From Balneolaceae bacterium (GTDB taxonomy: Bacteria; Bacteroidota; Rhodothermia; Balneolales; Balneolaceae), in contig JAGYJQ010000001.1 in NCBI GenBank assembly GCA_018401935.1, positions 186,001 through 250,000 of the forward strand: DNA of 64,000 nucleotides. The letters are read 5' to 3'. Below are positions 1-64,000 of the stretch, piece after piece. Position numbers and translations under genes: made by a program. The notes beneath the pieces are model-generated. The model did not search any database. It saw only the letters and a list, made by a program, of their open reading frames with translations, and was not told the origin of the DNA. Position 1 is the stretch's first letter; each line of letters begins with the position of its first letter.

Positions 1-175
1 ATTGTGCAATGACATCGCGATATAATAACTTTAAAATACTGCTCTTTCCAACACCTGTTGGGCCAATTAAATACACAAACTCCTGTTGAACTAGTTTGAA
101 ATTAGCACCGATTAAAATACTTCTATGGTCGTAATTCAACGAAACGTTTTTTAACTGAACTATGGGTTCTGACAT
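1..175 (-). CDS. ftsE: Cell division ATP-binding protein FtsE, N-terminal fragment
   Basis: My translation from an ATG at 175 gives 58 residues running off the left window edge. It opens with an ABC-ATPase strand pattern (MSEPIVQLKNVSLNY) and has a Walker A box GPTGVGKSS at about residues 38-46. The GPTGVGKS form and the short lead are typical of FtsE, the ATPase of the FtsEX complex that couples divisome assembly to peptidoglycan hydrolases at the inner membrane. It overlaps the end of the upstream methyltransferase gene by 16 bases, so the two are probably co-transcribed. Walker B and the signature motif lie outside the window, so another short ABC ATPase cannot be excluded. Confidence 0.75.
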   Translation of the reverse strand, partial: MSEPIVQLKNVSLNYDHRSILIGANFKLVQQEFVYLIGPTGVGKSSILKLLYRDVIAQ

Positions 176-936
176 CTGGCTACAACGGTTATTCGGGTTG
201 ATGTGGACCTTGCTTCATTAAAGGAAAAGGCATCATAAAAAGCTAAAGGTTTTAGAGGACTTTTATTCAATAGTTTCTTTATCTGATCCAGTTCGTACGC
301 TCTTTGCTGATGCACTTCAATCCATGTTTGATTGTCTGATAGTTTTCGATCAATAATTTCAAAAGAATTGGTATGAATGTTTTGTTTTGGGTCGAAGGAA
401 CTGGTCCTATAATAACGCAGGTCATGATAGTCACCTTCGATTTCATTTAAATGCTGTACGGCTTCAATAGAATTTTTTGGCGTGGAAAAGTCAAAAATTA
501 GCAGTCCATTTACTGTTAAGCATTTTGCTGCTTCATGAAAAAAATGTTCAATTTCTCCTGGTTGTAACAAATAATTAATACTGTCAAAGACACTTATTAG
601 GGCATCTTGATCCCTAATGGCCATTAAATTATTAAATGAGGCCTGAAAACAAGAAATAGGACTAGCTAAAGCGGTTAGTTTTTTCCTCCCAACACGAACC
701 ATATCCTGGGATGCATCACACGCTTGTAGGGTATAATCTCCTAATTTACTTAATTCTAAGGTCAAAGAAGCAGTACCACAGGAGAGTTCGGTTATCGTGG
801 TTGGAGCTGGATGATGTTGATGCAATAGATCATCAATATATTCAGCCCAATACGCATAGTCCACATCACTCATGATATGATCATAGAGTTCTGCAAGTTT
901 TGAATAGATAGGCTGTTTTTGGATATTATTTTTCAT
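160..936 (-). CDS. Class I SAM-dependent methyltransferase
   Basis: This 258-residue protein has the Rossmann methyltransferase order. Motif I is ITELSCGTASLTLEL (about residues 48-62, with the usual GxG partly replaced by SCG), an acidic strand end follows near QACDAS (71-76), and the motif IV-like strand DALISVFDSINYLL lies at 111-124. It matches the broad Methyltransf_25/11 group, whose substrates cannot be read from sequence. Its ATG overlaps the stop of pdxA as ATGA, implying translational coupling, and its own end overlaps ftsE. No transmembrane segment is visible, so it is probably cytosolic. Family call is firm; substrate unknown. Confidence 0.8.
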   Translation of the reverse strand: MKNNIQKQPIYSKLAELYDHIMSDVDYAYWAEYIDDLLHQHHPAPTTITELSCGTASLTLELSKLGDYTLQACDASQDMVRVGRKKLTALASPISCFQASFNNLMAIRDQDALISVFDSINYLLQPGEIEHFFHEAAKCLTVNGLLIFDFSTPKNSIEAVQHLNEIEGDYHDLRYYRTSSFDPKQNIHTNSFEIIDRKLSDNQTWIEVHQQRAYELDQIKKLLNKSPLKPLAFYDAFSFNEARSTSTRITVVARCQNP

Positions 937-1979
937 GATTGACCGTATCTATTTGCCTTACTTATATACGCTAAAGCAACATTATACGCTTCTAGCATGG
1001 AGTCGTGCTCGGCAATCCATTTTCCTGCGATGTCGAAGGCGGTTCCGTGATCGGGAGACGTTCGAATAAATGGTAAACCTAAGGTGCAATTAACTCCTCT
1101 CCCCATCGACCATAATTTAAAAGGGGCTAAGCCCTGATCATGGTAGGCTGCAAGAACAACGTCCACCTCTAAGAATTGCTTTCTGCCGAAGAAAGCGTCA
1201 GCAGGGAAGGGCCCCGTTAGTTCGAGTGTTGGGTCATGTAAAAAGCTTCGCAGTATAGGCGCAAAAATCTCTTGCTCCTCTGTACCTAGTACTCCACCGT
1301 CCCCTGCATGAGGGTTTATACCCAATAAGGCAATCTTAGGCACCCTGTCAGGATAGTAGGTGCTAAAATGAGTACGAATGACCCTGATTTTAGACTGTAT
1401 GGTAGATTGATCAATATGCTCAACCACCGATTTTAGTGGCACATGAGTGGTGAGCAAGCACACATGTAACCCATTACCAGAAAGCATCATGACCACATCT
1501 TCGGCTCCCGTTTGTTCCATTAAATACTCAGTATGCCCGGGCACAGTATAACCAGCAAGGTGAATACTCTCTTTTGAAATAGGAGCGGTTACAAGGGCTT
1601 GTGCATGTTCGTTGAGGCAGAGTTGAATTCCTGTAAACACCGATTGCATACTTAACATACCGGACAACGAGTTATTTTGCCCATAGTTACTACTAGAAAA
1701 GTCTAATTCGGACCAGGAGTCAAAAGACTCAAGCACATTAATTGCTCCTTCAACTACCTCAGTTTGGTCTGTTATATAGTGTAGGGTTGGCAGTGGATTT
1801 GATGACGTTGAGAAATAACTTTTATGTTCCTCGATAAGTCTACGAATAAGGCGGTGAGGGGCTACTACTATGGGGGTGGATAGAGATAGATCAAGGGTTG
1901 ATAGCGTTTTCAAAGTGACCTCTGGACCAATACCATTTGGGTCACCTATTGAGACGACTAAACGAGGCTTAGTGCTCAA
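933..1979 (-). CDS. pdxA: 4-hydroxythreonine-4-phosphate dehydrogenase PdxA
   Basis: The enzyme oxidises 4-phosphohydroxy-L-threonine with NAD(P) in the DXP-independent-start branch of pyridoxal phosphate synthesis, in the cytosol. The 348 residues carry the family opening GDPNGIGPE (12-20) and the three metal-binding histidine motifs: HTEYL (H149), NPHAGDGG (near 223) and AAYHDQGLAPFK (near 280). Length matches the family (about 330-350). It begins 2 bases after the GWxTD gene stops and ends in an ATGA overlap with the methyltransferase, so it sits in the middle of a minus-strand operon. Confidence 0.95.
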   Translation of the reverse strand: MSTKPRLVVSIGDPNGIGPEVTLKTLSTLDLSLSTPIVVAPHRLIRRLIEEHKSYFSTSSNPLPTLHYITDQTEVVEGAINVLESFDSWSELDFSSSNYGQNNSLSGMLSMQSVFTGIQLCLNEHAQALVTAPISKESIHLAGYTVPGHTEYLMEQTGAEDVVMMLSGNGLHVCLLTTHVPLKSVVEHIDQSTIQSKIRVIRTHFSTYYPDRVPKIALLGINPHAGDGGVLGTEEQEIFAPILRSFLHDPTLELTGPFPADAFFGRKQFLEVDVVLAAYHDQGLAPFKLWSMGRGVNCTLGLPFIRTSPDHGTAFDIAGKWIAEHDSMLEAYNVALAYISKANRYGQS

Positions 1980-1981
1980 TA

Positions 1982-3496
1982 CTAATTCTCCTGATTTGCG
2001 TTGACTAAAGTGAAGTCGCCAAAGCCTGAGCTAGCCGTAAAAACAAAGGTTCTATTTGGGTAGATCCATTCTTCAATAACCCTTCCACTAGCAGGAAAAC
2101 TACGCACAATTTCTTTTGGGGGGCCTATTTTAATGTAGATTTGACCTTGATCAGAATCGTATCCTTCGGGTTCACTTGTAGTTGAGAATTGGTCGAAAGC
2201 GTAATCAATTCTGCGATAATATTCGCTCATTAATTCATTTTTGGCGGTGGCAGGAATGGGATCTTTTGAATCCCAAAACGAAGTAAACCAACTCAATTTA
2301 TCGGCACTCTTCTTTTTTAAAACTTCTTCAATCATCTGCTCTGGTAGCATGTATCGAAGCATTTCTATAGCAACATCGAGTTGTAAAAGGCTGGTCGGCA
2401 TATCTTGCCAGTAAGTCTCGAAATTCAATGAATAAATCACTTGGTTATTAGATTTTAGCTCTAAATGATACCCCTTGTTTTCTAATAGTTCTGTCTCTAG
2501 TTCGATCAGATAGAATGGTGAACGAAATTGTTGAGCACTCTTAAGAAGTTGATTGTCTAACGATAAGTCCACCTCAAAGCTGGGTAGTACTGAGCGTTGA
2601 ATGGTTTTGGTATGTATAGAATTTTGTGGGTTTGTTTTTGCAGAAATAACTAAATCAAAGCTAGATAAGGAATCAAGAGCATACGTTGGAATTCCAAGGT
2701 AGGAAGGTTCACTAAACGTTATTTGGTTGGTTGAACCAATCCATTTAGCAACTTTTTTTACCTCTTGTGTCGAAAAACTAATATCAGCATTTGTAGTATT
2801 TTCTGAGGTGTTAAACAAATAGAGAGGCTGTTGGGTTTTAGGTGGATGCAATTGCAATCCAATTTCTTGTAGAATTTCTTTGGGGATATATTGTTTGAAT
2901 GTGGGGCTTTTAGTATTAGTGCTTTTCGTTCTCCGCTTGTTTGGATTGAGCCGTTCAAGCTTTTTTGAGTCGATTTGTATTCCTGTAATCGCTGGCCAAC
3001 CCTTTACATAGTTGTAATCCATGTGAATAGTGTACTCATCTAAAGGTAGGTATAGCGTTGTTAGCACCTGAGTAAACTCATTAGGATCTAAGGTTTGATC
3101 ATATTGATTGACAACGATCGTGTCACCAATGAACATACGCTCTGCCAATTCTCTAGTATTCTCATCCTCATAAAATCCTTTGTAAATCTCTACGTTTAAT
3201 TGATAGCGAGCAGCGTAGCTACTATCAGCCTGTCTTTCAAAGGATAACTGTTGATGGGGTATAGATAGAAAGACCGTTAAAAGCGTAGAATCTTTTTTTG
3301 CTTGAATCCATTGAAAATCTACATCAAAACCTTTCTGGATCTTACTTTGTGCCAAATATCGATAGGAATCAATTGCTTGAGCTTGTATGTCAATAAGATT
3401 GGTAAGACCCAGTATAGATATGAACAAAATTTTTAATCCATAACCAAGCAGTTTGGTAAGGCCTTTGTTGGGCTGATAACTACTTAGCTTGTTCAT
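1982..3496 (-). CDS. GWxTD domain-containing exported protein
   Basis: The C-terminal third has the GWxTD family pattern: a WFTSFWDSKDPIP segment followed by EYYRRIDYAFDQF and then GYDSDQGQIYIKIGPP, the local version of the GWxTDRGxIYIxYGPP signature. This family is characteristic of Bacteroidota and relatives; its function is not established. I chose the ATG at 3496 rather than the one at 3547. The longer form would overlap icd by 23 bases, and the shorter one begins just before a hydrophobic export signal (LKILFISILGLTNLI) ending in AQA, a plausible signal peptidase I site. It is probably periplasmic or outer-membrane associated. It lies between icd and pdxA in the same direction. Confidence 0.85.
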   Translation of the reverse strand: MNKLSSYQPNKGLTKLLGYGLKILFISILGLTNLIDIQAQAIDSYRYLAQSKIQKGFDVDFQWIQAKKDSTLLTVFLSIPHQQLSFERQADSSYAARYQLNVEIYKGFYEDENTRELAERMFIGDTIVVNQYDQTLDPNEFTQVLTTLYLPLDEYTIHMDYNYVKGWPAITGIQIDSKKLERLNPNKRRTKSTNTKSPTFKQYIPKEILQEIGLQLHPPKTQQPLYLFNTSENTTNADISFSTQEVKKVAKWIGSTNQITFSEPSYLGIPTYALDSLSSFDLVISAKTNPQNSIHTKTIQRSVLPSFEVDLSLDNQLLKSAQQFRSPFYLIELETELLENKGYHLELKSNNQVIYSLNFETYWQDMPTSLLQLDVAIEMLRYMLPEQMIEEVLKKKSADKLSWFTSFWDSKDPIPATAKNELMSEYYRRIDYAFDQFSTTSEPEGYDSDQGQIYIKIGPPKEIVRSFPASGRVIEEWIYPNRTFVFTASSGFGDFTLVNANQEN

Positions 3497-3524
3497 ATAT
3501 ACATGCGTTTTGAAAGGTTGATTG

Positions 3525-5768
3525 TTAGTGGATTTCAATTTTATCAAGTATGGCGTTAAATGTACTACTTGGGCGCATAGCTACATCTAGAACGCTTTTT
3601 TCCATAAAATAGTACCCTTTAATATCTTGCTTATCACCTTGTACACCGATTAATTCAGAGATAATGATATCTTCACTGTCTTTTAATTCTTGATGTATGT
3701 TAGCAAACATAGAAGCCAATGCGGTGTCGGTTTTTTGTTTAGATAATTCTTCAATCCAATACATAGCTAAATAAAAGTGACTACCACGGTTGTCAATGCC
3801 GCCTAGCTTACGTGTTGGGGACTTGTTTTCGCGAAGAAAGGTACTATTAGCAATGTGTAAACTTTCAGATAGAATCAATGCACGTTCATTAGAAAAGGTT
3901 TTGGCTAAATGGGCCAAGGACTCCGCTAATGCTAGAAATTCACCCAAAGAATCCCAACGCAAATAATTTTCTTTTTTAAATTGTTGTACATGCTTTGGGG
4001 CGGATCCACCTGCGCCTGTTTCAAATAATCCACCACCATTCATCAGCGGAACAATAGAAAGCATTTTCGCACTTGTACCTAATTCAAGAATAGGGAACAG
4101 ATCGGTTAGGTAATCCCGTAATACATTTCCAGTAACGGAAATAGTGTCGAGTCCCTGACGAAGTCGCTTTAGAGTGTATACGGTCGCTTGGCTGGGGGAC
4201 AGTATGCTTAGTTCAAGACCTGTAGTATCATGCGTTTTGAGGTATGTACGGACCTTACTAATTAGTTGCCTGTCATGTGCTCGCTCTTCATTTAACCAGA
4301 ATACAGCAGGAGTGTTGGAATCTTTAGAACGATTTACAGCCAACTGGACCCAGTTTTGGATGGCGGCATCTTTAACCAAGCAAGCTCTCCATATGTCACC
4401 CTTTTCTACCTGATGTTCCATCATTACCTGGCCATCGTCCGTAACCACTCGAACGGTACCCGATTGATGAATCTCAAAGGTCTTATCATGTGAGCCATAT
4501 TCTTCTGCTTTCTGGGCCATTAATCCTACATTTGGAACACTTCCCATAGTAGATGGGTTAAAGGCACCGTGTCGCTTACAATCCTCTATCACTTCATGGT
4601 AAATGGAAGCATAACTGCTATCGGGAATTACCGCTAAAGTATCTTGTGTTTGCCCATTCTTATCCCACATTTTTCCAGACGTACGAATCATTGCAGGCAT
4701 AGAGGCATCAATAATTACATCACTAGGAACATGTAGATTGGTAATACCATTATCAGAATCCACCATAGCTACTTCAGGGCCATGCTCAAGAGCTTTTTCG
4801 AGGGCCTCTTGCAGTTTCTCTTGTTCCGATGAAGACAGTTTATTTAGATTGTTATATAAATCACCTAATCCATTGTTGGGATTAAAATTAATCTTATCAA
4901 GTAGTGAGGAATATTCTTGGAATACTTCGTTGAAAAAAACCTCTACAGCATGTCCAAAAATAATGGGGTCAGAAACCTTCATCATAGTGGCTTTCATGTG
5001 GATAGAGAACAACACATTTTGTTCTTTTGCTGCTTGAATTTGTTCTCTTATAAAAGTTCTCAGTGCTTTTACATTCATGAAAGTTCCATCTAGGATATCT
5101 CCCTTTTGAACAGGTGTTCGAGACTTTAGTACGGTAACCTCCATTTCTTCATTCACATGTTCAATGCGGAAATGTCCATCTTCTAGGACAGTCACTGATT
5201 TTTCATTATGTGCAAAATCATCGTTGGTCATTGTTGCTACAGTGGTTTTCGAATCACTGGACCATTCACCCATCCTATGAGGGTTATTCTGTGCATATTC
5301 TTTGACTGCTTTTGGTGCACGTCTATCAGAATTACCTTCGCGCAACACAGGATTTACCGCACTTCCTTTAACACGGTCGTATCTGTTTTTTATATCAATT
5401 TCTTCTGGTGAGTTCGCAGTGGTGGGGTAGTCAGGTATAGCGAAACCAGCCTCTTGGAGCTCTTTTATGGTCGCCATAAGTTGAGGGATGGAGGCGCTAA
5501 TGTTGGGTAGCTTGATGATATTAGCTTCAGGTGTCTTTGCTAGCTCACCCAATTCAGCTAGGTCATCAGTCACCACCTGTTCTGGTGTAACAAATTCAGG
5601 GAATTGAGAAAGAACTCTAGCAGCGAGGGAAATGTCTCGGAGTTCTAATTCTACTTTAGCTGCACGAGTAATGGCCTCAATTATAGGCAAAAAAGAGTGG
5701 GTAGCTAAGGCTGGAGCTTCATCTGTGTAGGTGTATATGATTTTTTCTTTGGTTGGTGCCATGCTCAA
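3525..5768 (-). CDS. icd: Isocitrate dehydrogenase, NADP-dependent, monomeric type
   Basis: This is the roughly 740-residue monomeric IDH (IDH-II) that converts isocitrate to 2-oxoglutarate in the TCA cycle and makes NADPH. The opening [20 protein letters not shown] is diagnostic, and further family blocks include [31 protein letters not shown] and [20 protein letters not shown]-like sequence ([19 protein letters not shown]). At 747 residues it is full length. Either ATG at 5768 or the one two codons inside (5762) could be used; the second fits the family start better. It is the first gene of the minus-strand block and diverges from a histidine kinase gene. Confidence 0.96.
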
Positions 5769-5784
5769 CAGGGATTTTTGATCA

Positions 5785-5811
5785 AGCCAAGACTTTATAT
5801 TGGCTTTTTTT
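5785..5811 (+). terminator. Small hairpin with T-run in the divergent icd/kinase gap
   Basis: AGCCAA at 5785-5790 pairs with TTGGCT at 5800-5805, and a T tract follows to 5811. This is the shape of a rho-independent terminator read on the plus strand, but no plus-strand gene lies upstream. It could stop antisense or leftward-gene leader transcription, or be chance in AT-rich sequence. Confidence 0.3.
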
Positions 5812-5832
5812 AATATGATATAGTTAACACTA

Positions 5833-5868
5833 TAAAATAGGAAATCTACCTATGGATTTCCTATTTTA
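5833..5868. repeat. Long perfect inverted repeat between icd and the histidine kinase gene
   Basis: The arm AAAATAGGAAATC (5834-5846) is matched exactly by GATTTCCTATTTT (5855-5867), and the flanking T/A pair at 5833/5868 extends it to 14 bp, around an 8-base loop. The A-rich outer left arm and T-rich outer right arm give a terminator-like shape in both directions. It sits in a divergent intergenic region, where an operator or a leader structure for either gene is equally possible. Confidence 0.6.
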
Positions 5869-5937
5869 CCTGACAATTAAATAAGAGAACATCGGGAATG
5901 GTTACTCGGTTACACAATTAGGCTCTAACATATTTCA

Positions 5938-6810
5938 GTGAACGAATTACACCCATTATTAGCAACATTGGTTGAGGAATTTCTCGACGAGCGACGTGCG
6001 GTACAAGCTACTTCTGATGTACCATTAGTTAGCAATCAAGTTCAACTAAGTCAGAATGCTAAGCAACTTCTTCTGCAAATAAATGCCCACTTAACCTATG
6101 ATCATTTTGTAAGCTCAGTGCTAGAGCATGAACTCCGAACCCCATTAACAGGTATAGTCAGTACGGTACAGCTTCTTCAAGCACAGCTGGATACCCATGG
6201 AACTCAGGAGCCTAAAGCGTTTATAAAGTGGTGCGATCGATTAGAAAAATTAAGTGCGCGTATGGAGTTCTTGTTAGAGAATATGAAGCAATTGCATAAT
6301 AGAGATTCTTCATCGCATGCTTCGGGAAGGCAAGCCAGGAAATTAACAAGCTGGTTGATAAATGAAAGAAAAAGCCTTGGAGAGTTAATTACAAACTCAC
6401 AAGTACTCGATCTCGAGCTTCGGATGCTGGATGAGTCATTTGAGTATAACACGGACTATCATTTACTGAGTATCATATTGGGCACCTTGGTAGAGAACGC
6501 CTCTAAGTACTCACCAGATGACGCTAAAATTGAAATACTTGTTGAGCAGAATCACGATTTAGTGCGAATAAAAGTAATTGATAGCGGGGTTGGCTTAGGT
6601 ACTAATTCATCTGAAAACCTAATAAAAGCATTCCAGCGTGGACAAGATGTAGGTCATATTGAGGGTAGTGGACTTGGATTGAGTATTGCCCATGCTGCTG
6701 CTCAACGAATACAAGCTCAATTACTATTGTACAATAATACAGGGGTTACGGGAACTACTGCTGAACTAATTCTTTCTAATAAGGGAATATGTCAAAAAAC
6801 ACTGTTTTAG
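5938..6810 (+). CDS. Cytosolic sensor histidine kinase
   Basis: The 290-residue protein has an intact kinase core. The phospho-acceptor box VLEHELRTPLTGI has H64, LVENASKYSP near residue 187 is the N box, DSGVGLG near 217 is G1, and GSGLGLSIA near 240 is G2. No transmembrane segment is visible and only about 50 residues precede the dimerisation helix, so the input is either a cytosolic partner or the short N-terminal helix region. I take the GTG at 5938 as start. It overlaps the following receiver gene by 22 bases, so the two form a two-component pair. Confidence 0.88.
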   Translation: MNELHPLLATLVEEFLDERRAVQATSDVPLVSNQVQLSQNAKQLLLQINAHLTYDHFVSSVLEHELRTPLTGIVSTVQLLQAQLDTHGTQEPKAFIKWCDRLEKLSARMEFLLENMKQLHNRDSSSHASGRQARKLTSWLINERKSLGELITNSQVLDLELRMLDESFEYNTDYHLLSIILGTLVENASKYSPDDAKIEILVEQNHDLVRIKVIDSGVGLGTNSSENLIKAFQRGQDVGHIEGSGLGLSIAHAAAQRIQAQLLLYNNTGVTGTTAELILSNKGICQKTLF

Positions 6811-7172
6811 TAGTTGAGGATGATCAATTGCTTCGTGAAGTAATTGAAGACCTTTTATATATACATCATATAGAGGTGAAAACCGTTGGGAATAGTACAG
6901 AGGCTGATGATTGGTTAGAAGAACAAGTGCCTGATCTAATTATTTGTGATTTGTTTTTACCAAAAGTATCGGGGATACAATGGCTTAATACGGTATCGGA
7001 GCGTTTAGTTGCCAATGAAAGCTCCATTATTTTGTTGAGTGCCGATCATGAACGAACCCCTGAGATGCTCGAGGATAGCCCTATTCATTCACTAGTCAAG
7101 TATCAGCTAAAGAAACCTTTTAAGAATGATGAGTTGATCCGATTAATTCATCTGCTACAACCAAATAGCTAG
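6789..7172 (+). CDS. Receiver-only response regulator
   Basis: This 127-residue protein is a lone CheY-like receiver domain. It has the acidic pocket EDD (residues 10-12), phospho-acceptor D54 in IICDLFLP, the switch residue S84 in ILLSADH, and K109 in LKKPF. There is no output domain, so it presumably acts by protein-protein contact or in a phosphorelay. The 22-base overlap with the kinase gene ties it to that protein as likely cognate partner. Confidence 0.9.
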   Translation: MSKNTVLVVEDDQLLREVIEDLLYIHHIEVKTVGNSTEADDWLEEQVPDLIICDLFLPKVSGIQWLNTVSERLVANESSIILLSADHERTPEMLEDSPIHSLVKYQLKKPFKNDELIRLIHLLQPNS

Positions 7173-7341
7173 TTAATCAGTCCTGATAAACAGCTTAGTA
7201 GTGTATAGCTTATATGCATGAATAAGAAGTTTGACTGAGGTGAAAATACGATAGTCAATTTAATTAATCGTCCTTTTCTGCTAATGCTGACATTTGACTC
7301 TGTATTCGGTATTATTCAACTAGAAAGAAAAGATGTAAGCT

Positions 7342-7551
7342 ATGATGAAACCCATGTTTGGTCATCGACCAAAACCCAAGCGATTCGATTTACCTTTGCG
7401 GTATTATAATCCAGAAGAGGATGAAAAAGAAAACCGGAAAAAACGCATAAAATTCCAGACACATAATCGTGTACAGCCGAAGCAGTTTGTTCGGGTATTT
7501 TTTTTATTCATACTGTTATCACTAGTCGTTTATCTCATTGGTGTATTATGA
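7342..7551 (+). CDS. Small single-span membrane protein upstream of mutL
   Basis: The 69 residues consist of a charged, strongly basic N-terminal half (RPKPKRF, KENRKKRIKF) and one hydrophobic helix at about residues 49-68 (VRVFFLFILLSLVVYLIGVL). This predicts a tail-anchored inner-membrane protein with its N-terminus in the cytosol. Its stop overlaps the mutL ATG as ATGA, which supports it being a real translated gene. I recognise no family and assign no function. Confidence 0.7.
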   Translation: MMKPMFGHRPKPKRFDLPLRYYNPEEDEKENRKKRIKFQTHNRVQPKQFVRVFFLFILLSLVVYLIGVL

Positions 7552-9368
7552 CAGAGGTGAAAGAACCTGATAGTTACATTCGCCTATTACCTGACACCAT
7601 CATAGATAAAATTGCGGCAGGAGAGGTCATACAACGTCCGGCTTCTGTGGTTAAGGAATTGCTAGATAATGCCATTGATGCAGGTGCTGATCAAATCCAA
7701 TTGATCATTGAGCAGTCTGGAAGAACCCTAATTCAAGTAACAGATAATGGGTGTGGAATGAGTGAAGTGGATCTAGAACGTTGTTTTACTAGGCATGCAA
7801 CTTCGAAAATTCAAGGAATAGAGGATTTATTTGCGATTCGAACAATGGGATTTAGAGGGGAAGCGATGTCTTCCATTTCGGCCATATCTCAAGTGGAAGC
7901 TAAATCCAAGTTGCATGATCAGGATGCGGGTTGGGCTATAAAGTTACATGGTGGAGAGATTCAGCAAAAAAGTCCAGTGGCCACCACTAATGGGACTCAA
8001 ATCACTGTTAGAAACTTATTTTTTAATGTGCCAGCGCGTCGACAATTTCTAAAAACAGATGCTACTGAATTTCGACATATCTTAAAAACTGTTCAACATG
8101 CAGCCATTAGCCATCCAGAAATTTCCTTCACCTTTGTTTCAGATGCTGACCCCGTATATCAACTGCCTTCCCAGTCCTTAGATGATCGTATTGTTGGGAT
8201 GTTTGGAAAGCGTTACAAAGCTAGCTTAATTCCTTTCCGTGAACAAACCAGTTATGTTTCTGTACATGGAGTTGCTGGAGATCCAAAGCTGAGTAAGAAG
8301 TCTCGAGGGGAACAGTTTTTATTTGTGAATGGCCGGCCTTTCCAGCATCGCTACCTTATGCATGTTCTTCTAAGTTTATATGACCACTGGACGCATGCCA
8401 ATGAGTACCCTTTCTTTATACTGTTTATCGAAATAGAACCCGACAAAATAGACGTAAATGTTCACCCTGCGAAGTCAGAAATAAAATTTGAAGATGAGCG
8501 TTCGGTCATTCAGTTAAGTGTCTCCGTAATGAAAAGAGCATTAAATGAACACCTACACGTTCCAATTATACCCACAGGATCGGCCTTAGAGGGTACGAAA
8601 TTCAGTCCCGAACAAAACCAAGCCATTGTAGATGAGCAGCATCCTTTTGGTACAAAAGCCAACGGATTAAACTTTCTAAAAGCAACTAATTCGGCTACTA
8701 AGATGGGAGGAAATGGTGGTGAAATTGCACGCCAACTTTATGCAAGTGAACCTTGGGAGCAGACCAGTCAAACGTCGTTGGTAGAAGGGGATGAAGATCG
8801 ATTTACAAATGGCTTTTATTGGCAGTTGCATGCTAGCTATATCGTTACTCAAACGCGTACAGGCTTATGTTTAATTGATCAATACTATGCTCACAAGCGA
8901 ATATTGTTTGAGAAAACACGTAAAGCGGCTGATTTAGCACTCCCAAGTACCCAGCAATTGCTCTTTTCCCAGCAAATTGATTTGTCTGCTAGTGATTATG
9001 CGTTGCTCAAAGAGATACACCCGCTTATCCAAAAAATTGGCTTTTCAGTCAGTTTGTTAAGTGGTTATTCTATTTTGATTGACGGGGTTCCTTCCGATAT
9101 TACCAAAGGAGATGAGGCTAGTATGATTACGGATTTGCTGCAAACGTACCGTGAACTCGATAAAGTGGTCAGTTTCGATGCTAGAGAGCGTTTAGCTTTA
9201 GCGTTTGCTACCAGGGCAGCTATACAAAAAGGTCGTAAATTAGAGCAAGAGCAAATGGAAGCACTGGTTGATGAATTATTTGCTTGTGAAGAACCCTATT
9301 ATGATCCCTTAAAACACCCAACTATTTTGTTTATGTCGATGAGTGAAATTCAACAGAGGTTCCGTTGA
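7548..9368 (+). CDS. mutL: DNA mismatch repair protein MutL
   Basis: MutL links mismatch recognition by MutS to strand excision. The GHKL ATPase domain is intact: LLDNAIDAGADQ, VTDNGCGM, RHATSKI, GFRGEAMSSI, then GTQITVRNLFFNVPARRQFL in the transducer region. The C-terminal dimerisation domain is present, but the endonuclease metal motif, usually DQHAxxExxxxE, reads DQYYAHKRILFE, losing the histidine and the first glutamate. The late CPHGRP-type motif reads DPLKHP. At 606 residues it has family length. It overlaps both neighbours, by ATGA upstream and TGATG downstream. Confidence 0.96.
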   Translation: MTEVKEPDSYIRLLPDTIIDKIAAGEVIQRPASVVKELLDNAIDAGADQIQLIIEQSGRTLIQVTDNGCGMSEVDLERCFTRHATSKIQGIEDLFAIRTMGFRGEAMSSISAISQVEAKSKLHDQDAGWAIKLHGGEIQQKSPVATTNGTQITVRNLFFNVPARRQFLKTDATEFRHILKTVQHAAISHPEISFTFVSDADPVYQLPSQSLDDRIVGMFGKRYKASLIPFREQTSYVSVHGVAGDPKLSKKSRGEQFLFVNGRPFQHRYLMHVLLSLYDHWTHANEYPFFILFIEIEPDKIDVNVHPAKSEIKFEDERSVIQLSVSVMKRALNEHLHVPIIPTGSALEGTKFSPEQNQAIVDEQHPFGTKANGLNFLKATNSATKMGGNGGEIARQLYASEPWEQTSQTSLVEGDEDRFTNGFYWQLHASYIVTQTRTGLCLIDQYYAHKRILFEKTRKAADLALPSTQQLLFSQQIDLSASDYALLKEIHPLIQKIGFSVSLLSGYSILIDGVPSDITKGDEASMITDLLQTYRELDKVVSFDARERLALAFATRAAIQKGRKLEQEQMEALVDELFACEEPYYDPLKHPTILFMSMSEIQQRFR

Positions 9369-10480
9369 TGAACGTCTTAGCAGTTGAGCCTTATTACAGC
9401 GGGTCCCATCGAGCTTTTCTTAAAGGCTTGGCTAGGCATTCTACCCATGAAATCATCCCCGTAAAACTCAATTATAAAGGTTGGAAATGGCGTATGCATG
9501 GGGATTCAGTGACTCTAGCTGAAATGACAAAGAATATCCCTGACGATATTGATCTATTGCTTAGCAGTAGTATGATGAATCTACCCGCTTTTATTGCATT
9601 AACGAACCCTCGATTTGCGCACACACCAAAGATCATGTATATGCATGATAATCAGTTTACCCGACCCATTCCCAATGGTGAGCAACGTGATATGACCTAT
9701 TGCTACATTAACTACTTGAGTATGTTGGTGGCCGATAAACTTATTTTTTCATCACAGTTTCATTTAGAAGATTTGTTGCAGGCCCTCCCTGGATTCCTGG
9801 ATCATTTTCCAGGAGACAAACATTACGTCACAGTAGATGAAATACGAGCGAAAAGCGTAGTATTATATCCTGGTTTAGATCTTAGTTATTTTAATGGCCA
9901 TCCAGATACCCGTTCGGAGAATAAGCGCCCTGTAATTGTATGGAATCAGCGATGGCAATTTGACCGTAACCCTGCCATGTTCTTTAGGGTGCTTAACAGA
10001 TTAAACGATATAGATATAGCTTTTGACTTAATTCTGGCTGGGGATAGTAAGCACGACAAGCCCGAGGAATTCACAAAAGCTTGGCAACGATTTGGTGATC
10101 AAATTCGTCATTTTGGTTATGTAGATGATAAAGAAAGTTATAGTAAGTTACTGCACTCGGGTGATATTGTGGTTTCTACAGCGAGTTATGAGTTTTTCTG
10201 CGTCTCGATTATGGAGGCCATCTATTGCGGATGCCATCCATTGGTTCCCTCAACGTTGCATTATCCAGAGCTCATACCCGAGAGTTTACACAACCCATTA
10301 TTACATTCAAAAGTATTATATGAAGATGAAGACGAGTTGTTCTATTTGCTAAAAAATTTATTAACTAATAAATCCAAAGCATTACCTAAGAATAGCTTAC
10401 AGTCAATCAATAAGCATTTAGATTGGAGGGTTAGATCTCGGGAATTTGACGCTTTATTCGAAGATGTAGTAAACAGTTAG
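9368..10480 (+). CDS. DUF3524 glycosyltransferase, tRNA-queuosine mannosyltransferase-like
   Basis: The N-terminal 170 residues match the DUF3524 domain: an opening VLAVEPYYSGSHRAFLKGL, then YKGWKWRMHG and KIMYMHDNQFTRPIP (family form YFHENQLTYP). The C-terminal half is a GT-B fold of the GT4 type, with VIVWNQRWQFDRNP, LAGD and STASYEFFCVSIMEAIYCGC, whose E/G-rich nucleotide-sugar site is intact. This is the architecture of the vertebrate GTDC1/QTMAN enzyme that mannosylates queuosine in tRNA-Asp. Function in this bacterium is inferred. I start at the ATG at 9368, which overlaps the mutL stop as TGATG, rather than an upstream TTG. Confidence 0.85.
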   Translation: MNVLAVEPYYSGSHRAFLKGLARHSTHEIIPVKLNYKGWKWRMHGDSVTLAEMTKNIPDDIDLLLSSSMMNLPAFIALTNPRFAHTPKIMYMHDNQFTRPIPNGEQRDMTYCYINYLSMLVADKLIFSSQFHLEDLLQALPGFLDHFPGDKHYVTVDEIRAKSVVLYPGLDLSYFNGHPDTRSENKRPVIVWNQRWQFDRNPAMFFRVLNRLNDIDIAFDLILAGDSKHDKPEEFTKAWQRFGDQIRHFGYVDDKESYSKLLHSGDIVVSTASYEFFCVSIMEAIYCGCHPLVPSTLHYPELIPESLHNPLLHSKVLYEDEDELFYLLKNLLTNKSKALPKNSLQSINKHLDWRVRSREFDALFEDVVNS

Positions 10481-10484
10481 ACTA

Positions 10485-12014
10485 CTAAAATGGTGCTTCA
10501 TCGTCCGACGGCAATGGACTATTTGGAAGCATGGCATCTCCTGGATTGGGAGCCGAAAAATCACCCGAGGATGAACGTATATTCTCCTCCAGTGGAACAC
10601 CAGCAAAATTACCATTGGCATCATTAACGGTTAAATTTTCAAATCGGGCATAGTCCTTCACAAAGTAGAGCATCTTTGATCCTACTGGGCCATTCCGTTG
10701 CTTTCCAATGATAACCTCTGCCATACCAGCTGTAGATTGTCCTTCATTTGTAGTTGTTATGCCATAATATTCCGGACGATATAAAAACATCACCACATCG
10801 GCATCTTGCTCAATGGAGCCAGATTCCCTAAGATCACTTAATTGGGGTCGTTTGTCGCCACCTCGCTGCTCCACTGCTCGTGATAGCTGAGAGAGTGCGA
10901 TAACGGGTACATCAAGTTCCTTAGCCAATGATTTTAATCCTCTTGATATAGAGGCAATTTCCTGCTCACGATTCCCATTTTCTCGACTAGAACCCTGCAT
11001 AAGTTGTAGGTAATCAATAATAATAAGTCCAATATCATGCTCTGATTTTAATCGACGAGCCTTGGTACGTAGTTCCATTAGTGTTATGGCAGGGGTATCA
11101 TCAATAAAAATTTGTGAAGCAAAAAGCCTGCCCGCTGCTTCAATCAGGTCCTTAAAGTGTTCATCATTCAGCGTACCCTTTCTGGCTTCATCAGCTCTTA
11201 CACGAGCTTCCATCGTTAATAGACGTTGAACTAGAGATTGATTAGACATCTCAAGGGAGAAAATAGCCACATTGGTTTTAAGACTCTCATCTGGGTGCAT
11301 GGCGGCATTTCGAGCAGCGGTTAGTACAAAAGCCGTTTTACCCATTGAGGGACGAGCTGCTATGATAACCAGATCGCCTTTTTGCCAACCCGCCGTCATC
11401 TGATCTACTTGTAAACCAGAAGGCACACCTGTAATTCCATACTTTTTGCCCCTCATATCTTCCAAATAGGCTAGAGTATCCTTTAACACATCCGCTACGG
11501 GTTTTGCACTACTTTTACTTTTTTGATTTGCTAAATCGAAAATTCTTTGCTCTGCATCGTCTAGGACATCATAGGCATCCGAGCTAGAGTCATAGGATTC
11601 AGTAATGACTTCGGTGCAGTTTTTTATGAGATTACGCTTTATTGCTTTTTCAGTAATGATTTGAGCATGATACTCAATATTAGCCGATGAACTGACCATC
11701 CTTGTTAAGTCCGAGAGATAGGAGGGACCTCCAACAGCATCGAGCAGATTTTGATCTTTTAGTTCATTCTCGACCGTTAACAAATCCAATGGGTTGTCCC
11801 TTTCATACAGACGAGAAAGTGTCTGAAAGATGTGTTGATGCGAATGCTGATAGAAATCTTCCATTTTCAGCATTTGAAGAGCTATGGTAGCCGCGCCATG
11901 TTCTATTAGCATGGCACCAAGTACCGCTTGCTCAATTTCTACGGCTTGGGGTGGGATACGTCCCTGTAAGGTTTCTTTGCTGTTCTCCACGTAAAACTTT
12001 TTCCTTTGAACCAA
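10485..12014 (-). CDS. dnaB: Replicative DNA helicase DnaB
   Basis: DnaB is the hexameric 5'-3' helicase at the replication fork. The N-terminal domain starts at IPPQAVEIEQAVLGAMLIE, and the RecA-like ATPase domain has Walker A ARPSMGKTAF (about 225), Walker B LIIIDYLQLM (about 330), and the LKSLAKELDVPVIALSQLSR and DLRESGSIEQDADVV blocks. At 509 residues it is full length and contains no intein, unlike many dnaB genes. The disordered acidic tail ends in SDDEAPF. It is convergent with the glycosyltransferase gene, only 4 bases away. Confidence 0.97.
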   Translation of the reverse strand: MVQRKKFYVENSKETLQGRIPPQAVEIEQAVLGAMLIEHGAATIALQMLKMEDFYQHSHQHIFQTLSRLYERDNPLDLLTVENELKDQNLLDAVGGPSYLSDLTRMVSSSANIEYHAQIITEKAIKRNLIKNCTEVITESYDSSSDAYDVLDDAEQRIFDLANQKSKSSAKPVADVLKDTLAYLEDMRGKKYGITGVPSGLQVDQMTAGWQKGDLVIIAARPSMGKTAFVLTAARNAAMHPDESLKTNVAIFSLEMSNQSLVQRLLTMEARVRADEARKGTLNDEHFKDLIEAAGRLFASQIFIDDTPAITLMELRTKARRLKSEHDIGLIIIDYLQLMQGSSRENGNREQEIASISRGLKSLAKELDVPVIALSQLSRAVEQRGGDKRPQLSDLRESGSIEQDADVVMFLYRPEYYGITTTNEGQSTAGMAEVIIGKQRNGPVGSKMLYFVKDYARFENLTVNDANGNFAGVPLEENIRSSSGDFSAPNPGDAMLPNSPLPSDDEAPF

Positions 12015-12056
12015 TTCATTTAGTAATCTACAATGTAACGAAAGTTTCGAGTAACT

Positions 12057-12773
12057 TTAAAAATTGGATGGAATTTTTTGGACGTGTTCCCAAGTTTCTC
12101 GCTTACGAGATTTGTTATGCAACAAAGCGTCAATACTGTGCGTGATTAGGCAGTTAGTGCCCTCTAGCTCAAATATTTCACCCATTTGTGGAGTATTTTG
12201 CGGCCTTTCATCATGAACAGTGGAACCATTCAGGAAGGGGATTACCATCTCACCAAACACTAAAATAAAGCTAGGCTTGATGAGTTTAATGGCACTTTTT
12301 AAACGTGAGCTAACATTGGACTGCACCTCTTCTCTGGTTAATGTATCCGAGTCAACCGCGGTAGAATTGGAACGCTCATCGGGTATATCAAGAGCATGTA
12401 GGCGTCTTTTTTTATGGTCTAAACCGACGGCTTTTAACAGATTTTTTAACAGCAAACTAGACTCTGAGCCCACTTTTTTACTGCTCTGAGCAATATCGTA
12501 GGCATCTTTTTTGGTCACAATGATAAGTAATTCGATATTCTCTTTAATCGGGCTTGTTTCCTCTTTCCTTGGTACAACTTCAACAAAAGCTGTTGATGTG
12601 TCTGTTTTAGGATCGGTAGGCGTATCTATGGACGGATGATCTATGCCTGCCGATCGATTTTTTTCCAACTCGATTATATGTTTTTGCAATTGTTCTATAG
12701 GAATGGGAGCCAGATAAGTGACTTGTTCTTCTAAAAATTGAGCTAATTCTTTTTCAAGTGTTTTGTTACTCAT
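12057..12773 (-). CDS. Degenerate uracil-DNA glycosylase family 4-like protein
   Basis: Residues 80-238 follow the layout of family-4 UDGs. ELLIIVTKKDAYD (81-93) sits where the GEAPGxxED motif belongs, VGSESSLLLKNLLKAVGL (101-118) matches the VGRxGQLLDxMLxxIGL helix, LVFGEMVIPFLNG (171-183) matches the LG..A...LLG strand, and THSIDALLHNKSRKRETWE (211-229) matches TYHPAALLRNPxxKRxxWE. The catalytic acid and histidine positions are lost, and the four iron-sulfur cysteines are absent (one Cys in all). An N-terminal helix and a linker rich in T, D and P come first. It is therefore a likely pseudoenzyme. It overlaps mtaB by 8 bases. The homology is my own alignment by eye. Confidence 0.6.
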   Translation of the reverse strand: MSNKTLEKELAQFLEEQVTYLAPIPIEQLQKHIIELEKNRSAGIDHPSIDTPTDPKTDTSTAFVEVVPRKEETSPIKENIELLIIVTKKDAYDIAQSSKKVGSESSLLLKNLLKAVGLDHKKRRLHALDIPDERSNSTAVDSDTLTREEVQSNVSSRLKSAIKLIKPSFILVFGEMVIPFLNGSTVHDERPQNTPQMGEIFELEGTNCLITHSIDALLHNKSRKRETWEHVQKIPSNF

Positions 12774-14106
12774 TAACCAGAGACTCCATTACACTAAGTT
12801 CATGCATAATATCGCGTTTAATTTTTTCTTCGTAGTGACCATGGGTAGTATAATTCATCAGCGGTACAGAAACCAAGCTGTTTTCTAATGATGCATGATA
12901 GGGGACACCTACTCGAATATAGTTATCCGTCCAGCCCATTAGTAGTCCATGTTTTGAATTCGTTTCAAAGAGAACAGGTCGGGTAGTTTGGTGAAATTTT
13001 TTATTAAAATTATGGCGTTTTTTTTCTGAGAGCAGGCGATACACAGCTGTTCTTCGTTTGCGCTCAGCTTTAGGCACGATGGGGGAGAGTGTTAGTGCGT
13101 GGGTATCCGGTCGTTCGGAGTAGGTGAAAACATGTAAGTAGCTCACGTCTAGATCGGTTAAGAAATGGACGGATTCTTCAAACAATTCAGTTGTCTCACC
13201 GGGGTGGCCAGTTATTACATCCACCCCTATACAGGCATCGGGAATATGGGTTCGAATATACTCTACTCTACTCCGGTACAAATGGCAGTCGTAGCGTCGT
13301 TTCATGAGTCTAAGCACCGTATCGGAACCCGATTGTAAGGGCATGTGAAAATGGGGCTGAAGAGTATTAGAAGAAGCAACTAAATCGATGATTTCAGGAT
13401 GCAACAGGTTGGGCTCAATGGAGGAAATACGAAGTCTATTTAAGCCTTCAAGCTCGTGCAGTTCGTTAAGTAGGTCTAAAAAGGTGTCTTTTCGACCGTA
13501 TCCGAAATCACCTGTATTTACCCCAGTTAGAATGATTTCTTTAAAACCATCGGCAATTAACCGTTCAGCATGGAGTATGACAGACTCAATAGAAGGGCTT
13601 CTGCTACTTCCTCGAGCCAGTGGTATGGTACAAAAAGAGCACTTATAATTGCATCCATCTTGCACTTTCAAAAATGCTCTTGTGCGATCATCTGATGAAA
13701 AGGCATGATGAAATTCAGCTGCCTCATTTACATCTTTTCGATGAATAATTGTTTTTTCTTGCTTGACAAAATCATCGAACAAATGAAGCAATTCAAATTT
13801 TTCCTTCGCCCCCAAAACCACATCAACCCCCTCAATGGCGGCAATTTCGTCTGGCTTTAATTGGGCATAACAACCGACTACCGCTACAAAAGCGTCAGGA
13901 TTGGTTCTTCTAGCGCGACGAACCGTTTTTCTACAGGTACTGTTCGCATCTAAGGTTACCGAGCAGGTGTTTATGATGTAAATATCAGCCGGTTCCTGAA
14001 AGGTTTTTTCTATATACCCTGCTTCAAGAAAGTCTCTTCTCATCGAAGAGGTTTCTGAGAAATTGAGTTTACACCCCAGGGTTTCAAAAGCTACCGTTTT
14101 CAACAT
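12766..14106 (-). CDS. mtaB: tRNA (t6A37) methylthiotransferase MtaB
   Basis: This radical-SAM enzyme would convert t6A37 to ms2t6A37 in tRNAs reading ANN codons. The UPF0004 domain starts at FETLGCKLNFSE with cysteines at ETLGC, NTCSVT and VVGCYAQ binding the second cluster. The radical SAM motif CNYKCSFC lies near residue 152, followed by IPLARGSSRSP. The TRAM-like C-terminal region is present. FETLGCKLN and a length of 446 favour MtaB over MiaB or RimO. It overlaps the UDG-like gene and is the first gene of this minus-strand block, diverging from an exported isomerase gene. Confidence 0.92.
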   Translation of the reverse strand: MLKTVAFETLGCKLNFSETSSMRRDFLEAGYIEKTFQEPADIYIINTCSVTLDANSTCRKTVRRARRTNPDAFVAVVGCYAQLKPDEIAAIEGVDVVLGAKEKFELLHLFDDFVKQEKTIIHRKDVNEAAEFHHAFSSDDRTRAFLKVQDGCNYKCSFCTIPLARGSSRSPSIESVILHAERLIADGFKEIILTGVNTGDFGYGRKDTFLDLLNELHELEGLNRLRISSIEPNLLHPEIIDLVASSNTLQPHFHMPLQSGSDTVLRLMKRRYDCHLYRSRVEYIRTHIPDACIGVDVITGHPGETTELFEESVHFLTDLDVSYLHVFTYSERPDTHALTLSPIVPKAERKRRTAVYRLLSEKKRHNFNKKFHQTTRPVLFETNSKHGLLMGWTDNYIRVGVPYHASLENSLVSVPLMNYTTHGHYEEKIKRDIMHELSVMESLVNE

Positions 14107-14252
14107 AGCATTAAGATAAAAATAATATGTACTAGCTGCTTGGATTGGCTAACATGCTGGTATATTTTAAATGCATTATCCTGTAGCCTTTATAATTTTA
14201 ATTGAATAAATGAGAAATATACCGCACTTTACTATAATTACTTAATGTACAT

Positions 14253-15158
14253 ATGTATAGATTGATGGATCAAAAAAACACAAAAAGCAGACGGAATTTC
14301 ATACAACAACTTGGGGTCGTTGGAGCTGGTTTGGTGGGTTTACCCTATATAACAAACTGTAACGCTAGGAATAATTCTACTGACCATACCTCAGCATCCG
14401 TGAACACACTAGCCAAGGATGTCGGAGTTCAGATTTATTCCGTTAGAAACGAGTTAAATACAGATCTGGAAGGAACCATATCGGCCATTGCAAATCTGGG
14501 ATATTCATGTATTGAAGCCTACGGTTTAGGTCTTGATGGGAAATTCTTTGGACAGTATACCCCTGAGGATTTCAATGCTATAGTGACCGATACAGGAATG
14601 TATATCGCTTCGGTGCACACAGGATATTTTACTCATGAGCAAGCCGATGTTTTTATCAACGCTGCCTTAGCAATGAATACCAAGCATATCGTGATACCTT
14701 ATTTAGATGAAGGGATGAGAGGAGATTACGGATTCGTTGCTGAAAATTTAAATAGAGTGGGCGAACTAAGTACATCTGCTGGATTACGTTTTGGTTATCA
14801 TAATCATGATTTCGAGTTTTTATTAACCTCGGATGAAAGAGTTCCGATGGAAATACTGATAAATGAAACCGATGCAGACAAAGTATCCTTTCAGGCTGAT
14901 TTGTATTGGGTTCGTAAGGCAGGTATTGATCCCTTAGAATTTGTTCAAAAATACCCCGGACGTTTCATGTCCTATCACGTGAAGGATGCGAATAGCAGTC
15001 TAGATCAAACAACGGTAGGTGAGGGTATTATCCCTTTTCCCGAAATTTTCGCATTAAATGAGACATCTGGAGTTGATTATCTATTTGTAGAAGACGAGCG
15101 TACAGAAACGCCTATCAAAAATATCGGATCTGCTTTAAGCTATCTCAATACTCTGTAA
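14253..15158 (+). CDS. Tat-exported sugar phosphate isomerase/epimerase-like protein
   Basis: After a twin-arginine signal (SRRNFIQQLGVVGAG) and a possible lipobox cysteine (YITNC), the mature part is a xylose-isomerase-like TIM barrel of the AP-endonuclease-2 superfamily. It shows VGVQIYSVRNEL, FGYHNHDFEF, FQADLYWVRKAG and MSYHVKDA, which supply the typical metal-binding E, D and H residues. Such proteins are usually assigned to sugar or inositol metabolism at the periplasmic face; the substrate is unknown. The start could be 14253 or the ATG four codons on (14265), which gives a more normal Tat signal. Confidence 0.85.
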   Translation: MYRLMDQKNTKSRRNFIQQLGVVGAGLVGLPYITNCNARNNSTDHTSASVNTLAKDVGVQIYSVRNELNTDLEGTISAIANLGYSCIEAYGLGLDGKFFGQYTPEDFNAIVTDTGMYIASVHTGYFTHEQADVFINAALAMNTKHIVIPYLDEGMRGDYGFVAENLNRVGELSTSAGLRFGYHNHDFEFLLTSDERVPMEILINETDADKVSFQADLYWVRKAGIDPLEFVQKYPGRFMSYHVKDANSSLDQTTVGEGIIPFPEIFALNETSGVDYLFVEDERTETPIKNIGSALSYLNTL

Positions 15159-15160
15159 AA

Positions 15161-15856
15161 TTGGAAGAGTTAATACGATTACAAGAAGAAATAACCTATC
15201 TGTCACAATTTATCAATGAAGACCGTCTAAGTCGGATCGATGAAGTACTTGGTTCTAGAACTAGGCATATAACCGTTGTTCTAGAGGATATACATAAAGC
15301 TCACAATGCCAATGCTGTTTTACGAAGTTGCGATGGTTTTGGGATACAGGATGTACACATTATTGAAAATAAGAATCGATTTGAGTCTAGTTCAACCACT
15401 TCATTAGGGAGTCATAAATGGTTGAGTTTGCATAGGTATTCAGACTATGAATCTAATCTTTCGCACTGTTTTACCACCTTAAAAAGTAAAGGGTATACCA
15501 TATTAGCCACCTCTCCACATCATGGTAATACCCATATTTCAGAGGTTGATATGGACCATAAATCAGCATTGGTCTTCGGTTCAGAATTAGATGGAGTAAG
15601 TGAAGAAGTACTACAGTTAGCCGATGGCCTTGTGAGTATCCCCATGTTCGGATTTGTAGAAAGTTATAATTTATCGGTAAGTGCGGCTATCTGCTTGCAT
15701 AGTTTACGAACAAAACTCATGCACTCACCCAAAAGTAAATGGCAATTAAGCCAACAGGAATGCTTAGAATTAAGAAAAGACTGGATGATTAAATCCATTC
15801 AACATGGTAAACGCATTTGGCAAAGGTACCTCAAGAACAAACAAAGCCAGAGTTAA
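15161..15856 (+). CDS. trmH: tRNA (guanosine-2'-O-)-methyltransferase TrmH
   Basis: This is a SPOUT-class methyltransferase of the TrmH type, expected to 2'-O-methylate G18 in the tRNA D-loop. It shows the three SpoU motifs: NANAVLRSCDGFGI (about 49-62), LVFGSELDGVSEE (about 137-149) and IPMFGFVESYNLSVSAAI (about 165-182). The N-terminal RxxxIDEVLGSRTRHITVVLED stretch is TrmH-like rather than RlmB-like. The start is a TTG 2 bases after the preceding stop; no ATG fits the family start. Length 231 residues agrees with TrmH. Confidence 0.92.
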   Translation: MEELIRLQEEITYLSQFINEDRLSRIDEVLGSRTRHITVVLEDIHKAHNANAVLRSCDGFGIQDVHIIENKNRFESSSTTSLGSHKWLSLHRYSDYESNLSHCFTTLKSKGYTILATSPHHGNTHISEVDMDHKSALVFGSELDGVSEEVLQLADGLVSIPMFGFVESYNLSVSAAICLHSLRTKLMHSPKSKWQLSQQECLELRKDWMIKSIQHGKRIWQRYLKNKQSQS

Positions 15857-15900
15857 GTAATCGGATTAAAATGACATCCGCTAAGTTTAGGTTGAGGCGC

Positions 15901-15928
15901 TAGCGAAGGACATATATGCCCTTCGCTA
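15901..15928. terminator. Hairpin between convergent trmH and peptidase genes
   Basis: TAGCGAAGG (15901-15909) pairs perfectly with CCTTCGCTA (15920-15928) around a 10-base loop in the gap between two convergent genes. There is no clear T tract on either strand, so it is a terminator candidate by position and stem strength only. Confidence 0.45.
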
Positions 15929-15936
15929 CACAAAAT

Positions 15937-17352
15937 TTAGCGGGCCAAACGAACTTCAGCGTCCGCAACACCAAATGCATATGCTGCCATGGTCGCTACA
16001 CATTCGTTGAAATCCTCATGATTTAGCTTGTCAAAGGTATCAGCAGCAGAATGGTGATACCAAAAATATTTTTCTGACTCAACGTTTAGTCCCATGCCTG
16101 GTACGCCTTTGTTCATGAGCGGGCCTATATCGGCACCACCACCGCCTTTTCTAAGTTCTGCGGCATCTATCTCAACAAGTTGCTGGGCAATTTCACTTAA
16201 TTGTCGATAGGCTTTATCACTACCAGAAAATCCAAAACCAATAGGATCAAATACACCAGCATCAGACTCCATGGCTAAAATATGATTCTGAATAGATTGC
16301 TCTTCCTTTTCAGCCCAATCTGCATAGTGATTGGCCCCTCGTAAGCCATTTTCCTCATTAGTCCAAAGAACCACTCTAACGGTTCTTTTTGGGCGAGCGC
16401 CTGATTCAATGATGAGCCTAGCCGCTTCCCATGCCGCTACACATCCACCACCATCATCCATTGCGCCCTGACCAACATCCCATGAATCTATATGTCCACC
16501 GAGTACGACTAATTCATCGGGAAAATCTGAACCTTTGATTTCAGCTATAACATTATGTGAGATCGCATCCTCAAATTGCTCTGCTTCCATATATAGACTT
16601 ATCTCTATGGTTTCACCGCGACGTAGGAAACGTTCGATGAGTAAGGCATCTTCTATAGTAATAGCGGCATGCGGAATTTTTGGGATTCCATCTTCATAGT
16701 ACATCACCCCAGTGTGAGGTGTTTGCATAGAATAAGATGCAACAGACGCTATTATGCTTGCTATTGCTCCATGCTTAGCCGCTTCTATTGCACCATTAAC
16801 CCGATACTGGACGGTTTGCCCATATGTACTAAATGGGACATTAAACAATACAATCTTGCCAGGGACCAAATCTTTTTTAGATTCAAGATCTTCAAATGAG
16901 TGAACCATGATGACCTCACCAGTGATGGGCTCGCCACCGGTTCCAATACTTCCACCTAAACCTAGCATAGGTAAGTCTTTTTGTATAGGTGCGTTCAACG
17001 TAGCATACTCATGACCTCGTTCCCAGTGAGGCACCATCACTTCTTGTTTCCATACCTTGTCAAATCCGTCTTCGGTCATTTCGCTAACAATCCAGTCGAT
17101 TGCCTGCTCTAATTCCTTCGAACCACTTAATCGATGGCCGTAATAATCACTTAAATGAGCAAGTCTATCGAAGCCAAGCGTAGAAGAACGTGCATGTTGA
17201 ATGAGTAATGAGTTTGTTTCTTTGGTTGTTGAACTCAAAAATATAGTTGAATCGTTGGTTTGGGCTACACTAGAAGCGCTCAGGAAAAACAATAAACTAA
17301 AAACGAAAACCAGAGTACGAAGTGAAAAGAAAGAAGGGGCGCTAATGGTCAT
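15937..17352 (-). CDS. M28 family metallopeptidase, exported
   Basis: A 471-residue aminopeptidase or carboxypeptidase-Q-like enzyme. A signal peptide (LVFVFSLLFFLSASSVAQ) is followed by a PA-domain-like insertion and the M28 catalytic domain. The zinc and catalytic residues are visible in GGHIDSWDVGQGAMDDGGG, WTNEENGLRGANHYA, AMESDAGVF and YHHSAADTFDKL. It is predicted to trim peptides in the periplasm or on the outer membrane. Its ATG overlaps the stop of the M23 peptidase gene as TGATG, so the two are co-expressed. Confidence 0.9.
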   Translation of the reverse strand: MTISAPSFFSLRTLVFVFSLLFFLSASSVAQTNDSTIFLSSTTKETNSLLIQHARSSTLGFDRLAHLSDYYGHRLSGSKELEQAIDWIVSEMTEDGFDKVWKQEVMVPHWERGHEYATLNAPIQKDLPMLGLGGSIGTGGEPITGEVIMVHSFEDLESKKDLVPGKIVLFNVPFSTYGQTVQYRVNGAIEAAKHGAIASIIASVASYSMQTPHTGVMYYEDGIPKIPHAAITIEDALLIERFLRRGETIEISLYMEAEQFEDAISHNVIAEIKGSDFPDELVVLGGHIDSWDVGQGAMDDGGGCVAAWEAARLIIESGARPKRTVRVVLWTNEENGLRGANHYADWAEKEEQSIQNHILAMESDAGVFDPIGFGFSGSDKAYRQLSEIAQQLVEIDAAELRKGGGGADIGPLMNKGVPGMGLNVESEKYFWYHHSAADTFDKLNHEDFNECVATMAAYAFGVADAEVRLAR

Positions 17353-18323
17353 CAGTACGACTTATTATTTGTTTGAGCGATTTGTTTAAAAAGGAGATAC
17401 TCTTCTGGTGAGATATCGGCAAATAGATATAATAGTGGGTCTACCGGTTTGTCATTAAAATGAACCTCATAATGAAGGTGTGGGCCTTCAGTTAGACCAG
17501 TATTCCCTGATTTTGCAATAATTTGGCCTCTTTTCACCTTAGTTCCAACGTTTATATCGTCCTCATAGTCACTTAAATGGGCATAGAGTGTTTTGTAGCC
17601 AAAACCATGATCTATAATTAAGGTCCGTCCAAAGGTGCCGTATCGTTTTGCGAGTATGACTTCACCATCACCTGTTGCGTAGACATCGGATCCAATATCA
17701 GCCCTGAAATCCAATCCATCGTGAGGGCGGACATATCCAAGAACAGGATGTCGTCTCATCCCAAACCCACTTAGCAAAATGCCACTACCTGGTTTAATTG
17801 CAGGAATATTTTTTAGAGCTGATTTATTTTCGTTGTATTGTGCTTTTATTTCTTCTAGACTAAGGTCTTGTACATTTACTCGACGTTCCAACTCATCTAA
17901 TTTTTGACTGGTCCATGCTAATATTTCCGACGCATTTTCGCTGTATATCTCATATTCTTCATACAAATTTGATCCCCCAATACCGAGTAGTGCTTCCTCG
18001 TCCAGTGCCTTTTCTAAGCCTAATATTGATCGATAAATTTCAGCATCTCGTTGATTCAAATCCTGAAGCTGTTGATCTAGATTGGTTATAGTTTGCTTAG
18101 TTTCCTCTAATTTTTCCAGGAGGATTTTATTCTCTTTACTAAGGGCTAATTCAGATGGGGTTCCTACAAAATTACTCAAAACAATCATCCCGATACTAGC
18201 TAGTGTAATACCTGTCAATATCCAAATAGACAAGTTGTATGCCACCTGTTGATAGATATTATACTCCATCGGAATGAACTCGCACGTTTCTTTATCGTAG
18301 AAGTAATGGTTATGGATGTGCAT
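17352..18323 (-). CDS. M23 family metallopeptidase (LytM-type), membrane-anchored
   Basis: A 323-residue peptidoglycan hydrolase or divisome-type LytM protein. One transmembrane helix (about residues 31-52) leads into a coiled coil (about 60-180, with heptads such as ILLEKLEETKQTITNLDQQL). The peptidase M23 domain comes last: RRHPVLGYVRPHDGLDF gives the HxxxD zinc pair and GPHLHYEVHFND the HxH motif. The active site is intact, so it could cleave peptide cross-links in the periplasm. It precedes the M28 peptidase in the same operon. Confidence 0.92.
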   Translation of the reverse strand: MHIHNHYFYDKETCEFIPMEYNIYQQVAYNLSIWILTGITLASIGMIVLSNFVGTPSELALSKENKILLEKLEETKQTITNLDQQLQDLNQRDAEIYRSILGLEKALDEEALLGIGGSNLYEEYEIYSENASEILAWTSQKLDELERRVNVQDLSLEEIKAQYNENKSALKNIPAIKPGSGILLSGFGMRRHPVLGYVRPHDGLDFRADIGSDVYATGDGEVILAKRYGTFGRTLIIDHGFGYKTLYAHLSDYEDDINVGTKVKRGQIIAKSGNTGLTEGPHLHYEVHFNDKPVDPLLYLFADISPEEYLLFKQIAQTNNKSY

Positions 18324-18408
18324 AAAAAGCTAAAATTTGAAACAAATTAGGGATATTCACCTAGATATCCAACGATAAGCGGGTTGTTGAGATTCTAAAC
18401 TACCATGG

Positions 18409-19440
18409 TTATTCAATGTCTCCTTCGAAATAGTCGATAGCTCGTTTCATACTGGGGTTCACACCTTTTGTTTTTTCAGCTATGGAAGACCTTATTCTTT
18501 CTTGAAAAGCTTCCGCTGCATCATAGCCATAATGTTTTAATAAATGATTCATCGCAATGACTTCCGCAATCACTGTTATGTTTTTACCAGGGGTAATGGG
18601 CAACTGTATATAGGGAATTTCATTATCTAATATACTTACTTGGTCATGATCCAAGCCCGTTCTATTAATTTCACGGGCATCATCCCAGAGTGATAACTCC
18701 GTCACAATTTCCAAACGTTTTTGATACCGAACCGATCGAATACCAAACATTGACATGACATCGACAATACCCAATCCACGTATTTCCATGAAGTGTTTAC
18801 TCATAGTCGTGGCAGAAGCCATAAGGACACTTCCTTTTTTTGTGATCATAACCACATCGTCGGCCACTAAGCGATGGCCTCGTTCAACTAAATCCAATGC
18901 GACTTCACTTTTACCTATACCAGATTTACCAACAATGAGTATACCCACTCCATAGACATCTACCATCGCGCCATGTACCATAGTTTGAAGAGCAAACTGA
19001 TCGTCTAAGAAATCTTTTAACAACAGCATGAAACGAGTGGTCTCATAGGGGGTGGTGAAGATGGGGATTCCCCGTTTGGTGGCATTTTCAAGCAGAGCAT
19101 TTGGCAGTGTATTCCCATTTGTTAGAAAAATAATAGGAAGATCAAATTTGGTGATATTACCAAAGGCCTCTAGCTGTTTACTCTCGGGTAGTTTTTTTAG
19201 GTAATCGGTTTCTGTATTGCCAATAATTTGTACCCGTTGCCAAGAAAATACATCTAAATAGCCCGTGAGAGCTAAACCAGGTCGGTTTAACTCAGCTTCA
19301 CGGACAAATTTATCACGGCATCTCTCTTCAGCCGCACAAGCAATAAGGTTTATATTAACTCGTTTTCGAAGCTTTGTAATAAGCTCTTCGACGGTTAATT
19401 TCTCATTTATTGGTATAGGTGAGTGGGTTGAAAAGGGCAT
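18409..19440 (-). CDS. hprK: HPr kinase/phosphorylase
   Basis: HprK phosphorylates or dephosphorylates a serine of HPr or an HPr-like protein. The N-terminal domain is followed by Walker A VGKSGIGKSE (about 170-179), LVADDVV, and the family signature MEIRGLGIVDVMSMFG, then LPITPGKNITVIAEVIAMN. The 343 residues are full length. No PTS gene is in the window. It sits downstream of xerC and hpf on the minus strand, a grouping that suggests a stress or stationary-phase link by inference. Confidence 0.95.
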   Translation of the reverse strand: MPFSTHSPIPINEKLTVEELITKLRKRVNINLIACAAEERCRDKFVREAELNRPGLALTGYLDVFSWQRVQIIGNTETDYLKKLPESKQLEAFGNITKFDLPIIFLTNGNTLPNALLENATKRGIPIFTTPYETTRFMLLLKDFLDDQFALQTMVHGAMVDVYGVGILIVGKSGIGKSEVALDLVERGHRLVADDVVMITKKGSVLMASATTMSKHFMEIRGLGIVDVMSMFGIRSVRYQKRLEIVTELSLWDDAREINRTGLDHDQVSILDNEIPYIQLPITPGKNITVIAEVIAMNHLLKHYGYDAAEAFQERIRSSIAEKTKGVNPSMKRAIDYFEGDIE

Positions 19441-19481
19441 ATACCGGTAGATTAGGTAGGTTATTTACCAAGTAGAGATAC

Positions 19482-19778
19482 TCAGTATTGAAGTTTTTTT
19501 TCTTTATAGCGTTTGAGTTGTCGCTTCATATTTTCGACCACATCATGAACTGCTTTTTCATAGGTACTACTGGCACTTTTGGCCGTTAAGCTTTTTTGTG
19601 GAATATGTACAATGAGTTCGGCCGATTGTGGAAAATCAGGGTCTGGGTGCTCTTCCATGACCAATGAGCATGAAGTTATTCTATCAAACACCGTAGTGAG
19701 TCTTTCTAGTTGATTATTCGCAAAATCCTTTAAGTGTTCGCTTGCTTCGAAGTGTCGGGATGTAATTGTTGTTTTCAT
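19482..19778 (-). CDS. hpf: Ribosome hibernation-promoting factor, short type (HPF/YfiA)
   Basis: A sigma-54-modulation/RaiA family protein that binds the 30S subunit and silences ribosomes. It begins MKTTITSRHFEASEHLKDF, continues with the acidic strand SLVMEEHPDPDF, and ends in a basic helix (VVENMKRQLKRYKEKK). At 98 residues it is the short form without the dimerisation domain of long HPF. The annotated start could be the ATG at 19790, four codons upstream, but the family begins at the internal methionine. It follows xerC closely. Confidence 0.9.
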   Translation of the reverse strand: MKTTITSRHFEASEHLKDFANNQLERLTTVFDRITSCSLVMEEHPDPDFPQSAELIVHIPQKSLTAKSASSTYEKAVHDVVENMKRQLKRYKEKKLQY

Positions 19779-19795
19779 AATATACTCCATTATGG

Positions 19796-20731
19796 TTAGG
19801 ATTTCGCACGTGGATGTGCTTGTTCGTAAATCGTACGTAAACGTTCAACGCTGGTATGGGTGTATACCTGGGTTGAAGCGAGGCTGGAATGGCCCAAAAA
19901 TTCTTTAATCATTCTTATATCGGCTCCATTATCGAGCATATGAGTAGCAAAGCTGTGGCGAAGTACGTGGGGGCTTTTTTGGGTTACCTCAGAAAATTGC
20001 TCGAGAGCCTTATGAACAATTCTGTACACATACTTGGGGTATATACGTTGACCTGACGGGGCTATGAACAACGGAATTTCGTTCTTCTTGACTTCATTAG
20101 AAGCTAAATAATTATCGGCTGTAGGTCGATTTCTTTGACTTAGATAATTTCTAAGCATAGTGTTTACTGAAGAACTAATAGGAATGATTCTTTCTTTATT
20201 TCCTTTACCACGAACCTTAATCCATGCTTGGTTTAGCTGTACGTCTTTGATGTTGAGTCCACATAATTCACTGACACGCACCCCAGAACTATAAAAAAGT
20301 TCGAGAATAACAGAATCTTGAAAGGATCCAATTGGGTTATCTTCATTACCGTAGCCATCAAGCATACGTTGTATATCATGAGATGGAACTGTTTTAGGAA
20401 GAGTCCGATCTTTTTTTGGAATGACAAGAAGATGGGCTGGGTTTTTTTGAATCCAACTATGTTTAAACGCATATTTAAAAAAGGATCGTAATGCGGCTAC
20501 TTTACGGGCAATACTACTTTGAGCTAGTCCTTGCTCAGCTAATTCACCGAGCCAAAGTCGAATGGCTAGCCGGTCAATTTGGTCGATGGAAAACTCTTCG
20601 GTATCAAAATGTGTGCAAAGAAAAGCAAAAAACTGATGGAGATCAGTCTCATAGGAACTAAGGGTGTGTTTGGAAGCATTTTTTTCCACTCTCAAAAACG
20701 CCATAAATTTATCTAAATATGCGCTTATCAT
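19796..20731 (-). CDS. xerC: Tyrosine recombinase XerC/XerD
   Basis: A site-specific recombinase that resolves chromosome dimers at dif. The N-terminal SAM-like domain (MAFLRVEKNASKHTLSSYETDL) precedes the catalytic domain. The active-site set is complete: R in SSGVRVSEL, K in VRGKGNKERIIP, H and R in HVLRHSFATH, H in EFLGHSS, and Y in TQVYTHT. At 311 residues it is the size of XerC/XerD. XerC versus XerD cannot be settled here; the gene neighbourhood is chromosomal housekeeping, not an integron or phage. Confidence 0.92.
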   Translation of the reverse strand: MISAYLDKFMAFLRVEKNASKHTLSSYETDLHQFFAFLCTHFDTEEFSIDQIDRLAIRLWLGELAEQGLAQSSIARKVAALRSFFKYAFKHSWIQKNPAHLLVIPKKDRTLPKTVPSHDIQRMLDGYGNEDNPIGSFQDSVILELFYSSGVRVSELCGLNIKDVQLNQAWIKVRGKGNKERIIPISSSVNTMLRNYLSQRNRPTADNYLASNEVKKNEIPLFIAPSGQRIYPKYVYRIVHKALEQFSEVTQKSPHVLRHSFATHMLDNGADIRMIKEFLGHSSLASTQVYTHTSVERLRTIYEQAHPRAKS

Positions 20732-20766
20732 GGTTTTTAATGCGTTAGAGGATTAAAAAATACCGT

Positions 20767-22002
20767 TCAAATAGGACGTCCTTTCCACTTGACTTTCCTA
20801 CCACTCAATTTATTCCAAATTAAACGAATTGCAAGTGCTTGAAACCAAATCACGGAAAAAATATGAAGGAACGAAAACAATGGCCTCCAACTAAATAACC
20901 GATCCAATGACAAGCGTTGTAGAGTGAATAGGAATACACTTAGCGAGGCTAAGACAAAGATTGGCATATGTTCGAAGAAAGTGTAGCGTTCAGCCCAAAG
21001 TAAAATTATCATTATAGCTACGGGTAAAATGAATACGAACAGATGTAATAACCCCATGAAAATAAAGGTGAACATATTTGGGAAGCCTTGTAAAAAGTTT
21101 TTTCCAAAGCCATCCCAAACCTCTTTTGCCGACTGATACATTCTGCAAAAAATGGTGTTTTTACCGTGAAACATACCCATGGAATGATTGGACTTTTTTA
21201 CCAATCGCGCTAAGGCCATATCCTCTACCACGTCATTTCGGACAGCATAATGCCCCCCTACATAAGAATAGGTAGCTTTGTTGAATGCCATAAACTGACC
21301 ATTTGCAGCAGTAAATAGTACTTTGACCCTTGGATAGAGAAAGGCAGGTAACCATCTAGGCTTACGATGTAAATAAGCAGCAGGAAATAAGGTAAATAAT
21401 GAGTAATAGACACTAGGAACAATCAGTCGCTCAAAAAAGCTGAGTACTTTTTGGTGAGGCCAAACGGTTAGAGCGTCATAGGTATGTAATAATTGAGTAA
21501 TTCTCTCTAAGGCATTGTGGCTTAACCAGACATCGGCATCCTGAAAAACTATGAGCTTGGTGGATACTTTTTCAGAGAGTTGGTGGCAAGCCCAGTTTTT
21601 ACCTAACCAACCTTCGGGTTTATCCTTGCCTTGAATCACTTTTATGTGCGAATATTTGAGCGAATATTCGTCTAGAATGGGTTGAGTTCCATCGGTCGAT
21701 TGATCATTTAAAATTAATATGGAGATGTTTTTCTTTGTTTGAGCAACCAAAGAATCCAGGGTATTTCTAAGATTGTGCTCTTCGTTTCGACATGGAATAC
21801 AGACACTTAGATCAGCATCGTAATTATTGACGGGATTATTGGTATCTTCATTCTCTAGTTGTGGAATGCAGCTAATATGTTTACGGTTTCGTAAGTAATT
21901 GAGTGATGTGCCAAGATGAAAAAGCAGGGCAAAGCTCAATAGCACCATTAGTAACAGGGATAACGTTGTTTCCATAATGGAAGGTAACGAACTCTTAAAC
22001 AA
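20767..22002 (-). CDS. Family 2 glycosyltransferase, probably carotenoid-related
   Basis: A membrane-bound GT2 enzyme of 411 residues. An N-terminal hydrophobic helix is followed by the GT-A domain: LSVCIPCRNEEHNLRNTL, ILNDQSTDGT, KPEGWLGKNWACHQL, FQDADVWL (the DxD) and NDVVEDMALAR (the catalytic ED). Three or four hydrophobic C-terminal helices complete it. The GWLGKNWA stretch resembles CrtQ/CruC/HpnB-type lipid glycosyltransferases. Its position head-to-head with a CrtC-type carotenoid hydratase suggests it adds sugar to a hydroxylated carotenoid. An internal ATG at 21975 is an alternative start. Confidence 0.85.
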   Translation of the reverse strand: MFKSSLPSIMETTLSLLLMVLLSFALLFHLGTSLNYLRNRKHISCIPQLENEDTNNPVNNYDADLSVCIPCRNEEHNLRNTLDSLVAQTKKNISILILNDQSTDGTQPILDEYSLKYSHIKVIQGKDKPEGWLGKNWACHQLSEKVSTKLIVFQDADVWLSHNALERITQLLHTYDALTVWPHQKVLSFFERLIVPSVYYSLFTLFPAAYLHRKPRWLPAFLYPRVKVLFTAANGQFMAFNKATYSYVGGHYAVRNDVVEDMALARLVKKSNHSMGMFHGKNTIFCRMYQSAKEVWDGFGKNFLQGFPNMFTFIFMGLLHLFVFILPVAIMIILLWAERYTFFEHMPIFVLASLSVFLFTLQRLSLDRLFSWRPLFSFLHIFSVIWFQALAIRLIWNKLSGRKVKWKGRPI

Positions 22003-22025
22003 ACCACCTACTGTATCAACCTGAG

Positions 22026-23162
22026 ATGTATATACGTTCTAAGCTATCATCTGAATTACCTCATAATAAAACAATTCCTGGGAGTTATGAGTGGTGGTAT
22101 TTTGATGCGATGTCTGCAGATAAAAAATGGGCTATCGTGATTATATTTTATGAAGGAAATCCTTTTTCTCCTGCCTATATCAAAGCACAAGAGGAAGCGA
22201 AACGTACAGCCAATCTTCTAGATGAATCCACTGTTGAACAAACAGCAATAGCTAGCGCTTTTCCTGCAATTAGTGTTTCGGTTTATAACACGCAAAAAGC
22301 AGAATATTACAGTTTTTTGGAGTACGCACCCAATAGATTAACTTCTCAAAATGAACCTTTTTCAATTTCCTTGGGCAGTAATATTTTTGAACGAAGGGTG
22401 TTGGATGGAAAAATAGAGTACGAGATCATACTCAATCAGATGTTGGACTCTCGTTATCAGCTAAGAGGAAGGATAAAATTCGTTCATGAGACTGAAAAAA
22501 TGCAAACGTCTTCGGATTTTAGCTCTTTGTTAGAAGAACCAGAACCAACAACATTTCAACATGCCTGGAATTTGATACAACCCAGGGCTGGAGTGATGGG
22601 GAATTTGGTGCTCGATGGCCGATCCGATATGTTTAACATAGCGTTCAATGGCTTGGGTTATCACGATCATAATGTGGGGTTTGAGCCATTAAAAGACAGT
22701 TTTGAGGATTGGTATTGGGGACGGGTTCATTTCACTGATTATACCTTAGTGTATTATATTATGAATACTAGGGAAGGGGTGGACAAAAAAGCTTGGTTGT
22801 TTCCAGTGGAAAATGATAGTCCAGGACTTAGCATTCGAGAGATTGAACTTATGGATGTGGCACCCAGTCGACATGGATTACAAGCATTTCGACGTATAAT
22901 GATGAAAGGTCCTGGGATAGAATGTGAGGTGCTAACCAATCAAACTATTGACAATGGACCTTTTTATCAGCGATACTTTTGTGAGGCAACTCTAATTACA
23001 GGTGAGACTAAGAGAATGCAACGGGGCATCTCGGAGTACATATTGCCTAAACGTATTTACGACCGAAAGTATTGGTGGATGATTAATATGCGCCTTAGAT
23101 ATTTGTCCACAAAAGCCCACTGGGTGCAAAAATCACGCTTTCTCTACTCAAGAACTTGGTGA
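22026..23162 (+). CDS. crtC: Carotenoid 1,2-hydratase (CrtC / hydroxyneurosporene synthase family)
   Basis: The opening IPGSYEWWYFDAMSADKKWAI is the CrtC family hallmark. Later conserved blocks are WNLIQPRAGVMGNL, AFNGLGYHDHNVGFEPL and FEDWYWGRVHFTDYTLVYY. The family adds water across the terminal double bond of acyclic carotenoid ends, producing the tertiary hydroxyl that glycosyltransferases use. At 378 residues it is near normal length. Only 23 bases separate its ATG from that of the divergent GT2 gene, so promoter elements must lie in coding sequence. Confidence 0.85.
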   Translation: MYIRSKLSSELPHNKTIPGSYEWWYFDAMSADKKWAIVIIFYEGNPFSPAYIKAQEEAKRTANLLDESTVEQTAIASAFPAISVSVYNTQKAEYYSFLEYAPNRLTSQNEPFSISLGSNIFERRVLDGKIEYEIILNQMLDSRYQLRGRIKFVHETEKMQTSSDFSSLLEEPEPTTFQHAWNLIQPRAGVMGNLVLDGRSDMFNIAFNGLGYHDHNVGFEPLKDSFEDWYWGRVHFTDYTLVYYIMNTREGVDKKAWLFPVENDSPGLSIREIELMDVAPSRHGLQAFRRIMMKGPGIECEVLTNQTIDNGPFYQRYFCEATLITGETKRMQRGISEYILPKRIYDRKYWWMINMRLRYLSTKAHWVQKSRFLYSRTW

Positions 23163-23225
23163 TGCCCTAAGCAGCACTAGTAATTTAAGGCAGTCAACTT
23201 CGGAAAAACATAAAACTTCTGGGAC

Positions 23226-23843
23226 TCAATTAGACTGGTGAAGCTGTTTCTTTATGTGGGCTAATCTGTTTTCGAGATGTGCATTAGTATCTTCCTCTGA
23301 CGTAAGCACTGAGCCAATATGTATGTGTAAATTGGGTTTGGATGACTTTGAATAATCTATATAAATAGCTATTGGTACAAGGTCGGCGGTAATAGCTTGG
23401 TTTCGTAACCATGTTAGACCTCGTTTAAACTCTAAGGGGCCGGAATGAACGGGAACTATTTCACCCTCCGGAAATAAATATATGGAAGCATTAGGTGTTT
23501 GAAGATGATTCATTGCATATCGGAGGCTGTATATGGAGCTCTTAGGCTGATTTAAGTCGACAGAAAAGACCCCAATTTTTGTGAAAAAAGGATGTTTTTT
23601 TAACTGCCTAATATCCATCATCCCGCGAGCTTTTTGTCCAAAAAAACGCCGGTTTAAATAATGAGGTAATAGGGCATCCCACCAATAATTATGGTTCAAA
23701 TAAAAAAGTGTAGATGCATGTTTAGATGGGCGGTATTCTACTTCGATATGCACCTCTTTAAATCGGCGTTTCAGCAAATAAGCCGTTACGTAGTAAAAAA
23801 ACCACAAATAGAAGGGATGTTCTTTGGCAGGGATAAAGTTCAC
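23226..23843 (-). CDS. PlsC-type acyltransferase
   Basis: A 205-residue acyltransferase of the 1-acylglycerol-3-phosphate acyltransferase fold. The catalytic NHNYWWD (HX4D) lies near residues 50-56 and the glycerol-phosphate-binding type motif YLFPEGE near 119-125. A hydrophobic N-terminal stretch would seat it at the membrane. Proximity to the CrtC-type hydratase and GT2 genes suggests it may acylate the sugar of a carotenoid glycoside, as CruD does in green sulfur bacteria. A phospholipid role is the alternative. Confidence 0.8.
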   Translation of the reverse strand: MNFIPAKEHPFYLWFFYYVTAYLLKRRFKEVHIEVEYRPSKHASTLFYLNHNYWWDALLPHYLNRRFFGQKARGMMDIRQLKKHPFFTKIGVFSVDLNQPKSSIYSLRYAMNHLQTPNASIYLFPEGEIVPVHSGPLEFKRGLTWLRNQAITADLVPIAIYIDYSKSSKPNLHIHIGSVLTSEEDTNAHLENRLAHIKKQLHQSN

Positions 23844-23890
23844 AAGAAAGAGTATTTTTGATCTAAACTAATAAAACGAAGACCAAATTA

Positions 23891-24547
23891 GTGAAAAATC
23901 GACCAAAGCCATACCGAGTTATTACTGATAGTGAAGTTGAAAAGTATGCCGAAGAACATTCTACTGCAGAAAGTGAAGTTGTTACCAAGCTGATCCAGGG
24001 CTCTGATGAAGAACTTGACTACATTGATATGCTTAGTGGACCTTTGGTGGGGAATTTGCTGCAAATCTTAGTACAACTATCAGGAGCTAAAAATTGCTTA
24101 GAAATTGGAACCTTTACAGGGTATAGTGCCATTAAAATGGCCGAAGTTATTCCGGAAGGTGGGCGAATTGATACAATTGAGATGAATATTCGATATCAAA
24201 AAATTGCTCAAGAGAATATTCAAAAGTATGGATTTGAGGACAGAATCCAGCTTATTAAAGCCAATGCAAGAGAAGAAATAACTAAACTGAACAAAATCTA
24301 TGACCTAATATACCTAGATGCAGATAAGCTCTATTATCAGCATTATTACGATCATTGCATCCCTATTTTAAAAAGCGGAGGGATCCTTGTGGTGGATAAT
24401 GTGCTTTGGAATGCACAAGTGTTAGCGCCTCAAGACGCTAAATCTCGGGCCTTAGATGCATTCAACAAGCAGCTCAAAGAAGATGATCGCGTTCATAAGG
24501 TAGTACTTCCATTACGAGATGGTTGTACCATCGTAAGAAAGAAGTAA
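23891..24547 (+). CDS. Class I SAM-dependent O-methyltransferase (CCoAOMT-like)
   Basis: The 218 residues show motif I NCLEIGTFTGYSAIKMAE, then IDTIEMN, IYLDADKLYYQHYYD (the catalytic divalent-metal Asp region) and GGILVVDNVLWNAQVL. This is the caffeoyl-CoA/catechol O-methyltransferase family (Methyltransf_3), which methylates small catechol-like hydroxyls with Mg. The start is a GTG at 23891. It diverges from the acyltransferase gene by 47 bases. The substrate is unknown; a link to pigment tailoring is possible but unsupported. Confidence 0.9.
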   Translation: MKNRPKPYRVITDSEVEKYAEEHSTAESEVVTKLIQGSDEELDYIDMLSGPLVGNLLQILVQLSGAKNCLEIGTFTGYSAIKMAEVIPEGGRIDTIEMNIRYQKIAQENIQKYGFEDRIQLIKANAREEITKLNKIYDLIYLDADKLYYQHYYDHCIPILKSGGILVVDNVLWNAQVLAPQDAKSRALDAFNKQLKEDDRVHKVVLPLRDGCTIVRKK

Positions 24548-24555
24548 CCCTACAT

Positions 24556-24768
24556 TTAGCCCTTCGTGTTGCTCGGGCAGGTCTTTATACCAAATAAGGT
24601 GTAGAGAGGGCAAAAGCTTATTAGGCTGGTTAATACAAAAATGGTGGCAAGTGAAAGTAAAATTATGCCTAATGTGCCACTAATTACACCTGTGAAGTAT
24701 AATACAGCTACAATTAGGCCAACTGAAGTTCTACTTAATCGATCGATGGTACCCATGTTTTTTGTCAT
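24556..24768 (-). CDS. DUF2892 (YgaP-like) small membrane protein
   Basis: The 70 residues start MTKNMGTIDRLSR and contain two hydrophobic helices (about 16-30 and 33-50), then CPLYTLFGIKTCPSNTKG. The NMGTIDRxxR lead and the CPLYxxxGxxTC ending are the DUF2892 pattern, also found as the membrane part of YgaP rhodaneses. Function is unknown. It ends 8 bases from the convergent O-methyltransferase gene. Confidence 0.85.
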   Translation of the reverse strand: MTKNMGTIDRLSRTSVGLIVAVLYFTGVISGTLGIILLSLATIFVLTSLISFCPLYTLFGIKTCPSNTKG

Positions 24769-24886
24769 GTCGAGCTCCTTTTATGATTTTTGTCAAACTC
24801 TTACTCATGTTTTTTTGGTAAGAATCGTATTAGCTCTGAAGTAGCAGAATCTCTAAATGTGAAATTCTAATGAGAATAGTTTATTG

Positions 24887-24968
24887 TACCAAAGGTGGGA
24901 ATCGAACCCACACTCCCGAAGGAACACGATTTTGAGTCGTGCGCGTCTACCAGTTCCGCCACTTTGGC
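24887..24968 (-). tRNA. tRNA-Leu (CAA)
   Basis: Read on the minus strand, the acceptor stem GCCAAAG pairs with CTTTGGT (one G-U pair), with discriminator A. The D arm contains GGTAGACGC, the anticodon loop is CTCAAAA giving anticodon CAA, a long class II variable arm GTTCCTTCGGGAGT follows, and the T arm is GTGGGTTCGAATCCCAC. The CCA tail is not encoded. It would read UUG. I folded it by hand. Confidence 0.93.
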
Positions 24969-25010
24969 TTGGTCTAGTAAAATAAGAGCATTCTAACTAA
25001 AATAATAGCT

Positions 25011-26021
25011 CTATTTATAGCCATTTGGGTTTTCTTTTTGCCACTTCCAGCTATCTCTACACATCTCCACAATATCTCTGTCTGCTTTCCAGTTTAACTC
25101 CTGCTGGGCTTTTGATGAATCTGCAAAACAAGTAGCTACATCACCTGGTCTACGCCCACTAATTTCGTAGGGAATAGGTTGACCTGTAGCTTGTTGGAAG
25201 GCGTGAACCAATTCTAAAACACTGGTGCCATTTCCGGTTCCAAGATTATACACATGAGATCCGGTCAAATGAATTAAAGCATCTAAGGCTTTTACATGTC
25301 CCAGTGCTAAGTCAACAACGTGAATGTAATCACGTACCCCAGTTCCGTCAACAGTATCGTAATCATTCCCAAAAATAGAGAGCTTTTCTCTACGACCAGC
25401 AGCAACTTGGGTGATATAAGGCATTAAATTGTTGGGGATTCCTTGTGGGTCCTCTCCAATTCTTCCTGAGGCATGTGCCCCAACTGGATTAAAATATCGT
25501 AACAAGGCAACTGAAGCTCCATCAAAAGTGGTAATCCAATCATTCAATATATGTTCAATAAACAACTTGGTTCGGCCGTAAGGATTGGTTGCAGATAATG
25601 GCGCAGTTTCGGGTATTGGGTTGAATTCTGCTAATCCATACACGGTCGCGGATGAGCTAAAAACGAGATGCTTAACAGAAAACGCTTGCATAAGTTTACA
25701 AAGTACAAGAGTGGACCTAATATTATTATCGTAATACCTAAGGGGTTGTTCCACCGATTCCCCCACTGCTTTAAGACCGGCAAAGTGAATAACCGCCTCA
25801 ATAGAATGCTCTAAAAATACTTTTTTTGTCGCATTTTCATCAATCAGGTCGAGCTTGTAGAATGGGACTTTCGCTCCAGTTAGTACTTCTACCCGTCGTA
25901 TAGACTCAACATGTGAGTTAAGCAGGTTATCCACGACAACGACCTTATGGCCTTGGTTTAGTAGCTCTACACAGGTATGACTTCCAATATATCCGGCTCC
26001 ACCGGTAACTAAAATGGTCAT
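25011..26021 (-). CDS. galE: UDP-glucose 4-epimerase GalE
   Basis: An extended-SDR enzyme that interconverts UDP-glucose and UDP-galactose. It has the NAD motif VTGGAGYIGSHT (about 5-16), the SSSATVYG serine block near 124 and the catalytic YGRTK near 148. The substrate region FNPVGAHASGRIGEDPQGIPNNLMPY is also conserved. At 336 residues it is full length. The ATG overlaps the previous stop as ATGA, coupling it to an unknown gene and a thioesterase. Confidence 0.96.
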   Translation of the reverse strand: MTILVTGGAGYIGSHTCVELLNQGHKVVVVDNLLNSHVESIRRVEVLTGAKVPFYKLDLIDENATKKVFLEHSIEAVIHFAGLKAVGESVEQPLRYYDNNIRSTLVLCKLMQAFSVKHLVFSSSATVYGLAEFNPIPETAPLSATNPYGRTKLFIEHILNDWITTFDGASVALLRYFNPVGAHASGRIGEDPQGIPNNLMPYITQVAAGRREKLSIFGNDYDTVDGTGVRDYIHVVDLALGHVKALDALIHLTGSHVYNLGTGNGTSVLELVHAFQQATGQPIPYEISGRRPGDVATCFADSSKAQQELNWKADRDIVEMCRDSWKWQKENPNGYK

Positions 26022-26554
26022 TCTTTCGGGTTGATGGTTACCGTTATTAGTTTACTCATTGAGTTAAAGTACGCACGTTTCTCAGTAAAAGAAAAACCGT
26101 TACTGTACAGGCAAATTCGATGACTACCTAAGTTTATTCGTAGTTGTAAAGGTTCCTGTCGGTATTCTCCAAATATTCCTGCAATCCGAGCCACTTCTTG
26201 TTTCACACCCAATTTAATCAGCCACCACATAGGTAGAAGAGGAATGGTTCTATAAACGTTCTTTCCTTCTTCTAATTCGAGGGAAGCTATATCGCTCCAC
26301 ACTAGCATAATTCCATATTGTTTGGTGGATTTATTGAACAGTACAAATATACCCTTTTCATAGCGCTGTATGGTTGCTTTGGCATCTTCAGGGATATCTG
26401 TCGATAGGGTGTTGGGAAGGCTTAAATCTTTAATAAAATAGCCCCCTGAGCCAGTAACGGTGAATACTTTTCCAGATTCTTTGAACGGTCTTCCTAGATA
26501 AGCTTGAACAAACTTTGCATCGTTCAATTCTTTTTCGGAACAGTACTGCATCAT
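26018..26554 (-). CDS. Protein of unknown function coupled to galE
   Basis: I do not recognise this 178-residue protein. It is soluble by inspection, with no signal peptide or clear membrane span; the WWLIKLGV stretch is only weakly hydrophobic. It looks like a mixed beta-rich fold with alternating strands (GKVFTVTGSGGYFIKDL, GIFVLFNKSTKQYGIMLVW, HRICLYSNGFSF). Both ends overlap neighbours by ATGA: the thioesterase upstream and galE downstream. That makes real translation likely. Confidence 0.7.
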   Translation of the reverse strand: MMQYCSEKELNDAKFVQAYLGRPFKESGKVFTVTGSGGYFIKDLSLPNTLSTDIPEDAKATIQRYEKGIFVLFNKSTKQYGIMLVWSDIASLELEEGKNVYRTIPLLPMWWLIKLGVKQEVARIAGIFGEYRQEPLQLRINLGSHRICLYSNGFSFTEKRAYFNSMSKLITVTINPKE

Positions 26555-26919
26555 TCTACCGCTTCTGTAATACCATGTGCCTTGGGTCGACCATGTTCGT
26601 CCACATGAACAAATACAATCTTTTCAATGGTGATAATCGTTTTTTCACTGAATTTGGTCCGAACTTCACACCGAACCGTAATGGATGTAGTTCCAAATTT
26701 GACTGTTTCCATACCGATCTCAATCACATCGCCCAATTCACCAGAGTGAACAAAATTTATCTCGGACATGTATTTAGTAACAATGTTGCGTTTGCCCAAT
26801 TGACAGGCGACAAAAATAGCGGCTTCTTCGTCTATCCAACTTAGTACTGTTCCACCGAACAAAGTACCATTGTTATTCAGGTCTTGAGGTTTAATTATTT
26901 TTCTACTATAAAATTGCAT
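26551..26919 (-). CDS. Acyl-CoA thioesterase, hotdog fold (YciA-like)
   Basis: The 122 residues show the hotdog thioesterase layout. NNNGTLFGGTVLSWIDEEAAIFV contains the catalytic Asn/Asp region with the helix-start GGxxLSWID. INFVHSGELGDVIEIG and VFVHVDEHGRPKAHG follow. Enzymes of this group hydrolyse fatty or short acyl-CoAs in the cytosol as hexamers. It is the first gene of the minus-strand trio with the unknown gene and galE, and diverges from recC. Confidence 0.9.
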   Translation of the reverse strand: MQFYSRKIIKPQDLNNNGTLFGGTVLSWIDEEAAIFVACQLGKRNIVTKYMSEINFVHSGELGDVIEIGMETVKFGTTSITVRCEVRTKFSEKTIITIEKIVFVHVDEHGRPKAHGITEAVE

Positions 26920-26960
26920 AAAAAAATATATTTTGGTATATAATAAAGTGTAAATAACTG

Positions 26961-26977
26961 CACGTACAAATTACGTG
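26961..26977. promoter_or_regulatory. Palindrome in the recC/thioesterase divergent region
   Basis: CACGTA (26961-26966) and TACGTG (26972-26977) form perfect 6-bp arms around CAAAT, 36 bases before the recC start. The shape suits a dimeric repressor site, but nothing links it to a known regulator. Confidence 0.3.
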
Positions 26978-27012
26978 AAAATGCGTTATAAAACCCATTT
27001 CTTTTAGCATTT

Positions 27013-30000
27013 ATGCTCAAATACATTGAATCTGCGAATCCATCCGAGCTCATAGATTATCTCATCGAGGCCTATCCTGTTAGCGACCGTCCCTTTCTAG
27101 CACCATGGATTGTAGTTCCAAACAGAGAATTTCAAGAGTGGATAGATCGTGAGATGGCAAAAAAAGGGGGGAGTAGTTATCATTTCAATTTTATCTTCCC
27201 CATTGAGTTTATCTGGAAAATATATCGGTTAATCGATTCAGATGTACCCAAGAAATTGCCCACTGATTTGCATGCCCTTAGTTTTAAAATTTTTGATTTA
27301 ATTGCAGATCATGAACAGGTAAAAAAATTATTCGGCGAATTCCGAAATCAATCCCACCGTTTTGCCTTAGCGGTCCAACTCGCAGATGTATTTGATCAGT
27401 ATATTAATATCCGACCACATATGCTTTTTGAGTGGGAAGATTCCGTTTCCGATTCCGACTTTGGTATCGACTCCCTATCCGATGCAACAATACATTCTGT
27501 TAGTCATCCAAATGTGCATCCAGATGTATCTCCAAATCCATCTCCGAAGGCCCAACATCCGGATATCTCTGATGATAGAAAGGGACAAGTACTTCCCGAT
27601 ACCCCAAAAAAATTAGAAGGCTACATTCAGCTTCAAAAGGAGCTATGGCAATCCCTGAACAGCGCATTTGATCGTGGTGGTAACCTTAAGTGGTCAAGAA
27701 TACAGATATATAAAAATTGGTTAAAGCAGCTAAAAACACCTGATGTACAGGAAAAATTACCCGCTAATATTTTCTTTGTTGGGGAAAGAGATTGGAATCA
27801 CTTGTTAGTGGAGAGCGTAGAGCTGATTAGCAAACATACGAATGTACACGTGGTGAATTATCCTGAACTAGAAAACGATATTTCCCCAAAACTCAAAAAG
27901 GGTATACATGAACCACCATCCGAGCCGAATCAAATAGCCTTTAGCTTTGGTTCAGAACAGAGCTTTATCACGCATTTGGCTGAAAAATGGAGTGAAAACG
28001 GAGCATTTTCTCCTTATTTGCATGCATTAAGAAGAATCAGTATGGATTCCCAAGCAGCTTCTGCTCCTCCTAAAGACCATGGGTTTAAACTGTCTAAGAT
28101 ATTATCCACACCGGGCTCTATTCATGCTTGTCATTCTATTAAAAGAGAGGTAGAGGTATTAAAAGATGACCTACTACACTTCCTAAATACCTCGGAAGCC
28201 ATCGATTTAAGTGAAATCGGTATTTCGGTTCCAGACGTTGAAGCCTATTCACCTATTATTAAACAGGTGTTTGCCCAAGAACCAATCATACCTGTATATC
28301 TCTATGATGGGCAGGAACGTCCATTGCAAGATAGTTTTTTAGCTTTGCTAGATTTGGCGTATAACGACTGTAAAATGAGTGATTTGATGGACACACTCAG
28401 CGATCCTAACATAATGGAACGATATGGATTCGATGAATCCGAATTGGGTACGATACGTGAATGGATCGTCAGTGACAGTATTCATTTTGGACTGAATCAA
28501 CCGCATGAATATAGCTTTTCAACAGCCTTAACGGCATGGTGGAGAGGCTATTTTGTAGAACACCGGAGTTTTACACATCAACCCGAAATCTCTCCCTCTA
28601 AAAGAGTAAGAAATTCCGATCAATTGTCAACTCTTTCCAAGCTTCAAATGCTTTATGATGAGATGCTAGATTTAGTTGTTTCACCAGAAACTGAACGACT
28701 TAACACGGAGTGGTTAGCGATTTTACAAGAGCATTTTGTTCGGATATTTAAGGGTAGCGCTGACGCAAATCCTCGCGGCTACAATTGGGTAATTCACTGG
28801 TTTGAACAACTTTCAGAGGAACTAGCTTATGCGTCGACCTCTGTTAGTTATGAGGTGTTCATGGGTTGGTTCCGTAATGTGCTTGTGCAAAAGCAGGATC
28901 ATTCATCATCTTATGGAACCGGTGTGTTAGTGAGTAGTTATATCCCAAACCGACTATTGCCATTTTCATATACAGCCATGCTGGGCTTAAATGAGCGTGA
29001 ATTTCCTGGTAATCCGCAGCGTCCTGTTTTTGACCTCATCCATCAGCAGCCTTTAGAGGGAGAACGGCAGCGAAAAAAAGACACATCTCGCTTGTTTATT
29101 GAGCGATTAGCCCTAACCAAATCTCAGTATTTCTTGAGCTATATTGGCAGAGATGCACATACTAATACCGAGAAAAATCCCTCACCACTCATCACCCAGT
29201 TACGTTATTTACATAGAGGGGTTGAATCCACTCAAAACGGGTCACCCAATCCCCTGACTGGCCGTATCGTAGCTCCCTTGCGATTTAAGGAACATCGCTT
29301 ACATGCCTTTGCTAAACCGTATTTTAACCAGAGTGAGAAAAAAAACTCATTTAATAAGGAGCATTACCATCAATGTCGTTCATTATATGGCGATTTTGAA
29401 TCCTCTAAGCACGCTTTTTTTGTGGATACTAACTTAGTATTAAATGGGTCGAGCAGTGCATTATTTGGAGGTGCGCATACTGATCACGAGGGCCGGTCTA
29501 AGATTGATCTGGATGATTTGATTCGGTTTTACACGCATCCGACGAGGTATTACCTTGAAACGACATTACATTTGCAAGATTCTTATGCTCCCTCGGTAAT
29601 TCAAGATTTTGAAAATTATACGATGGAGGGCTTGGATAAATATGAGGTTAAGCTTCGTATTTGGGAGGCTTTGGAGGAAGGGGTAGGGTGCAAAGAGTGC
29701 TATGAGTATCTACGGAGCATAAAAGCAGTACCCCCACATTCAACCTATTACCTGGTCTTTGAAGAGTTGTTTGATCAACTTCAGCAATTTTATTCTCAGG
29801 TCGTAGAAAGTACTCGAGGCATTGAAGTAAGATCATTAGCCGTAAGCTCTGATAATTACATATTGGAAGGACCACTAACGATGTTACGCAGTGGGGAGTA
29901 TAAGGAATACCGATTGGGTAGGCTACAGGCAAAGCATAAAGTGAGATACTTCGTAAAACACCTATTGAAGGCAGCCTCTGGCTCCGAAGAAGGGTCCGAA

Positions 30001-30387
30001 TATTTTTATATCGATAAAAAAAATTCGGTCTTACAATTAGCACCAATACGCCCTGAGATAGCTCAAAAGCAACTAGAACAGTTAATACATTGGTATGTAA
30101 GCGCTATGCAAACTAAAGAGTCCTTGATATTTTTCCCAGAATGTTCACTAAGCTATGTCGAGGCGCTCCATAAAAAAGGGGACGAGCTCTATGCCCTTGA
30201 AAAAGCGATGTCGGCTTGGAAGCAGAAAAACAAGTCGTATGGGTATCCTGGGGAGGGAGAAGATCTGTGGAACAACATAAGTTGGTTTGATGAAGATCCC
30301 TTAGCCACTCAAGCCTTTCAGAAAAATAGTCATACCTTTTGGGCTAATTGGATGGATATTGCAAACAATAAAGTGCTAGAGAGTTAA
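27013..30387 (+). CDS. recC: Exodeoxyribonuclease V subunit RecC
   Basis: RecC is the scaffold and Chi-recognition subunit of RecBCD, which processes double-strand breaks. The protein opens MLKYIESANPSELIDYLIEAY and has the family block FLAPWIVVPNREFQEWIDREMA, an inactive UvrD-like core (GVLVSSYIPNRLLPFSYTAMLGLNEREFPG) and a degenerate nuclease-like C-terminus. At 1124 residues it matches the family. A Pro/His-rich insert (HPNVHPDVSPNPSPKAQHP, about residues 168-186) interrupts an N-terminal domain loop. It is first in the recC-recB-recD operon, 3 bases before recB. Confidence 0.93.
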   Translation: MLKYIESANPSELIDYLIEAYPVSDRPFLAPWIVVPNREFQEWIDREMAKKGGSSYHFNFIFPIEFIWKIYRLIDSDVPKKLPTDLHALSFKIFDLIADHEQVKKLFGEFRNQSHRFALAVQLADVFDQYINIRPHMLFEWEDSVSDSDFGIDSLSDATIHSVSHPNVHPDVSPNPSPKAQHPDISDDRKGQVLPDTPKKLEGYIQLQKELWQSLNSAFDRGGNLKWSRIQIYKNWLKQLKTPDVQEKLPANIFFVGERDWNHLLVESVELISKHTNVHVVNYPELENDISPKLKKGIHEPPSEPNQIAFSFGSEQSFITHLAEKWSENGAFSPYLHALRRISMDSQAASAPPKDHGFKLSKILSTPGSIHACHSIKREVEVLKDDLLHFLNTSEAIDLSEIGISVPDVEAYSPIIKQVFAQEPIIPVYLYDGQERPLQDSFLALLDLAYNDCKMSDLMDTLSDPNIMERYGFDESELGTIREWIVSDSIHFGLNQPHEYSFSTALTAWWRGYFVEHRSFTHQPEISPSKRVRNSDQLSTLSKLQMLYDEMLDLVVSPETERLNTEWLAILQEHFVRIFKGSADANPRGYNWVIHWFEQLSEELAYASTSVSYEVFMGWFRNVLVQKQDHSSSYGTGVLVSSYIPNRLLPFSYTAMLGLNEREFPGNPQRPVFDLIHQQPLEGERQRKKDTSRLFIERLALTKSQYFLSYIGRDAHTNTEKNPSPLITQLRYLHRGVESTQNGSPNPLTGRIVAPLRFKEHRLHAFAKPYFNQSEKKNSFNKEHYHQCRSLYGDFESSKHAFFVDTNLVLNGSSSALFGGAHTDHEGRSKIDLDDLIRFYTHPTRYYLETTLHLQDSYAPSVIQDFENYTMEGLDKYEVKLRIWEALEEGVGCKECYEYLRSIKAVPPHSTYYLVFEELFDQLQQFYSQVVESTRGIEVRSLAVSSDNYILEGPLTMLRSGEYKEYRLGRLQAKHKVRYFVKHLLKAASGSEEGSEYFYIDKKNSVLQLAPIRPEIAQKQLEQLIHWYVSAMQTKESLIFFPECSLSYVEALHKKGDELYALEKAMSAWKQKNKSYGYPGEGEDLWNNISWFDEDPLATQAFQKNSHTFWANWMDIANNKVLES

Positions 30388-30390
30388 AAT

Positions 30391-33300
30391 ATGAAGCATT
30401 TTAATGTAACAAAGGCACCATTAGAGGGTATTCATTTAGTTGAGGCGAATGCAGGGACCGGCAAAACATTCAATATCAGTTCCTTGGTGGTTCGTTTTAT
30501 AGCCGAAGGTGCATTGGATCTGAGAAATATTTTAGTGCTTACCTTTACAGAAGCGGCCACCTCAGAATTACGAGCCCGAATTCAGCATCGTTGTAGGGAA
30601 GTATTGGAGCTATTTGAAGCAGAAAATGAAGTAGAAACAGATGAAAAAACGGAGAAAGATACTTTTTTAGCCTATTGTAAAAGTAGCTACCAACAAGATT
30701 CTGAGGCTCAGAAACGTCTGCAAGAAGCAGTGACCACCTTTGATGAGGCCAATATTTCAACCATTCATGGGTTTTGCCAAGGTTTGTTGCGATCGTATCC
30801 TTTTCAGTTTAATGTGCGTCCCGATTTCGAATTAGTACCCAATCCATCCCTGTTTATCTTGGAAGTGATTAGGGAATTTTGGAGAACGTTTTACGCCCCG
30901 ACTGACCATCGAATGATTCTGCGGATGCAGCACCTATTTTCAGAGCTGGGAAAGGGAATGAACAGTCCTGAGGCGGTGTATGATGCATTAAAAAATGCCT
31001 TTCAAAGTGAGCATGAATTACATCCCTCTCATTCCCTTTGGACTTCCTACCTGGAGCACTCTAATGGCAGTATACGTTTACAAAGCTTAGCTGATTTTTT
31101 GGAGGCCGCAGAGCGGATCGAAAAAGCTAAGGCCAATTTTGTTGAAGCTGATTGGCATAAGCAATTGCAACACATTATAACACAGTACTGGGTCGTTCAA
31201 ATTCGAGATAACATACGCGCTGAAAAAGAAAACAAGGGCTTGTTAGATTATGACGATCTTATCCGAATTGTATCAAAAGGAATCCAAGAAGCGAATGAGG
31301 ACTTTGTTCAATTGGTCCGATCAGAATATAGGGTAGCTTTAATTGATGAATTCCAAGACACCGACCAGGATCAATTTGCTATTTTTAAAAGGCTGTACGC
31401 CAAATCAGGGACACTATATCTAATAGGTGATCCTAAGCAGGCTATTTATGGTTTTAGAGGAGCCGATATCCATACCTATATGGGAGCTCGTGAATGGGTG
31501 CCGGCAACAAATCGGTACAAATTATCCTATAATTACCGGTCCAATCCCGAACTACTGGGCTTTACGAATGAGTTGTTTTCAAGTGCCCAGAATAAAGACC
31601 CTTTTATCATAAAGATAGATTACCAGGATAGTCTGCATCCTTCTCAAAAAAGTAACACAGAGGACGGAGGGAATCATGATCAAGCTAGTCCTGAATCGCT
31701 TTATACAAATCATATTTGGATACAAAAAAACCAAGATGTGGATCGAATGCATCCCGTACAAATGGTAGAGATCGAAGGAGAAGGAGTTGATGAAACCAAT
31801 GAAGCTATAAAGCAGGATGTAGTCAGAAGGATCAAAGAGTTACTCGATAGCCGTTTGATTCGCACCACAAACTCCTCTGAGCAATTAACTGTAAAACCAG
31901 TCAAAGCCTCCGATATTGCGATTTTGGTGCACAAAAATCGGGATGCTCAGGACATACAGAGGCAACTTAAATCGCTGGGAATTGAAGCCATTATCAATAG
32001 TCAACAATCCATTTTCACTACCGAAGAAGCTCAATACATCCTCCTTTGGTTACAGGTTATACAAGACCCTAGTAAGGAGCGGCTAATCAATACAATTTTA
32101 GCGCACCGTTTATCGGTTCTGAATACAATGGAACTCCAGAAATTACAAACCAACGATGCGCAATGGGCAAGGGTTATGGAACATATCCAGCAAGCCCATT
32201 CATCACTTAGCACGCAAAAAATACACACCCTACTTCAAACGCTCTTTCAGAACCTGGGCATTTGGTCCCGATGGACTAAATTAGATAATTTTGAACGGGT
32301 CATTACAAACATAGAGCACTTGTTTGAGATTACAAACACACTTCAGCAATCCAAATGGATGGGTGTTACTTCATTGATCAATTATCTACACAGACAATCT
32401 ACTGAAGATGATGATGAATTGGCCCTTGATGAGGATGTTATCCGGTTGAATACCGATGAGGATATGGTTCACATAATAACCGCTCATCGTAGTAAAGGCC
32501 TTCAGTATCCGGTTGTCTTTTGTCCATATTCCTCGTCTGGACGAAGTTTTGAGCTAACCAATAAAATTACCAAGTACCGCAAGGATAACAAGCAGATGAT
32601 CGATCTTAGGATGGTATCTAAATCGAAAGAGATTCACTTAGAGTCCGCTATTCCTATGGTTACGGAGGAAATAGCCAGTAATATTCGGCTTTGCTATGTT
32701 TCTATAACCAGGGCCGAATCTGTTTGTTTTTTATATACTCACACCGGTGCTCGTGGTTGGAATTCAGGCTTATTAGCCTCTCAAATGGATAAAACTGAAC
32801 TCATTGAATCTATTGATGAAAAACTTATAAAGCCTAGAACGAAAAATTTACCTGCCGATGGGCTTGCTAAACAAGAGGTGAGACGATTGATGGAGCGGTT
32901 TGCTGCAAACAATGCCCTTTATACTGAGCCAATGGACCAATCGGCCCGTTGGTATAATCGGCTAATGCAGGAATCTCAAGATTTAGTAAAAACCACAGGA
33001 GTTCAATCAACTCAAGAGCTTAATTATGCCTCCTTTGAACGAGAAGAGATGGTTAATAACTATGAACAAGTACATTCCTACAGTTCAATAAAGCGGTTAA
33101 AGGAGCGTTTTAGTGAGGGCGCAAATGCCTTTATTTCCAACTCCTTCGATGCGGCCAAAGACTATCAGGACACCGATGATGTAGCAGATGACGGGATCGA
33201 TAATAGAGCTGATGATGCAGCAGATGATGGGACCGATAATACAGCAGGTGGGCAGTTGGGAAAAACGGCAGTTGAACAGGTAATAAAACAAACCACAAAA

Positions 33301-34059
33301 ATGCCGGGGGGGACAGAATTAGGTAGTTTTTATCATAGAATTATGGAGGACCTGCTAGATAAATGGTGCATGAATGCGTTCGATTATAAAGAATGGGTCA
33401 AACTAGAAGCAAAAAAATTTGGACTCAATCACCATCAACAAGATCAATTTTTCCGTTGGGTAGAGATGATGATGAAGGTACCCTTAGTCGATGGTTTTTC
33501 ACTGTCAGATCTTAAAAAAGGCCAATTAATCATAGAAAAACCCTTTTTCCTATCCGTTAAGTCGTATCAGGTAGATGCTTTGTACCATCTAATTCGCTCC
33601 CAAGAAGATTTTAAAATGCCACCGTCGCATTTAGAACAAAGTCAGCATCGTGATAAAGATAATATGTGGTTAGCAGAAGCTGAGCAATCGTTTGATGTAC
33701 TTCCGGCAGGTTTCTTAAAAGGTTTTATCGATCTTAGCTTTGAATACGAGGATAAGTATTACATCTTGGATTACAAGACTAATTTTTTACAAGGAATAAA
33801 TGCATATTCGTCTGAATCGCTGAATAATCAGATGATCAACCTTTCCTATGATATTCAAGGGCACTTGTATAGTTTGGCTTTGCACAGATTCTTAGCTACC
33901 TGTAAAAAGAATTATTCCTATCAAAAGCATTTTGGTGGATATTTTTATGTTTTTGTTCGTGGACTCTCAACAGATAATCATGAGAATGGGATACACTTTT
34001 ATCGTCCTGCAGAAGAACGTATTAAAACAATGGAGGGCATAGTAAATGGCAACCGATAA
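30391..34059 (+). CDS. recB: Exodeoxyribonuclease V subunit RecB
   Basis: RecB is the 3'-5' SF1 helicase and nuclease subunit. Helicase motifs are VEANAGTGKTFNI (Walker A), LTFTEAATSELRARI, LIDEFQDTDQDQ, GDPKQAIYGFRGADI, YRSNPELL and IITAHRSKGLQYPVVF. The C-terminal nuclease has GSFYHRIMEDLL (His), GFIDLSF (Asp) and ILDYKTN (Asp, Lys), so the active site is intact. At 1222 residues it is full length. A 36-base tandem duplication encodes an acidic linker (DDVADDGIDNRA then DDAADDGTDNTA) before the nuclease domain. It overlaps recD by 14 bases. Confidence 0.95.
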   Translation: MKHFNVTKAPLEGIHLVEANAGTGKTFNISSLVVRFIAEGALDLRNILVLTFTEAATSELRARIQHRCREVLELFEAENEVETDEKTEKDTFLAYCKSSYQQDSEAQKRLQEAVTTFDEANISTIHGFCQGLLRSYPFQFNVRPDFELVPNPSLFILEVIREFWRTFYAPTDHRMILRMQHLFSELGKGMNSPEAVYDALKNAFQSEHELHPSHSLWTSYLEHSNGSIRLQSLADFLEAAERIEKAKANFVEADWHKQLQHIITQYWVVQIRDNIRAEKENKGLLDYDDLIRIVSKGIQEANEDFVQLVRSEYRVALIDEFQDTDQDQFAIFKRLYAKSGTLYLIGDPKQAIYGFRGADIHTYMGAREWVPATNRYKLSYNYRSNPELLGFTNELFSSAQNKDPFIIKIDYQDSLHPSQKSNTEDGGNHDQASPESLYTNHIWIQKNQDVDRMHPVQMVEIEGEGVDETNEAIKQDVVRRIKELLDSRLIRTTNSSEQLTVKPVKASDIAILVHKNRDAQDIQRQLKSLGIEAIINSQQSIFTTEEAQYILLWLQVIQDPSKERLINTILAHRLSVLNTMELQKLQTNDAQWARVMEHIQQAHSSLSTQKIHTLLQTLFQNLGIWSRWTKLDNFERVITNIEHLFEITNTLQQSKWMGVTSLINYLHRQSTEDDDELALDEDVIRLNTDEDMVHIITAHRSKGLQYPVVFCPYSSSGRSFELTNKITKYRKDNKQMIDLRMVSKSKEIHLESAIPMVTEEIASNIRLCYVSITRAESVCFLYTHTGARGWNSGLLASQMDKTELIESIDEKLIKPRTKNLPADGLAKQEVRRLMERFAANNALYTEPMDQSARWYNRLMQESQDLVKTTGVQSTQELNYASFEREEMVNNYEQVHSYSSIKRLKERFSEGANAFISNSFDAAKDYQDTDDVADDGIDNRADDAADDGTDNTAGGQLGKTAVEQVIKQTTKMPGGTELGSFYHRIMEDLLDKWCMNAFDYKEWVKLEAKKFGLNHHQQDQFFRWVEMMMKVPLVDGFSLSDLKKGQLIIEKPFFLSVKSYQVDALYHLIRSQEDFKMPPSHLEQSQHRDKDNMWLAEAEQSFDVLPAGFLKGFIDLSFEYEDKYYILDYKTNFLQGINAYSSESLNNQMINLSYDIQGHLYSLALHRFLATCKKNYSYQKHFGGYFYVFVRGLSTDNHENGIHFYRPAEERIKTMEGIVNGNR
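33175..33246 (+). repeat. Tandem 36-bp repeat inside recB
   Basis: Two adjacent 36-base units (33175-33210 and 33211-33246) agree at 31 positions and each encodes a 12-residue acidic block, DDxADDGxDNxA. The repeat is in frame and lies in the linker between the helicase and nuclease domains, where length change should be tolerated. Confidence 0.85.
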
Positions 34060-35893
34060 AACAGACATAATCACCGATTGGTTACTCCATAATAATCAAG
34101 TTTTTAGTGATCCTACCGATTTTTTGTCCTTCAATTCCTACCTCATTTCTGAACTTGGAATTCAGCATGCTACCCAGGAAAAAGTACTTATTAAGCGTTA
34201 TGCCTTATTGCGTTGGCTTGAATTTCATAAAAAGGGTTATGTATGCATTGAAATGGAGGATATTCTTGATCCAGGTGTAAAAATGAGCGAATTATACAAT
34301 CAACTTGGCGGCCCAACATGGGACAAAGAAACGCTCGTTCAGGTGTTAAGTGAGCTAAGGTTTATATCTGGCTTTGAGTCCTTTGAATTGGAGGATGGGC
34401 GATTGTATATGAAACGTCATCTTGACTTTGAAAATGAAATTGTGACTTGGCTAAAAAATATAGCGTACTCTTCGGACTCTTTCTTACCTAATCGTTGCAA
34501 TTTTGGCTTAGAACAATCTCAGTACGTAGATTGGATCGAACAGGAATTTTCAGATTTAGATACTCCAAAAAAACAGGTACTTGCTCATTTATTTAGCATG
34601 CAATTTCTCATTGTAACAGGAGGACCTGGAACGGGTAAAACCTATACTCTAGAACGTATCATGAAGGCTTATCAAAGATGGTTTCCTGAGCTAAAAATTC
34701 AACTTGCAGCCCCCACAGGCAAGGCAGCTAAGCGAATGAACGAATCCATTGATTCCAGTTTATTAGATATATATGGAGAAGCAAAAACCATACATCGAAT
34801 GCTTGGAGCCAGGCACGATGGCATGTTCTCCAAAGGAGCTAAAAACCGAATGGATACCGATGTCGTTATTATCGATGAAGCGTCAATGATCGATATCGAT
34901 TTATTTGTTCAGATTGTACGAGCACTAAAAGATGGCGCACAGTTAATGTTGGTAGGGGACCGTTATCAACTTGATTCGGTGGAGGCTGGTAATATTTTGG
35001 GTGATTTGTGTACACATCAACCAGAAGATGGTCGGGCTAGCTATGGGGTATTTGAATTGGACACCAACTATCGGCAAAAATCCACCAGTTCCATCCCTGC
35101 ATTGAGTGAAGCAATAAAAAGCGGTAATTGGGGGAGCTGCCAGAGCTTGTTGATGAATGAGGAGATCAAGGATGTGGAGTGGTGGGGATTCAGGGCTGAT
35201 GTTAGAACCGAACGGGAAGCGTTGAGGAATCGCTTGATTGAATATGGTAGACGTGGTTTTGAGGCAATTAAGCAGCAGTTAAAAACCCCAGAAACAGGAG
35301 ATGAAGTCATGGAAACGTACAGCTTATTGGGTGCGCTTCGCCAAGGGTGGCTGGGCACTGAGACCCTAAATGAACGCATAGATTCGCAAATACGTAGCCA
35401 AGCTATTGCAGCAACAAGTAATTCTGATAAAGTAAAAGGTTCATGGTACTTGGGGAGGCCGATCATGATACGTGAAAATGATCCCGTAAAAGGATTATTT
35501 AACGGTGATATGGGCGTATGCTCCTCTCTAGATCCGGTATCTATTCGCTTTGAAACTTCGAAAGTGGGGAAAAAACCAGCAAGATCGGAAGGGGGGGCAA
35601 GAGAAGTTACAGGAGTAGGAGATGGGGTGAAATGGAACGTATTCCCTGCCAGTAGTCTGCCTTCCTATGAATTAGGCTATGCACTTACTATCCATAAATC
35701 ACAGGGCTCGGAGTATGACCACGTTTGTGTGATTTTATCTTCGGTCGATAGCCTGCTCCATACTCGAGAGTTGCTATATACAGCTGTTACTCGTGCCCGA
35801 AAGAAAGTCACGATTGTGGCTACAGAAGAACAATTAAAAAAGGCCGTTTCCACAACAAAAATGCGCAGAAGCGGCCTTCCAAGTAAATTGTGA
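34046..35893 (+). CDS. recD: Exodeoxyribonuclease V subunit RecD
   Basis: RecD is the 5'-3' helicase subunit of RecBCD. An N-terminal domain of about 180 residues is followed by Walker A VTGGPGTGKTYTL, LAAPTGKAAKRMNES, Walker B VVIIDEASMIDI, LVGDRYQLDSVEAGNILGDL and the late motif YALTIHKSQGSEYDHV. The 615 residues fit RecD rather than the longer RecD2. Presence of recC and recB directly upstream confirms the assignment. Confidence 0.94.
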   Translation: MATDKTDIITDWLLHNNQVFSDPTDFLSFNSYLISELGIQHATQEKVLIKRYALLRWLEFHKKGYVCIEMEDILDPGVKMSELYNQLGGPTWDKETLVQVLSELRFISGFESFELEDGRLYMKRHLDFENEIVTWLKNIAYSSDSFLPNRCNFGLEQSQYVDWIEQEFSDLDTPKKQVLAHLFSMQFLIVTGGPGTGKTYTLERIMKAYQRWFPELKIQLAAPTGKAAKRMNESIDSSLLDIYGEAKTIHRMLGARHDGMFSKGAKNRMDTDVVIIDEASMIDIDLFVQIVRALKDGAQLMLVGDRYQLDSVEAGNILGDLCTHQPEDGRASYGVFELDTNYRQKSTSSIPALSEAIKSGNWGSCQSLLMNEEIKDVEWWGFRADVRTEREALRNRLIEYGRRGFEAIKQQLKTPETGDEVMETYSLLGALRQGWLGTETLNERIDSQIRSQAIAATSNSDKVKGSWYLGRPIMIRENDPVKGLFNGDMGVCSSLDPVSIRFETSKVGKKPARSEGGAREVTGVGDGVKWNVFPASSLPSYELGYALTIHKSQGSEYDHVCVILSSVDSLLHTRELLYTAVTRARKKVTIVATEEQLKKAVSTTKMRRSGLPSKL

Positions 35894-35922
35894 GAGCTAA
35901 GTTACTACAGGGATACCTGCAC

Positions 35923-36639
35923 TTATTTAACTTCCTCTAGTGCTATTTTAAAAATAAGCATATCGTTGGGTTGAATAGCACCACCCGGGCGTGGATTTTC
36001 ACCATAAGCTAGTTCGGAAGGGATGTAAAACATATACACTGCTCCTTCTTTCATTAATTGTAGCCCTTCGGTCCATCCTGGAATAACTCCACCTAATACA
36101 AATTCGGCTGGTTCTCCAGGGTTTCCTACCTCATCATACGTACCATCGAAGCGGGTACCATCGATCAAGGTTCCTTCGTACTGAACCACTACCGTATTTT
36201 CTGGTGTAGGAGAAGCACCGGTACCTTCCTCAATGACTTTGTATTGCAAACCCGATGCGGTCTCCATAACGCCTTCTTTCATTCGGTTTTCAGCAAGGAA
36301 ACTCTCTTGTTCTTCCATATTGGCGACTTTCATTTGGTCCATTAGATACTCTCCAAAACGGCCAAATAGTTCTTGAATATTTACCGTTGACATTTCATTC
36401 TCTGTACCATTTTGTCCAGCTTGAAATCCAGCAACAAAATTATCTAGGTCTGCATTTTCGAATCCTTGCGCGGTTAACTGGCTGCCGTTTTGATACCCAA
36501 TGGCGTAGCTTACACTATCAATTAAGGTATTCATAGAAGCTTTATCGGGATACGTAGCTGTTTGGTTACTGCAGGATATCGAGACTAAACTAAGGCCTAT
36601 AAAGATACCTAGCGGCGTAAGGTATTTGGTTGGTGACAT
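35923..36639 (-). CDS. FKBP-type peptidyl-prolyl isomerase, lipoprotein (FkpA/Mip-like)
   Basis: A periplasm-facing lipoprotein foldase of 238 residues. A signal peptide ends in lipobox VSISC (C23), followed by the helical FKBP N-terminal dimerisation region (SYAIGYQNGSQL, FVAGFQAGQNG) and a C-terminal FKBP domain (ENTVVVQYEGTLIDGTRFDGTY, FVLGGVIPGWTEGLQLM, FYIPSELAYG). The active-site aromatic residues are conserved. It stands alone, convergent with recD and divergent from a DEAD-box helicase gene. Confidence 0.92.
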   Translation of the reverse strand: MSPTKYLTPLGIFIGLSLVSISCSNQTATYPDKASMNTLIDSVSYAIGYQNGSQLTAQGFENADLDNFVAGFQAGQNGTENEMSTVNIQELFGRFGEYLMDQMKVANMEEQESFLAENRMKEGVMETASGLQYKVIEEGTGASPTPENTVVVQYEGTLIDGTRFDGTYDEVGNPGEPAEFVLGGVIPGWTEGLQLMKEGAVYMFYIPSELAYGENPRPGGAIQPNDMLIFKIALEEVK

Positions 36640-36767
36640 AAAAATAATGTGTGGGTTAAATGGTTAATTAAAATTTTACCTTCACAAGATAGAATAATTC
36701 GGGCACTAAAACACTTTTCACATATTGTGTGTATATTATGAAAAACTAAGATTATTAAAGAGAACCA

Positions 36768-38573
36768 TTGCATTTTAAAGAACTTAATCTACACGAACTA
36801 TTACAGGCTGGACTAGATGATGTTGGATTCCAAGAGCCAACACCGATTCAAGAACAATGTATCCCACTTTTATTACAGGGACATGACGTATTAGGAGCCG
36901 CCCAAACAGGAACGGGTAAAACAGGAGCGTTTGTAATACCTGTGTTAGAACTCATGCTCAAAGAGAAAAAAGAGCATATTAGAACGCTAATTTTATCACC
37001 TACTCGCGAGCTTGCCCAGCAAATAGATGAACAAATATTTGCACTTGGATATCACACAGGTACGACATCGGCTACGATTATTGGTGGAGAAGATTTTGGC
37101 AAACAAGCGGAAGCCATTCGTGCGGGAGTAGATATATTAGTGGCAACACCTGGGCGTTTGATCGATCAAATGAAGGTGTTAGATATTGACTTTTCTGGCA
37201 TTGAATTTCTGATACTGGATGAGGCTGACCGGATGTTGGATATGGGGTTTTTACCGGATGTTCAACATATTATAGACAAACTGCCTAAAACGAGGCAAAA
37301 TCTATTATTTTCAGCTACGATGCCTAAAGACATTCATAAACTTGCTTCCAAGATTATGAAGGATCCAAAAAAAGTAGAGATTGAGGTATCCACCACTTCC
37401 AACTCTGTTGAGCAAAAAGCCTATTTATTGGATGGACGTGAAAAATTACGTTTTATTCAGCGCTACTTTGGACATCATGAATGGAATTCATGTATCATCT
37501 TTACGGCCACTAAAAAAGGAGCGGATCAATTAGTTAATGCACTCAAAAAAATTGATGTTGAAGCTGTCGGCATACATGGAGACAGAGATCAGAATGAGCG
37601 AAATAATGCCCTGCAAGCCTTTAAAAACGGAAAAGTATCAGTAATTGTAGCTACCGATGTACTTGCACGAGGTATCGATATTAGTGATGTGTCGATGATT
37701 ATAAATTACGATGTTCCAAGAGCGGTTGAGGATTATATCCATCGTATTGGAAGAACGGGTAGGTACGATAAAGAGGGTACAGCGGTTACGCTTGTAAATC
37801 GTCAAGATGAAAAGTATTTCCAAGCCATAGAAAAAAAGGTGGGAAAAGCACTACGTATTGTAGAAGTGAGCAAAGGTGACTTAGATACTATGTTCGGGGA
37901 ACATGATCAGGAAAAGTCATCAAAAAAAGTTTCTAAGGAACATTCTGAAAGTTCAACTTCATCACCGAAACATAGTAGTGTGACGGTAGTTACAGCAAAG
38001 TCAAAAAAACATTCATCTGAACAGGTTCAAGAAGCACCGGATGAACCTGTTGTTAGTGAGTCAATCGGAGATCATGAGCCCATTGAAGCAGATTTCACCA
38101 AAGCCAAGCACGTTCAGTTTAGCCGCGATGGGGAGGGCAAGATAATCATCTATTTGGTAGTAGATGGTGAGGTGGTCATACCGACAGCCAAAGATGAATC
38201 AAATGACCAGGATACGCCGGAAAAAGACAGTCAAAAAGCGGAAATTAAGGGGAATTCATCTTCGGGTAGTAAGAAAGTTACCAGCCAGAAAACATCGGAT
38301 AAAAAAACGGTTACTATTAAACTAAAAAACAATAAAAAGCCCAAGAAGGAAACGGACAGAGAGTCTACTAGAGCTTCGAAAAAAACCACCAATTCCTCGA
38401 AAAATGATTCTAAGAAATCTTCAACACGTTCTCCGTCGAAGTCCAAAAAGAAGCCATCAGTAAAGGTAAAGACCCTAGACCAAGCTTCAAAAAGAGCAAA
38501 GAAAGCACCGAAACCAGCAAAAGGTGTTTGGGGTATCATAAAAAGTATGTTACCAAGATTTAACAAGGAATAA
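36768..38573 (+). CDS. DEAD-box ATP-dependent RNA helicase with basic tail
   Basis: A full helicase core is present: Q motif FQEPTPIQEQCIP, Walker A AQTGTGKTG, PTRELAQQ, TPGRLID, DEAD (LDEADRMLDMGF), SAT (FSATMP), ARGIDI and HRIGRTGR. The tail from about residue 385 is long, low-complexity and Lys/Ser-rich, as in CsdA/RhlE-type proteins that bind rRNA during ribosome assembly or cold adaptation. The start is TTG at 36768, giving the family lead FKELNLHELL; no ATG fits. Confidence 0.93.
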   Translation: MHFKELNLHELLQAGLDDVGFQEPTPIQEQCIPLLLQGHDVLGAAQTGTGKTGAFVIPVLELMLKEKKEHIRTLILSPTRELAQQIDEQIFALGYHTGTTSATIIGGEDFGKQAEAIRAGVDILVATPGRLIDQMKVLDIDFSGIEFLILDEADRMLDMGFLPDVQHIIDKLPKTRQNLLFSATMPKDIHKLASKIMKDPKKVEIEVSTTSNSVEQKAYLLDGREKLRFIQRYFGHHEWNSCIIFTATKKGADQLVNALKKIDVEAVGIHGDRDQNERNNALQAFKNGKVSVIVATDVLARGIDISDVSMIINYDVPRAVEDYIHRIGRTGRYDKEGTAVTLVNRQDEKYFQAIEKKVGKALRIVEVSKGDLDTMFGEHDQEKSSKKVSKEHSESSTSSPKHSSVTVVTAKSKKHSSEQVQEAPDEPVVSESIGDHEPIEADFTKAKHVQFSRDGEGKIIIYLVVDGEVVIPTAKDESNDQDTPEKDSQKAEIKGNSSSGSKKVTSQKTSDKKTVTIKLKNNKKPKKETDRESTRASKKTTNSSKNDSKKSSTRSPSKSKKKPSVKVKTLDQASKRAKKAPKPAKGVWGIIKSMLPRFNKE

Positions 38574-38645
38574 TTAGTGTTTTTCTGATGGATGTGCGAT
38601 TTTTCATGGCATCCTATTTATAAACACACGATTCACCTTGGTACC

Positions 38646-39854
38646 ATGAAAAACTTTTATCTCCTAACTCTTGCATTCACTCTACTTATATTTGGCTGTA
38701 ATACGCCCTCAAGTAGTGAAAAAGATGTACTCATCACCGAGCAACTAGTCGTTGCTTCAGAAACCACGATCAAAGGTCAAAGGCTGTCACTAGTCGCTAA
38801 TCAACCGATCAAAAATGTGATATTTATGATTGGCGATGGAACTGGCATAGCACAATTATACAGCGGTCAATTGCAAGAAGTTGGTCCTGACGGATATTTA
38901 CATGCTCAGCGTCTTCCGATAACTGGAATAGTGAAAACACATGCTCAGGATGACTTAATCACGGATTCTGCTTCCGGAGCCACTGCCTTTTCTTGTGGGA
39001 TAAAAACCTATAATGGAGTTATCGCTCAAGACTCGGAGGGTAATGAATGTGTTACATTAATGGAATTAGCTCAACAAGCCGGCATGAGCACGGGATTAGT
39101 TGCGACCTCAGGAGTTACTCATGCAACACCTGCAAGTTTTGCCACACATATTGATTCTCGAAACAAGTACTCCGAAATCGCAGAACAATTGGTGGAATCT
39201 AAAGTGGATATAATTTTAGGAGGTGGGCTAGAATATTTCATTCCCTCAGACTCTGCTGGAAGTAATCGTGATGATCAATTGAATTTGTTGCCAAGCCTTA
39301 CAGAACAAGGATATTCGGTTGTCTTAGACAGACAGGCTATGATGGAAGAAGATTCAGATCAAATAGTCGGTCTTTTTTCTCCTAGCGGCATGCCAAGTGA
39401 GAATAGAATTCCTAGCCTAGCTGAAATGACCGGTAAAGCCGTTGAAAGTCTGTCTTCGAATGACAATGGGTTCTTTTTAATGGTTGAAGGTTCACAAATT
39501 GACTGGGGAGGTCATGCAAACGAAACACCCTATGTGGTCAGAGAAGTAAAAGACTTTGATGATGCTATAGGGGTGGTATTAACCTTTGCAGAACAAAATC
39601 CTGGTACACTTGTTATCGTTACCGCAGATCATGAGACCGGTGGTATGACAATTAATGGAGTCAACCAAGAAAATAACGTGGTAGATATTGCTTGGACATC
39701 TACAGGGCATACGGGAACACCCATTCCATTAATGGCTTATGGACCTTATGCTGTAGAATTCAGTGGTTGGTGGGATAACACAGACATTGGTAAAAAAGTA
39801 GCTGATTTATTAGGATTTGAGAACTTTCCACTCATTCTTAGTCAAGAAGACTAA
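38646..39854 (+). CDS. phoA: Alkaline phosphatase, lipoprotein
   Basis: A PhoA-superfamily phosphomonoesterase. From the ATG at 38646 the protein opens with signal peptide FYLLTLAFTLLIFGC, a lipobox cysteine (C18). Catalytic motifs are FMIGDGTGIAQ (metal Asp), TDSASGATAFSCG (nucleophile Ser), VEGSQIDWGGHAN, VTADHETGG and TGHTGTPIPLMAYG (zinc ligands). The reading frame extends to 38592, but that start would put 18 hydrophilic residues ahead of the signal peptide. It follows the DEAD-box helicase gene on the same strand, at a distance that allows its own promoter. Confidence 0.9.
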   Translation: MKNFYLLTLAFTLLIFGCNTPSSSEKDVLITEQLVVASETTIKGQRLSLVANQPIKNVIFMIGDGTGIAQLYSGQLQEVGPDGYLHAQRLPITGIVKTHAQDDLITDSASGATAFSCGIKTYNGVIAQDSEGNECVTLMELAQQAGMSTGLVATSGVTHATPASFATHIDSRNKYSEIAEQLVESKVDIILGGGLEYFIPSDSAGSNRDDQLNLLPSLTEQGYSVVLDRQAMMEEDSDQIVGLFSPSGMPSENRIPSLAEMTGKAVESLSSNDNGFFLMVEGSQIDWGGHANETPYVVREVKDFDDAIGVVLTFAEQNPGTLVIVTADHETGGMTINGVNQENNVVDIAWTSTGHTGTPIPLMAYGPYAVEFSGWWDNTDIGKKVADLLGFENFPLILSQED

Positions 39855-39878
39855 GCCTATCTGTTTAGCTAGATTTCA

Positions 39879-39913
39879 CAGGACTGCTTACGTGGTTTAC
39901 TTAAGCAGTTCTG
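39879..39913. terminator. Stem-loop at a convergent gene end
   Basis: The stem CAGGACTGCTTA (39879-39890) pairs with TAAGCAGTTCTG (39902-39913) with one G-U pair around an 11-base loop. It lies just after the alkaline phosphatase stop and overlaps the end of the convergent membrane-protein gene. There is no T tract, so it is a candidate terminator by position. Confidence 0.45.
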
Positions 39914-40362
39914 CTAGCTTTTGATAGCGTATAGCTTAGCACGCATCCTAAAAGGCCGATTAGAATATGAACAAGAAATGGTAGTAGATCCGAATTCCAG
40001 GCCTGCTGTAAAAATAAGTCGTTACTCATTGGACTATCCTCTGCCCGGAGCAATCTAAGCCAGTTAAATACGCTATGAAATGATATAATACTGGCAAAAC
40101 TGATAACGACCTTCCTATTTCTTTGGGTAAGAGTCATTAGCACCATGCTAACCAGAAAAGTTATGGCCAAATGTACCAGCCACAGAACACCTATCCAAAG
40201 CGGTTCGCTAAGACCTGTAAAACCATTCCAAATTACATCTTCATTAGCGTAAATATGGAGTATTAGACGGGTAAATCCGTCAAATGCTCGTATAAAAAAA
40301 AGTCCTAATAAGGGAAAAACAATTAGGACTTTACTATGATATTTGAATTGGAAGTTGGCCAA
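39901..40362 (-). CDS. Membrane protein of unknown function
   Basis: A 153-residue protein with about four hydrophobic spans: VLIVFPLLGLFFIRAF, WIGVLWLVHLAITFLVSMVLM, VVISFASIISFHSVFNWL, and LPFLVHILIGLLGCVLSYTL. The loops are short and the termini mildly basic. I recognise no family or catalytic residue. It stands alone between a convergent phosphatase and a divergent metallopeptidase gene. Confidence 0.65.
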   Translation of the reverse strand: MANFQFKYHSKVLIVFPLLGLFFIRAFDGFTRLILHIYANEDVIWNGFTGLSEPLWIGVLWLVHLAITFLVSMVLMTLTQRNRKVVISFASIISFHSVFNWLRLLRAEDSPMSNDLFLQQAWNSDLLPFLVHILIGLLGCVLSYTLSKASRTA

Positions 40363-40384
40363 GTTTTAGGCTATTATTGTGAGC

Positions 40385-40426
40385 TTTAAATGTTACTTAT
40401 TGGTTTTACCAATAGGTTTTAAATGT
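40385..40426. repeat. Hairpin flanked by 9-bp direct repeats
   Basis: ACTTATTGGT (40395-40404) pairs with ACCAATAGGT (40408-40417, one G-U pair) around TTT, followed by a short T run. The hairpin is bracketed by the direct repeat TTTAAATGT at 40385-40393 and 40418-40426. It lies in a divergent gap, and could be a terminator-like leader structure or a relic of a tiny inserted element. Confidence 0.5.
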
Positions 40427-40448
40427 ACAAACTTTGAGTGATTAACCT

Positions 40449-40940
40449 ATGCCAACCAACGACTTTTTATCCCCTGAAGAAACCATCAATTCCGACAAAC
40501 AACTCATGGAGTCCCCAGAAGTGGAGGCCATTGCCAAGAAGGTTGTAGAGCAGCACAAAATGGAATTTGGACCAGCCGAAATTGGTTATTTCTTAGTGTA
40601 CCCAAATATTTCTAGACAAAAAGCAGCCAAGTGTATGAAAGCCAGTCGCGAGGTAAAGTACTACTCTGGGAACGACTACCTTATTGAGATATCAGGAGAG
40701 TTATGGGATATGCTGGATAATCAAACCAAGGAAATGTTGTTGTATCACGAACTTCTTCATGTAGACCCCAGCTTTAAATCTAAAACACAGGAATGGAAGA
40801 TGAACATTCGTAAGCCTGATTTTTCAGATTTTTATACCATCAATGACCAATATGGTAATGAGTGGTATAAGACGATTCAAGCAACAGTATCCTCACTTTA
40901 CGACCTAGATCCAAAACAAGAGAGCAAAGTTTCCCTCTAG
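40449..40940 (+). CDS. Putative zinc metallopeptidase (phage metallopeptidase family)
   Basis: The 163 residues carry YHELLHVDPSF, an HExxH zinc motif with E as base, preceded by a strand region IGYFLVYPNISRQKAAKCMKA and YLIEISGELWDML. This is the layout of the putative phage metallopeptidase domain (PF18894), usually found in phages, plasmids and defence neighbourhoods. Here it stands alone among housekeeping genes with no phage genes nearby. No signal peptide is present, so a cytosolic role is likely. The substrate is unknown. Confidence 0.75.
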   Translation: MPTNDFLSPEETINSDKQLMESPEVEAIAKKVVEQHKMEFGPAEIGYFLVYPNISRQKAAKCMKASREVKYYSGNDYLIEISGELWDMLDNQTKEMLLYHELLHVDPSFKSKTQEWKMNIRKPDFSDFYTINDQYGNEWYKTIQATVSSLYDLDPKQESKVSL

Positions 40941-40970
40941 TCAGCTCTACTCACAAAAGCAACTAACTCA

Positions 40971-41402
40971 TTACTTGTGAATTTCGACGACTTCAATATC
41001 AAAAATGAGGTCTTTACCAGCAAGTGGATGGTTGGCGTCAATAGTGACAGTTTCACCTTCGATATGAGTAATTTGAACAGGAATAGTCTGCCCATCTGGT
41101 TGATTTAGTTGCAGCTGCATACCCACTTGAGCGTCGAGTTCGGGGGGTAATTGATTCATTGGGACTTCAATGACCATTTCTGAATTATGTTCACCATACG
41201 CTTCTTTGCTTGGAATATTTGTGGTCGCTTTTTCACCAACAGAAAGTCCCATTATAGCATGTTCGAACCCGGGAATTAATTGGCCTTTACCAAGGGTGAA
41301 TTTTAAAGGGTCGCGCTCAATTGAGCTATCAAAAACTTCTCCAGATGCTAAAGTTCCTGTATAATGAACTGATACGGTGTCACCGTCTTTAATTGTAGAC
41401 AA
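40971..41402 (-). CDS. slyD: FKBP-type peptidyl-prolyl isomerase, SlyD-like
   Basis: A cytosolic 143-residue isomerase-chaperone. The split FKBP domain reads VSVHYTGTLASGEVFDSS, FTLGKGQLIPGFEHAIMGL and TTNIPSKEAYGEHNSE, with the insert-in-flap domain (MQLQLNQPDGQTIPVQITHIEGETVTIDANHPLAGKDLIFD) typical of SlyD. The histidine-rich nickel-binding tail of E. coli SlyD is absent. It ends 30 bases from the convergent metallopeptidase gene. Confidence 0.92.
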   Translation of the reverse strand: MSTIKDGDTVSVHYTGTLASGEVFDSSIERDPLKFTLGKGQLIPGFEHAIMGLSVGEKATTNIPSKEAYGEHNSEMVIEVPMNQLPPELDAQVGMQLQLNQPDGQTIPVQITHIEGETVTIDANHPLAGKDLIFDIEVVEIHK

Positions 41403-41547
41403 AATATATACGTTAGATGAAAATTTAAGCTATGTACAAGGTAAAAATTATAAATGGACATATGAAATTTAACCCTCATGTTGCTTACATCAACCAGAAA
41501 AGGATGCTAATTAGTCCTTAAAATTGGGTAAAATCCGGTTGTTACCC

Positions 41548-42237
41548 TCAGTTATCCAAATCCTTCCTAGCTTCTTTTTTCATCGCTAAAATGCGTTCCA
41601 CTTTCATTCTTTCACCAGGATTAACTCGTATAGTCACACTTTTGGACGGAATAGAAGTATCCGCTTGGTTCTCAAATACCAGCTGAACTTCATCTTCACT
41701 TAACCAGCTATAATCTAGAAATGTGTTCCAATCGATAGCATGGTCTATCATTAGGATGCGTTGAGTCCGTAAATGTGGGGTTATATACAAGGTGAAACTG
41801 AGTAGTCCGAATAAGACTAGAGAAGCACCTGAAAATAACCGGATAGGGGTTATGATGAAATCAAAGGCCCAACCAATTCGTAGAAATCCAGATATAATTA
41901 ATGTTGAGCCCACAAGTAAGGGTGTTAGGTGTACAACCGGATTTCTGTAGGCATAAAGAGGGTAGCCTGCTATTTTCTTATATCCTAGTTGGCTATGCAG
42001 TTTTCCCATGCCAGCACCACTTAAAAAAGCATAAAATAAGCTTATAAGAGTTCCAGCTAAGGACTCGCTTAAAAAACCATTGATAAAAAGAAGCATGGCT
42101 ACCACATACAATGTTATGATAAGACTTGCTAGCTGGAGTGCTTTTCGTATAGTGGTGGTATAAAGTTGGATATAGCGTTTTCCAACCAAGTATCCGAGTA
42201 GTAAAAAAGGAATAGAAAGTAGATAAACAAGAGTCAT
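41548..42237 (-). CDS. Membrane protein of unknown function with soluble C-terminal domain
   Basis: A 229-residue protein with about five hydrophobic spans in the first 155 residues (LVYLLSIPFLLLGYLVG, LQLASLIITLYVVAMLLFI, AGTLISLFYAFLSGAGMG, LTPLLVGSTLIISGFL, LFSGASLVLFGLLSFTLYI). A charged soluble tail of about 75 residues follows (IDWNTFLDYSWLSEDEVQLV, GERMKVERILAMKKEARKD). No family recognised. It is divergent from the DUF971 gene by 40 bases. Confidence 0.65.
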   Translation of the reverse strand: MTLVYLLSIPFLLLGYLVGKRYIQLYTTTIRKALQLASLIITLYVVAMLLFINGFLSESLAGTLISLFYAFLSGAGMGKLHSQLGYKKIAGYPLYAYRNPVVHLTPLLVGSTLIISGFLRIGWAFDFIITPIRLFSGASLVLFGLLSFTLYITPHLRTQRILMIDHAIDWNTFLDYSWLSEDEVQLVFENQADTSIPSKSVTIRVNPGERMKVERILAMKKEARKDLDN

Positions 42238-42277
42238 TAATTCTATATATTTATGCTGGAAAAATTAGATACTTATC

Positions 42278-42604
42278 ATGTTCTTACCCGATAAAATAGT
42301 CATAAATAACGAGGAAGAGTACTTTCAAATCAAGTGGAGTGATGGCAAAACTTATCAATATCCACTATTTGGATTGCGCCGAAACTGTCCATGCGTAATG
42401 TGTAGAGGCGGACATGATAAAATGCAGATATTTGAACCATCCGCGTTTAATGAACGAGCTGCTGTACCTGTAACGATTCGAAGAGCAGATCAGATTGGTA
42501 ATCATGCCATTCAGATACACTGGTCAGATGGGCATAATTCAGGAATGTATCGTTGGTCCACTCTACGAGATCTTTACGAACAATGGAAGAATGAAGCCGA
42601 ATAA
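42278..42604 (+). CDS. DUF971 domain protein (GBBH-like N-terminal domain)
   Basis: The 108 residues match DUF971: FQIKWSDGKTYQYPLFGLRRNCPCVMC, then a second strand cluster IQIHWSDGHNSGMYRWSTLRDL. The CPCVMC cysteines could bind zinc or an iron-sulfur cluster; the domain is found next to or fused with Mrp/ApbC proteins and as the N-terminal domain of gamma-butyrobetaine hydroxylase. It overlaps the MFS gene by 14 bases. Function here is inferred at most as metal or Fe-S related. Confidence 0.88.
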   Translation: MFLPDKIVINNEEEYFQIKWSDGKTYQYPLFGLRRNCPCVMCRGGHDKMQIFEPSAFNERAAVPVTIRRADQIGNHAIQIHWSDGHNSGMYRWSTLRDLYEQWKNEAE

Positions 42605-43832
42605 AAAAAGGAAAGCGGCTTTAGTTTTTATTTTCATAACCGTTTTAATTGATGTCATAGGACTGGGAATCATTATACCTGTAGTCCCTAGCTTAATTAT
42701 TGAACTTACGGGTCAGCCTATCAGTAACGCAGCTGAGTATGGAGGCTTGCTGATGTTCATATATGCAGGTACTCAGTTTCTTTTTGCACCAGTAATTGGG
42801 GCACTAAGTGATCGTTTTGGGCGCCGACCGTTGCTTCTTAGTTCTTTATGTGCCTATGGTTTGAATTACCTTTTGTTAGCTTGGGCACCAACTATATGGT
42901 GGTTATTTTTTGCTCGTTTTCTATCCGGTATAACCGGAGCTACTACGACCACTGCTAGTGCTTACGTTGCAGATATAAGTGACCCAGATGAAAAGGCACA
43001 AAACTTCGGTTTACTTGGAGCTGCTTTTGGTTTAGGGTTTATTATTGGCCCAGTGATTGGTGGAATATTAGGGGAGTATGGTTCTCGATTACCGTTTATA
43101 GCGGCAGCTATTTTGAGCTTGGTCAATTTTACCTACGGATATTTTATTCTCCCCGAGTCATTAGCTAAGAAGGAGCGGCGTTCCTTTGAATGGAAAAGGG
43201 CCAATCCCTTTGGAGCACTAAAAAAAATAAGGGACTTCTCAGCCGCAACAGGATTATTTCTAGTATTTTTTCTAATCTACTTATCTCACCATGCCACACA
43301 AAGTACCTGGACCTATTACACCATGTTTAAATTCAGTTGGGATGAAGCGATGGTAGGTATTTCACTAGGGGTAGTGGGAATCTGTGTAGCCGTCGTACAG
43401 GGCGGGTTAACTCGGTGGTGGATTCCTAGAATTGGACCTAATAAAGCCGTTTATTTAGGGATTGGAGCTTATGTAATTGGTTTTTTAGGGTTTGCTTGGG
43501 CTCCTAACGGTTCAATTATGCTTGCAATGATTATGCCTTATGCTCTGGGAGGATTTGCGGGACCTTCCTTGCAAGGCATACTTTCGAATCAGGTGCCTGC
43601 AAACATGCAGGGTGAACTACAAGGCGTGCTAACGAGCTTAATTAGTTTTTCAGCCATCATAGGTCCGCCAGTGATGACTCAGTCATTTAGTTATTTTAGT
43701 ACCAACGAAATAGTGTATCTTCCTGGAGCCCCTTTCATTTTAGGTGCTTTATTATCCATTTTTGCCCTTATTATTGGTGTTAAAACCTTAGTGAAAGTTG
43801 GTCAAAAAAGCGTTGAAATTAGTAGGAGTTAA
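42591..43832 (+). CDS. MFS transporter, TCR/Tet-type efflux
   Basis: From the ATG at 42591 the protein has about 12 membrane spans. It has the MFS motif A variant GALSDRFGRRPLLL after TM2 and motif C-like GFIIGPVIGGILGEYG. DVIGLGIIIPVVP in TM1 and GLLGAAFGLGF are typical of TetA/TCR-family proton antiporters. The reading frame extends upstream to 42495, but those residues lie within the DUF971 gene and are not family-like. The exported drug or metabolite cannot be told from sequence. Confidence 0.9.
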   Translation: MKPNKKRKAALVFIFITVLIDVIGLGIIIPVVPSLIIELTGQPISNAAEYGGLLMFIYAGTQFLFAPVIGALSDRFGRRPLLLSSLCAYGLNYLLLAWAPTIWWLFFARFLSGITGATTTTASAYVADISDPDEKAQNFGLLGAAFGLGFIIGPVIGGILGEYGSRLPFIAAAILSLVNFTYGYFILPESLAKKERRSFEWKRANPFGALKKIRDFSAATGLFLVFFLIYLSHHATQSTWTYYTMFKFSWDEAMVGISLGVVGICVAVVQGGLTRWWIPRIGPNKAVYLGIGAYVIGFLGFAWAPNGSIMLAMIMPYALGGFAGPSLQGILSNQVPANMQGELQGVLTSLISFSAIIGPPVMTQSFSYFSTNEIVYLPGAPFILGALLSIFALIIGVKTLVKVGQKSVEISRS

Positions 43833-43931
43833 GCAACTTAATTCCGCAAAATAGCGTTATATACAGTTCAAACTATAAAGGTAGAATAACAAGTTTAAAG
43901 GCCGTATTTTACCAACAAATAAACATGTGAA

Positions 43932-43953
43932 AAAGCAGCCATTTAGCTGCTTT
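43932..43953 (+). terminator. Hairpin between the MFS gene and greA
   Basis: AAAGCAGC (43932-43939) pairs perfectly with GCTGCTTT (43946-43953) around a 6-base loop, and the sequence after it is T-rich but broken (TTTACTATTT). It lies 23 bases before greA. It would end MFS transcription, or act as a leader structure for greA, whose product rescues stalled polymerase. Confidence 0.5.
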
Positions 43954-43975
43954 ACTATTTAAACAAGGTACGTAT

Positions 43976-44452
43976 ATGAGTAAGATTCAGTATTTAAGCC
44001 AAGAAGGATATGACAAGTTAGACCAAGAACTTCGTGATCTGAAAACTAGAGGACGACGTGAAATAGCAGATGATATAGCAGAAGCTAGGGCAAAAGGAGA
44101 TCTTAGTGAAAATGCTGAATACGATGCTGCGAAAGAAGCTCAAGGGCATATGGAAACGCGAATTACGCAACTAGAAGATATTTTAGCAAATGCCCGTGTG
44201 TTGGATGCCAAAGATTTAGACCTGACCAAAGTTCGTGTACTAACCAAGGTTACCATACTCAACAAGAAAATGAATAAGGAAATGAAATACACCTTGGTAT
44301 CCCCAAACGAAGCAGATTTTGCGAAAGGTAAAATCTCGGTGGATTCACCTATCGGGGCTGCTTTGTTAGGAAAAGAAATAGGGGACATTGTTTCCGTTAC
44401 TGTACCAGCTGGAACACTTGAATTAGAAATATTGAAAATCGAAATAGACTAA
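43976..44452 (+). CDS. greA: Transcription elongation factor GreA
   Basis: GreA enters the RNA polymerase secondary channel and stimulates cleavage of backtracked RNA. The N-terminal coiled coil contains YLSQEGYDKLDQELRDLK and the tip residues GDLSENAEYDAAKEAQ (the acidic DLSENAEYDAAKE is diagnostic). The C-terminal FKBP-like domain ends DSPIGAALLGKEIGDIVSVTVP. The 158 residues match the family. It is followed by a Nudix gene. Confidence 0.97.
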   Translation: MSKIQYLSQEGYDKLDQELRDLKTRGRREIADDIAEARAKGDLSENAEYDAAKEAQGHMETRITQLEDILANARVLDAKDLDLTKVRVLTKVTILNKKMNKEMKYTLVSPNEADFAKGKISVDSPIGAALLGKEIGDIVSVTVPAGTLELEILKIEID

Positions 44453-44500
44453 ATCTACTGGTTGATGCACCCCAGCCAGCATCGCTAAAACGGCCATTCA

Positions 44501-44950
44501 ATGAAAAAACTTATAGACGCGTATATTTATCGCGAGAGTTCAAAAAACATCGAATTTTTGATACTTCAGAGAGCTAAGAATAAAATATATGCCGGGCAAT
44601 GGCGTATGGTGGGTGGTAAGGTAAAAGAAAATGAAGACTACGCTCATGCGGCTTTGCGTGAAATTCAGGAGGAAATTCATTTAACCCCTTCTTTCTTTTG
44701 GGTAGTGCCCTCTGTGAATACATTTTTTGAGGCCAAAACCAATCAAATTCTACACATTCCAGCTTTTGCTGCAAAAGCACCGGATACTTTTAGCCCCATA
44801 CTAGACGATGAACATACCCAGTATAAATGGATTAGTGAATCTGAAATTTCAACCCATATTTTTTGGCCAGAACAACAAAGACTTATGAAATTGATAGCAA
44901 CACTTGTTCAAAATGAGCAAATAGTGCCAGAGTGGACTTTAAAGCCGTAA
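44501..44950 (+). CDS. Nudix hydrolase
   Basis: The Nudix box is GGKVKENEDYAHAALREIQEEI (GX5EX7REXXEE, about residues 38-59), with the final glycine replaced by histidine. The upstream strand WRMVGGK and the C-terminal QYKWISESEI are usual. Nudix enzymes hydrolyse nucleoside diphosphates linked to other moieties; dATP/dihydroneopterin-type pyrophosphatases are similar in size (149 residues). The stop precedes the ackA ATG by 3 bases. Confidence 0.88.
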   Translation: MKKLIDAYIYRESSKNIEFLILQRAKNKIYAGQWRMVGGKVKENEDYAHAALREIQEEIHLTPSFFWVVPSVNTFFEAKTNQILHIPAFAAKAPDTFSPILDDEHTQYKWISESEISTHIFWPEQQRLMKLIATLVQNEQIVPEWTLKP

Positions 44951-44953
44951 AAC

Positions 44954-46171
44954 ATGAAAATATTAGTTATTAATTGTGGTAGTTCATCCATAAAATACCA
45001 ACTCATTAACACGAAGGAGAAAAAAACTCTATGTAAGGGTTTGGTTGAGAGGATTGGAGCGGTTACGTCTATCATTCGGCACGAATTTGCCGATGAAAAA
45101 CCCGTAAAAAAATCTGTCGCTTTAGAAAATCACTCTGCGGCTCTATCCAAAATCATGGAATTACTCATGGAGGCTGATAATGAGCATTTGCATGATATAA
45201 ATGAAATTGAAGCGGTGGGCCACAGAGTTGTTCATGGAGGCGAACTCTTTAAAGATTCCGTACTTATAGATGAGGATGTAGAATCGGCCATTGAGCAAGC
45301 TTTTGATATAGCACCACTGCACAATCCACCAAACTTACAGGGGATTAGAGCGGCGAAAAAACTTTTACCAAACGTTCCACATGTTGCTGTTTTTGACACG
45401 GCCTTTCATCATTCCATACCACAACATGCGTACTTATATGCTATCCCAAATCGGCTTTACCGCCGGTACAAAATACGTCGTTACGGATTTCATGGCACCT
45501 CACATTATTATGTTTCTAGAGAATACTTTAATGTTTTAGGGAAAAAGAAGCTAGGTTCAAAATTAATCACCTGTCATTTGGGTAATGGCGGGTCCATAAC
45601 AGCCATTAAAGATGGGAATTCATATGATACGTCTATGGGTTTTACCCCATTAGAAGGGTTGGTAATGGGAACCAGATGTGGAGATATAGATCCATCCATT
45701 TTGTTTTTTTTAATTGAAAAAGAAGAATTATCTCTTGCCAACGTACACGCATTGCTCAATAAGCATAGTGGATTACTCGGATTAAGTGGTTATGCGGGCG
45801 ATATGCGAGATCTATTGGAAGAAGCGGAGCAAGGAGATCGCAGGTGTACCGAAGCAGTGGAGGTGTTTTGTTACAGAGCCAAAAAATACATAGGCTCATA
45901 TATGGCTGCTTTGAATGGAGGAGATGCGTTAATATTTACTGGTGGGATTGGTGAAAATTCAGCCATTATTCGACAAAAAATCGTAGAAAATCTAAGTTAT
46001 TTGGGCTTGGAATTAGATGACCAGAAAAATGAGCAAGCACAAGGCTTTTCGGCGATTCATGCGAAAGACTCTAAAGTAGAAATCTATGTAATTCCAACAA
46101 ATGAAGAGTTGGTGATTGCTATTGATGCTGCAAAGATAGCGATTGCCTCTCAACATACTCCATGGGCATAA
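44954..46171 (+). CDS. ackA: Acetate kinase
   Basis: AckA interconverts acetyl phosphate plus ADP with acetate plus ATP. Family motifs are VINCGSSSIKYQLI at the start, GHRVVHGGE, FDTAFHHSIP, RRYGFHGTSHYYVS, HLGNGGSITAI, TRCGDIDPS and FTGGIGENS. At 405 residues it is full length. It is separated from pta by a lipoprotein gene that overlaps its last 10 bases, an unusual insertion in the ackA-pta pair. Confidence 0.96.
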   Translation: MKILVINCGSSSIKYQLINTKEKKTLCKGLVERIGAVTSIIRHEFADEKPVKKSVALENHSAALSKIMELLMEADNEHLHDINEIEAVGHRVVHGGELFKDSVLIDEDVESAIEQAFDIAPLHNPPNLQGIRAAKKLLPNVPHVAVFDTAFHHSIPQHAYLYAIPNRLYRRYKIRRYGFHGTSHYYVSREYFNVLGKKKLGSKLITCHLGNGGSITAIKDGNSYDTSMGFTPLEGLVMGTRCGDIDPSILFFLIEKEELSLANVHALLNKHSGLLGLSGYAGDMRDLLEEAEQGDRRCTEAVEVFCYRAKKYIGSYMAALNGGDALIFTGGIGENSAIIRQKIVENLSYLGLELDDQKNEQAQGFSAIHAKDSKVEIYVIPTNEELVIAIDAAKIAIASQHTPWA

Positions 46172-47910
46172 CGAAGACTTCATATATGTTGCTATGGTTA
46201 GGTATAGTTCTTTGCCTTAGCGCTTGTACTAGTTCTAAGTGGACTATCGAATCGAGCCAGTCTATTGATCGCACAGAATTTGATTTAGTAAAAGAAGATG
46301 TTTTTCTGGAAATCAGTCAAGTACCTAATCCTAACCGGCCGGTCTTGGTTTTTGATGTATGGAATATAGAGACCTATGATTACTCCCTAAAAATTCAGAG
46401 TAATAGATACTTGCAACGCTATCGACCTTCATTAAGTGCGGCTTTTTTTGGTGTTTTAGGGGCCACTGCTGCTTATCTAACCGCGGATATATTGTCGCCT
46501 AATAGCACCGAACAATATATAATGTATGGTTTGGGTGCACTAAGCCTGGTTACCGGTTTATCGGGGGATAGAAATTGGGGGGAAGCTATTTCTACGGGTG
46601 AACAAAGGCTGTTGAAGCAAACCGGCGTTATACAGTTAAGCGATACTCTTAGAGCAACAAAAGAGCCAACTGTATCACCAAGCTACACCATATACAATGA
46701 CCTTGAAGCAATTGCTATACGAAACAATGTAACCTTCGATAAGAATAGCTATTACATAAACTTATTAGAAGATATTAATCCCAGTAATTTTTTGGTTCAG
46801 GAAAATCAAAGTATACGAGTTGAGCTTGAATTTAACGATAGCCTATATTCTCAAACAATCCCTGTGGGAAATATATTTGAGCGTTTTGTAGTGGTTGAGA
46901 CAGAGGTTACTGCTCTGCGGCAAAACCCAGATAATACCAATAATTCCATCTTAACCGATTTGGCTCGGGGCAGTGAATTGCTATTGCTAGGTGAATTGGA
47001 CAACTGGTACGTGGTGCGTTATGGGATTACTGAAACCTATGTCTCAAAAAATGATTCTAAGTTAATTTGGCGTCCGACTGATTATATCGATGAGTTATCC
47101 ATTATTACACTGCCAAATGTACCCTTTGGGAATGTAGATGTAGAAAGAGAGATACCTATACGTTTGACGGAAAATAACCAGGCAGCTGCCTTTATTTTAA
47201 GTAATGAATATTATGGGGATAAGTTCCCAAATAAGCGCTATGCCGAACGTGATGCGAAGCTCCTAGAAGAGTATCTAATCAATAGTTTTGGCTTGGGATT
47301 TGCGGGTATTAGAACGTCGATTAATACGTCTAGAATAGAGCAGTTCAGATACAATTGGGAAGAATTTTTGAAACGAAACAAAGGAAATAAAAAACAGTTT
47401 ATATTATATGTAAACGGTTATGTCACAGTGGATAAAATGGGAAGCCTTATTTATTTATTAGGTGATGATGCTTCAGCCAATCGACAAAGAAATAGCATAG
47501 TGTTTGCTGATTTATTCCAAGAGGCAATAGATGCGGGCTTTACCGAATTTTTTATGATAGGGGATTTCTTTTTTGATACAGGAAATCAGGAATATCCCGT
47601 TTCTAGGGCTAATTATTACGATGCTTTCTATGCCCTCAATTCGACATTATTAGCTAATAGAAACATTGACTTCGGATTACTTTTTTCTTCTGATGGTAGA
47701 AGCGATTCGCAGTTATACACCAAGCAGGCCCTTGCGCAAAAATATCACAGTATATTCAGTTATTACATAGCTGATGCGATAAAAAAAGGGAATTATACCT
47801 CCATTCAATTGCTCAATTATGTTCAAAGGAATGTGGATTATACCGCGCGAAGACTGCATGACACTCCACAAAATGTTGTATATTTTAGTAATGCAACTAT
47901 TGAGTTCTAA
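46162..47910 (+). CDS. Caspase-like pseudoenzyme lipoprotein with SH3-like domain
   Basis: A lipobox LSAC near residue 22 follows a signal peptide. A region with two hydrophobic segments (about 93-110, 120-135) comes next, then an SH3b-like domain (VETEVTALRQNP to TETYVSKND, about 246-297). Residues about 330-480 fit the caspase/C14 p20 pattern: AAAFILSNEYYGDKFPNKRY, ERDAKLLEEYLINSFGL, FILYVNGYV, LLGDDA, and FFMIGDFFFDTG. The catalytic GHG reads NGY and the DAC/FSG cysteine site reads GDFFFDTG, so both His and Cys are missing. It is probably an envelope scaffold or sensor, not a protease. It overlaps ackA by 10 bases. The family call is by eye. Confidence 0.6.
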   Translation: MGITKTSYMLLWLGIVLCLSACTSSKWTIESSQSIDRTEFDLVKEDVFLEISQVPNPNRPVLVFDVWNIETYDYSLKIQSNRYLQRYRPSLSAAFFGVLGATAAYLTADILSPNSTEQYIMYGLGALSLVTGLSGDRNWGEAISTGEQRLLKQTGVIQLSDTLRATKEPTVSPSYTIYNDLEAIAIRNNVTFDKNSYYINLLEDINPSNFLVQENQSIRVELEFNDSLYSQTIPVGNIFERFVVVETEVTALRQNPDNTNNSILTDLARGSELLLLGELDNWYVVRYGITETYVSKNDSKLIWRPTDYIDELSIITLPNVPFGNVDVEREIPIRLTENNQAAAFILSNEYYGDKFPNKRYAERDAKLLEEYLINSFGLGFAGIRTSINTSRIEQFRYNWEEFLKRNKGNKKQFILYVNGYVTVDKMGSLIYLLGDDASANRQRNSIVFADLFQEAIDAGFTEFFMIGDFFFDTGNQEYPVSRANYYDAFYALNSTLLANRNIDFGLLFSSDGRSDSQLYTKQALAQKYHSIFSYYIADAIKKGNYTSIQLLNYVQRNVDYTARRLHDTPQNVVYFSNATIEF

Positions 47911-47917
47911 TGAGGTG

Positions 47918-47931
47918 CACTTTATAAAGTG
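47918..47931. promoter_or_regulatory. 14-bp palindrome upstream of pta
   Basis: CACTTTATAAAGTG is a perfect palindrome 7 bases after the lipoprotein gene stop and 141 bases before pta, followed by a T-rich stretch. A second inverted pair CATGAAC/GTTCATG lies at 47998-48004 and 48013-48019. An operator or terminator are both possible. Confidence 0.35.
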
Positions 47932-48072
47932 GTTTCTCTAAGTTTTTTTACGGCTACTGAATGTGTTTTTAAAGCTACTGACCAACAAGAAGAAATCCAT
48001 GAACCTCAATTAGTTCATGTACCTCAAATACACCGCGAAACCCACCCAAATAATCTGGATAAATAATTAGGT

Positions 48073-49110
48073 ATGAATTTCACCGAGTTGCTACGCGTTA
48101 AGGCAAAAGGCAGTCAATCAAAGATAGTATTAGCCCGATCCTCAGATCCAAGAGTACAACAAGCGGCAAATACACTCGTGGAACTAGAAATAGGAGAGGT
48201 CTATTTGCTTCGGAATCGTAGTGAGGGGGCGCTTAATTCTGTGGATGGTACCGAAGTAGATAATGATCGAATGGCGGTTGAATTAACCCGAGGGAATGAT
48301 GCGTCGATTGAGCTAAACTCAAAAATTCATTGGATTGATCCGTGGGAAGATTCACGTCGAGAAGAATTCGCAGACTTTCTTTATGAGAAAAGAAAAAACA
48401 AGGGATGGAGTCGGGAACATTGCGAGGAAGCCATCCTAGACCCCCTTTATTTCACAGGTTGTTTATTAGCGATGGGATATATGGATATTGGAGTCGCGGG
48501 TTCTGTTTCTACTACGGGTGAGGTCCTGCGTGCGGCCATTCATACCATAGGACTTAGACCTGGTTCAACTACCATTTCGAGTAGTTTTATCATGGAATTA
48601 CCTTCTGGGAAGGTAGTGAGTTTTGGAGACTGCGCCGTAATTCCTATGCCAGATGCACAACAATTAGCGACTATCGCATATGATACAGCAAAGGTCTACC
48701 AATCACTAAGCGGTGTAGAACCTAAGATCGCATTGTTGTCATTTTCTACTAATGGTAGTGCAGAGCATGAACGTGTACAAGTTGTCAGAGATGCACTACG
48801 CATATACAAAGAACAAGGTAATGGCTATGAAATAGATGGGGAGTTACAGTTTGATGCAGCTTGGGATGTCGCTGTCGCTCGTCGCAAAGCTCCGGATAGT
48901 AAGGTGGCTGGGCAAGCTAATGTCTTTGTATTTCCTAGTTTAGAGGCCGGCAACATAGGCTATAAAATGGTAGAGAGGCTGGCAGGGGCCAGAGCAACTG
49001 GGCCGATTATTCAGGGGTTAAACAAACCCATGTTGGATCTTTCAAGAGGCTGTGATGCCGATGATATAGTAAATACCGCATGTGTGGGTATATTAATGAC
49101 AAAAAACTGA
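48073..49110 (+). CDS. pta: Phosphate acetyltransferase (Pta-type)
   Basis: Pta converts acetyl-CoA plus phosphate to acetyl phosphate and works with AckA. The 345 residues carry the catalytic-domain blocks VAGSVSTTGEVLRAAIHTIGL, SSSFIMELPSGKVVSFGDCAVIPMPDAQQLA, ALLSFSTNGSA and VFPSLEAGNIGYKMVERLAGARATGPIIQGL. It has the short form without the DRTGG regulatory domain of long Pta. The close phosphate butyryltransferase alternative is unlikely near ackA. It stops 4 bases before the manA ATG. Confidence 0.93.
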   Translation: MNFTELLRVKAKGSQSKIVLARSSDPRVQQAANTLVELEIGEVYLLRNRSEGALNSVDGTEVDNDRMAVELTRGNDASIELNSKIHWIDPWEDSRREEFADFLYEKRKNKGWSREHCEEAILDPLYFTGCLLAMGYMDIGVAGSVSTTGEVLRAAIHTIGLRPGSTTISSSFIMELPSGKVVSFGDCAVIPMPDAQQLATIAYDTAKVYQSLSGVEPKIALLSFSTNGSAEHERVQVVRDALRIYKEQGNGYEIDGELQFDAAWDVAVARRKAPDSKVAGQANVFVFPSLEAGNIGYKMVERLAGARATGPIIQGLNKPMLDLSRGCDADDIVNTACVGILMTKN

Positions 49111-49114
49111 CATT

Positions 49115-50089
49115 ATGGACCATCTTTATCCTTTCCTTTTTGAACCCATTATAAAAGAAAAATTATGGGGAGGTAAGAGCCTGCATGACGTCTTAGCTAA
49201 GCCACATATGAGTGATTATGATGGAGAATCTTGGGAATTATCTGGAGTCCCTGGAAATGTCTCAATCGTTCGCAACGGTCCACATGCCGGTAAAAGCCTG
49301 ACCGAACTTATCGAGCAATTCAAAGGCGATTTGGTTGGTGAGCACGTTTTTAATAAGCACGGTAACATGTTTCCTTTGTTGTTTAAATTTATTGACGCCC
49401 AACAAGATTTATCTATACAAGTACACCCAAATGATGAATTGGCTCACAAACGTCACAATAGTTTTGGAAAAACCGAAATGTGGTATGTAATCGATGCGGA
49501 ACCGGATGCTAGCCTCATTGTAGGATTTAATAAACAAGTAGATGCTCCTCAGTATATGGACTGCGTTCAGAACAACAAGCTCATGAGTGTGTTAAATAGG
49601 GAGAAGGTACAGCCCCATGATGTGTTCTTCATTCCTGCTGGTCGGATACACACTATTGGGAAGGGGTTATTAATTGCCGAAATACAACAAACATCGGATG
49701 TTACCTATAGAATACATGATTTTGACCGGGTCGATGCGAATGGGAATAAACGAGAATTACATAACGATTTAGCGGTAGAAGCCATAGATTTTTCCATCCC
49801 CGATTCCTACAAGACTACCTATGATCTTGAAGCGGGAGAGCAGCTTATTGGAACATCAGATTATTTTGTAACCAAAAGGTGGTTCATAAATGAACCCACC
49901 TCTTTAGAATTTGGTCATTCTTCTTGCACCGTTCTCATGTGCATAGAGGGAAGTCTTGAGCTATCCTTTTTTGAGGAACTTCCAACTATGTCAAAAGGCG
50001 ACACTGTTCTTGTGCCAAGCTGTATTGAAGAACTTACATTGACACCGGAAGGCAATTGTATTTTACTAGAAATTCACATACCCGACTAG
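49115..50089 (+). CDS. manA: Mannose-6-phosphate isomerase, class I
   Basis: A cupin-fold zinc enzyme that converts fructose-6-phosphate to mannose-6-phosphate, feeding GDP-mannose. The 324 residues have FEPIIKEKLWGGKSL, IQVHPNDELAHKRHNSFGKTEMWYV (zinc Gln, His and Glu) and FFIPAGRIHTIGKGLLIAEIQQTSDVTYRIHDFDR (zinc His). It is full length for the short bacterial type. Transcription probably ends or pauses at a stem-loop directly after its stop. Confidence 0.94.
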   Translation: MDHLYPFLFEPIIKEKLWGGKSLHDVLAKPHMSDYDGESWELSGVPGNVSIVRNGPHAGKSLTELIEQFKGDLVGEHVFNKHGNMFPLLFKFIDAQQDLSIQVHPNDELAHKRHNSFGKTEMWYVIDAEPDASLIVGFNKQVDAPQYMDCVQNNKLMSVLNREKVQPHDVFFIPAGRIHTIGKGLLIAEIQQTSDVTYRIHDFDRVDANGNKRELHNDLAVEAIDFSIPDSYKTTYDLEAGEQLIGTSDYFVTKRWFINEPTSLEFGHSSCTVLMCIEGSLELSFFEELPTMSKGDTVLVPSCIEELTLTPEGNCILLEIHIPD

Positions 50090-50095
50090 CGGTAG

Positions 50096-50131
50096 TTTCT
50101 TATTGAGCCGATAGAGAAACTCGATAAGAAA
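50096..50131 (+). terminator. Stem-loop after manA
   Basis: TTTCTTATTGAG (50096-50107) pairs with CTCGATAAGAAA (50120-50131), 12 pairs with one G-U, around a 12-base loop. It begins 7 bases after the manA stop. There is no downstream T tract, so it is a stem-loop rather than a classical intrinsic terminator. Confidence 0.5.
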
Positions 50132-50159
50132 GTCTGACAATTAGCCTCATAAATCATTA

Positions 50160-50180
50160 TATTTAGAGTTGTTCTAAATA
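50160..50180. promoter_or_regulatory. Candidate operator of the suf operon
   Basis: TATTTAGA (50160-50167) and TCTAAATA (50173-50180) form perfect 8-bp inverted arms around GTTGT, 73 bases upstream of the sufB ATG. The size and symmetry suit a dimeric Rrf2- or Fur-type regulator that senses iron or Fe-S status. The sequence is not a known consensus that I can recall. Confidence 0.45.
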
Positions 50181-50253
50181 AGCATATTTTATTGAACGGA
50201 AGCATTATTGCTTAGGTTTAACAGATAACATTAATCCATTAAAACAGCATAAT

Positions 50254-51699
50254 ATGAGTGAAGAGACCAAGGCCTTAGAGTCGATGATTGGTGAAGAGTA
50301 TAAATATGGATTCACAACCGATGTCGAATACGAAGACTTCCCAAAAGGCATAAGTGAAGACATTATTAGGGAACTCTCTAGCATAAAAGAAGAACCTGAA
50401 TGGATGCTAGAATTCCGCTTAAAATCGTATCGTGCCTGGTTAGAGATGGAAGAGCCTGAATGGTTCAATGCCACCTATACGAAGCCTGATTTTGAAAACT
50501 TACTCTATTACTCGGCCCCAAAAAAGAGGCCTAGCTTAGACAGTCTAGACGATGTAGATCCAAACATTAGAGAAACCTACGAAAAACTAGGCATTCCTCT
50601 TGAAGAGCAAAAAATGTTAGCGGGTGTAGCTATTGATGCGGTTTTTGACAGTGTTTCCGTATTTACCTCCTTTAAAGAAAAATTAGCTGAAGCAGGCGTT
50701 ATTTTTTGTTCCATCTCTGAAGCTATTAAGGAACACCCAGAATTAGTTAAAAAATACATGGGCTCAGTAATTCCAGCGCGAGATAATTTTTACGCTGCGT
50801 TAAATTCAGCGGTCTTCTCAGATGGTTCTTTCTGCTATATCCCAAAAAATACTGCTTGTCCAATGGAGTTGTCTACCTATTTCCGTATCAATAATATGGA
50901 ATCTGGTCAGTTTGAGCGCACGCTAATTATAGCGGAAGAAGGAGCAAGTGTTAGTTATCTAGAAGGTTGTACTGCACCCATGTACGATGAAAACCAATTG
51001 CATGCGGCTGTAGTAGAATTAATCGCTTTAGATCATGCAGACATCAAGTATTCAACTATTCAAAATTGGTACTCAGGTGATGAGAATGGAAAGGGTGGAA
51101 TTTACAACTTCGTTACCAAAAGAGGGATTTGCAAAGGTGATCATAGTAAGATTTCATGGACCCAATTGGAGACCGGTTCTGCGGTGACGCTTAAATACCC
51201 ATCGGTGATTTTACAGGGAGATCATTCCATTGGTGAGTTTTATTCGGTGGCGGTAACCACAAAAAAACAACAAGCAGATACCGGTACGAAAATGATACAT
51301 CTTGGAAAAAATACCCGGAGCACAATCATATCTAAAGGTATCTCTGCAGGGGAATCTAATAATAGCTACCGAGGCGAAGTTAGAATTGGCAAGAAAGCGA
51401 CAGGGTCAAAAAATTATTCTGTATGTGATTCCATGCTTATTGGTCAAAGTTGTGGAGCACACACCTTTCCTTATATATCCTCTGAAAATGCAAGTAGTAG
51501 TGTAGAACATGAGGCTACTACCTCTAGAGTAGGAGAGGAGCAGATATTTTATCTAATGCAACGAGGTATTAGTGAGCAAGACGCCATTTCCATGATTATC
51601 AATGGTTTTGTTAAGGACGTCTTAAAAGAATTACCCCTAGAATTTGCAGTCGAGGCTAACAAGCTTTTAGATATCAAATTAGAAGGTAGTGTGGGATAG
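50254..51699 (+). CDS. sufB: Fe-S cluster assembly scaffold SufB
   Basis: SufB is the scaffold on which the SufBCD complex builds Fe-S clusters. The 481 residues include [17 protein letters not shown]-like sequence ([17 protein letters not shown]), [41 protein letters not shown] (the cluster-assembly Cys), [17 protein letters not shown] and [15 protein letters not shown]. It is full length. It is the first gene of the suf operon, with a palindromic site upstream. Confidence 0.97.
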
Positions 51700-51744
51700 C
51701 CTACCATCCAAATTCATTAATAGTAATCAATAAATCATAGTATA

Positions 51745-52500
51745 GTGTTAGAAATTAGAAACCTACATGCCGTAGTAGAAGGCGAAGAATTAGAAATCTT
51801 AAAGGGCGTTAATTTAACCGTTAACAAAGGCGAGATACATGCCATTATGGGTCCAAATGGAAGTGGTAAAAGTACGCTTTCAAAAGTGGTTTCTGGTCAT
51901 CCAGAATACGAAGTGACAGAAGGAACCATTTTGTTTGAGGGAGAAGACATCACAGAAATGGATGCTGATGAGCGAGCACACCTGGGATTATTTTTAGCGT
52001 TTCAGTACCCAGTTGAGGTGCCAGGTATCACGAATAAAACCTTGCTCAGAGAAGCTTACAATACTATAGCTCGTGCCAATGAACGAGAGGAATTAGACCC
52101 TCTGGAGTTTGAAGATTATCTAGTATCTAAATTAGAAATCATTGAAATGAAAGATGAATTTCTCAATAGGTCGATTAACACTGGTTTTTCAGGTGGTGAA
52201 AAGAAAAAAAATGAAATCTTTCAAATGGCCGTATTAAACCCGCGCCTCTCATTTCTAGATGAAACCGATTCCGGCTTGGACATAGATGCATTGAAACTAG
52301 TATCCGATGGGGTGAATAAGATTGCAAGTCCAGAAAATGCAATCGTCATGATAACCCACTACCAACGACTTCTGAATTATATAAAACCAGATTTTGTGCA
52401 TGTGATGTTGGATGGTAAAATTGTTAAGTCTGGAGATATTTCGCTAGCCGTTGAATTAGAAGCTAACGGATATGATCAGATGCAAAAAGAATTAGCCTAA
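51745..52500 (+). CDS. sufC: Fe-S assembly ATPase SufC
   Basis: SufC is the ABC-type ATPase that drives SufB-SufD rearrangement. Walker A is [14 protein letters not shown] (about 35-48), the family-specific [14 protein letters not shown] follows, the signature is [11 protein letters not shown], and Walker B is [17 protein letters not shown]. The 251 residues are typical. The start is GTG at 51745. It lies between sufB and sufD, with an unusually good ribosome-binding site beginning the next gene. Confidence 0.97.
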
Positions 52501-52515
52501 AAGGAGATGGTTTAA
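52501..52515 (+). promoter_or_regulatory. Strong Shine-Dalgarno before sufD
   Basis: AAGGAG at 52501-52506 is 9 bases from the sufD ATG at 52516. Most genes in this window show no such motif, so it both fixes the sufD start and suggests enhanced initiation there. Confidence 0.6.
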
Positions 52516-53811
52516 ATGAGCACGGTACGTACAAAAGAATTAATTCATGCCTACATCCAATTACCAGGTGTACTTCGTGAGAATTTCAGTGAGCTAAGAT
52601 CGCAGGCGAAAGAAACCCTAGATAATTGCGCATTTCCAACGAAAAAAGATGAGGAATGGCGCTTTACGGATCTCAAGTCTATCACAGCAAATAAATTTGA
52701 ATCGGTAGACACCGGTATAACTCAAGCTGAGCTCGAGTTGGATGAATTTCACTTACCAGAGGCAACCCATTCAAGATTGGTGTTTATAGATGGTAATTTT
52801 AGTCCAACACATTCAGCTATCGAAGGAATGCCAGACGGAGTAATTGTAGGTAATCTAAGCGACTTCTCTGAAAATGAGCAACTACGTTCACATCTAGGGT
52901 CAATGACAAACTACGACGACGATGTATTTGTTCCTCTGAATGATGTCAACTTTCAAGACGGAACCTTCATTTATGTACCAAAAGAAACGGTCATTGAGCA
53001 ACCCATACATATTCTGAATGTATTTACCGATCGGAACCATCCACACTTTGTTACGCCTCGAGTATTATTTGTGGGAGAAATGTATTCAAAGGCTACCATT
53101 ATTGAAGAGCATATTGGTCTTTCGGACAATGTGTATTTGAATGTTCCTGTCAATGAGTTTAGACTCTACAGTGGAGCACATGTTCACCATGCCCGGATTC
53201 AGCGTGATAGCAAAAATGCGTCACACGTCTCAAGACCGGTGGCTATGTTAGATGCCCATGCTGAATATCATTCATACACTATTTGCTTAGGAGCTAAACT
53301 ATTCCGAAATGAACCCAGAGTAATTCAGAACGCTGAAGAGGTGGACTTCACGGTTGATGGTTTAGTGCTGATTGATGGAGAACAAATTGCGGATACGCAT
53401 TCAATCATGGATCACCGCTTTTCTCATGGTAACTCACATCAGTTACACAAAGTAGTTGTTAATGATCAGGCACATTCTATTTTTAATGGTAAAATCTTTG
53501 TGGCAAAAGACGCTCAAAAGATAGATTCCTTTCAAGAAAATAGAAATTTGCTTATTTCTGATACAGGCAAAGTAAATACAAAACCACAACTTGAAATATT
53601 TGCAGATGATGTGCGCTGCTCACACGGTGCAACCATTGGTCAACTTCAAGATGAAGAGGTGTTTTATTTGCAGAGTCGAGGGCTTACCGAACAAAAAAGT
53701 AGGGAACTACTGGTCTACGCATTTGCTCTTGAATCGGTTGAGAGTATGGCGGTAAAATCAGTAGAAGAATTATTATTGAAAGAGGTAATCGCTTATACCA
53801 ATAGGGATTAA
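52516..53811 (+). CDS. sufD: Fe-S cluster assembly protein SufD
   Basis: SufD pairs with SufB in the SufBC2D complex and is thought to help iron entry. The 431 residues share the SufB C-terminal beta-helix, including FPTKKDEEWRFTDLKSI near the start, FIYVPKETVIEQPIHIL, and the closing set IDSFQENRNLLIS, QLEIFADDVRCSHGATIGQLQDEEVFYLQSRGL. The DVRCSHGATxGQ motif is diagnostic. It follows sufC by 15 bases. Confidence 0.96.
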   Translation: MSTVRTKELIHAYIQLPGVLRENFSELRSQAKETLDNCAFPTKKDEEWRFTDLKSITANKFESVDTGITQAELELDEFHLPEATHSRLVFIDGNFSPTHSAIEGMPDGVIVGNLSDFSENEQLRSHLGSMTNYDDDVFVPLNDVNFQDGTFIYVPKETVIEQPIHILNVFTDRNHPHFVTPRVLFVGEMYSKATIIEEHIGLSDNVYLNVPVNEFRLYSGAHVHHARIQRDSKNASHVSRPVAMLDAHAEYHSYTICLGAKLFRNEPRVIQNAEEVDFTVDGLVLIDGEQIADTHSIMDHRFSHGNSHQLHKVVVNDQAHSIFNGKIFVAKDAQKIDSFQENRNLLISDTGKVNTKPQLEIFADDVRCSHGATIGQLQDEEVFYLQSRGLTEQKSRELLVYAFALESVESMAVKSVEELLLKEVIAYTNRD

Positions 53812-53850
53812 ATACGGCGGTAAACGCTATTAAGCATATATAAGGTAAAG

Positions 53851-55074
53851 ATGGGCACTACTGATTGGAGTCACATACGAAGTCAATTCCCTGTGCTTAA
53901 AACACAAGTAAATGGGTATGCACTTAGTTATTTAGACAATGGCGCCTCTAGCCAGATGCCAGCGTCTGTCATTACCAGATTATCTGATTACCACCAGCAT
54001 GAACATGCTAACATTCATCGTGGTGTTCATCATCTATCACAAACTGCTACAACGACCTATGAACAAACTCGTAGTCTTGTTAAAGATTTTCTAAATGCTG
54101 AGAGTCTTGAGCAAGTCATTTTCACATCAGGGACAACAGATTCAATCAATTTAGTTGCCCAATCATGGGGAAGTAGTAATTTATCAGCGGGTGACGAGAT
54201 CATATTGTCTGAAATGGAACATCATGCAAATATTGTTCCTTGGCAAATGATCGCTCAAAAGACGGGTGCCATCATTAAAGTAATACCACTATTGGATAAT
54301 GGTGAACTGGATCTAGAAGTATATGCAACTTTATTAAACGAACGAACAAAAATGGTTGCCTTAGTTCATGTATCTAACACCCTAGGAACCGTAAATCCTG
54401 TTTCGGAAATAATCGAAATGGCAAAAAATGTTGGAGCAAAAGTGCTGATTGATGGTGCTCAAGCAACTCCACATATGATGGTAGATGTACAGGAGTTAGG
54501 TGCCGATTTTTATACCTTTTCTGCACATAAAATGTGTGGGCCTACCGGTTTTGGCGTTTTATACGGAAATAAGTCCCTATTAGAATCCATGCCCCCGTAC
54601 AGAGGGGGAGGTGATATGATAGATAAGGTTAGTTTTTCTGGAACAACCTATAATGATCTCCCTTATAAATTTGAAGCAGGAACACCACCAATTGCTGCAG
54701 GTATTGCATTTGGAGAGGCTATAAGGTACTTAAATGCAATTGGGATGGATAAAATTGCTCAACGAGAGTCTGACCTCCTAGCGTATGCAATGGACGGTTT
54801 TAGTAGCTTGGAGCATATTCGATTTATAGGTACCTCTAGTAATAAAACATCGGTCATTTCTTTTTTAATTGACAACATTCACCCAACGGATGCAGGTACT
54901 ATATTAGATAAGTTTGGCATTGCCGTACGCACCGGACATCACTGTACACAGCCGATTATGGAACGATATGGTATACCGGGTACGATACGCGCCTCACTTT
55001 CTTTTTATAACAATGAAACAGATATTGATTCATTGATTAATGGCATAATAGAAACCCAATCATTTTTTAATTAA
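53851..55074 (+). CDS. sufS: Cysteine desulfurase SufS
   Basis: A PLP enzyme that mobilises sulfur from cysteine for cluster assembly. Of 407 residues, YLDNGASSQMP and ANIHRGVHHLSQTA lie near the start, FTSGTTDSINLVA and EMEHHANIVPWQ follow, the PLP lysine is in FYTFSAHKMCGPTGFGVLYG (near 225), and the active-site cysteine is in RTGHHCTQP (near 362). Group II (SufS-type) spacing is evident. No SufE or SufU activator gene is in the cluster. Confidence 0.96.
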   Translation: MGTTDWSHIRSQFPVLKTQVNGYALSYLDNGASSQMPASVITRLSDYHQHEHANIHRGVHHLSQTATTTYEQTRSLVKDFLNAESLEQVIFTSGTTDSINLVAQSWGSSNLSAGDEIILSEMEHHANIVPWQMIAQKTGAIIKVIPLLDNGELDLEVYATLLNERTKMVALVHVSNTLGTVNPVSEIIEMAKNVGAKVLIDGAQATPHMMVDVQELGADFYTFSAHKMCGPTGFGVLYGNKSLLESMPPYRGGGDMIDKVSFSGTTYNDLPYKFEAGTPPIAAGIAFGEAIRYLNAIGMDKIAQRESDLLAYAMDGFSSLEHIRFIGTSSNKTSVISFLIDNIHPTDAGTILDKFGIAVRTGHHCTQPIMERYGIPGTIRASLSFYNNETDIDSLINGIIETQSFFN

Positions 55075-55084
55075 CCAATCAACA

Positions 55085-55636
55085 ATGGCTAAAATCAAAG
55101 AAATCGAACGCACACCAAATCCAGACGCCATGCGGTTTGTTCTTGCAGAACCATTGACCAATGGGGTAACCCGTTCCTACGAAGATGCCCAGGAGGCAAA
55201 AGACGACCGTTTAGCCTCCTCACTATTTGACATTGAACACGTGATTAACGTGTATTATGTGGATCGTTACATCACTGTAACTCAGGATGGTGGAGCGGTA
55301 TGGTCAGAGTTATTAAGAAAATTAGCACCACCCATTCGTGAAGCAGAAGCACAAGAAAATTTACTTGATGATGATGAAGTACATGTGAGTAAAGAAGCTC
55401 TGGATTCGGATGACCCAAGATTACAAGAAATTAACCGGATGCTTGATGAGCAAGTGCGACCTTATTTACTGGCCGATGGTGGAGGACTAAAAGTTATAAG
55501 CTTAGAAGAAAACAGACTCAAAGTTCATTACCAAGGTGCTTGTGGCACATGTCCAACAGCGACAACGGGTACCTTGTACGCCATAGAAAGTATGGTCAAG
55601 AGAGTAGATCCAGAAATACAAGTCATTTCGGTGTAA
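55085..55636 (+). CDS. nfuA: Nfu-type Fe-S carrier protein
   Basis: An N-terminal Nfu_N domain (ERTPNPDAMRFVLAEP, about 8-23) joins a C-terminal NifU-like domain (EINRMLDEQVRPYLLADGGGLKV, then YQGACGTCPTATTGTLYAIE). The CxxC motif in GACGTCP binds a 4Fe-4S cluster at a dimer interface. The protein would deliver clusters made by SufBCD to target enzymes. It lies 10 bases after sufS and 1 base before the A-type carrier gene. Confidence 0.93.
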   Translation: MAKIKEIERTPNPDAMRFVLAEPLTNGVTRSYEDAQEAKDDRLASSLFDIEHVINVYYVDRYITVTQDGGAVWSELLRKLAPPIREAEAQENLLDDDEVHVSKEALDSDDPRLQEINRMLDEQVRPYLLADGGGLKVISLEENRLKVHYQGACGTCPTATTGTLYAIESMVKRVDPEIQVISV

Positions 55637-55637
55637 C

Positions 55638-55982
55638 ATGTCAGAGATTACCATTAGCGATACCGCTTATCAGCGAATATGTGAAATAAAAGGTTCAGAG
55701 ACTGATGAGCAAAAAAATCTCTTGCAAATCTCTATTATTAGTGGTGGTTGTAGTGGTCTAAGCTATGATTTAAAACTGGTTAAACAGCAAGATTTAACCA
55801 TTAAAGAAACAGACCACCTTTTTCAATATCCTGACTTTAGTTTATACATAGATATGCGAAGCTTCCTAATGTTAGCTGGTACTGAGTTAGATTTTAGTGA
55901 CGGATTAGAAGGAAAAGGATTCCACTTTCACAATCCAAACGCAAGTCGAACATGCTCTTGTGGGGAAAGTTTTTCGATATAG
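55638..55982 (+). CDS. sufA: A-type Fe-S carrier (SufA/IscA/ErpA family)
   Basis: The 114 residues show the three conserved cysteines of A-type carriers: GGCSGLSYDL (about 38) and CSCGESF near the C-terminus. The strand pattern ITISDTAYQRICEI opens the fold. A-type proteins transfer clusters to apo-enzymes. Its position in the suf operon after nfu favours SufA. Confidence 0.93.
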   Translation: MSEITISDTAYQRICEIKGSETDEQKNLLQISIISGGCSGLSYDLKLVKQQDLTIKETDHLFQYPDFSLYIDMRSFLMLAGTELDFSDGLEGKGFHFHNPNASRTCSCGESFSI

Positions 55983-56039
55983 TCATTTAATGACTTTTGC
56001 ATCCCATTGTTTTACTATTGACTATTTGAAAACAAATGT

Positions 56040-56555
56040 ATGATTACCAATAAAGTTCAATCAAATGAAAAGCTAGTTTCTATTGATATAGCCAAAAGCT
56101 TTGGTCCCAAGTTCCCGATAAAATCTTTAGATATAACTCCTTGGTTATTTAAAGGGCTTATTCTCAAAGAAGACTTCTTTAGAGAATGTATTGACCAGCA
56201 CGATTGGCATGAATATCAGGACTCCTATTTGTGCATTGAAGTTAACGAAGACGCTCTATTAGCACCATGGGCGTATATGATTCTTACCGAAACAGGCAAG
56301 CGACACGCAAAAGATGTATTCTTTACCAACCCAGTGGATGCACAATCGCAGCTAATCAAGCGGAATATTGACGAAGCCGATTTTAGTTCTTATGAAGAGA
56401 AATACGTATTAGTTAAGGGTTGTTCTAATAAGTCTGTGACCCCTGATATATATGCCCATATAACAAAGAAGCTCATTGGTACCGCAAAAAAAATAATGTA
56501 TGGTGAAGCGTGTTCTTTTGTACCTATATACACAGGTAAATCAAAAAAACTATAA
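56040..56555 (+). CDS. DUF2480 family protein
   Basis: The 171 residues match DUF2480, a family I know mainly from Bacteroidota: LDITPWLFKGLILKEDFFRECIDQHDWHEYQDSYLCIEV, then DALLAPWAYMILTE. A late YVLVKGCSNKSVTPDIYAHIT contains a conserved-looking cysteine. Function is unknown, but adjacency to suf genes suggests an Fe-S related role. It lies 57 bases after sufA. Confidence 0.85.
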   Translation: MITNKVQSNEKLVSIDIAKSFGPKFPIKSLDITPWLFKGLILKEDFFRECIDQHDWHEYQDSYLCIEVNEDALLAPWAYMILTETGKRHAKDVFFTNPVDAQSQLIKRNIDEADFSSYEEKYVLVKGCSNKSVTPDIYAHITKKLIGTAKKIMYGEACSFVPIYTGKSKKL

Positions 56556-56558
56556 TCT

Positions 56559-57290
56559 ATGGGAAGTGTACTTGTTACGGGTTCCTCAAGAGGAATAGGA
56601 AAAGCGATTGTTAATCGATATTTAGATGAGGAATGGAGAGTATATGGTGCTTCAACCACAGATATTTCGACCTGGAGTGATCGCCCAAAGTACAGGCATA
56701 CTATTGTAGACCTGATTGAATACAAACAAGCCATTGACTATTGGGTGCATTCATTAGAAAAGCTTGAAAAATTCCCTCAAGTCCTTGTCAACAATGCCGC
56801 CGTTTTCATTGAAAGTCCCATTAGCTCATCTGACGAGTCTTGGTTAGAAAACTGGAACAAAACTCTGTCAATTAACTTAACAGCTAGTAGTTATCTTGCA
56901 AAGAAGGTGATCAAAATATGGTCTGATTCACAGGTAGAAGGAATTCTTATTAATATTTCTTCACGCGCAGGGCAGCGTGGAGATACCGAAGAATTTGCTG
57001 CCTATGCGGCCTCTAAAGCTGGTATGATGGCCTTTGTTAAAAGTATCGCACGTAATTACGGGAAACAAGGTATTACAGCGTTTAGCATAGCCCCAGGTTT
57101 TGTTCATACCGATATGGCTATAGAATCGATTAAAACGTATGGGGAAGAGTATCTAACCCAAGGATTAGCTCTTAACACCATTGTACCCCCAGAAGATATA
57201 GCAACCCTTGCATTTCGAATTGGTTCAGGGGAGTTCAAGCATGCGACCGGTCAAACTTTTCACATTAATTCTGGTTCTTACCTATTCTAA
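56559..57290 (+). CDS. Short-chain dehydrogenase/reductase
   Basis: A classical SDR of 243 residues. The cofactor motif is VLVTGSSRGIGKAI (about 4-17), NNAAVF and the catalytic serine follow in LINISSRAGQRG, and the YxxxK motif is YAASKAGM (near 155). The PGFVHTDMA and HINSGSYLF endings are usual for FabG-like enzymes. The ketone substrate is unknown. It begins 3 bases after DUF2480, probably within the same transcript. Confidence 0.9.
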   Translation: MGSVLVTGSSRGIGKAIVNRYLDEEWRVYGASTTDISTWSDRPKYRHTIVDLIEYKQAIDYWVHSLEKLEKFPQVLVNNAAVFIESPISSSDESWLENWNKTLSINLTASSYLAKKVIKIWSDSQVEGILINISSRAGQRGDTEEFAAYAASKAGMMAFVKSIARNYGKQGITAFSIAPGFVHTDMAIESIKTYGEEYLTQGLALNTIVPPEDIATLAFRIGSGEFKHATGQTFHINSGSYLF

Positions 57291-57353
57291 GATGTCTACA
57301 GAGATTTTAACTCGCTTAATTTTATTCCCTGTTTAAGTTTACTAACTTACCGC

Positions 57354-58430
57354 ATGAGTTCTATTTCAACCCGTAAAAAAGATCACATAGATCTTACTTT
57401 GTCCGAACGTAGTCAATACAAGAGATCGGCTGGCTTTCAAATGTATCAACTCAAGCATAATGCTCTACCAGAATGTGGACTTAAGGACATATCTTTTCGT
57501 TCACATTTATTAGGTAGTGAGTTTGAGTTCCCCCTATTTATATCATCTATGACCGGAGGCCACGGAGAGGCCACTAACCTAAATGCTGAAATAGCTACGT
57601 TTTGTGAGCACTTTAAGATCCCTTTTGGGGTAGGTAGTCAGCGGGTGATGCTTGAGGATAGTACCCACGAAAAAAGTTTTACCATTGTTCGTAAAAAAGC
57701 GCCAAATGCATTTATAGCAGCTAATATAGGTGGGGCACAACTTATTGGAGGAATGCCAAGTTACCACCTTCAAACAATGATCAATTCTATTCAGGCCAAT
57801 GCTGTTATCGTCCATCTTAATCCACTTCAAGAGCTAATTCAACCAGAAGGAGATGTTCAATTTTCTGGTGTTCTCAAGGGAATTGAACAGTTGGTCAAGG
57901 AATCTACGGTGCCAATAATAATAAAAGAGACGGGCGCGGGGATTGATTCTACCGTTGCAAAAAGATTGCTCAATGTTGGCGTAAAGGTGATTGATGTTGC
58001 TGGAGTAGGAGGCACCTCATGGTCTAGAGTTGAAGCCGCTCGTTCAACCCCAAGACCGGATCTAGAGAAGGAGGGTAGTACATTAACTCTTAAATACGAA
58101 ATTGAAATGCAAGAACGCTTTAATGAATGGGGGAATAGCACGGTCTATTGTCTAAAATCGTTACAGGAACTAGCATGGGAGCGAGAATTTGAAATTATTG
58201 CATCTGGAGGAATCCGGCATGCACAGGATATGATAAAAGCCAGATGTTTAGGGGCACATTTTGTGGCGGTTGCCCAACCAGTAGTTCGAGTATTAAAAGA
58301 AGAAGGGTTAAAAGGGTTAGAAAAATGGTTTAACTTGTGGCGAAAAGAAGCAACAATGATTATGACCTTGTTAGGAGTTCGAGAATGGAGACTCTTAAGT
58401 GAAGAACATATAACCCCTCATTACTTATGA
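57354..58430 (+). CDS. fni: Isopentenyl-diphosphate delta-isomerase, type 2
   Basis: An FMN- and NADPH-dependent enzyme that interconverts IPP and DMAPP. The 358 residues carry RKKDHIDLTLSE, FPLFISSMTGGHGEATNLN, PFGVGSQRVMLED, HLNPLQELIQPEGD (metal site), IIKETGAGI and DVAGVGGTSWSRVE, ending in ASGGIRHAQDMIKA. It is full length and precedes a prenyl synthase by a 4-base overlap, so the pair provides isoprenoid precursors. Confidence 0.95.
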   Translation: MSSISTRKKDHIDLTLSERSQYKRSAGFQMYQLKHNALPECGLKDISFRSHLLGSEFEFPLFISSMTGGHGEATNLNAEIATFCEHFKIPFGVGSQRVMLEDSTHEKSFTIVRKKAPNAFIAANIGGAQLIGGMPSYHLQTMINSIQANAVIVHLNPLQELIQPEGDVQFSGVLKGIEQLVKESTVPIIIKETGAGIDSTVAKRLLNVGVKVIDVAGVGGTSWSRVEAARSTPRPDLEKEGSTLTLKYEIEMQERFNEWGNSTVYCLKSLQELAWEREFEIIASGGIRHAQDMIKARCLGAHFVAVAQPVVRVLKEEGLKGLEKWFNLWRKEATMIMTLLGVREWRLLSEEHITPHYL

Positions 58431-59410
58431 ATAAACGTTGGCTCGATGAAATTGAAAGGGCTATTATGCAATTAGAGTTGCCTAATGAACCAAGTTCGTT
58501 ATATGACCCTTTTCATTACACAATGGGCATGGGTGGAAAAAGAATTCGGCCATATTTAACTCTTTTAGCAGCTGGAATTGCATCTGGTCAGCATGTAAGC
58601 GCTATGAATGCAGCCCTTGCGATTGAAATACTCCATAACTTCACCTTAGTTCATGATGATATAATGGATGAGGCTGATACTAGAAGAGGCATTGCTACTG
58701 TGCACAAAAAGTGGGATTCTAATGTGGCTATTTTAAGTGGTGATGTAATGTATGTCTATGCTTTTCAGCAACTATTACAGTATGGAAAGAATGAGCATAT
58801 TGGGCAAGAAGCGTATCACGCACTAATGGAGGTATTTGTTCAAGCAACCATTAAAGTATGTGACGGGCAGGCTTTAGATATGGAGCTCATGCAACGTGAA
58901 AAGGTAGAAGTTGAGCAATATATTGAGATGATTGAAGGTAAAACGGGAGCGTTACTATCTGCTGCACTTGGACTTGGAGTAATTATAGGTGGAAGACTTG
59001 ATCTCCTAGCTACTATGCAAGAACTAGGCAGGTTAATGGGGGTTGCCTTTCAAATGCAAGACGACCTTCTGGATGTGACAGCCGAACCCAAAGATTTTGG
59101 AAAAAAGAAGGCTGGAGATCTAATAGAAGGGAAAAAAACATATTTATGGATACGAACCTACGAGCAGTGCACCAAAGATGAACAAGCTCTCATGGATTTA
59201 GCCTACAAAGGATCGAAAGAATTACTGAACCATGCATGGGTAGCGTCGGTAACCGAGCTCATGTACAAGTATCATGTCATTGACGAAATATCTCATCTTA
59301 TCAACAATAAATATGCGCAGATTTACGATATTATAGAGGAATTCGAGCATCTCGAATATCGGAGTGAACTCCATCAACTTATAGACTTTTTAACGTCCCG
59401 GATAAAATAA
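58427..59410 (+). CDS. Polyprenyl diphosphate synthase
   Basis: A trans-prenyltransferase of 327 residues. The first aspartate-rich motif is LVHDDIMDEADTRRG (DDxxD, near 85) and the second is FQMQDDLLDVTA (DDxxD, near 217). GGKRIRPYLTLLAAG and GKKTYLWI are usual. Chain length cannot be read with confidence; quinone side chains, carotenoids or undecaprenyl precursors are possible products. It overlaps the upstream isomerase by 4 bases and is followed 2 bases later by bamD. Confidence 0.93.
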   Translation: MNKRWLDEIERAIMQLELPNEPSSLYDPFHYTMGMGGKRIRPYLTLLAAGIASGQHVSAMNAALAIEILHNFTLVHDDIMDEADTRRGIATVHKKWDSNVAILSGDVMYVYAFQQLLQYGKNEHIGQEAYHALMEVFVQATIKVCDGQALDMELMQREKVEVEQYIEMIEGKTGALLSAALGLGVIIGGRLDLLATMQELGRLMGVAFQMQDDLLDVTAEPKDFGKKKAGDLIEGKKTYLWIRTYEQCTKDEQALMDLAYKGSKELLNHAWVASVTELMYKYHVIDEISHLINNKYAQIYDIIEEFEHLEYRSELHQLIDFLTSRIK

Positions 59411-59412
59411 CT

Positions 59413-60222
59413 ATGCTATTACGTCTTGCCACTTTACTATTGCTAAGTGTAACACTTTCTTGCGCCAATAAAGAGCTTATTAAACCTGGAGAACCTATTG
59501 ATTCCGCTTACGAAAAATCCATTGCTTTCTATGAAAAGGAAGAGTATTCGGATGCGGCATATGGATTTGATTTGGTTACTCGAATGGGTAGGGGAACCAC
59601 CTATGCAAAAGAAGCACAGTTCTTATTAGCCGAAAGTTATTTCAAAAACAAGCAATACCTGCTAGCTGCCTCTGAATATGAACGATTTATTAGTTATTAT
59701 CCGCAAGATGAACGAAGACAAGAGGTTGAGTTTAACAGAGCGCTGAGTTACTATCAACAATCTCCACGTTATCGACTAGATCAAAGCCCTACCATGCGAG
59801 CCATTGAGCTGTTTCAATTGTTCAACAACAACTACCCAAACTCACCCTTTATTGAAGAAAGTGCTCAGAAAATAGATGAGCTACGAAATAAATTGGCACG
59901 TAAAACCTTTGAATCGGGCCAATTCTACCTTCGAACCTTACGATACAAAGCAGCAACTATCTATTTTGATCAGACTATTGATCAATACCCTGAAACCCGA
60001 TGGGCAGAATCGGCTTTACTAAAAATCATAGAGACCTATGTTAGTTATGCTGAGCAAAGCATACAATCGAAGCAACTAGAACGGTATAATTTAGCTGTTG
60101 AGAACTACGAAAAATTTCTACAATTATTCCCACAAAGTACGCTTCGTTCAGAAGCAGAGTCGTATTATTTACAAGCAGTGAGTGAGATTCGAAAGCTAGA
60201 ACCGGTCGCTAGCGCCAATTAA
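59413..60222 (+). CDS. bamD: Outer membrane assembly lipoprotein BamD
   Basis: BamD is the essential TPR lipoprotein of the BAM complex that inserts outer-membrane beta-barrels. A signal peptide ends in lipobox LSC near residue 17. TPR helices follow: AYEKSIAFYEKEEYSDAAYGF, AQFLLAESYFKNKQYLLAASEYERFI, FNRALSYYQQSP and ATIYFDQTIDQYP. The 269 residues match the family. Its position after fni and the prenyl synthase is unremarkable for this phylum. Confidence 0.92.
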   Translation: MLLRLATLLLLSVTLSCANKELIKPGEPIDSAYEKSIAFYEKEEYSDAAYGFDLVTRMGRGTTYAKEAQFLLAESYFKNKQYLLAASEYERFISYYPQDERRQEVEFNRALSYYQQSPRYRLDQSPTMRAIELFQLFNNNYPNSPFIEESAQKIDELRNKLARKTFESGQFYLRTLRYKAATIYFDQTIDQYPETRWAESALLKIIETYVSYAEQSIQSKQLERYNLAVENYEKFLQLFPQSTLRSEAESYYLQAVSEIRKLEPVASAN

Positions 60223-60233
60223 ATTATCAGAGG

Positions 60234-60812
60234 ATGTCACATAAGCGAATTGGGCTCTTTGGAGGTAGCTTTGACCCAATACACTTAGGTCACTTAGCCA
60301 TTCTTCGGTCATTTCTTTTAAGTGGATACATAGATGAATTGTGGCTGCTTGTTAATCCACACCCGCCTCATAAGCATACCACAGATGCGAACTATATAGA
60401 TCGGTTGAATATGGTTGAAATGGCTACGAAAGACATAGATGGGTGTTTGATCTCACGGATAGAAGAAGATCTACCAATTCCCAGTTATAGCTACAAAACG
60501 ATTGATTATGTGATTGACACCTTAGGATATCCTGAAGTATACTTTTGCTTGGGATCCGATAGTATAGATAATTTTAGGTCTTGGAAAGATTATGAAAAAA
60601 TACTTGAGAGGGTTAGATTATTAGTTGCGCAGAGAAAGGCTGATTTTACTTTGCCAGCCTACCTAAAATCGAAGGCTATATTGGTTGAGCATGAATTAAT
60701 GACTATTTCTTCAACTGATCTCAGAGGCAAACTTCAAACAGGAGAACCTTTAGACGAGCATCTTCATTCAACCACCATAGACTACATCAGTAAACACAAC
60801 CTATACCGTTGA
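60234..60812 (+). CDS. nadD: Nicotinate-nucleotide adenylyltransferase NadD
   Basis: NadD adenylates nicotinate mononucleotide in NAD synthesis. The nucleotidyltransferase motif FGGSFDPIHLGHL (about 9-21) and the second signature MTISSTDLRGKL (near 160) are intact; VNPHPPHK and FCLGSDSIDNFRSW are NadD-specific. At 192 residues it is full length. It is followed closely by the LD-carboxypeptidase gene. Confidence 0.95.
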   Translation: MSHKRIGLFGGSFDPIHLGHLAILRSFLLSGYIDELWLLVNPHPPHKHTTDANYIDRLNMVEMATKDIDGCLISRIEEDLPIPSYSYKTIDYVIDTLGYPEVYFCLGSDSIDNFRSWKDYEKILERVRLLVAQRKADFTLPAYLKSKAILVEHELMTISSTDLRGKLQTGEPLDEHLHSTTIDYISKHNLYR

Positions 60813-60814
60813 TT

Positions 60815-61879
60815 ATGCCTATAAATCGAAGTCAATTTTTTAAAACCTTAGGATTGGGAACAACTTTTCACATACTTGAATCGAGTGTTCAAAAAACACC
60901 CTCAGCAGGAAAAATAGTACAGGGTAGTTCACCATTCCCGAACATAGAATCTGAATCGATTAAGCCAAAGGCATTACAACCGGGCGATACAATTGGGTTG
61001 GTTTCTCCCGCAAGTCCAGTATATAATCCAGACGATTTCGAAGAAATGCTCGTTAAAGTTAATTCCTTAGGCTATAAAGTTGTACTTGGGGAACATGTGC
61101 GAGACCGACGTGGATATTTAGCAGGCACAGATGAAGATCGTGCAAAAGATCTTATGAACATGTTTAAAAACCCAGTAATTGACGGGATTCTCTGTGTTAG
61201 GGGGGGCTGGGGTTGTAATCGGATGTTACCCTATTTAGACTTTGAAGTCATTGCATCCAATCCTAAAATACTTTGTGGCTTCAGTGATATAAGCTCTCTA
61301 CATCTGGCTCTCTGGAAAAAATCAAGTCTACATACCTTTCATGGTCCAGTAGGAACTTCTAGTTGGAGTTCTTATTCCACACAATATTTCAAAGAGGTAA
61401 TTGAGAAAGGGGGGATGCCAAGCTATCAATATCCCGAAAATCATGGAGAGGATCACCTCACCATTCAACCAGGAACGACAGAAGGGATACTCCTAGGTGG
61501 TAATCTAACCGTTTTATGTTCCTTGATTGGAAGTGAATATCTACCTGATTTTACGGGTTCAATCTTGTATTTAGAGGATGTGGGAGAGGACGTATACCGT
61601 GTGGACCGAATGTTGACCCAATTAAAATTGAGTGGGATTTTAAATAAGATTAACGGGTTTATTTTTGGTAAATGTACTAATTGCGATGCTGGAGCAAATA
61701 GTTTGAGCTTAGAGCAAGTATTTAACGATCATATTCTTCCACTTAACATCCCGGCTTTTTATGGTGCACTCATAAGCCATGAAACCGATAATAGTACCAT
61801 ACCTGTAGGTATTAAGGCTCGTATGAATGCAACATTGGGATCGATACAACTTATGGAGCCCGCAGTAATTATTTCATAA
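60815..61879 (+). CDS. ldcA: LD-carboxypeptidase (peptidase S66)
   Basis: A serine peptidase that trims the terminal D-alanine of muropeptides during peptidoglycan recycling. The nucleophile Ser is in LCGFSDISSL, the catalytic Glu in YLEDVGED and the His near LISHETDN. VRGGWGCNRMLPYLDF is the substrate-cleft helix. The N-terminus MPINRSQFFKTLGLG resembles a Tat signal with the second arginine replaced, so export is unclear. The frame reaches a TTG at 60809 overlapping nadD; I prefer the ATG at 60815. Confidence 0.92.
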   Translation: MPINRSQFFKTLGLGTTFHILESSVQKTPSAGKIVQGSSPFPNIESESIKPKALQPGDTIGLVSPASPVYNPDDFEEMLVKVNSLGYKVVLGEHVRDRRGYLAGTDEDRAKDLMNMFKNPVIDGILCVRGGWGCNRMLPYLDFEVIASNPKILCGFSDISSLHLALWKKSSLHTFHGPVGTSSWSSYSTQYFKEVIEKGGMPSYQYPENHGEDHLTIQPGTTEGILLGGNLTVLCSLIGSEYLPDFTGSILYLEDVGEDVYRVDRMLTQLKLSGILNKINGFIFGKCTNCDAGANSLSLEQVFNDHILPLNIPAFYGALISHETDNSTIPVGIKARMNATLGSIQLMEPAVIIS

Positions 61880-61922
61880 TAGGGCTATTTACCACTGTAC
61901 TATGTCTATTTAAAGTAGACCG

Positions 61923-61950
61923 TAAAAGGTGTTCGGTAAAAGGTATTCGG
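61923..61950. repeat. Short tandem direct repeat in a convergent gap
   Basis: Two 14-base units, TAAAAGGTGTTCGG and TAAAAGGTATTCGG, differ at one base and lie in tandem at 61923-61936 and 61937-61950, just outside the end of the minus-strand gene. No function is evident. Confidence 0.5.
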
Positions 61951-61953
61951 CAC

Positions 61954-63066
61954 CTATAAGTTCCTCAAATTGCCCTTCATATGGTTATAGTGACTAAACG
62001 TTTTAGAGTCAGTATACCCTCCCATGGATTCAGCTGTTAAGCATGAATGAACTGGATAAATAGAAAGATATGGTTGGTTTGCCACCTCATAGATCAAATC
62101 TTTTGGACCAATAATTACGCCGTGTTCTTGAGAAATCTTGTCCAAATACAAATTAGGTGTATCTTTTAAGCGGCCATAAACTATTCTACCATTGATGTCT
62201 AGATAGTCTTTTGAGAAATGGACGGCCCCACCATGTACCACTATTTGAGCACATTCTTTATTACCAGATTCAGTCACATTTGTGGGTATATCCGTAGCAT
62301 TCCGGTCTTTTACCTCTATAATGGGGCAATCTACCCAAACCGCAATATCTTCCTGTCGGCAACTTCCAATATGTTGTTGGTTTAGATCATAAAAAAACAA
62401 GTTTCCCGGTGTTAGTACATCAATGACAGAGAAGTTATCCATCAACGAACAGGTGGGAGTATCCCCATAATAAATGGGTAAATTAACGGTTTTCTTTAAC
62501 TGGTTCATGGATGCCGTCAAGCCTTCTGAAAAAGCAAGAATGGACGCCCTATTAGGCTCTTGATACGAATTTCCTGCATGAATGTAACACCCAGCGAGTG
62601 CTATATTTGTAAATGGCCGAATGGCTTCAATGAACTCGGATATCTCTGATAGATGGTCAATTGGTATCCCAGTCCGGCCGTAATTCGGGTCTACATCTAA
62701 GAGCACGTATAAAGGGTTATCGAGAATGCTATCGAGATGTTTCAGGTGCTCAATCGAACTAGACAGCACCGTTAAATTACTTACATTATTAACCTGGTTA
62801 ATGGATGTAAAAATACCTGGGTGTAAGGGGAGTGCTAGTAAAAAAGAATCCCAACCATCTTGTAAAAAATAGGCTAGCATATCCATGCTGGATACGGTAA
62901 TGTCAGTAACCCCTAAATCTCGTATCCAGCGACCCACTTCAATAGATTGATGGGTTTTGAAATGAGGTTGAAATTTTATGGAATGTTGCTGGGCTTTATT
63001 ACTGATCCGTGAACTATTTCGAAGTACAATTTCTTTATCAAGAACCAAACGAGGTTTTTCAATCAT
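61954..63066 (-). CDS. D-threonine aldolase / D-serine dehydratase-like PLP enzyme
   Basis: An alanine-racemase-fold type III PLP enzyme of 370 residues. The PLP lysine is in FQPHFKTHQS (near 37), an IHAGNSY motif follows and YYGDTPT contacts phosphate. The metal-binding pair near the C-terminus is PVHSCLTA (His, Cys), as in the DSD1/D-threonine aldolase group. It would cleave or dehydrate D-3-hydroxy amino acids; the exact substrate is open. It stands alone on the minus strand, divergent from rimB. Confidence 0.87.
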   Translation of the reverse strand: MIEKPRLVLDKEIVLRNSSRISNKAQQHSIKFQPHFKTHQSIEVGRWIRDLGVTDITVSSMDMLAYFLQDGWDSFLLALPLHPGIFTSINQVNNVSNLTVLSSSIEHLKHLDSILDNPLYVLLDVDPNYGRTGIPIDHLSEISEFIEAIRPFTNIALAGCYIHAGNSYQEPNRASILAFSEGLTASMNQLKKTVNLPIYYGDTPTCSLMDNFSVIDVLTPGNLFFYDLNQQHIGSCRQEDIAVWVDCPIIEVKDRNATDIPTNVTESGNKECAQIVVHGGAVHFSKDYLDINGRIVYGRLKDTPNLYLDKISQEHGVIIGPKDLIYEVANQPYLSIYPVHSCLTAESMGGYTDSKTFSHYNHMKGNLRNL

Positions 63067-63131
63067 AGGATGAATGGGTGTATTGCTTTTGGAAAAAATG
63101 ACGTATTTTTAACATAATAAATGTTTATGAA

Positions 63132-63578
63132 TTGAAAGAAAACGATCTGCAAATAATTGGGCGAATAGAACGAATGGATATACCAGAATGGTTTCTATTC
63201 GGTTTAGAAGCAAAAATTGATACAGGTGCTTTTTCATCCAGTATACATTGCCACAGAATTGAAGCTTTTATAAAGAATACGCAAGAATGGGTGCGATTTA
63301 GCTTACTGGACCCAGAGCATGAAGCCTACAATAATAAAGTATTTGAGCTGCCCATTTCTGACGTTCGAGAGGTTAAAAGTTCAAATGGGTTAACAGAATC
63401 GAGATACTTCGTACGCGCGAAAATTCAACTAAATGACAGAATAATAGATACCGAATTTTCCTTAACGGATCGCTCTGAAATGAAATTCCCGGTCTTGTTA
63501 GGCAGGAAGTTTTTAATGAATCGCTTTTTGGTTGACGTTGCCAAAGTACATACTACCAAAAAATCAATGCAGAACTGA
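63132..63578 (+). CDS. rimB: RimB-like retropepsin (ATP-dependent zinc protease family, PF05618)
   Basis: The 148-residue protein carries EAKIDTGAFSSSIHC, the aspartic-type DTGA motif of the retropepsin-like family annotated as ATP-dependent zinc protease. VLLGRKFL and the flap-like ESRYFVRAKIQL follow. Relatives such as Pseudomonas RimB are linked to cleavage or control of polyglutamate tails that RimK adds to ribosomal protein S6. rimK follows within 45 bases, supporting the assignment. The start is a TTG at 63132. Confidence 0.85.
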   Translation: MKENDLQIIGRIERMDIPEWFLFGLEAKIDTGAFSSSIHCHRIEAFIKNTQEWVRFSLLDPEHEAYNNKVFELPISDVREVKSSNGLTESRYFVRAKIQLNDRIIDTEFSLTDRSEMKFPVLLGRKFLMNRFLVDVAKVHTTKKSMQN

Positions 63579-63619
63579 TATGTATTCAAGAAATAAATAT
63601 AAACAATAGGGGTTTTATT

Positions 63620-64000
63620 TTGACACTTCACATCGGAATCCTTTCTAGGAATCCTAACTTATATTCAACTAGGCGCTTAAAAGAAGCCATTGAGTCAAAA
63701 GGTCACGTCGCTCATATTATTGATCACTTGAAATGTGATATCAATATTGAACAAGATGATCCGAAAATATTTTACAAAGGGGAGAGTCTCGACTTTCTAG
63801 ACGCAGTAATACCTAGAATTGGCTCAAGTGTAACCTACTATGGTGCGGCTGTAGTGCGTCAGTTTGAGATGATGAATGTATTCACTGCGGTGCACTCGCA
63901 GGCGCTTGTACGATCAAGAGACAAACTCAGGTCGTTACAGTTACTTGCCAGTTCAGGAGTAGGTCTTCCAAAAACGGTTTTCACAAATTACTCTAAAGAA
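63620..64000 (+). CDS. rimK: RimK family ATP-grasp glutamate ligase, N-terminal fragment
   Basis: From a TTG at 63620 I read 127 residues in frame to the window end. They begin TLHIGILSRNPNLYSTRRLKEA, then DAVIPRIGSSVTYYGAAVVRQFE and HSQALVRSRDKLRSLQLL, which is the RimK pre-ATP-grasp domain. RimK adds glutamate residues to the C-terminus of ribosomal protein S6. The ATP-grasp catalytic part lies beyond the window. No ATG fits the family start. Confidence 0.9.
   Translation, partial: MTLHIGILSRNPNLYSTRRLKEAIESKGHVAHIIDHLKCDINIEQDDPKIFYKGESLDFLDAVIPRIGSSVTYYGAAVVRQFEMMNVFTAVHSQALVRSRDKLRSLQLLASSGVGLPKTVFTNYSKE

Follow-up and report, generated by a model that had tools for sequence, protein, structure and literature searches.

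The window, by which we mean the whole 64,000-nucleotide stretch of DNA from a Balneolaceae bacterium that was analyzed, carries between ackA and pta a gene whose product we identify as a pseudo-orthocaspase with a predicted lipoprotein signal peptide. The genes and the parts of the protein are as follows (window positions, with the basis of each assignment):

44954..46171, + strand: ackA, the upstream neighbour, overlapping the pseudocaspase gene by 10 bases
46162..47910, + strand: pseudo-orthocaspase lipoprotein gene, 582 aa (open reading frame and translation, orthologs, purifying selection)
46162..46227, + strand: predicted lipoprotein signal peptide ending in LSAC, with Cys22 (46225-46227) as acceptor (sequence, alignment)
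46426..46566, + strand: two moderately hydrophobic Gly/Ala-rich segments, residues ~89-110 and ~117-135 (hydropathy)
46912..47058, + strand: SH3b-like domain, residues ~251-299 (SH3_3 matches of orthologs mapped by alignment)
47134..47907, + strand: caspase-fold (C14) domain without catalytic dyad, residues 325-582 (PF00656 in orthologs, hhalign, Foldseek)
47251..47253, + strand: Asp364, matching S1-pocket Asp95 of TbMCA2 (conservation; roles from PMC6426788)
47419..47421, + strand: Tyr420 at the catalytic His position (alignment with 13 relatives that have His and Cys)
47563..47565, + strand: Asp468, matching S1-pocket Asp211 of TbMCA2 (invariance; roles from PMC6426788)
47569..47571, + strand: Phe470 at the catalytic Cys position, which is Asp in most relatives (alignment)
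48073..49110, + strand: pta, the downstream neighbour, starting 162 bases after the end of the pseudocaspase gene

The overlap with ackA and the place before pta give the gene an operon-like position, as the initial annotation had described. The 162-base gap in front of pta holds a perfect inverted repeat (CATGAACT/AGTTCATG, 47998-48019) that might serve as operator or terminator.

The pseudocaspase gene is present in a single copy in the window genome, and orthologs were found in 42 of 58 related genomes, with E values down to 0. Families within the same order are coded f1 to f5 below, f1 being the window's own. Identity to the window protein is 53-87% within the genus and mostly 24-39% elsewhere in the family. 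For pairs within the genus dN/dS was 0.06-0.19, a range like that of the neighbouring manA, and the gene is therefore under purifying selection and not decaying. Conservation in 42 of the 58 relatives together with these low ratios also means that the open reading frame is real and not a chance occurrence. A defence-system library gave no match to the window protein or to one ortholog, and a literature search for caspases in Balneola returned nothing relevant.

When the window protein alone was used for sequence searches of Pfam, NCBIfam and PDB the results were weak or empty; against PF00656 it reached E 0.083 and 13 bits, with the cut-off at 21.4. Because the window copy by itself scores so weakly, its caspase homology is carried by the orthologs, many of which exceed the PF00656 cut-off with alignments spanning almost all of the model, the best at E 1.5e-10. 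Matches at E<=1 were seen in 17 of 26 family members, and matches over the cut-off in 16 of the 58 relative genomes, most of them being the pseudocaspase gene itself. Absence of a p10 domain is one mark of pseudo-orthocaspases; here the alignment ran through model position 219-225 of 233, with p20 and p10 taken together. The CHAT model (PF12770) matched none of the 26 family members. Searching with a family profile brought up distant relatives from the phylum, in which GHG is paired with DACFSG or DACHSG, and the hhalign comparison of the family with Bacteroidota orthocaspases with an intact dyad gave a probability of 99.8 and E 1.2e-28. The 13 intact-dyad relatives used here are labelled as active by their dyad alone.

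Structure models were built from five close sequences, the window's and those of four near relatives, and are of low confidence, with a mean pLDDT of 40 for the full protein and 55 for the domain. In both, the order of secondary structure elements is that of a caspase. Among the best 50 Foldseek matches in PDB, all were caspase, MALT1 or metacaspase for the full model (best E 7.6e-7) and 49 were so for the domain model (best E 1.8e-7), the remaining one being an aldolase. The best structural match of these low-confidence models is the human MALT1 paracaspase (PDB 4i1p, 3v4o), although MALT1 is an active protease with unrelated accessory domains and the identity is 12-16%. The profile and structure comparisons thus agree with the caspase fold that had been read by eye from the C-terminal half, and we are nearly certain that the gene product is a dead caspase-fold lipoprotein.

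The window protein reads V-N-G-Y420-V around the catalytic His position and G-D468-F-F470-F around the catalytic Cys position, which confirms the earlier observation that both catalytic residues are gone; by sequence, the domain cannot cleave by the caspase mechanism. The catalytic Cys was found in none of the 58 pseudo-members, where its place is taken by Asp (42 sequences), Glu (6) and in the remainder by Ser, Phe, Asn, Ile or Met. The window genus is without Asp at this site and has F, I, S or N there. The catalytic His is kept only in eight f3 sequences, all of them with Asp at the Cys site, so the expectation that homologs would be empty at both positions held for Cys in all 58 and failed for His in this one related family. 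As dyads the members have YD (25), HD (8), FD (4), FE (4), YS (4) and others. In a tree from a quick search, with the catalytic columns left out, all pseudo-members fell on one side of a branch with support 97, and one change at the Cys position and two at the His position were counted. Since Cys occurs in no member and His survives only in the H-D sequences of f3, the parsimonious reading is that Cys was lost once and first and His later, with Asp then being lost in the window genus. The H-D branch would thereby record which of the two dyad residues went first.

The acidic S1 pocket has largely outlived the dyad. In TbMCA2, Asp95 and Asp211 accept basic side chains, and the acidic pocket is retained in known pseudo-orthocaspases (PMC6426788). 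Matching by motif (A-x-x-D and D-x-C), and not by superposition, places Asp364 and Asp468 of the window protein at these positions. All 71 sequences have Asp468, 58 of 58 pseudo-members and 13 of 13 with the intact dyad. Asp364 is present in 43 of 44 f1 sequences and in 12 of the 13 intact-dyad relatives, and is lost in branches outside f1, being Ser in f5 and Thr or Val in f3.

In the N-terminal half, the lipobox of the initial annotation stands, as LSAC ends a predicted signal peptide and both Cys22 and Trp27 are invariant in an alignment of 26 orthologs; signal peptide and lipobox Cys together predict a lipoprotein. By a general sorting rule, lipoproteins without an acidic residue right after the Cys go to the outer membrane. 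Cys22 is followed by TSSKW, with no acidic residue in the adjacent position, and therefore an outer-membrane location is likely, as a guess from this rule. The hydrophobic segments noted earlier were recovered as well, in a position conserved in the 26 orthologs, and they are moderately hydrophobic (best 19-residue mean 1.55 in the window copy). The proposed SH3-like domain is supported through the orthologs, seven of 26 having an SH3_3 match (best 4.9e-7) that maps to residues 251-299 of the window protein, which alone gives no score. One ortholog (L014) is over the cut-off (30.3 vs 27) and the others are below it or without a match. Against PDB the family profile gave only weak SH3b and OmpA matches.

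Pseudo-orthocaspases are defined as caspase p20 homologs in which at least one residue of the dyad has been replaced (PMC6426788), and the window family is such a p20 homolog, with a substituted dyad and an acidic S1 pocket that is kept apart from the loss of Asp364 in f3 and f5. To call a dead caspase fold a novelty goes too far, for pseudo-orthocaspases have been described (PMC6426788, PMC3501461, PMC7889975), but the architecture and the YD and HD dyads found here differ from them. Bacterial examples such as SyOC of Synechocystis, whose loss leads to higher H2O2 tolerance (PMC7889975), share with the window family the substituted His and Cys, a Tyr at the His site and the retained acidic pocket. 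The commonest substitutions are His to Tyr and Cys to Ser (PMC3501461), and YS, YN, YA, YG, FS, HA and QC are common dyads (Klemencic et al. 2019, PMC6426788), whereas the window family combines YD, FD, FE or HD with a lipobox, a putative SH3b domain and order-wide retention. Alphaproteobacteria and Cyanobacteria account for 90% of the described pseudo-orthocaspases and Bacteroidetes for 10 of 1078 sequences, and the group has been tied to photosynthetic bacteria (PMC6426788).

The intact-dyad Bacteroidota orthocaspases (L108-L120) are alike over the domain, which opens with DVE..IP and closes with the Q motif, and also in the H-x-x-F-x-Y motif and the pocket Asp. They differ in having kept GHG and DACFSG, and the four that were scanned have other N-terminal domains (PEGA, CARDB) and no SH3. 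What is new here is thus the order-wide combination of lipoprotein, SH3b and pseudocaspase with an unusual Tyr/Asp site, pseudo-orthocaspases themselves being already known. Balneolales is a non-photosynthetic order. An order-wide lipoprotein clade with one apparent loss of Cys therefore sets the caspase fold apart from both proteolysis and photosynthesis, and it offers a clean system for asking what a binding-only caspase fold does.

A role can be proposed from this architecture, in which one lipoprotein carries, behind its lipid anchor, two weakly hydrophobic segments, an SH3b-like domain and, at the C-terminus, the caspase fold. It probably sits on the periplasmic side of the outer membrane. 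The retained acidic pocket may bind a basic residue in a peptide or in the tail of a protein and leave the chain uncut, the SH3b-like domain and the lipid anchor would place this binding at the cell wall or outer membrane, and the protein could work as a scaffold or a sensor. The mechanism as a whole, a non-cleaving, peptide-binding or scaffolding pseudo-orthocaspase at the envelope, is in our view evenly poised between right and wrong. The alignment speaks against binding through the pocket, as Asp364 is not kept in every branch (f3, f5). The bolder version, an order-wide envelope receptor that reads basic peptide tails at the cell wall or outer membrane and in which Asp or Glu, retained in most branches at the former nucleophile site, provides a new binding chemistry, we consider rather unlikely.

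The position of the gene had suggested a functional coupling to the acetyl-phosphate node, that is, an accessory protein of acetate kinase and phosphotransacetylase that would detect or control acetyl-phosphate by way of its operon partners. The common block order is greA, nudix, c2, ackA, pseudocaspase, EamA transporter, pta and suf genes. The ackA overlap recurs in close relatives, and the synteny is partly upheld: of the 42 genomes that carry the gene, 24 have ackA directly upstream, seven have it elsewhere and 11 lack it or keep a remnant, and 32 have pta close downstream. Eight of the 42, however, keep the pseudocaspase gene with neither ackA nor pta, namely six f3 genomes and two of the window's genus, G006 (98% complete) and G008, where the protein is an intact 582 aa, with dN/dS 0.19 vs 0.22 for manA. 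Conversely, ackA and pta are present in nine f4 genomes that lack the pseudocaspase gene, the two genes being partial in some drafts. Since each occurs without the other, the pseudocaspase is not tied to acetyl-phosphate and a role with ackA and pta is largely refuted; in addition, AckA and Pta are cytosolic and the pseudocaspase is a predicted exported lipoprotein. We give this explanation hardly any chance. At most short ackA and pta remnants flank the intact gene at L033 4674-5001 and 6792-7052 and at L034 4675-4887 and 6846-7079. Where f3 genomes lack ackA and pta (L064, L066, L068), an acetyl-CoA synthetase and an MFS transporter lie on the opposite strand between c2 and the pseudocaspase gene. 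The c2 product is a conserved predicted exported protein of ~415 aa, barrel-like by eye (L071 10922-12169; L075 6950-8200; others), with no Pfam or PDB match. As c2 precedes ackA or the pseudocaspase gene in most Balneolales, and adjoins or lies near the latter even where ackA is gone, the pseudocaspase might be an envelope partner of c2, for instance in its assembly or surface display. This is improbable: c2 is missing from the whole window genus, which keeps the pseudocaspase gene, and the gene is therefore not tied to c2; eight of the nine f4 genomes without the gene also keep c2.

Two further explanations concern the domain itself. The site could have become a new catalytic one, with an acidic D-x-D in place of D-x-C that binds a metal or serves as acid/base for another kind of reaction. 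This would fit the invariant Asp468 and the Cys position, where 48 of 58 members have an Asp or Glu, but that position is Phe, Ile, Ser or Asn in the window genus and no other polar residue is newly conserved beside the site, and we regard this explanation as very unlikely. The non-cleaving envelope protein proposed above can also be set against a regulator that pairs with, and tunes, a caspase homolog active in the same cell. The model for this is FLIP(L), a pseudo-caspase paralog of the human initiator caspases that has a caspase fold without activity (PMC7586951), as the window family has by its residues. FLIP(L) pairs with a caspase paralog, and the window genome has no C14 paralog. Most genomes with the pseudocaspase, the window's included, contain no other PF00656 protein, which makes such a regulator less likely. 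The one candidate partner in the window genome is a CHAT-domain protein, and CHAT belongs to a different clan branch whose pairing with a C14 pseudo-enzyme is unsupported; we judge this explanation unlikely. A C25 search of the window genome gave no match, but neither did its control give a signal. The CHAT protein (L125 1-2553, G000:C2) carries ASHS and NACSSG motifs as well as a hydrophobic segment at its C-terminus; apart from it and the pseudocaspase, no caspase-clan protein was found in the window genome. The genome G301, from the same family, has in addition to the pseudocaspase a C14 paralog in which His and Cys are both intact (L108 1825-3105).
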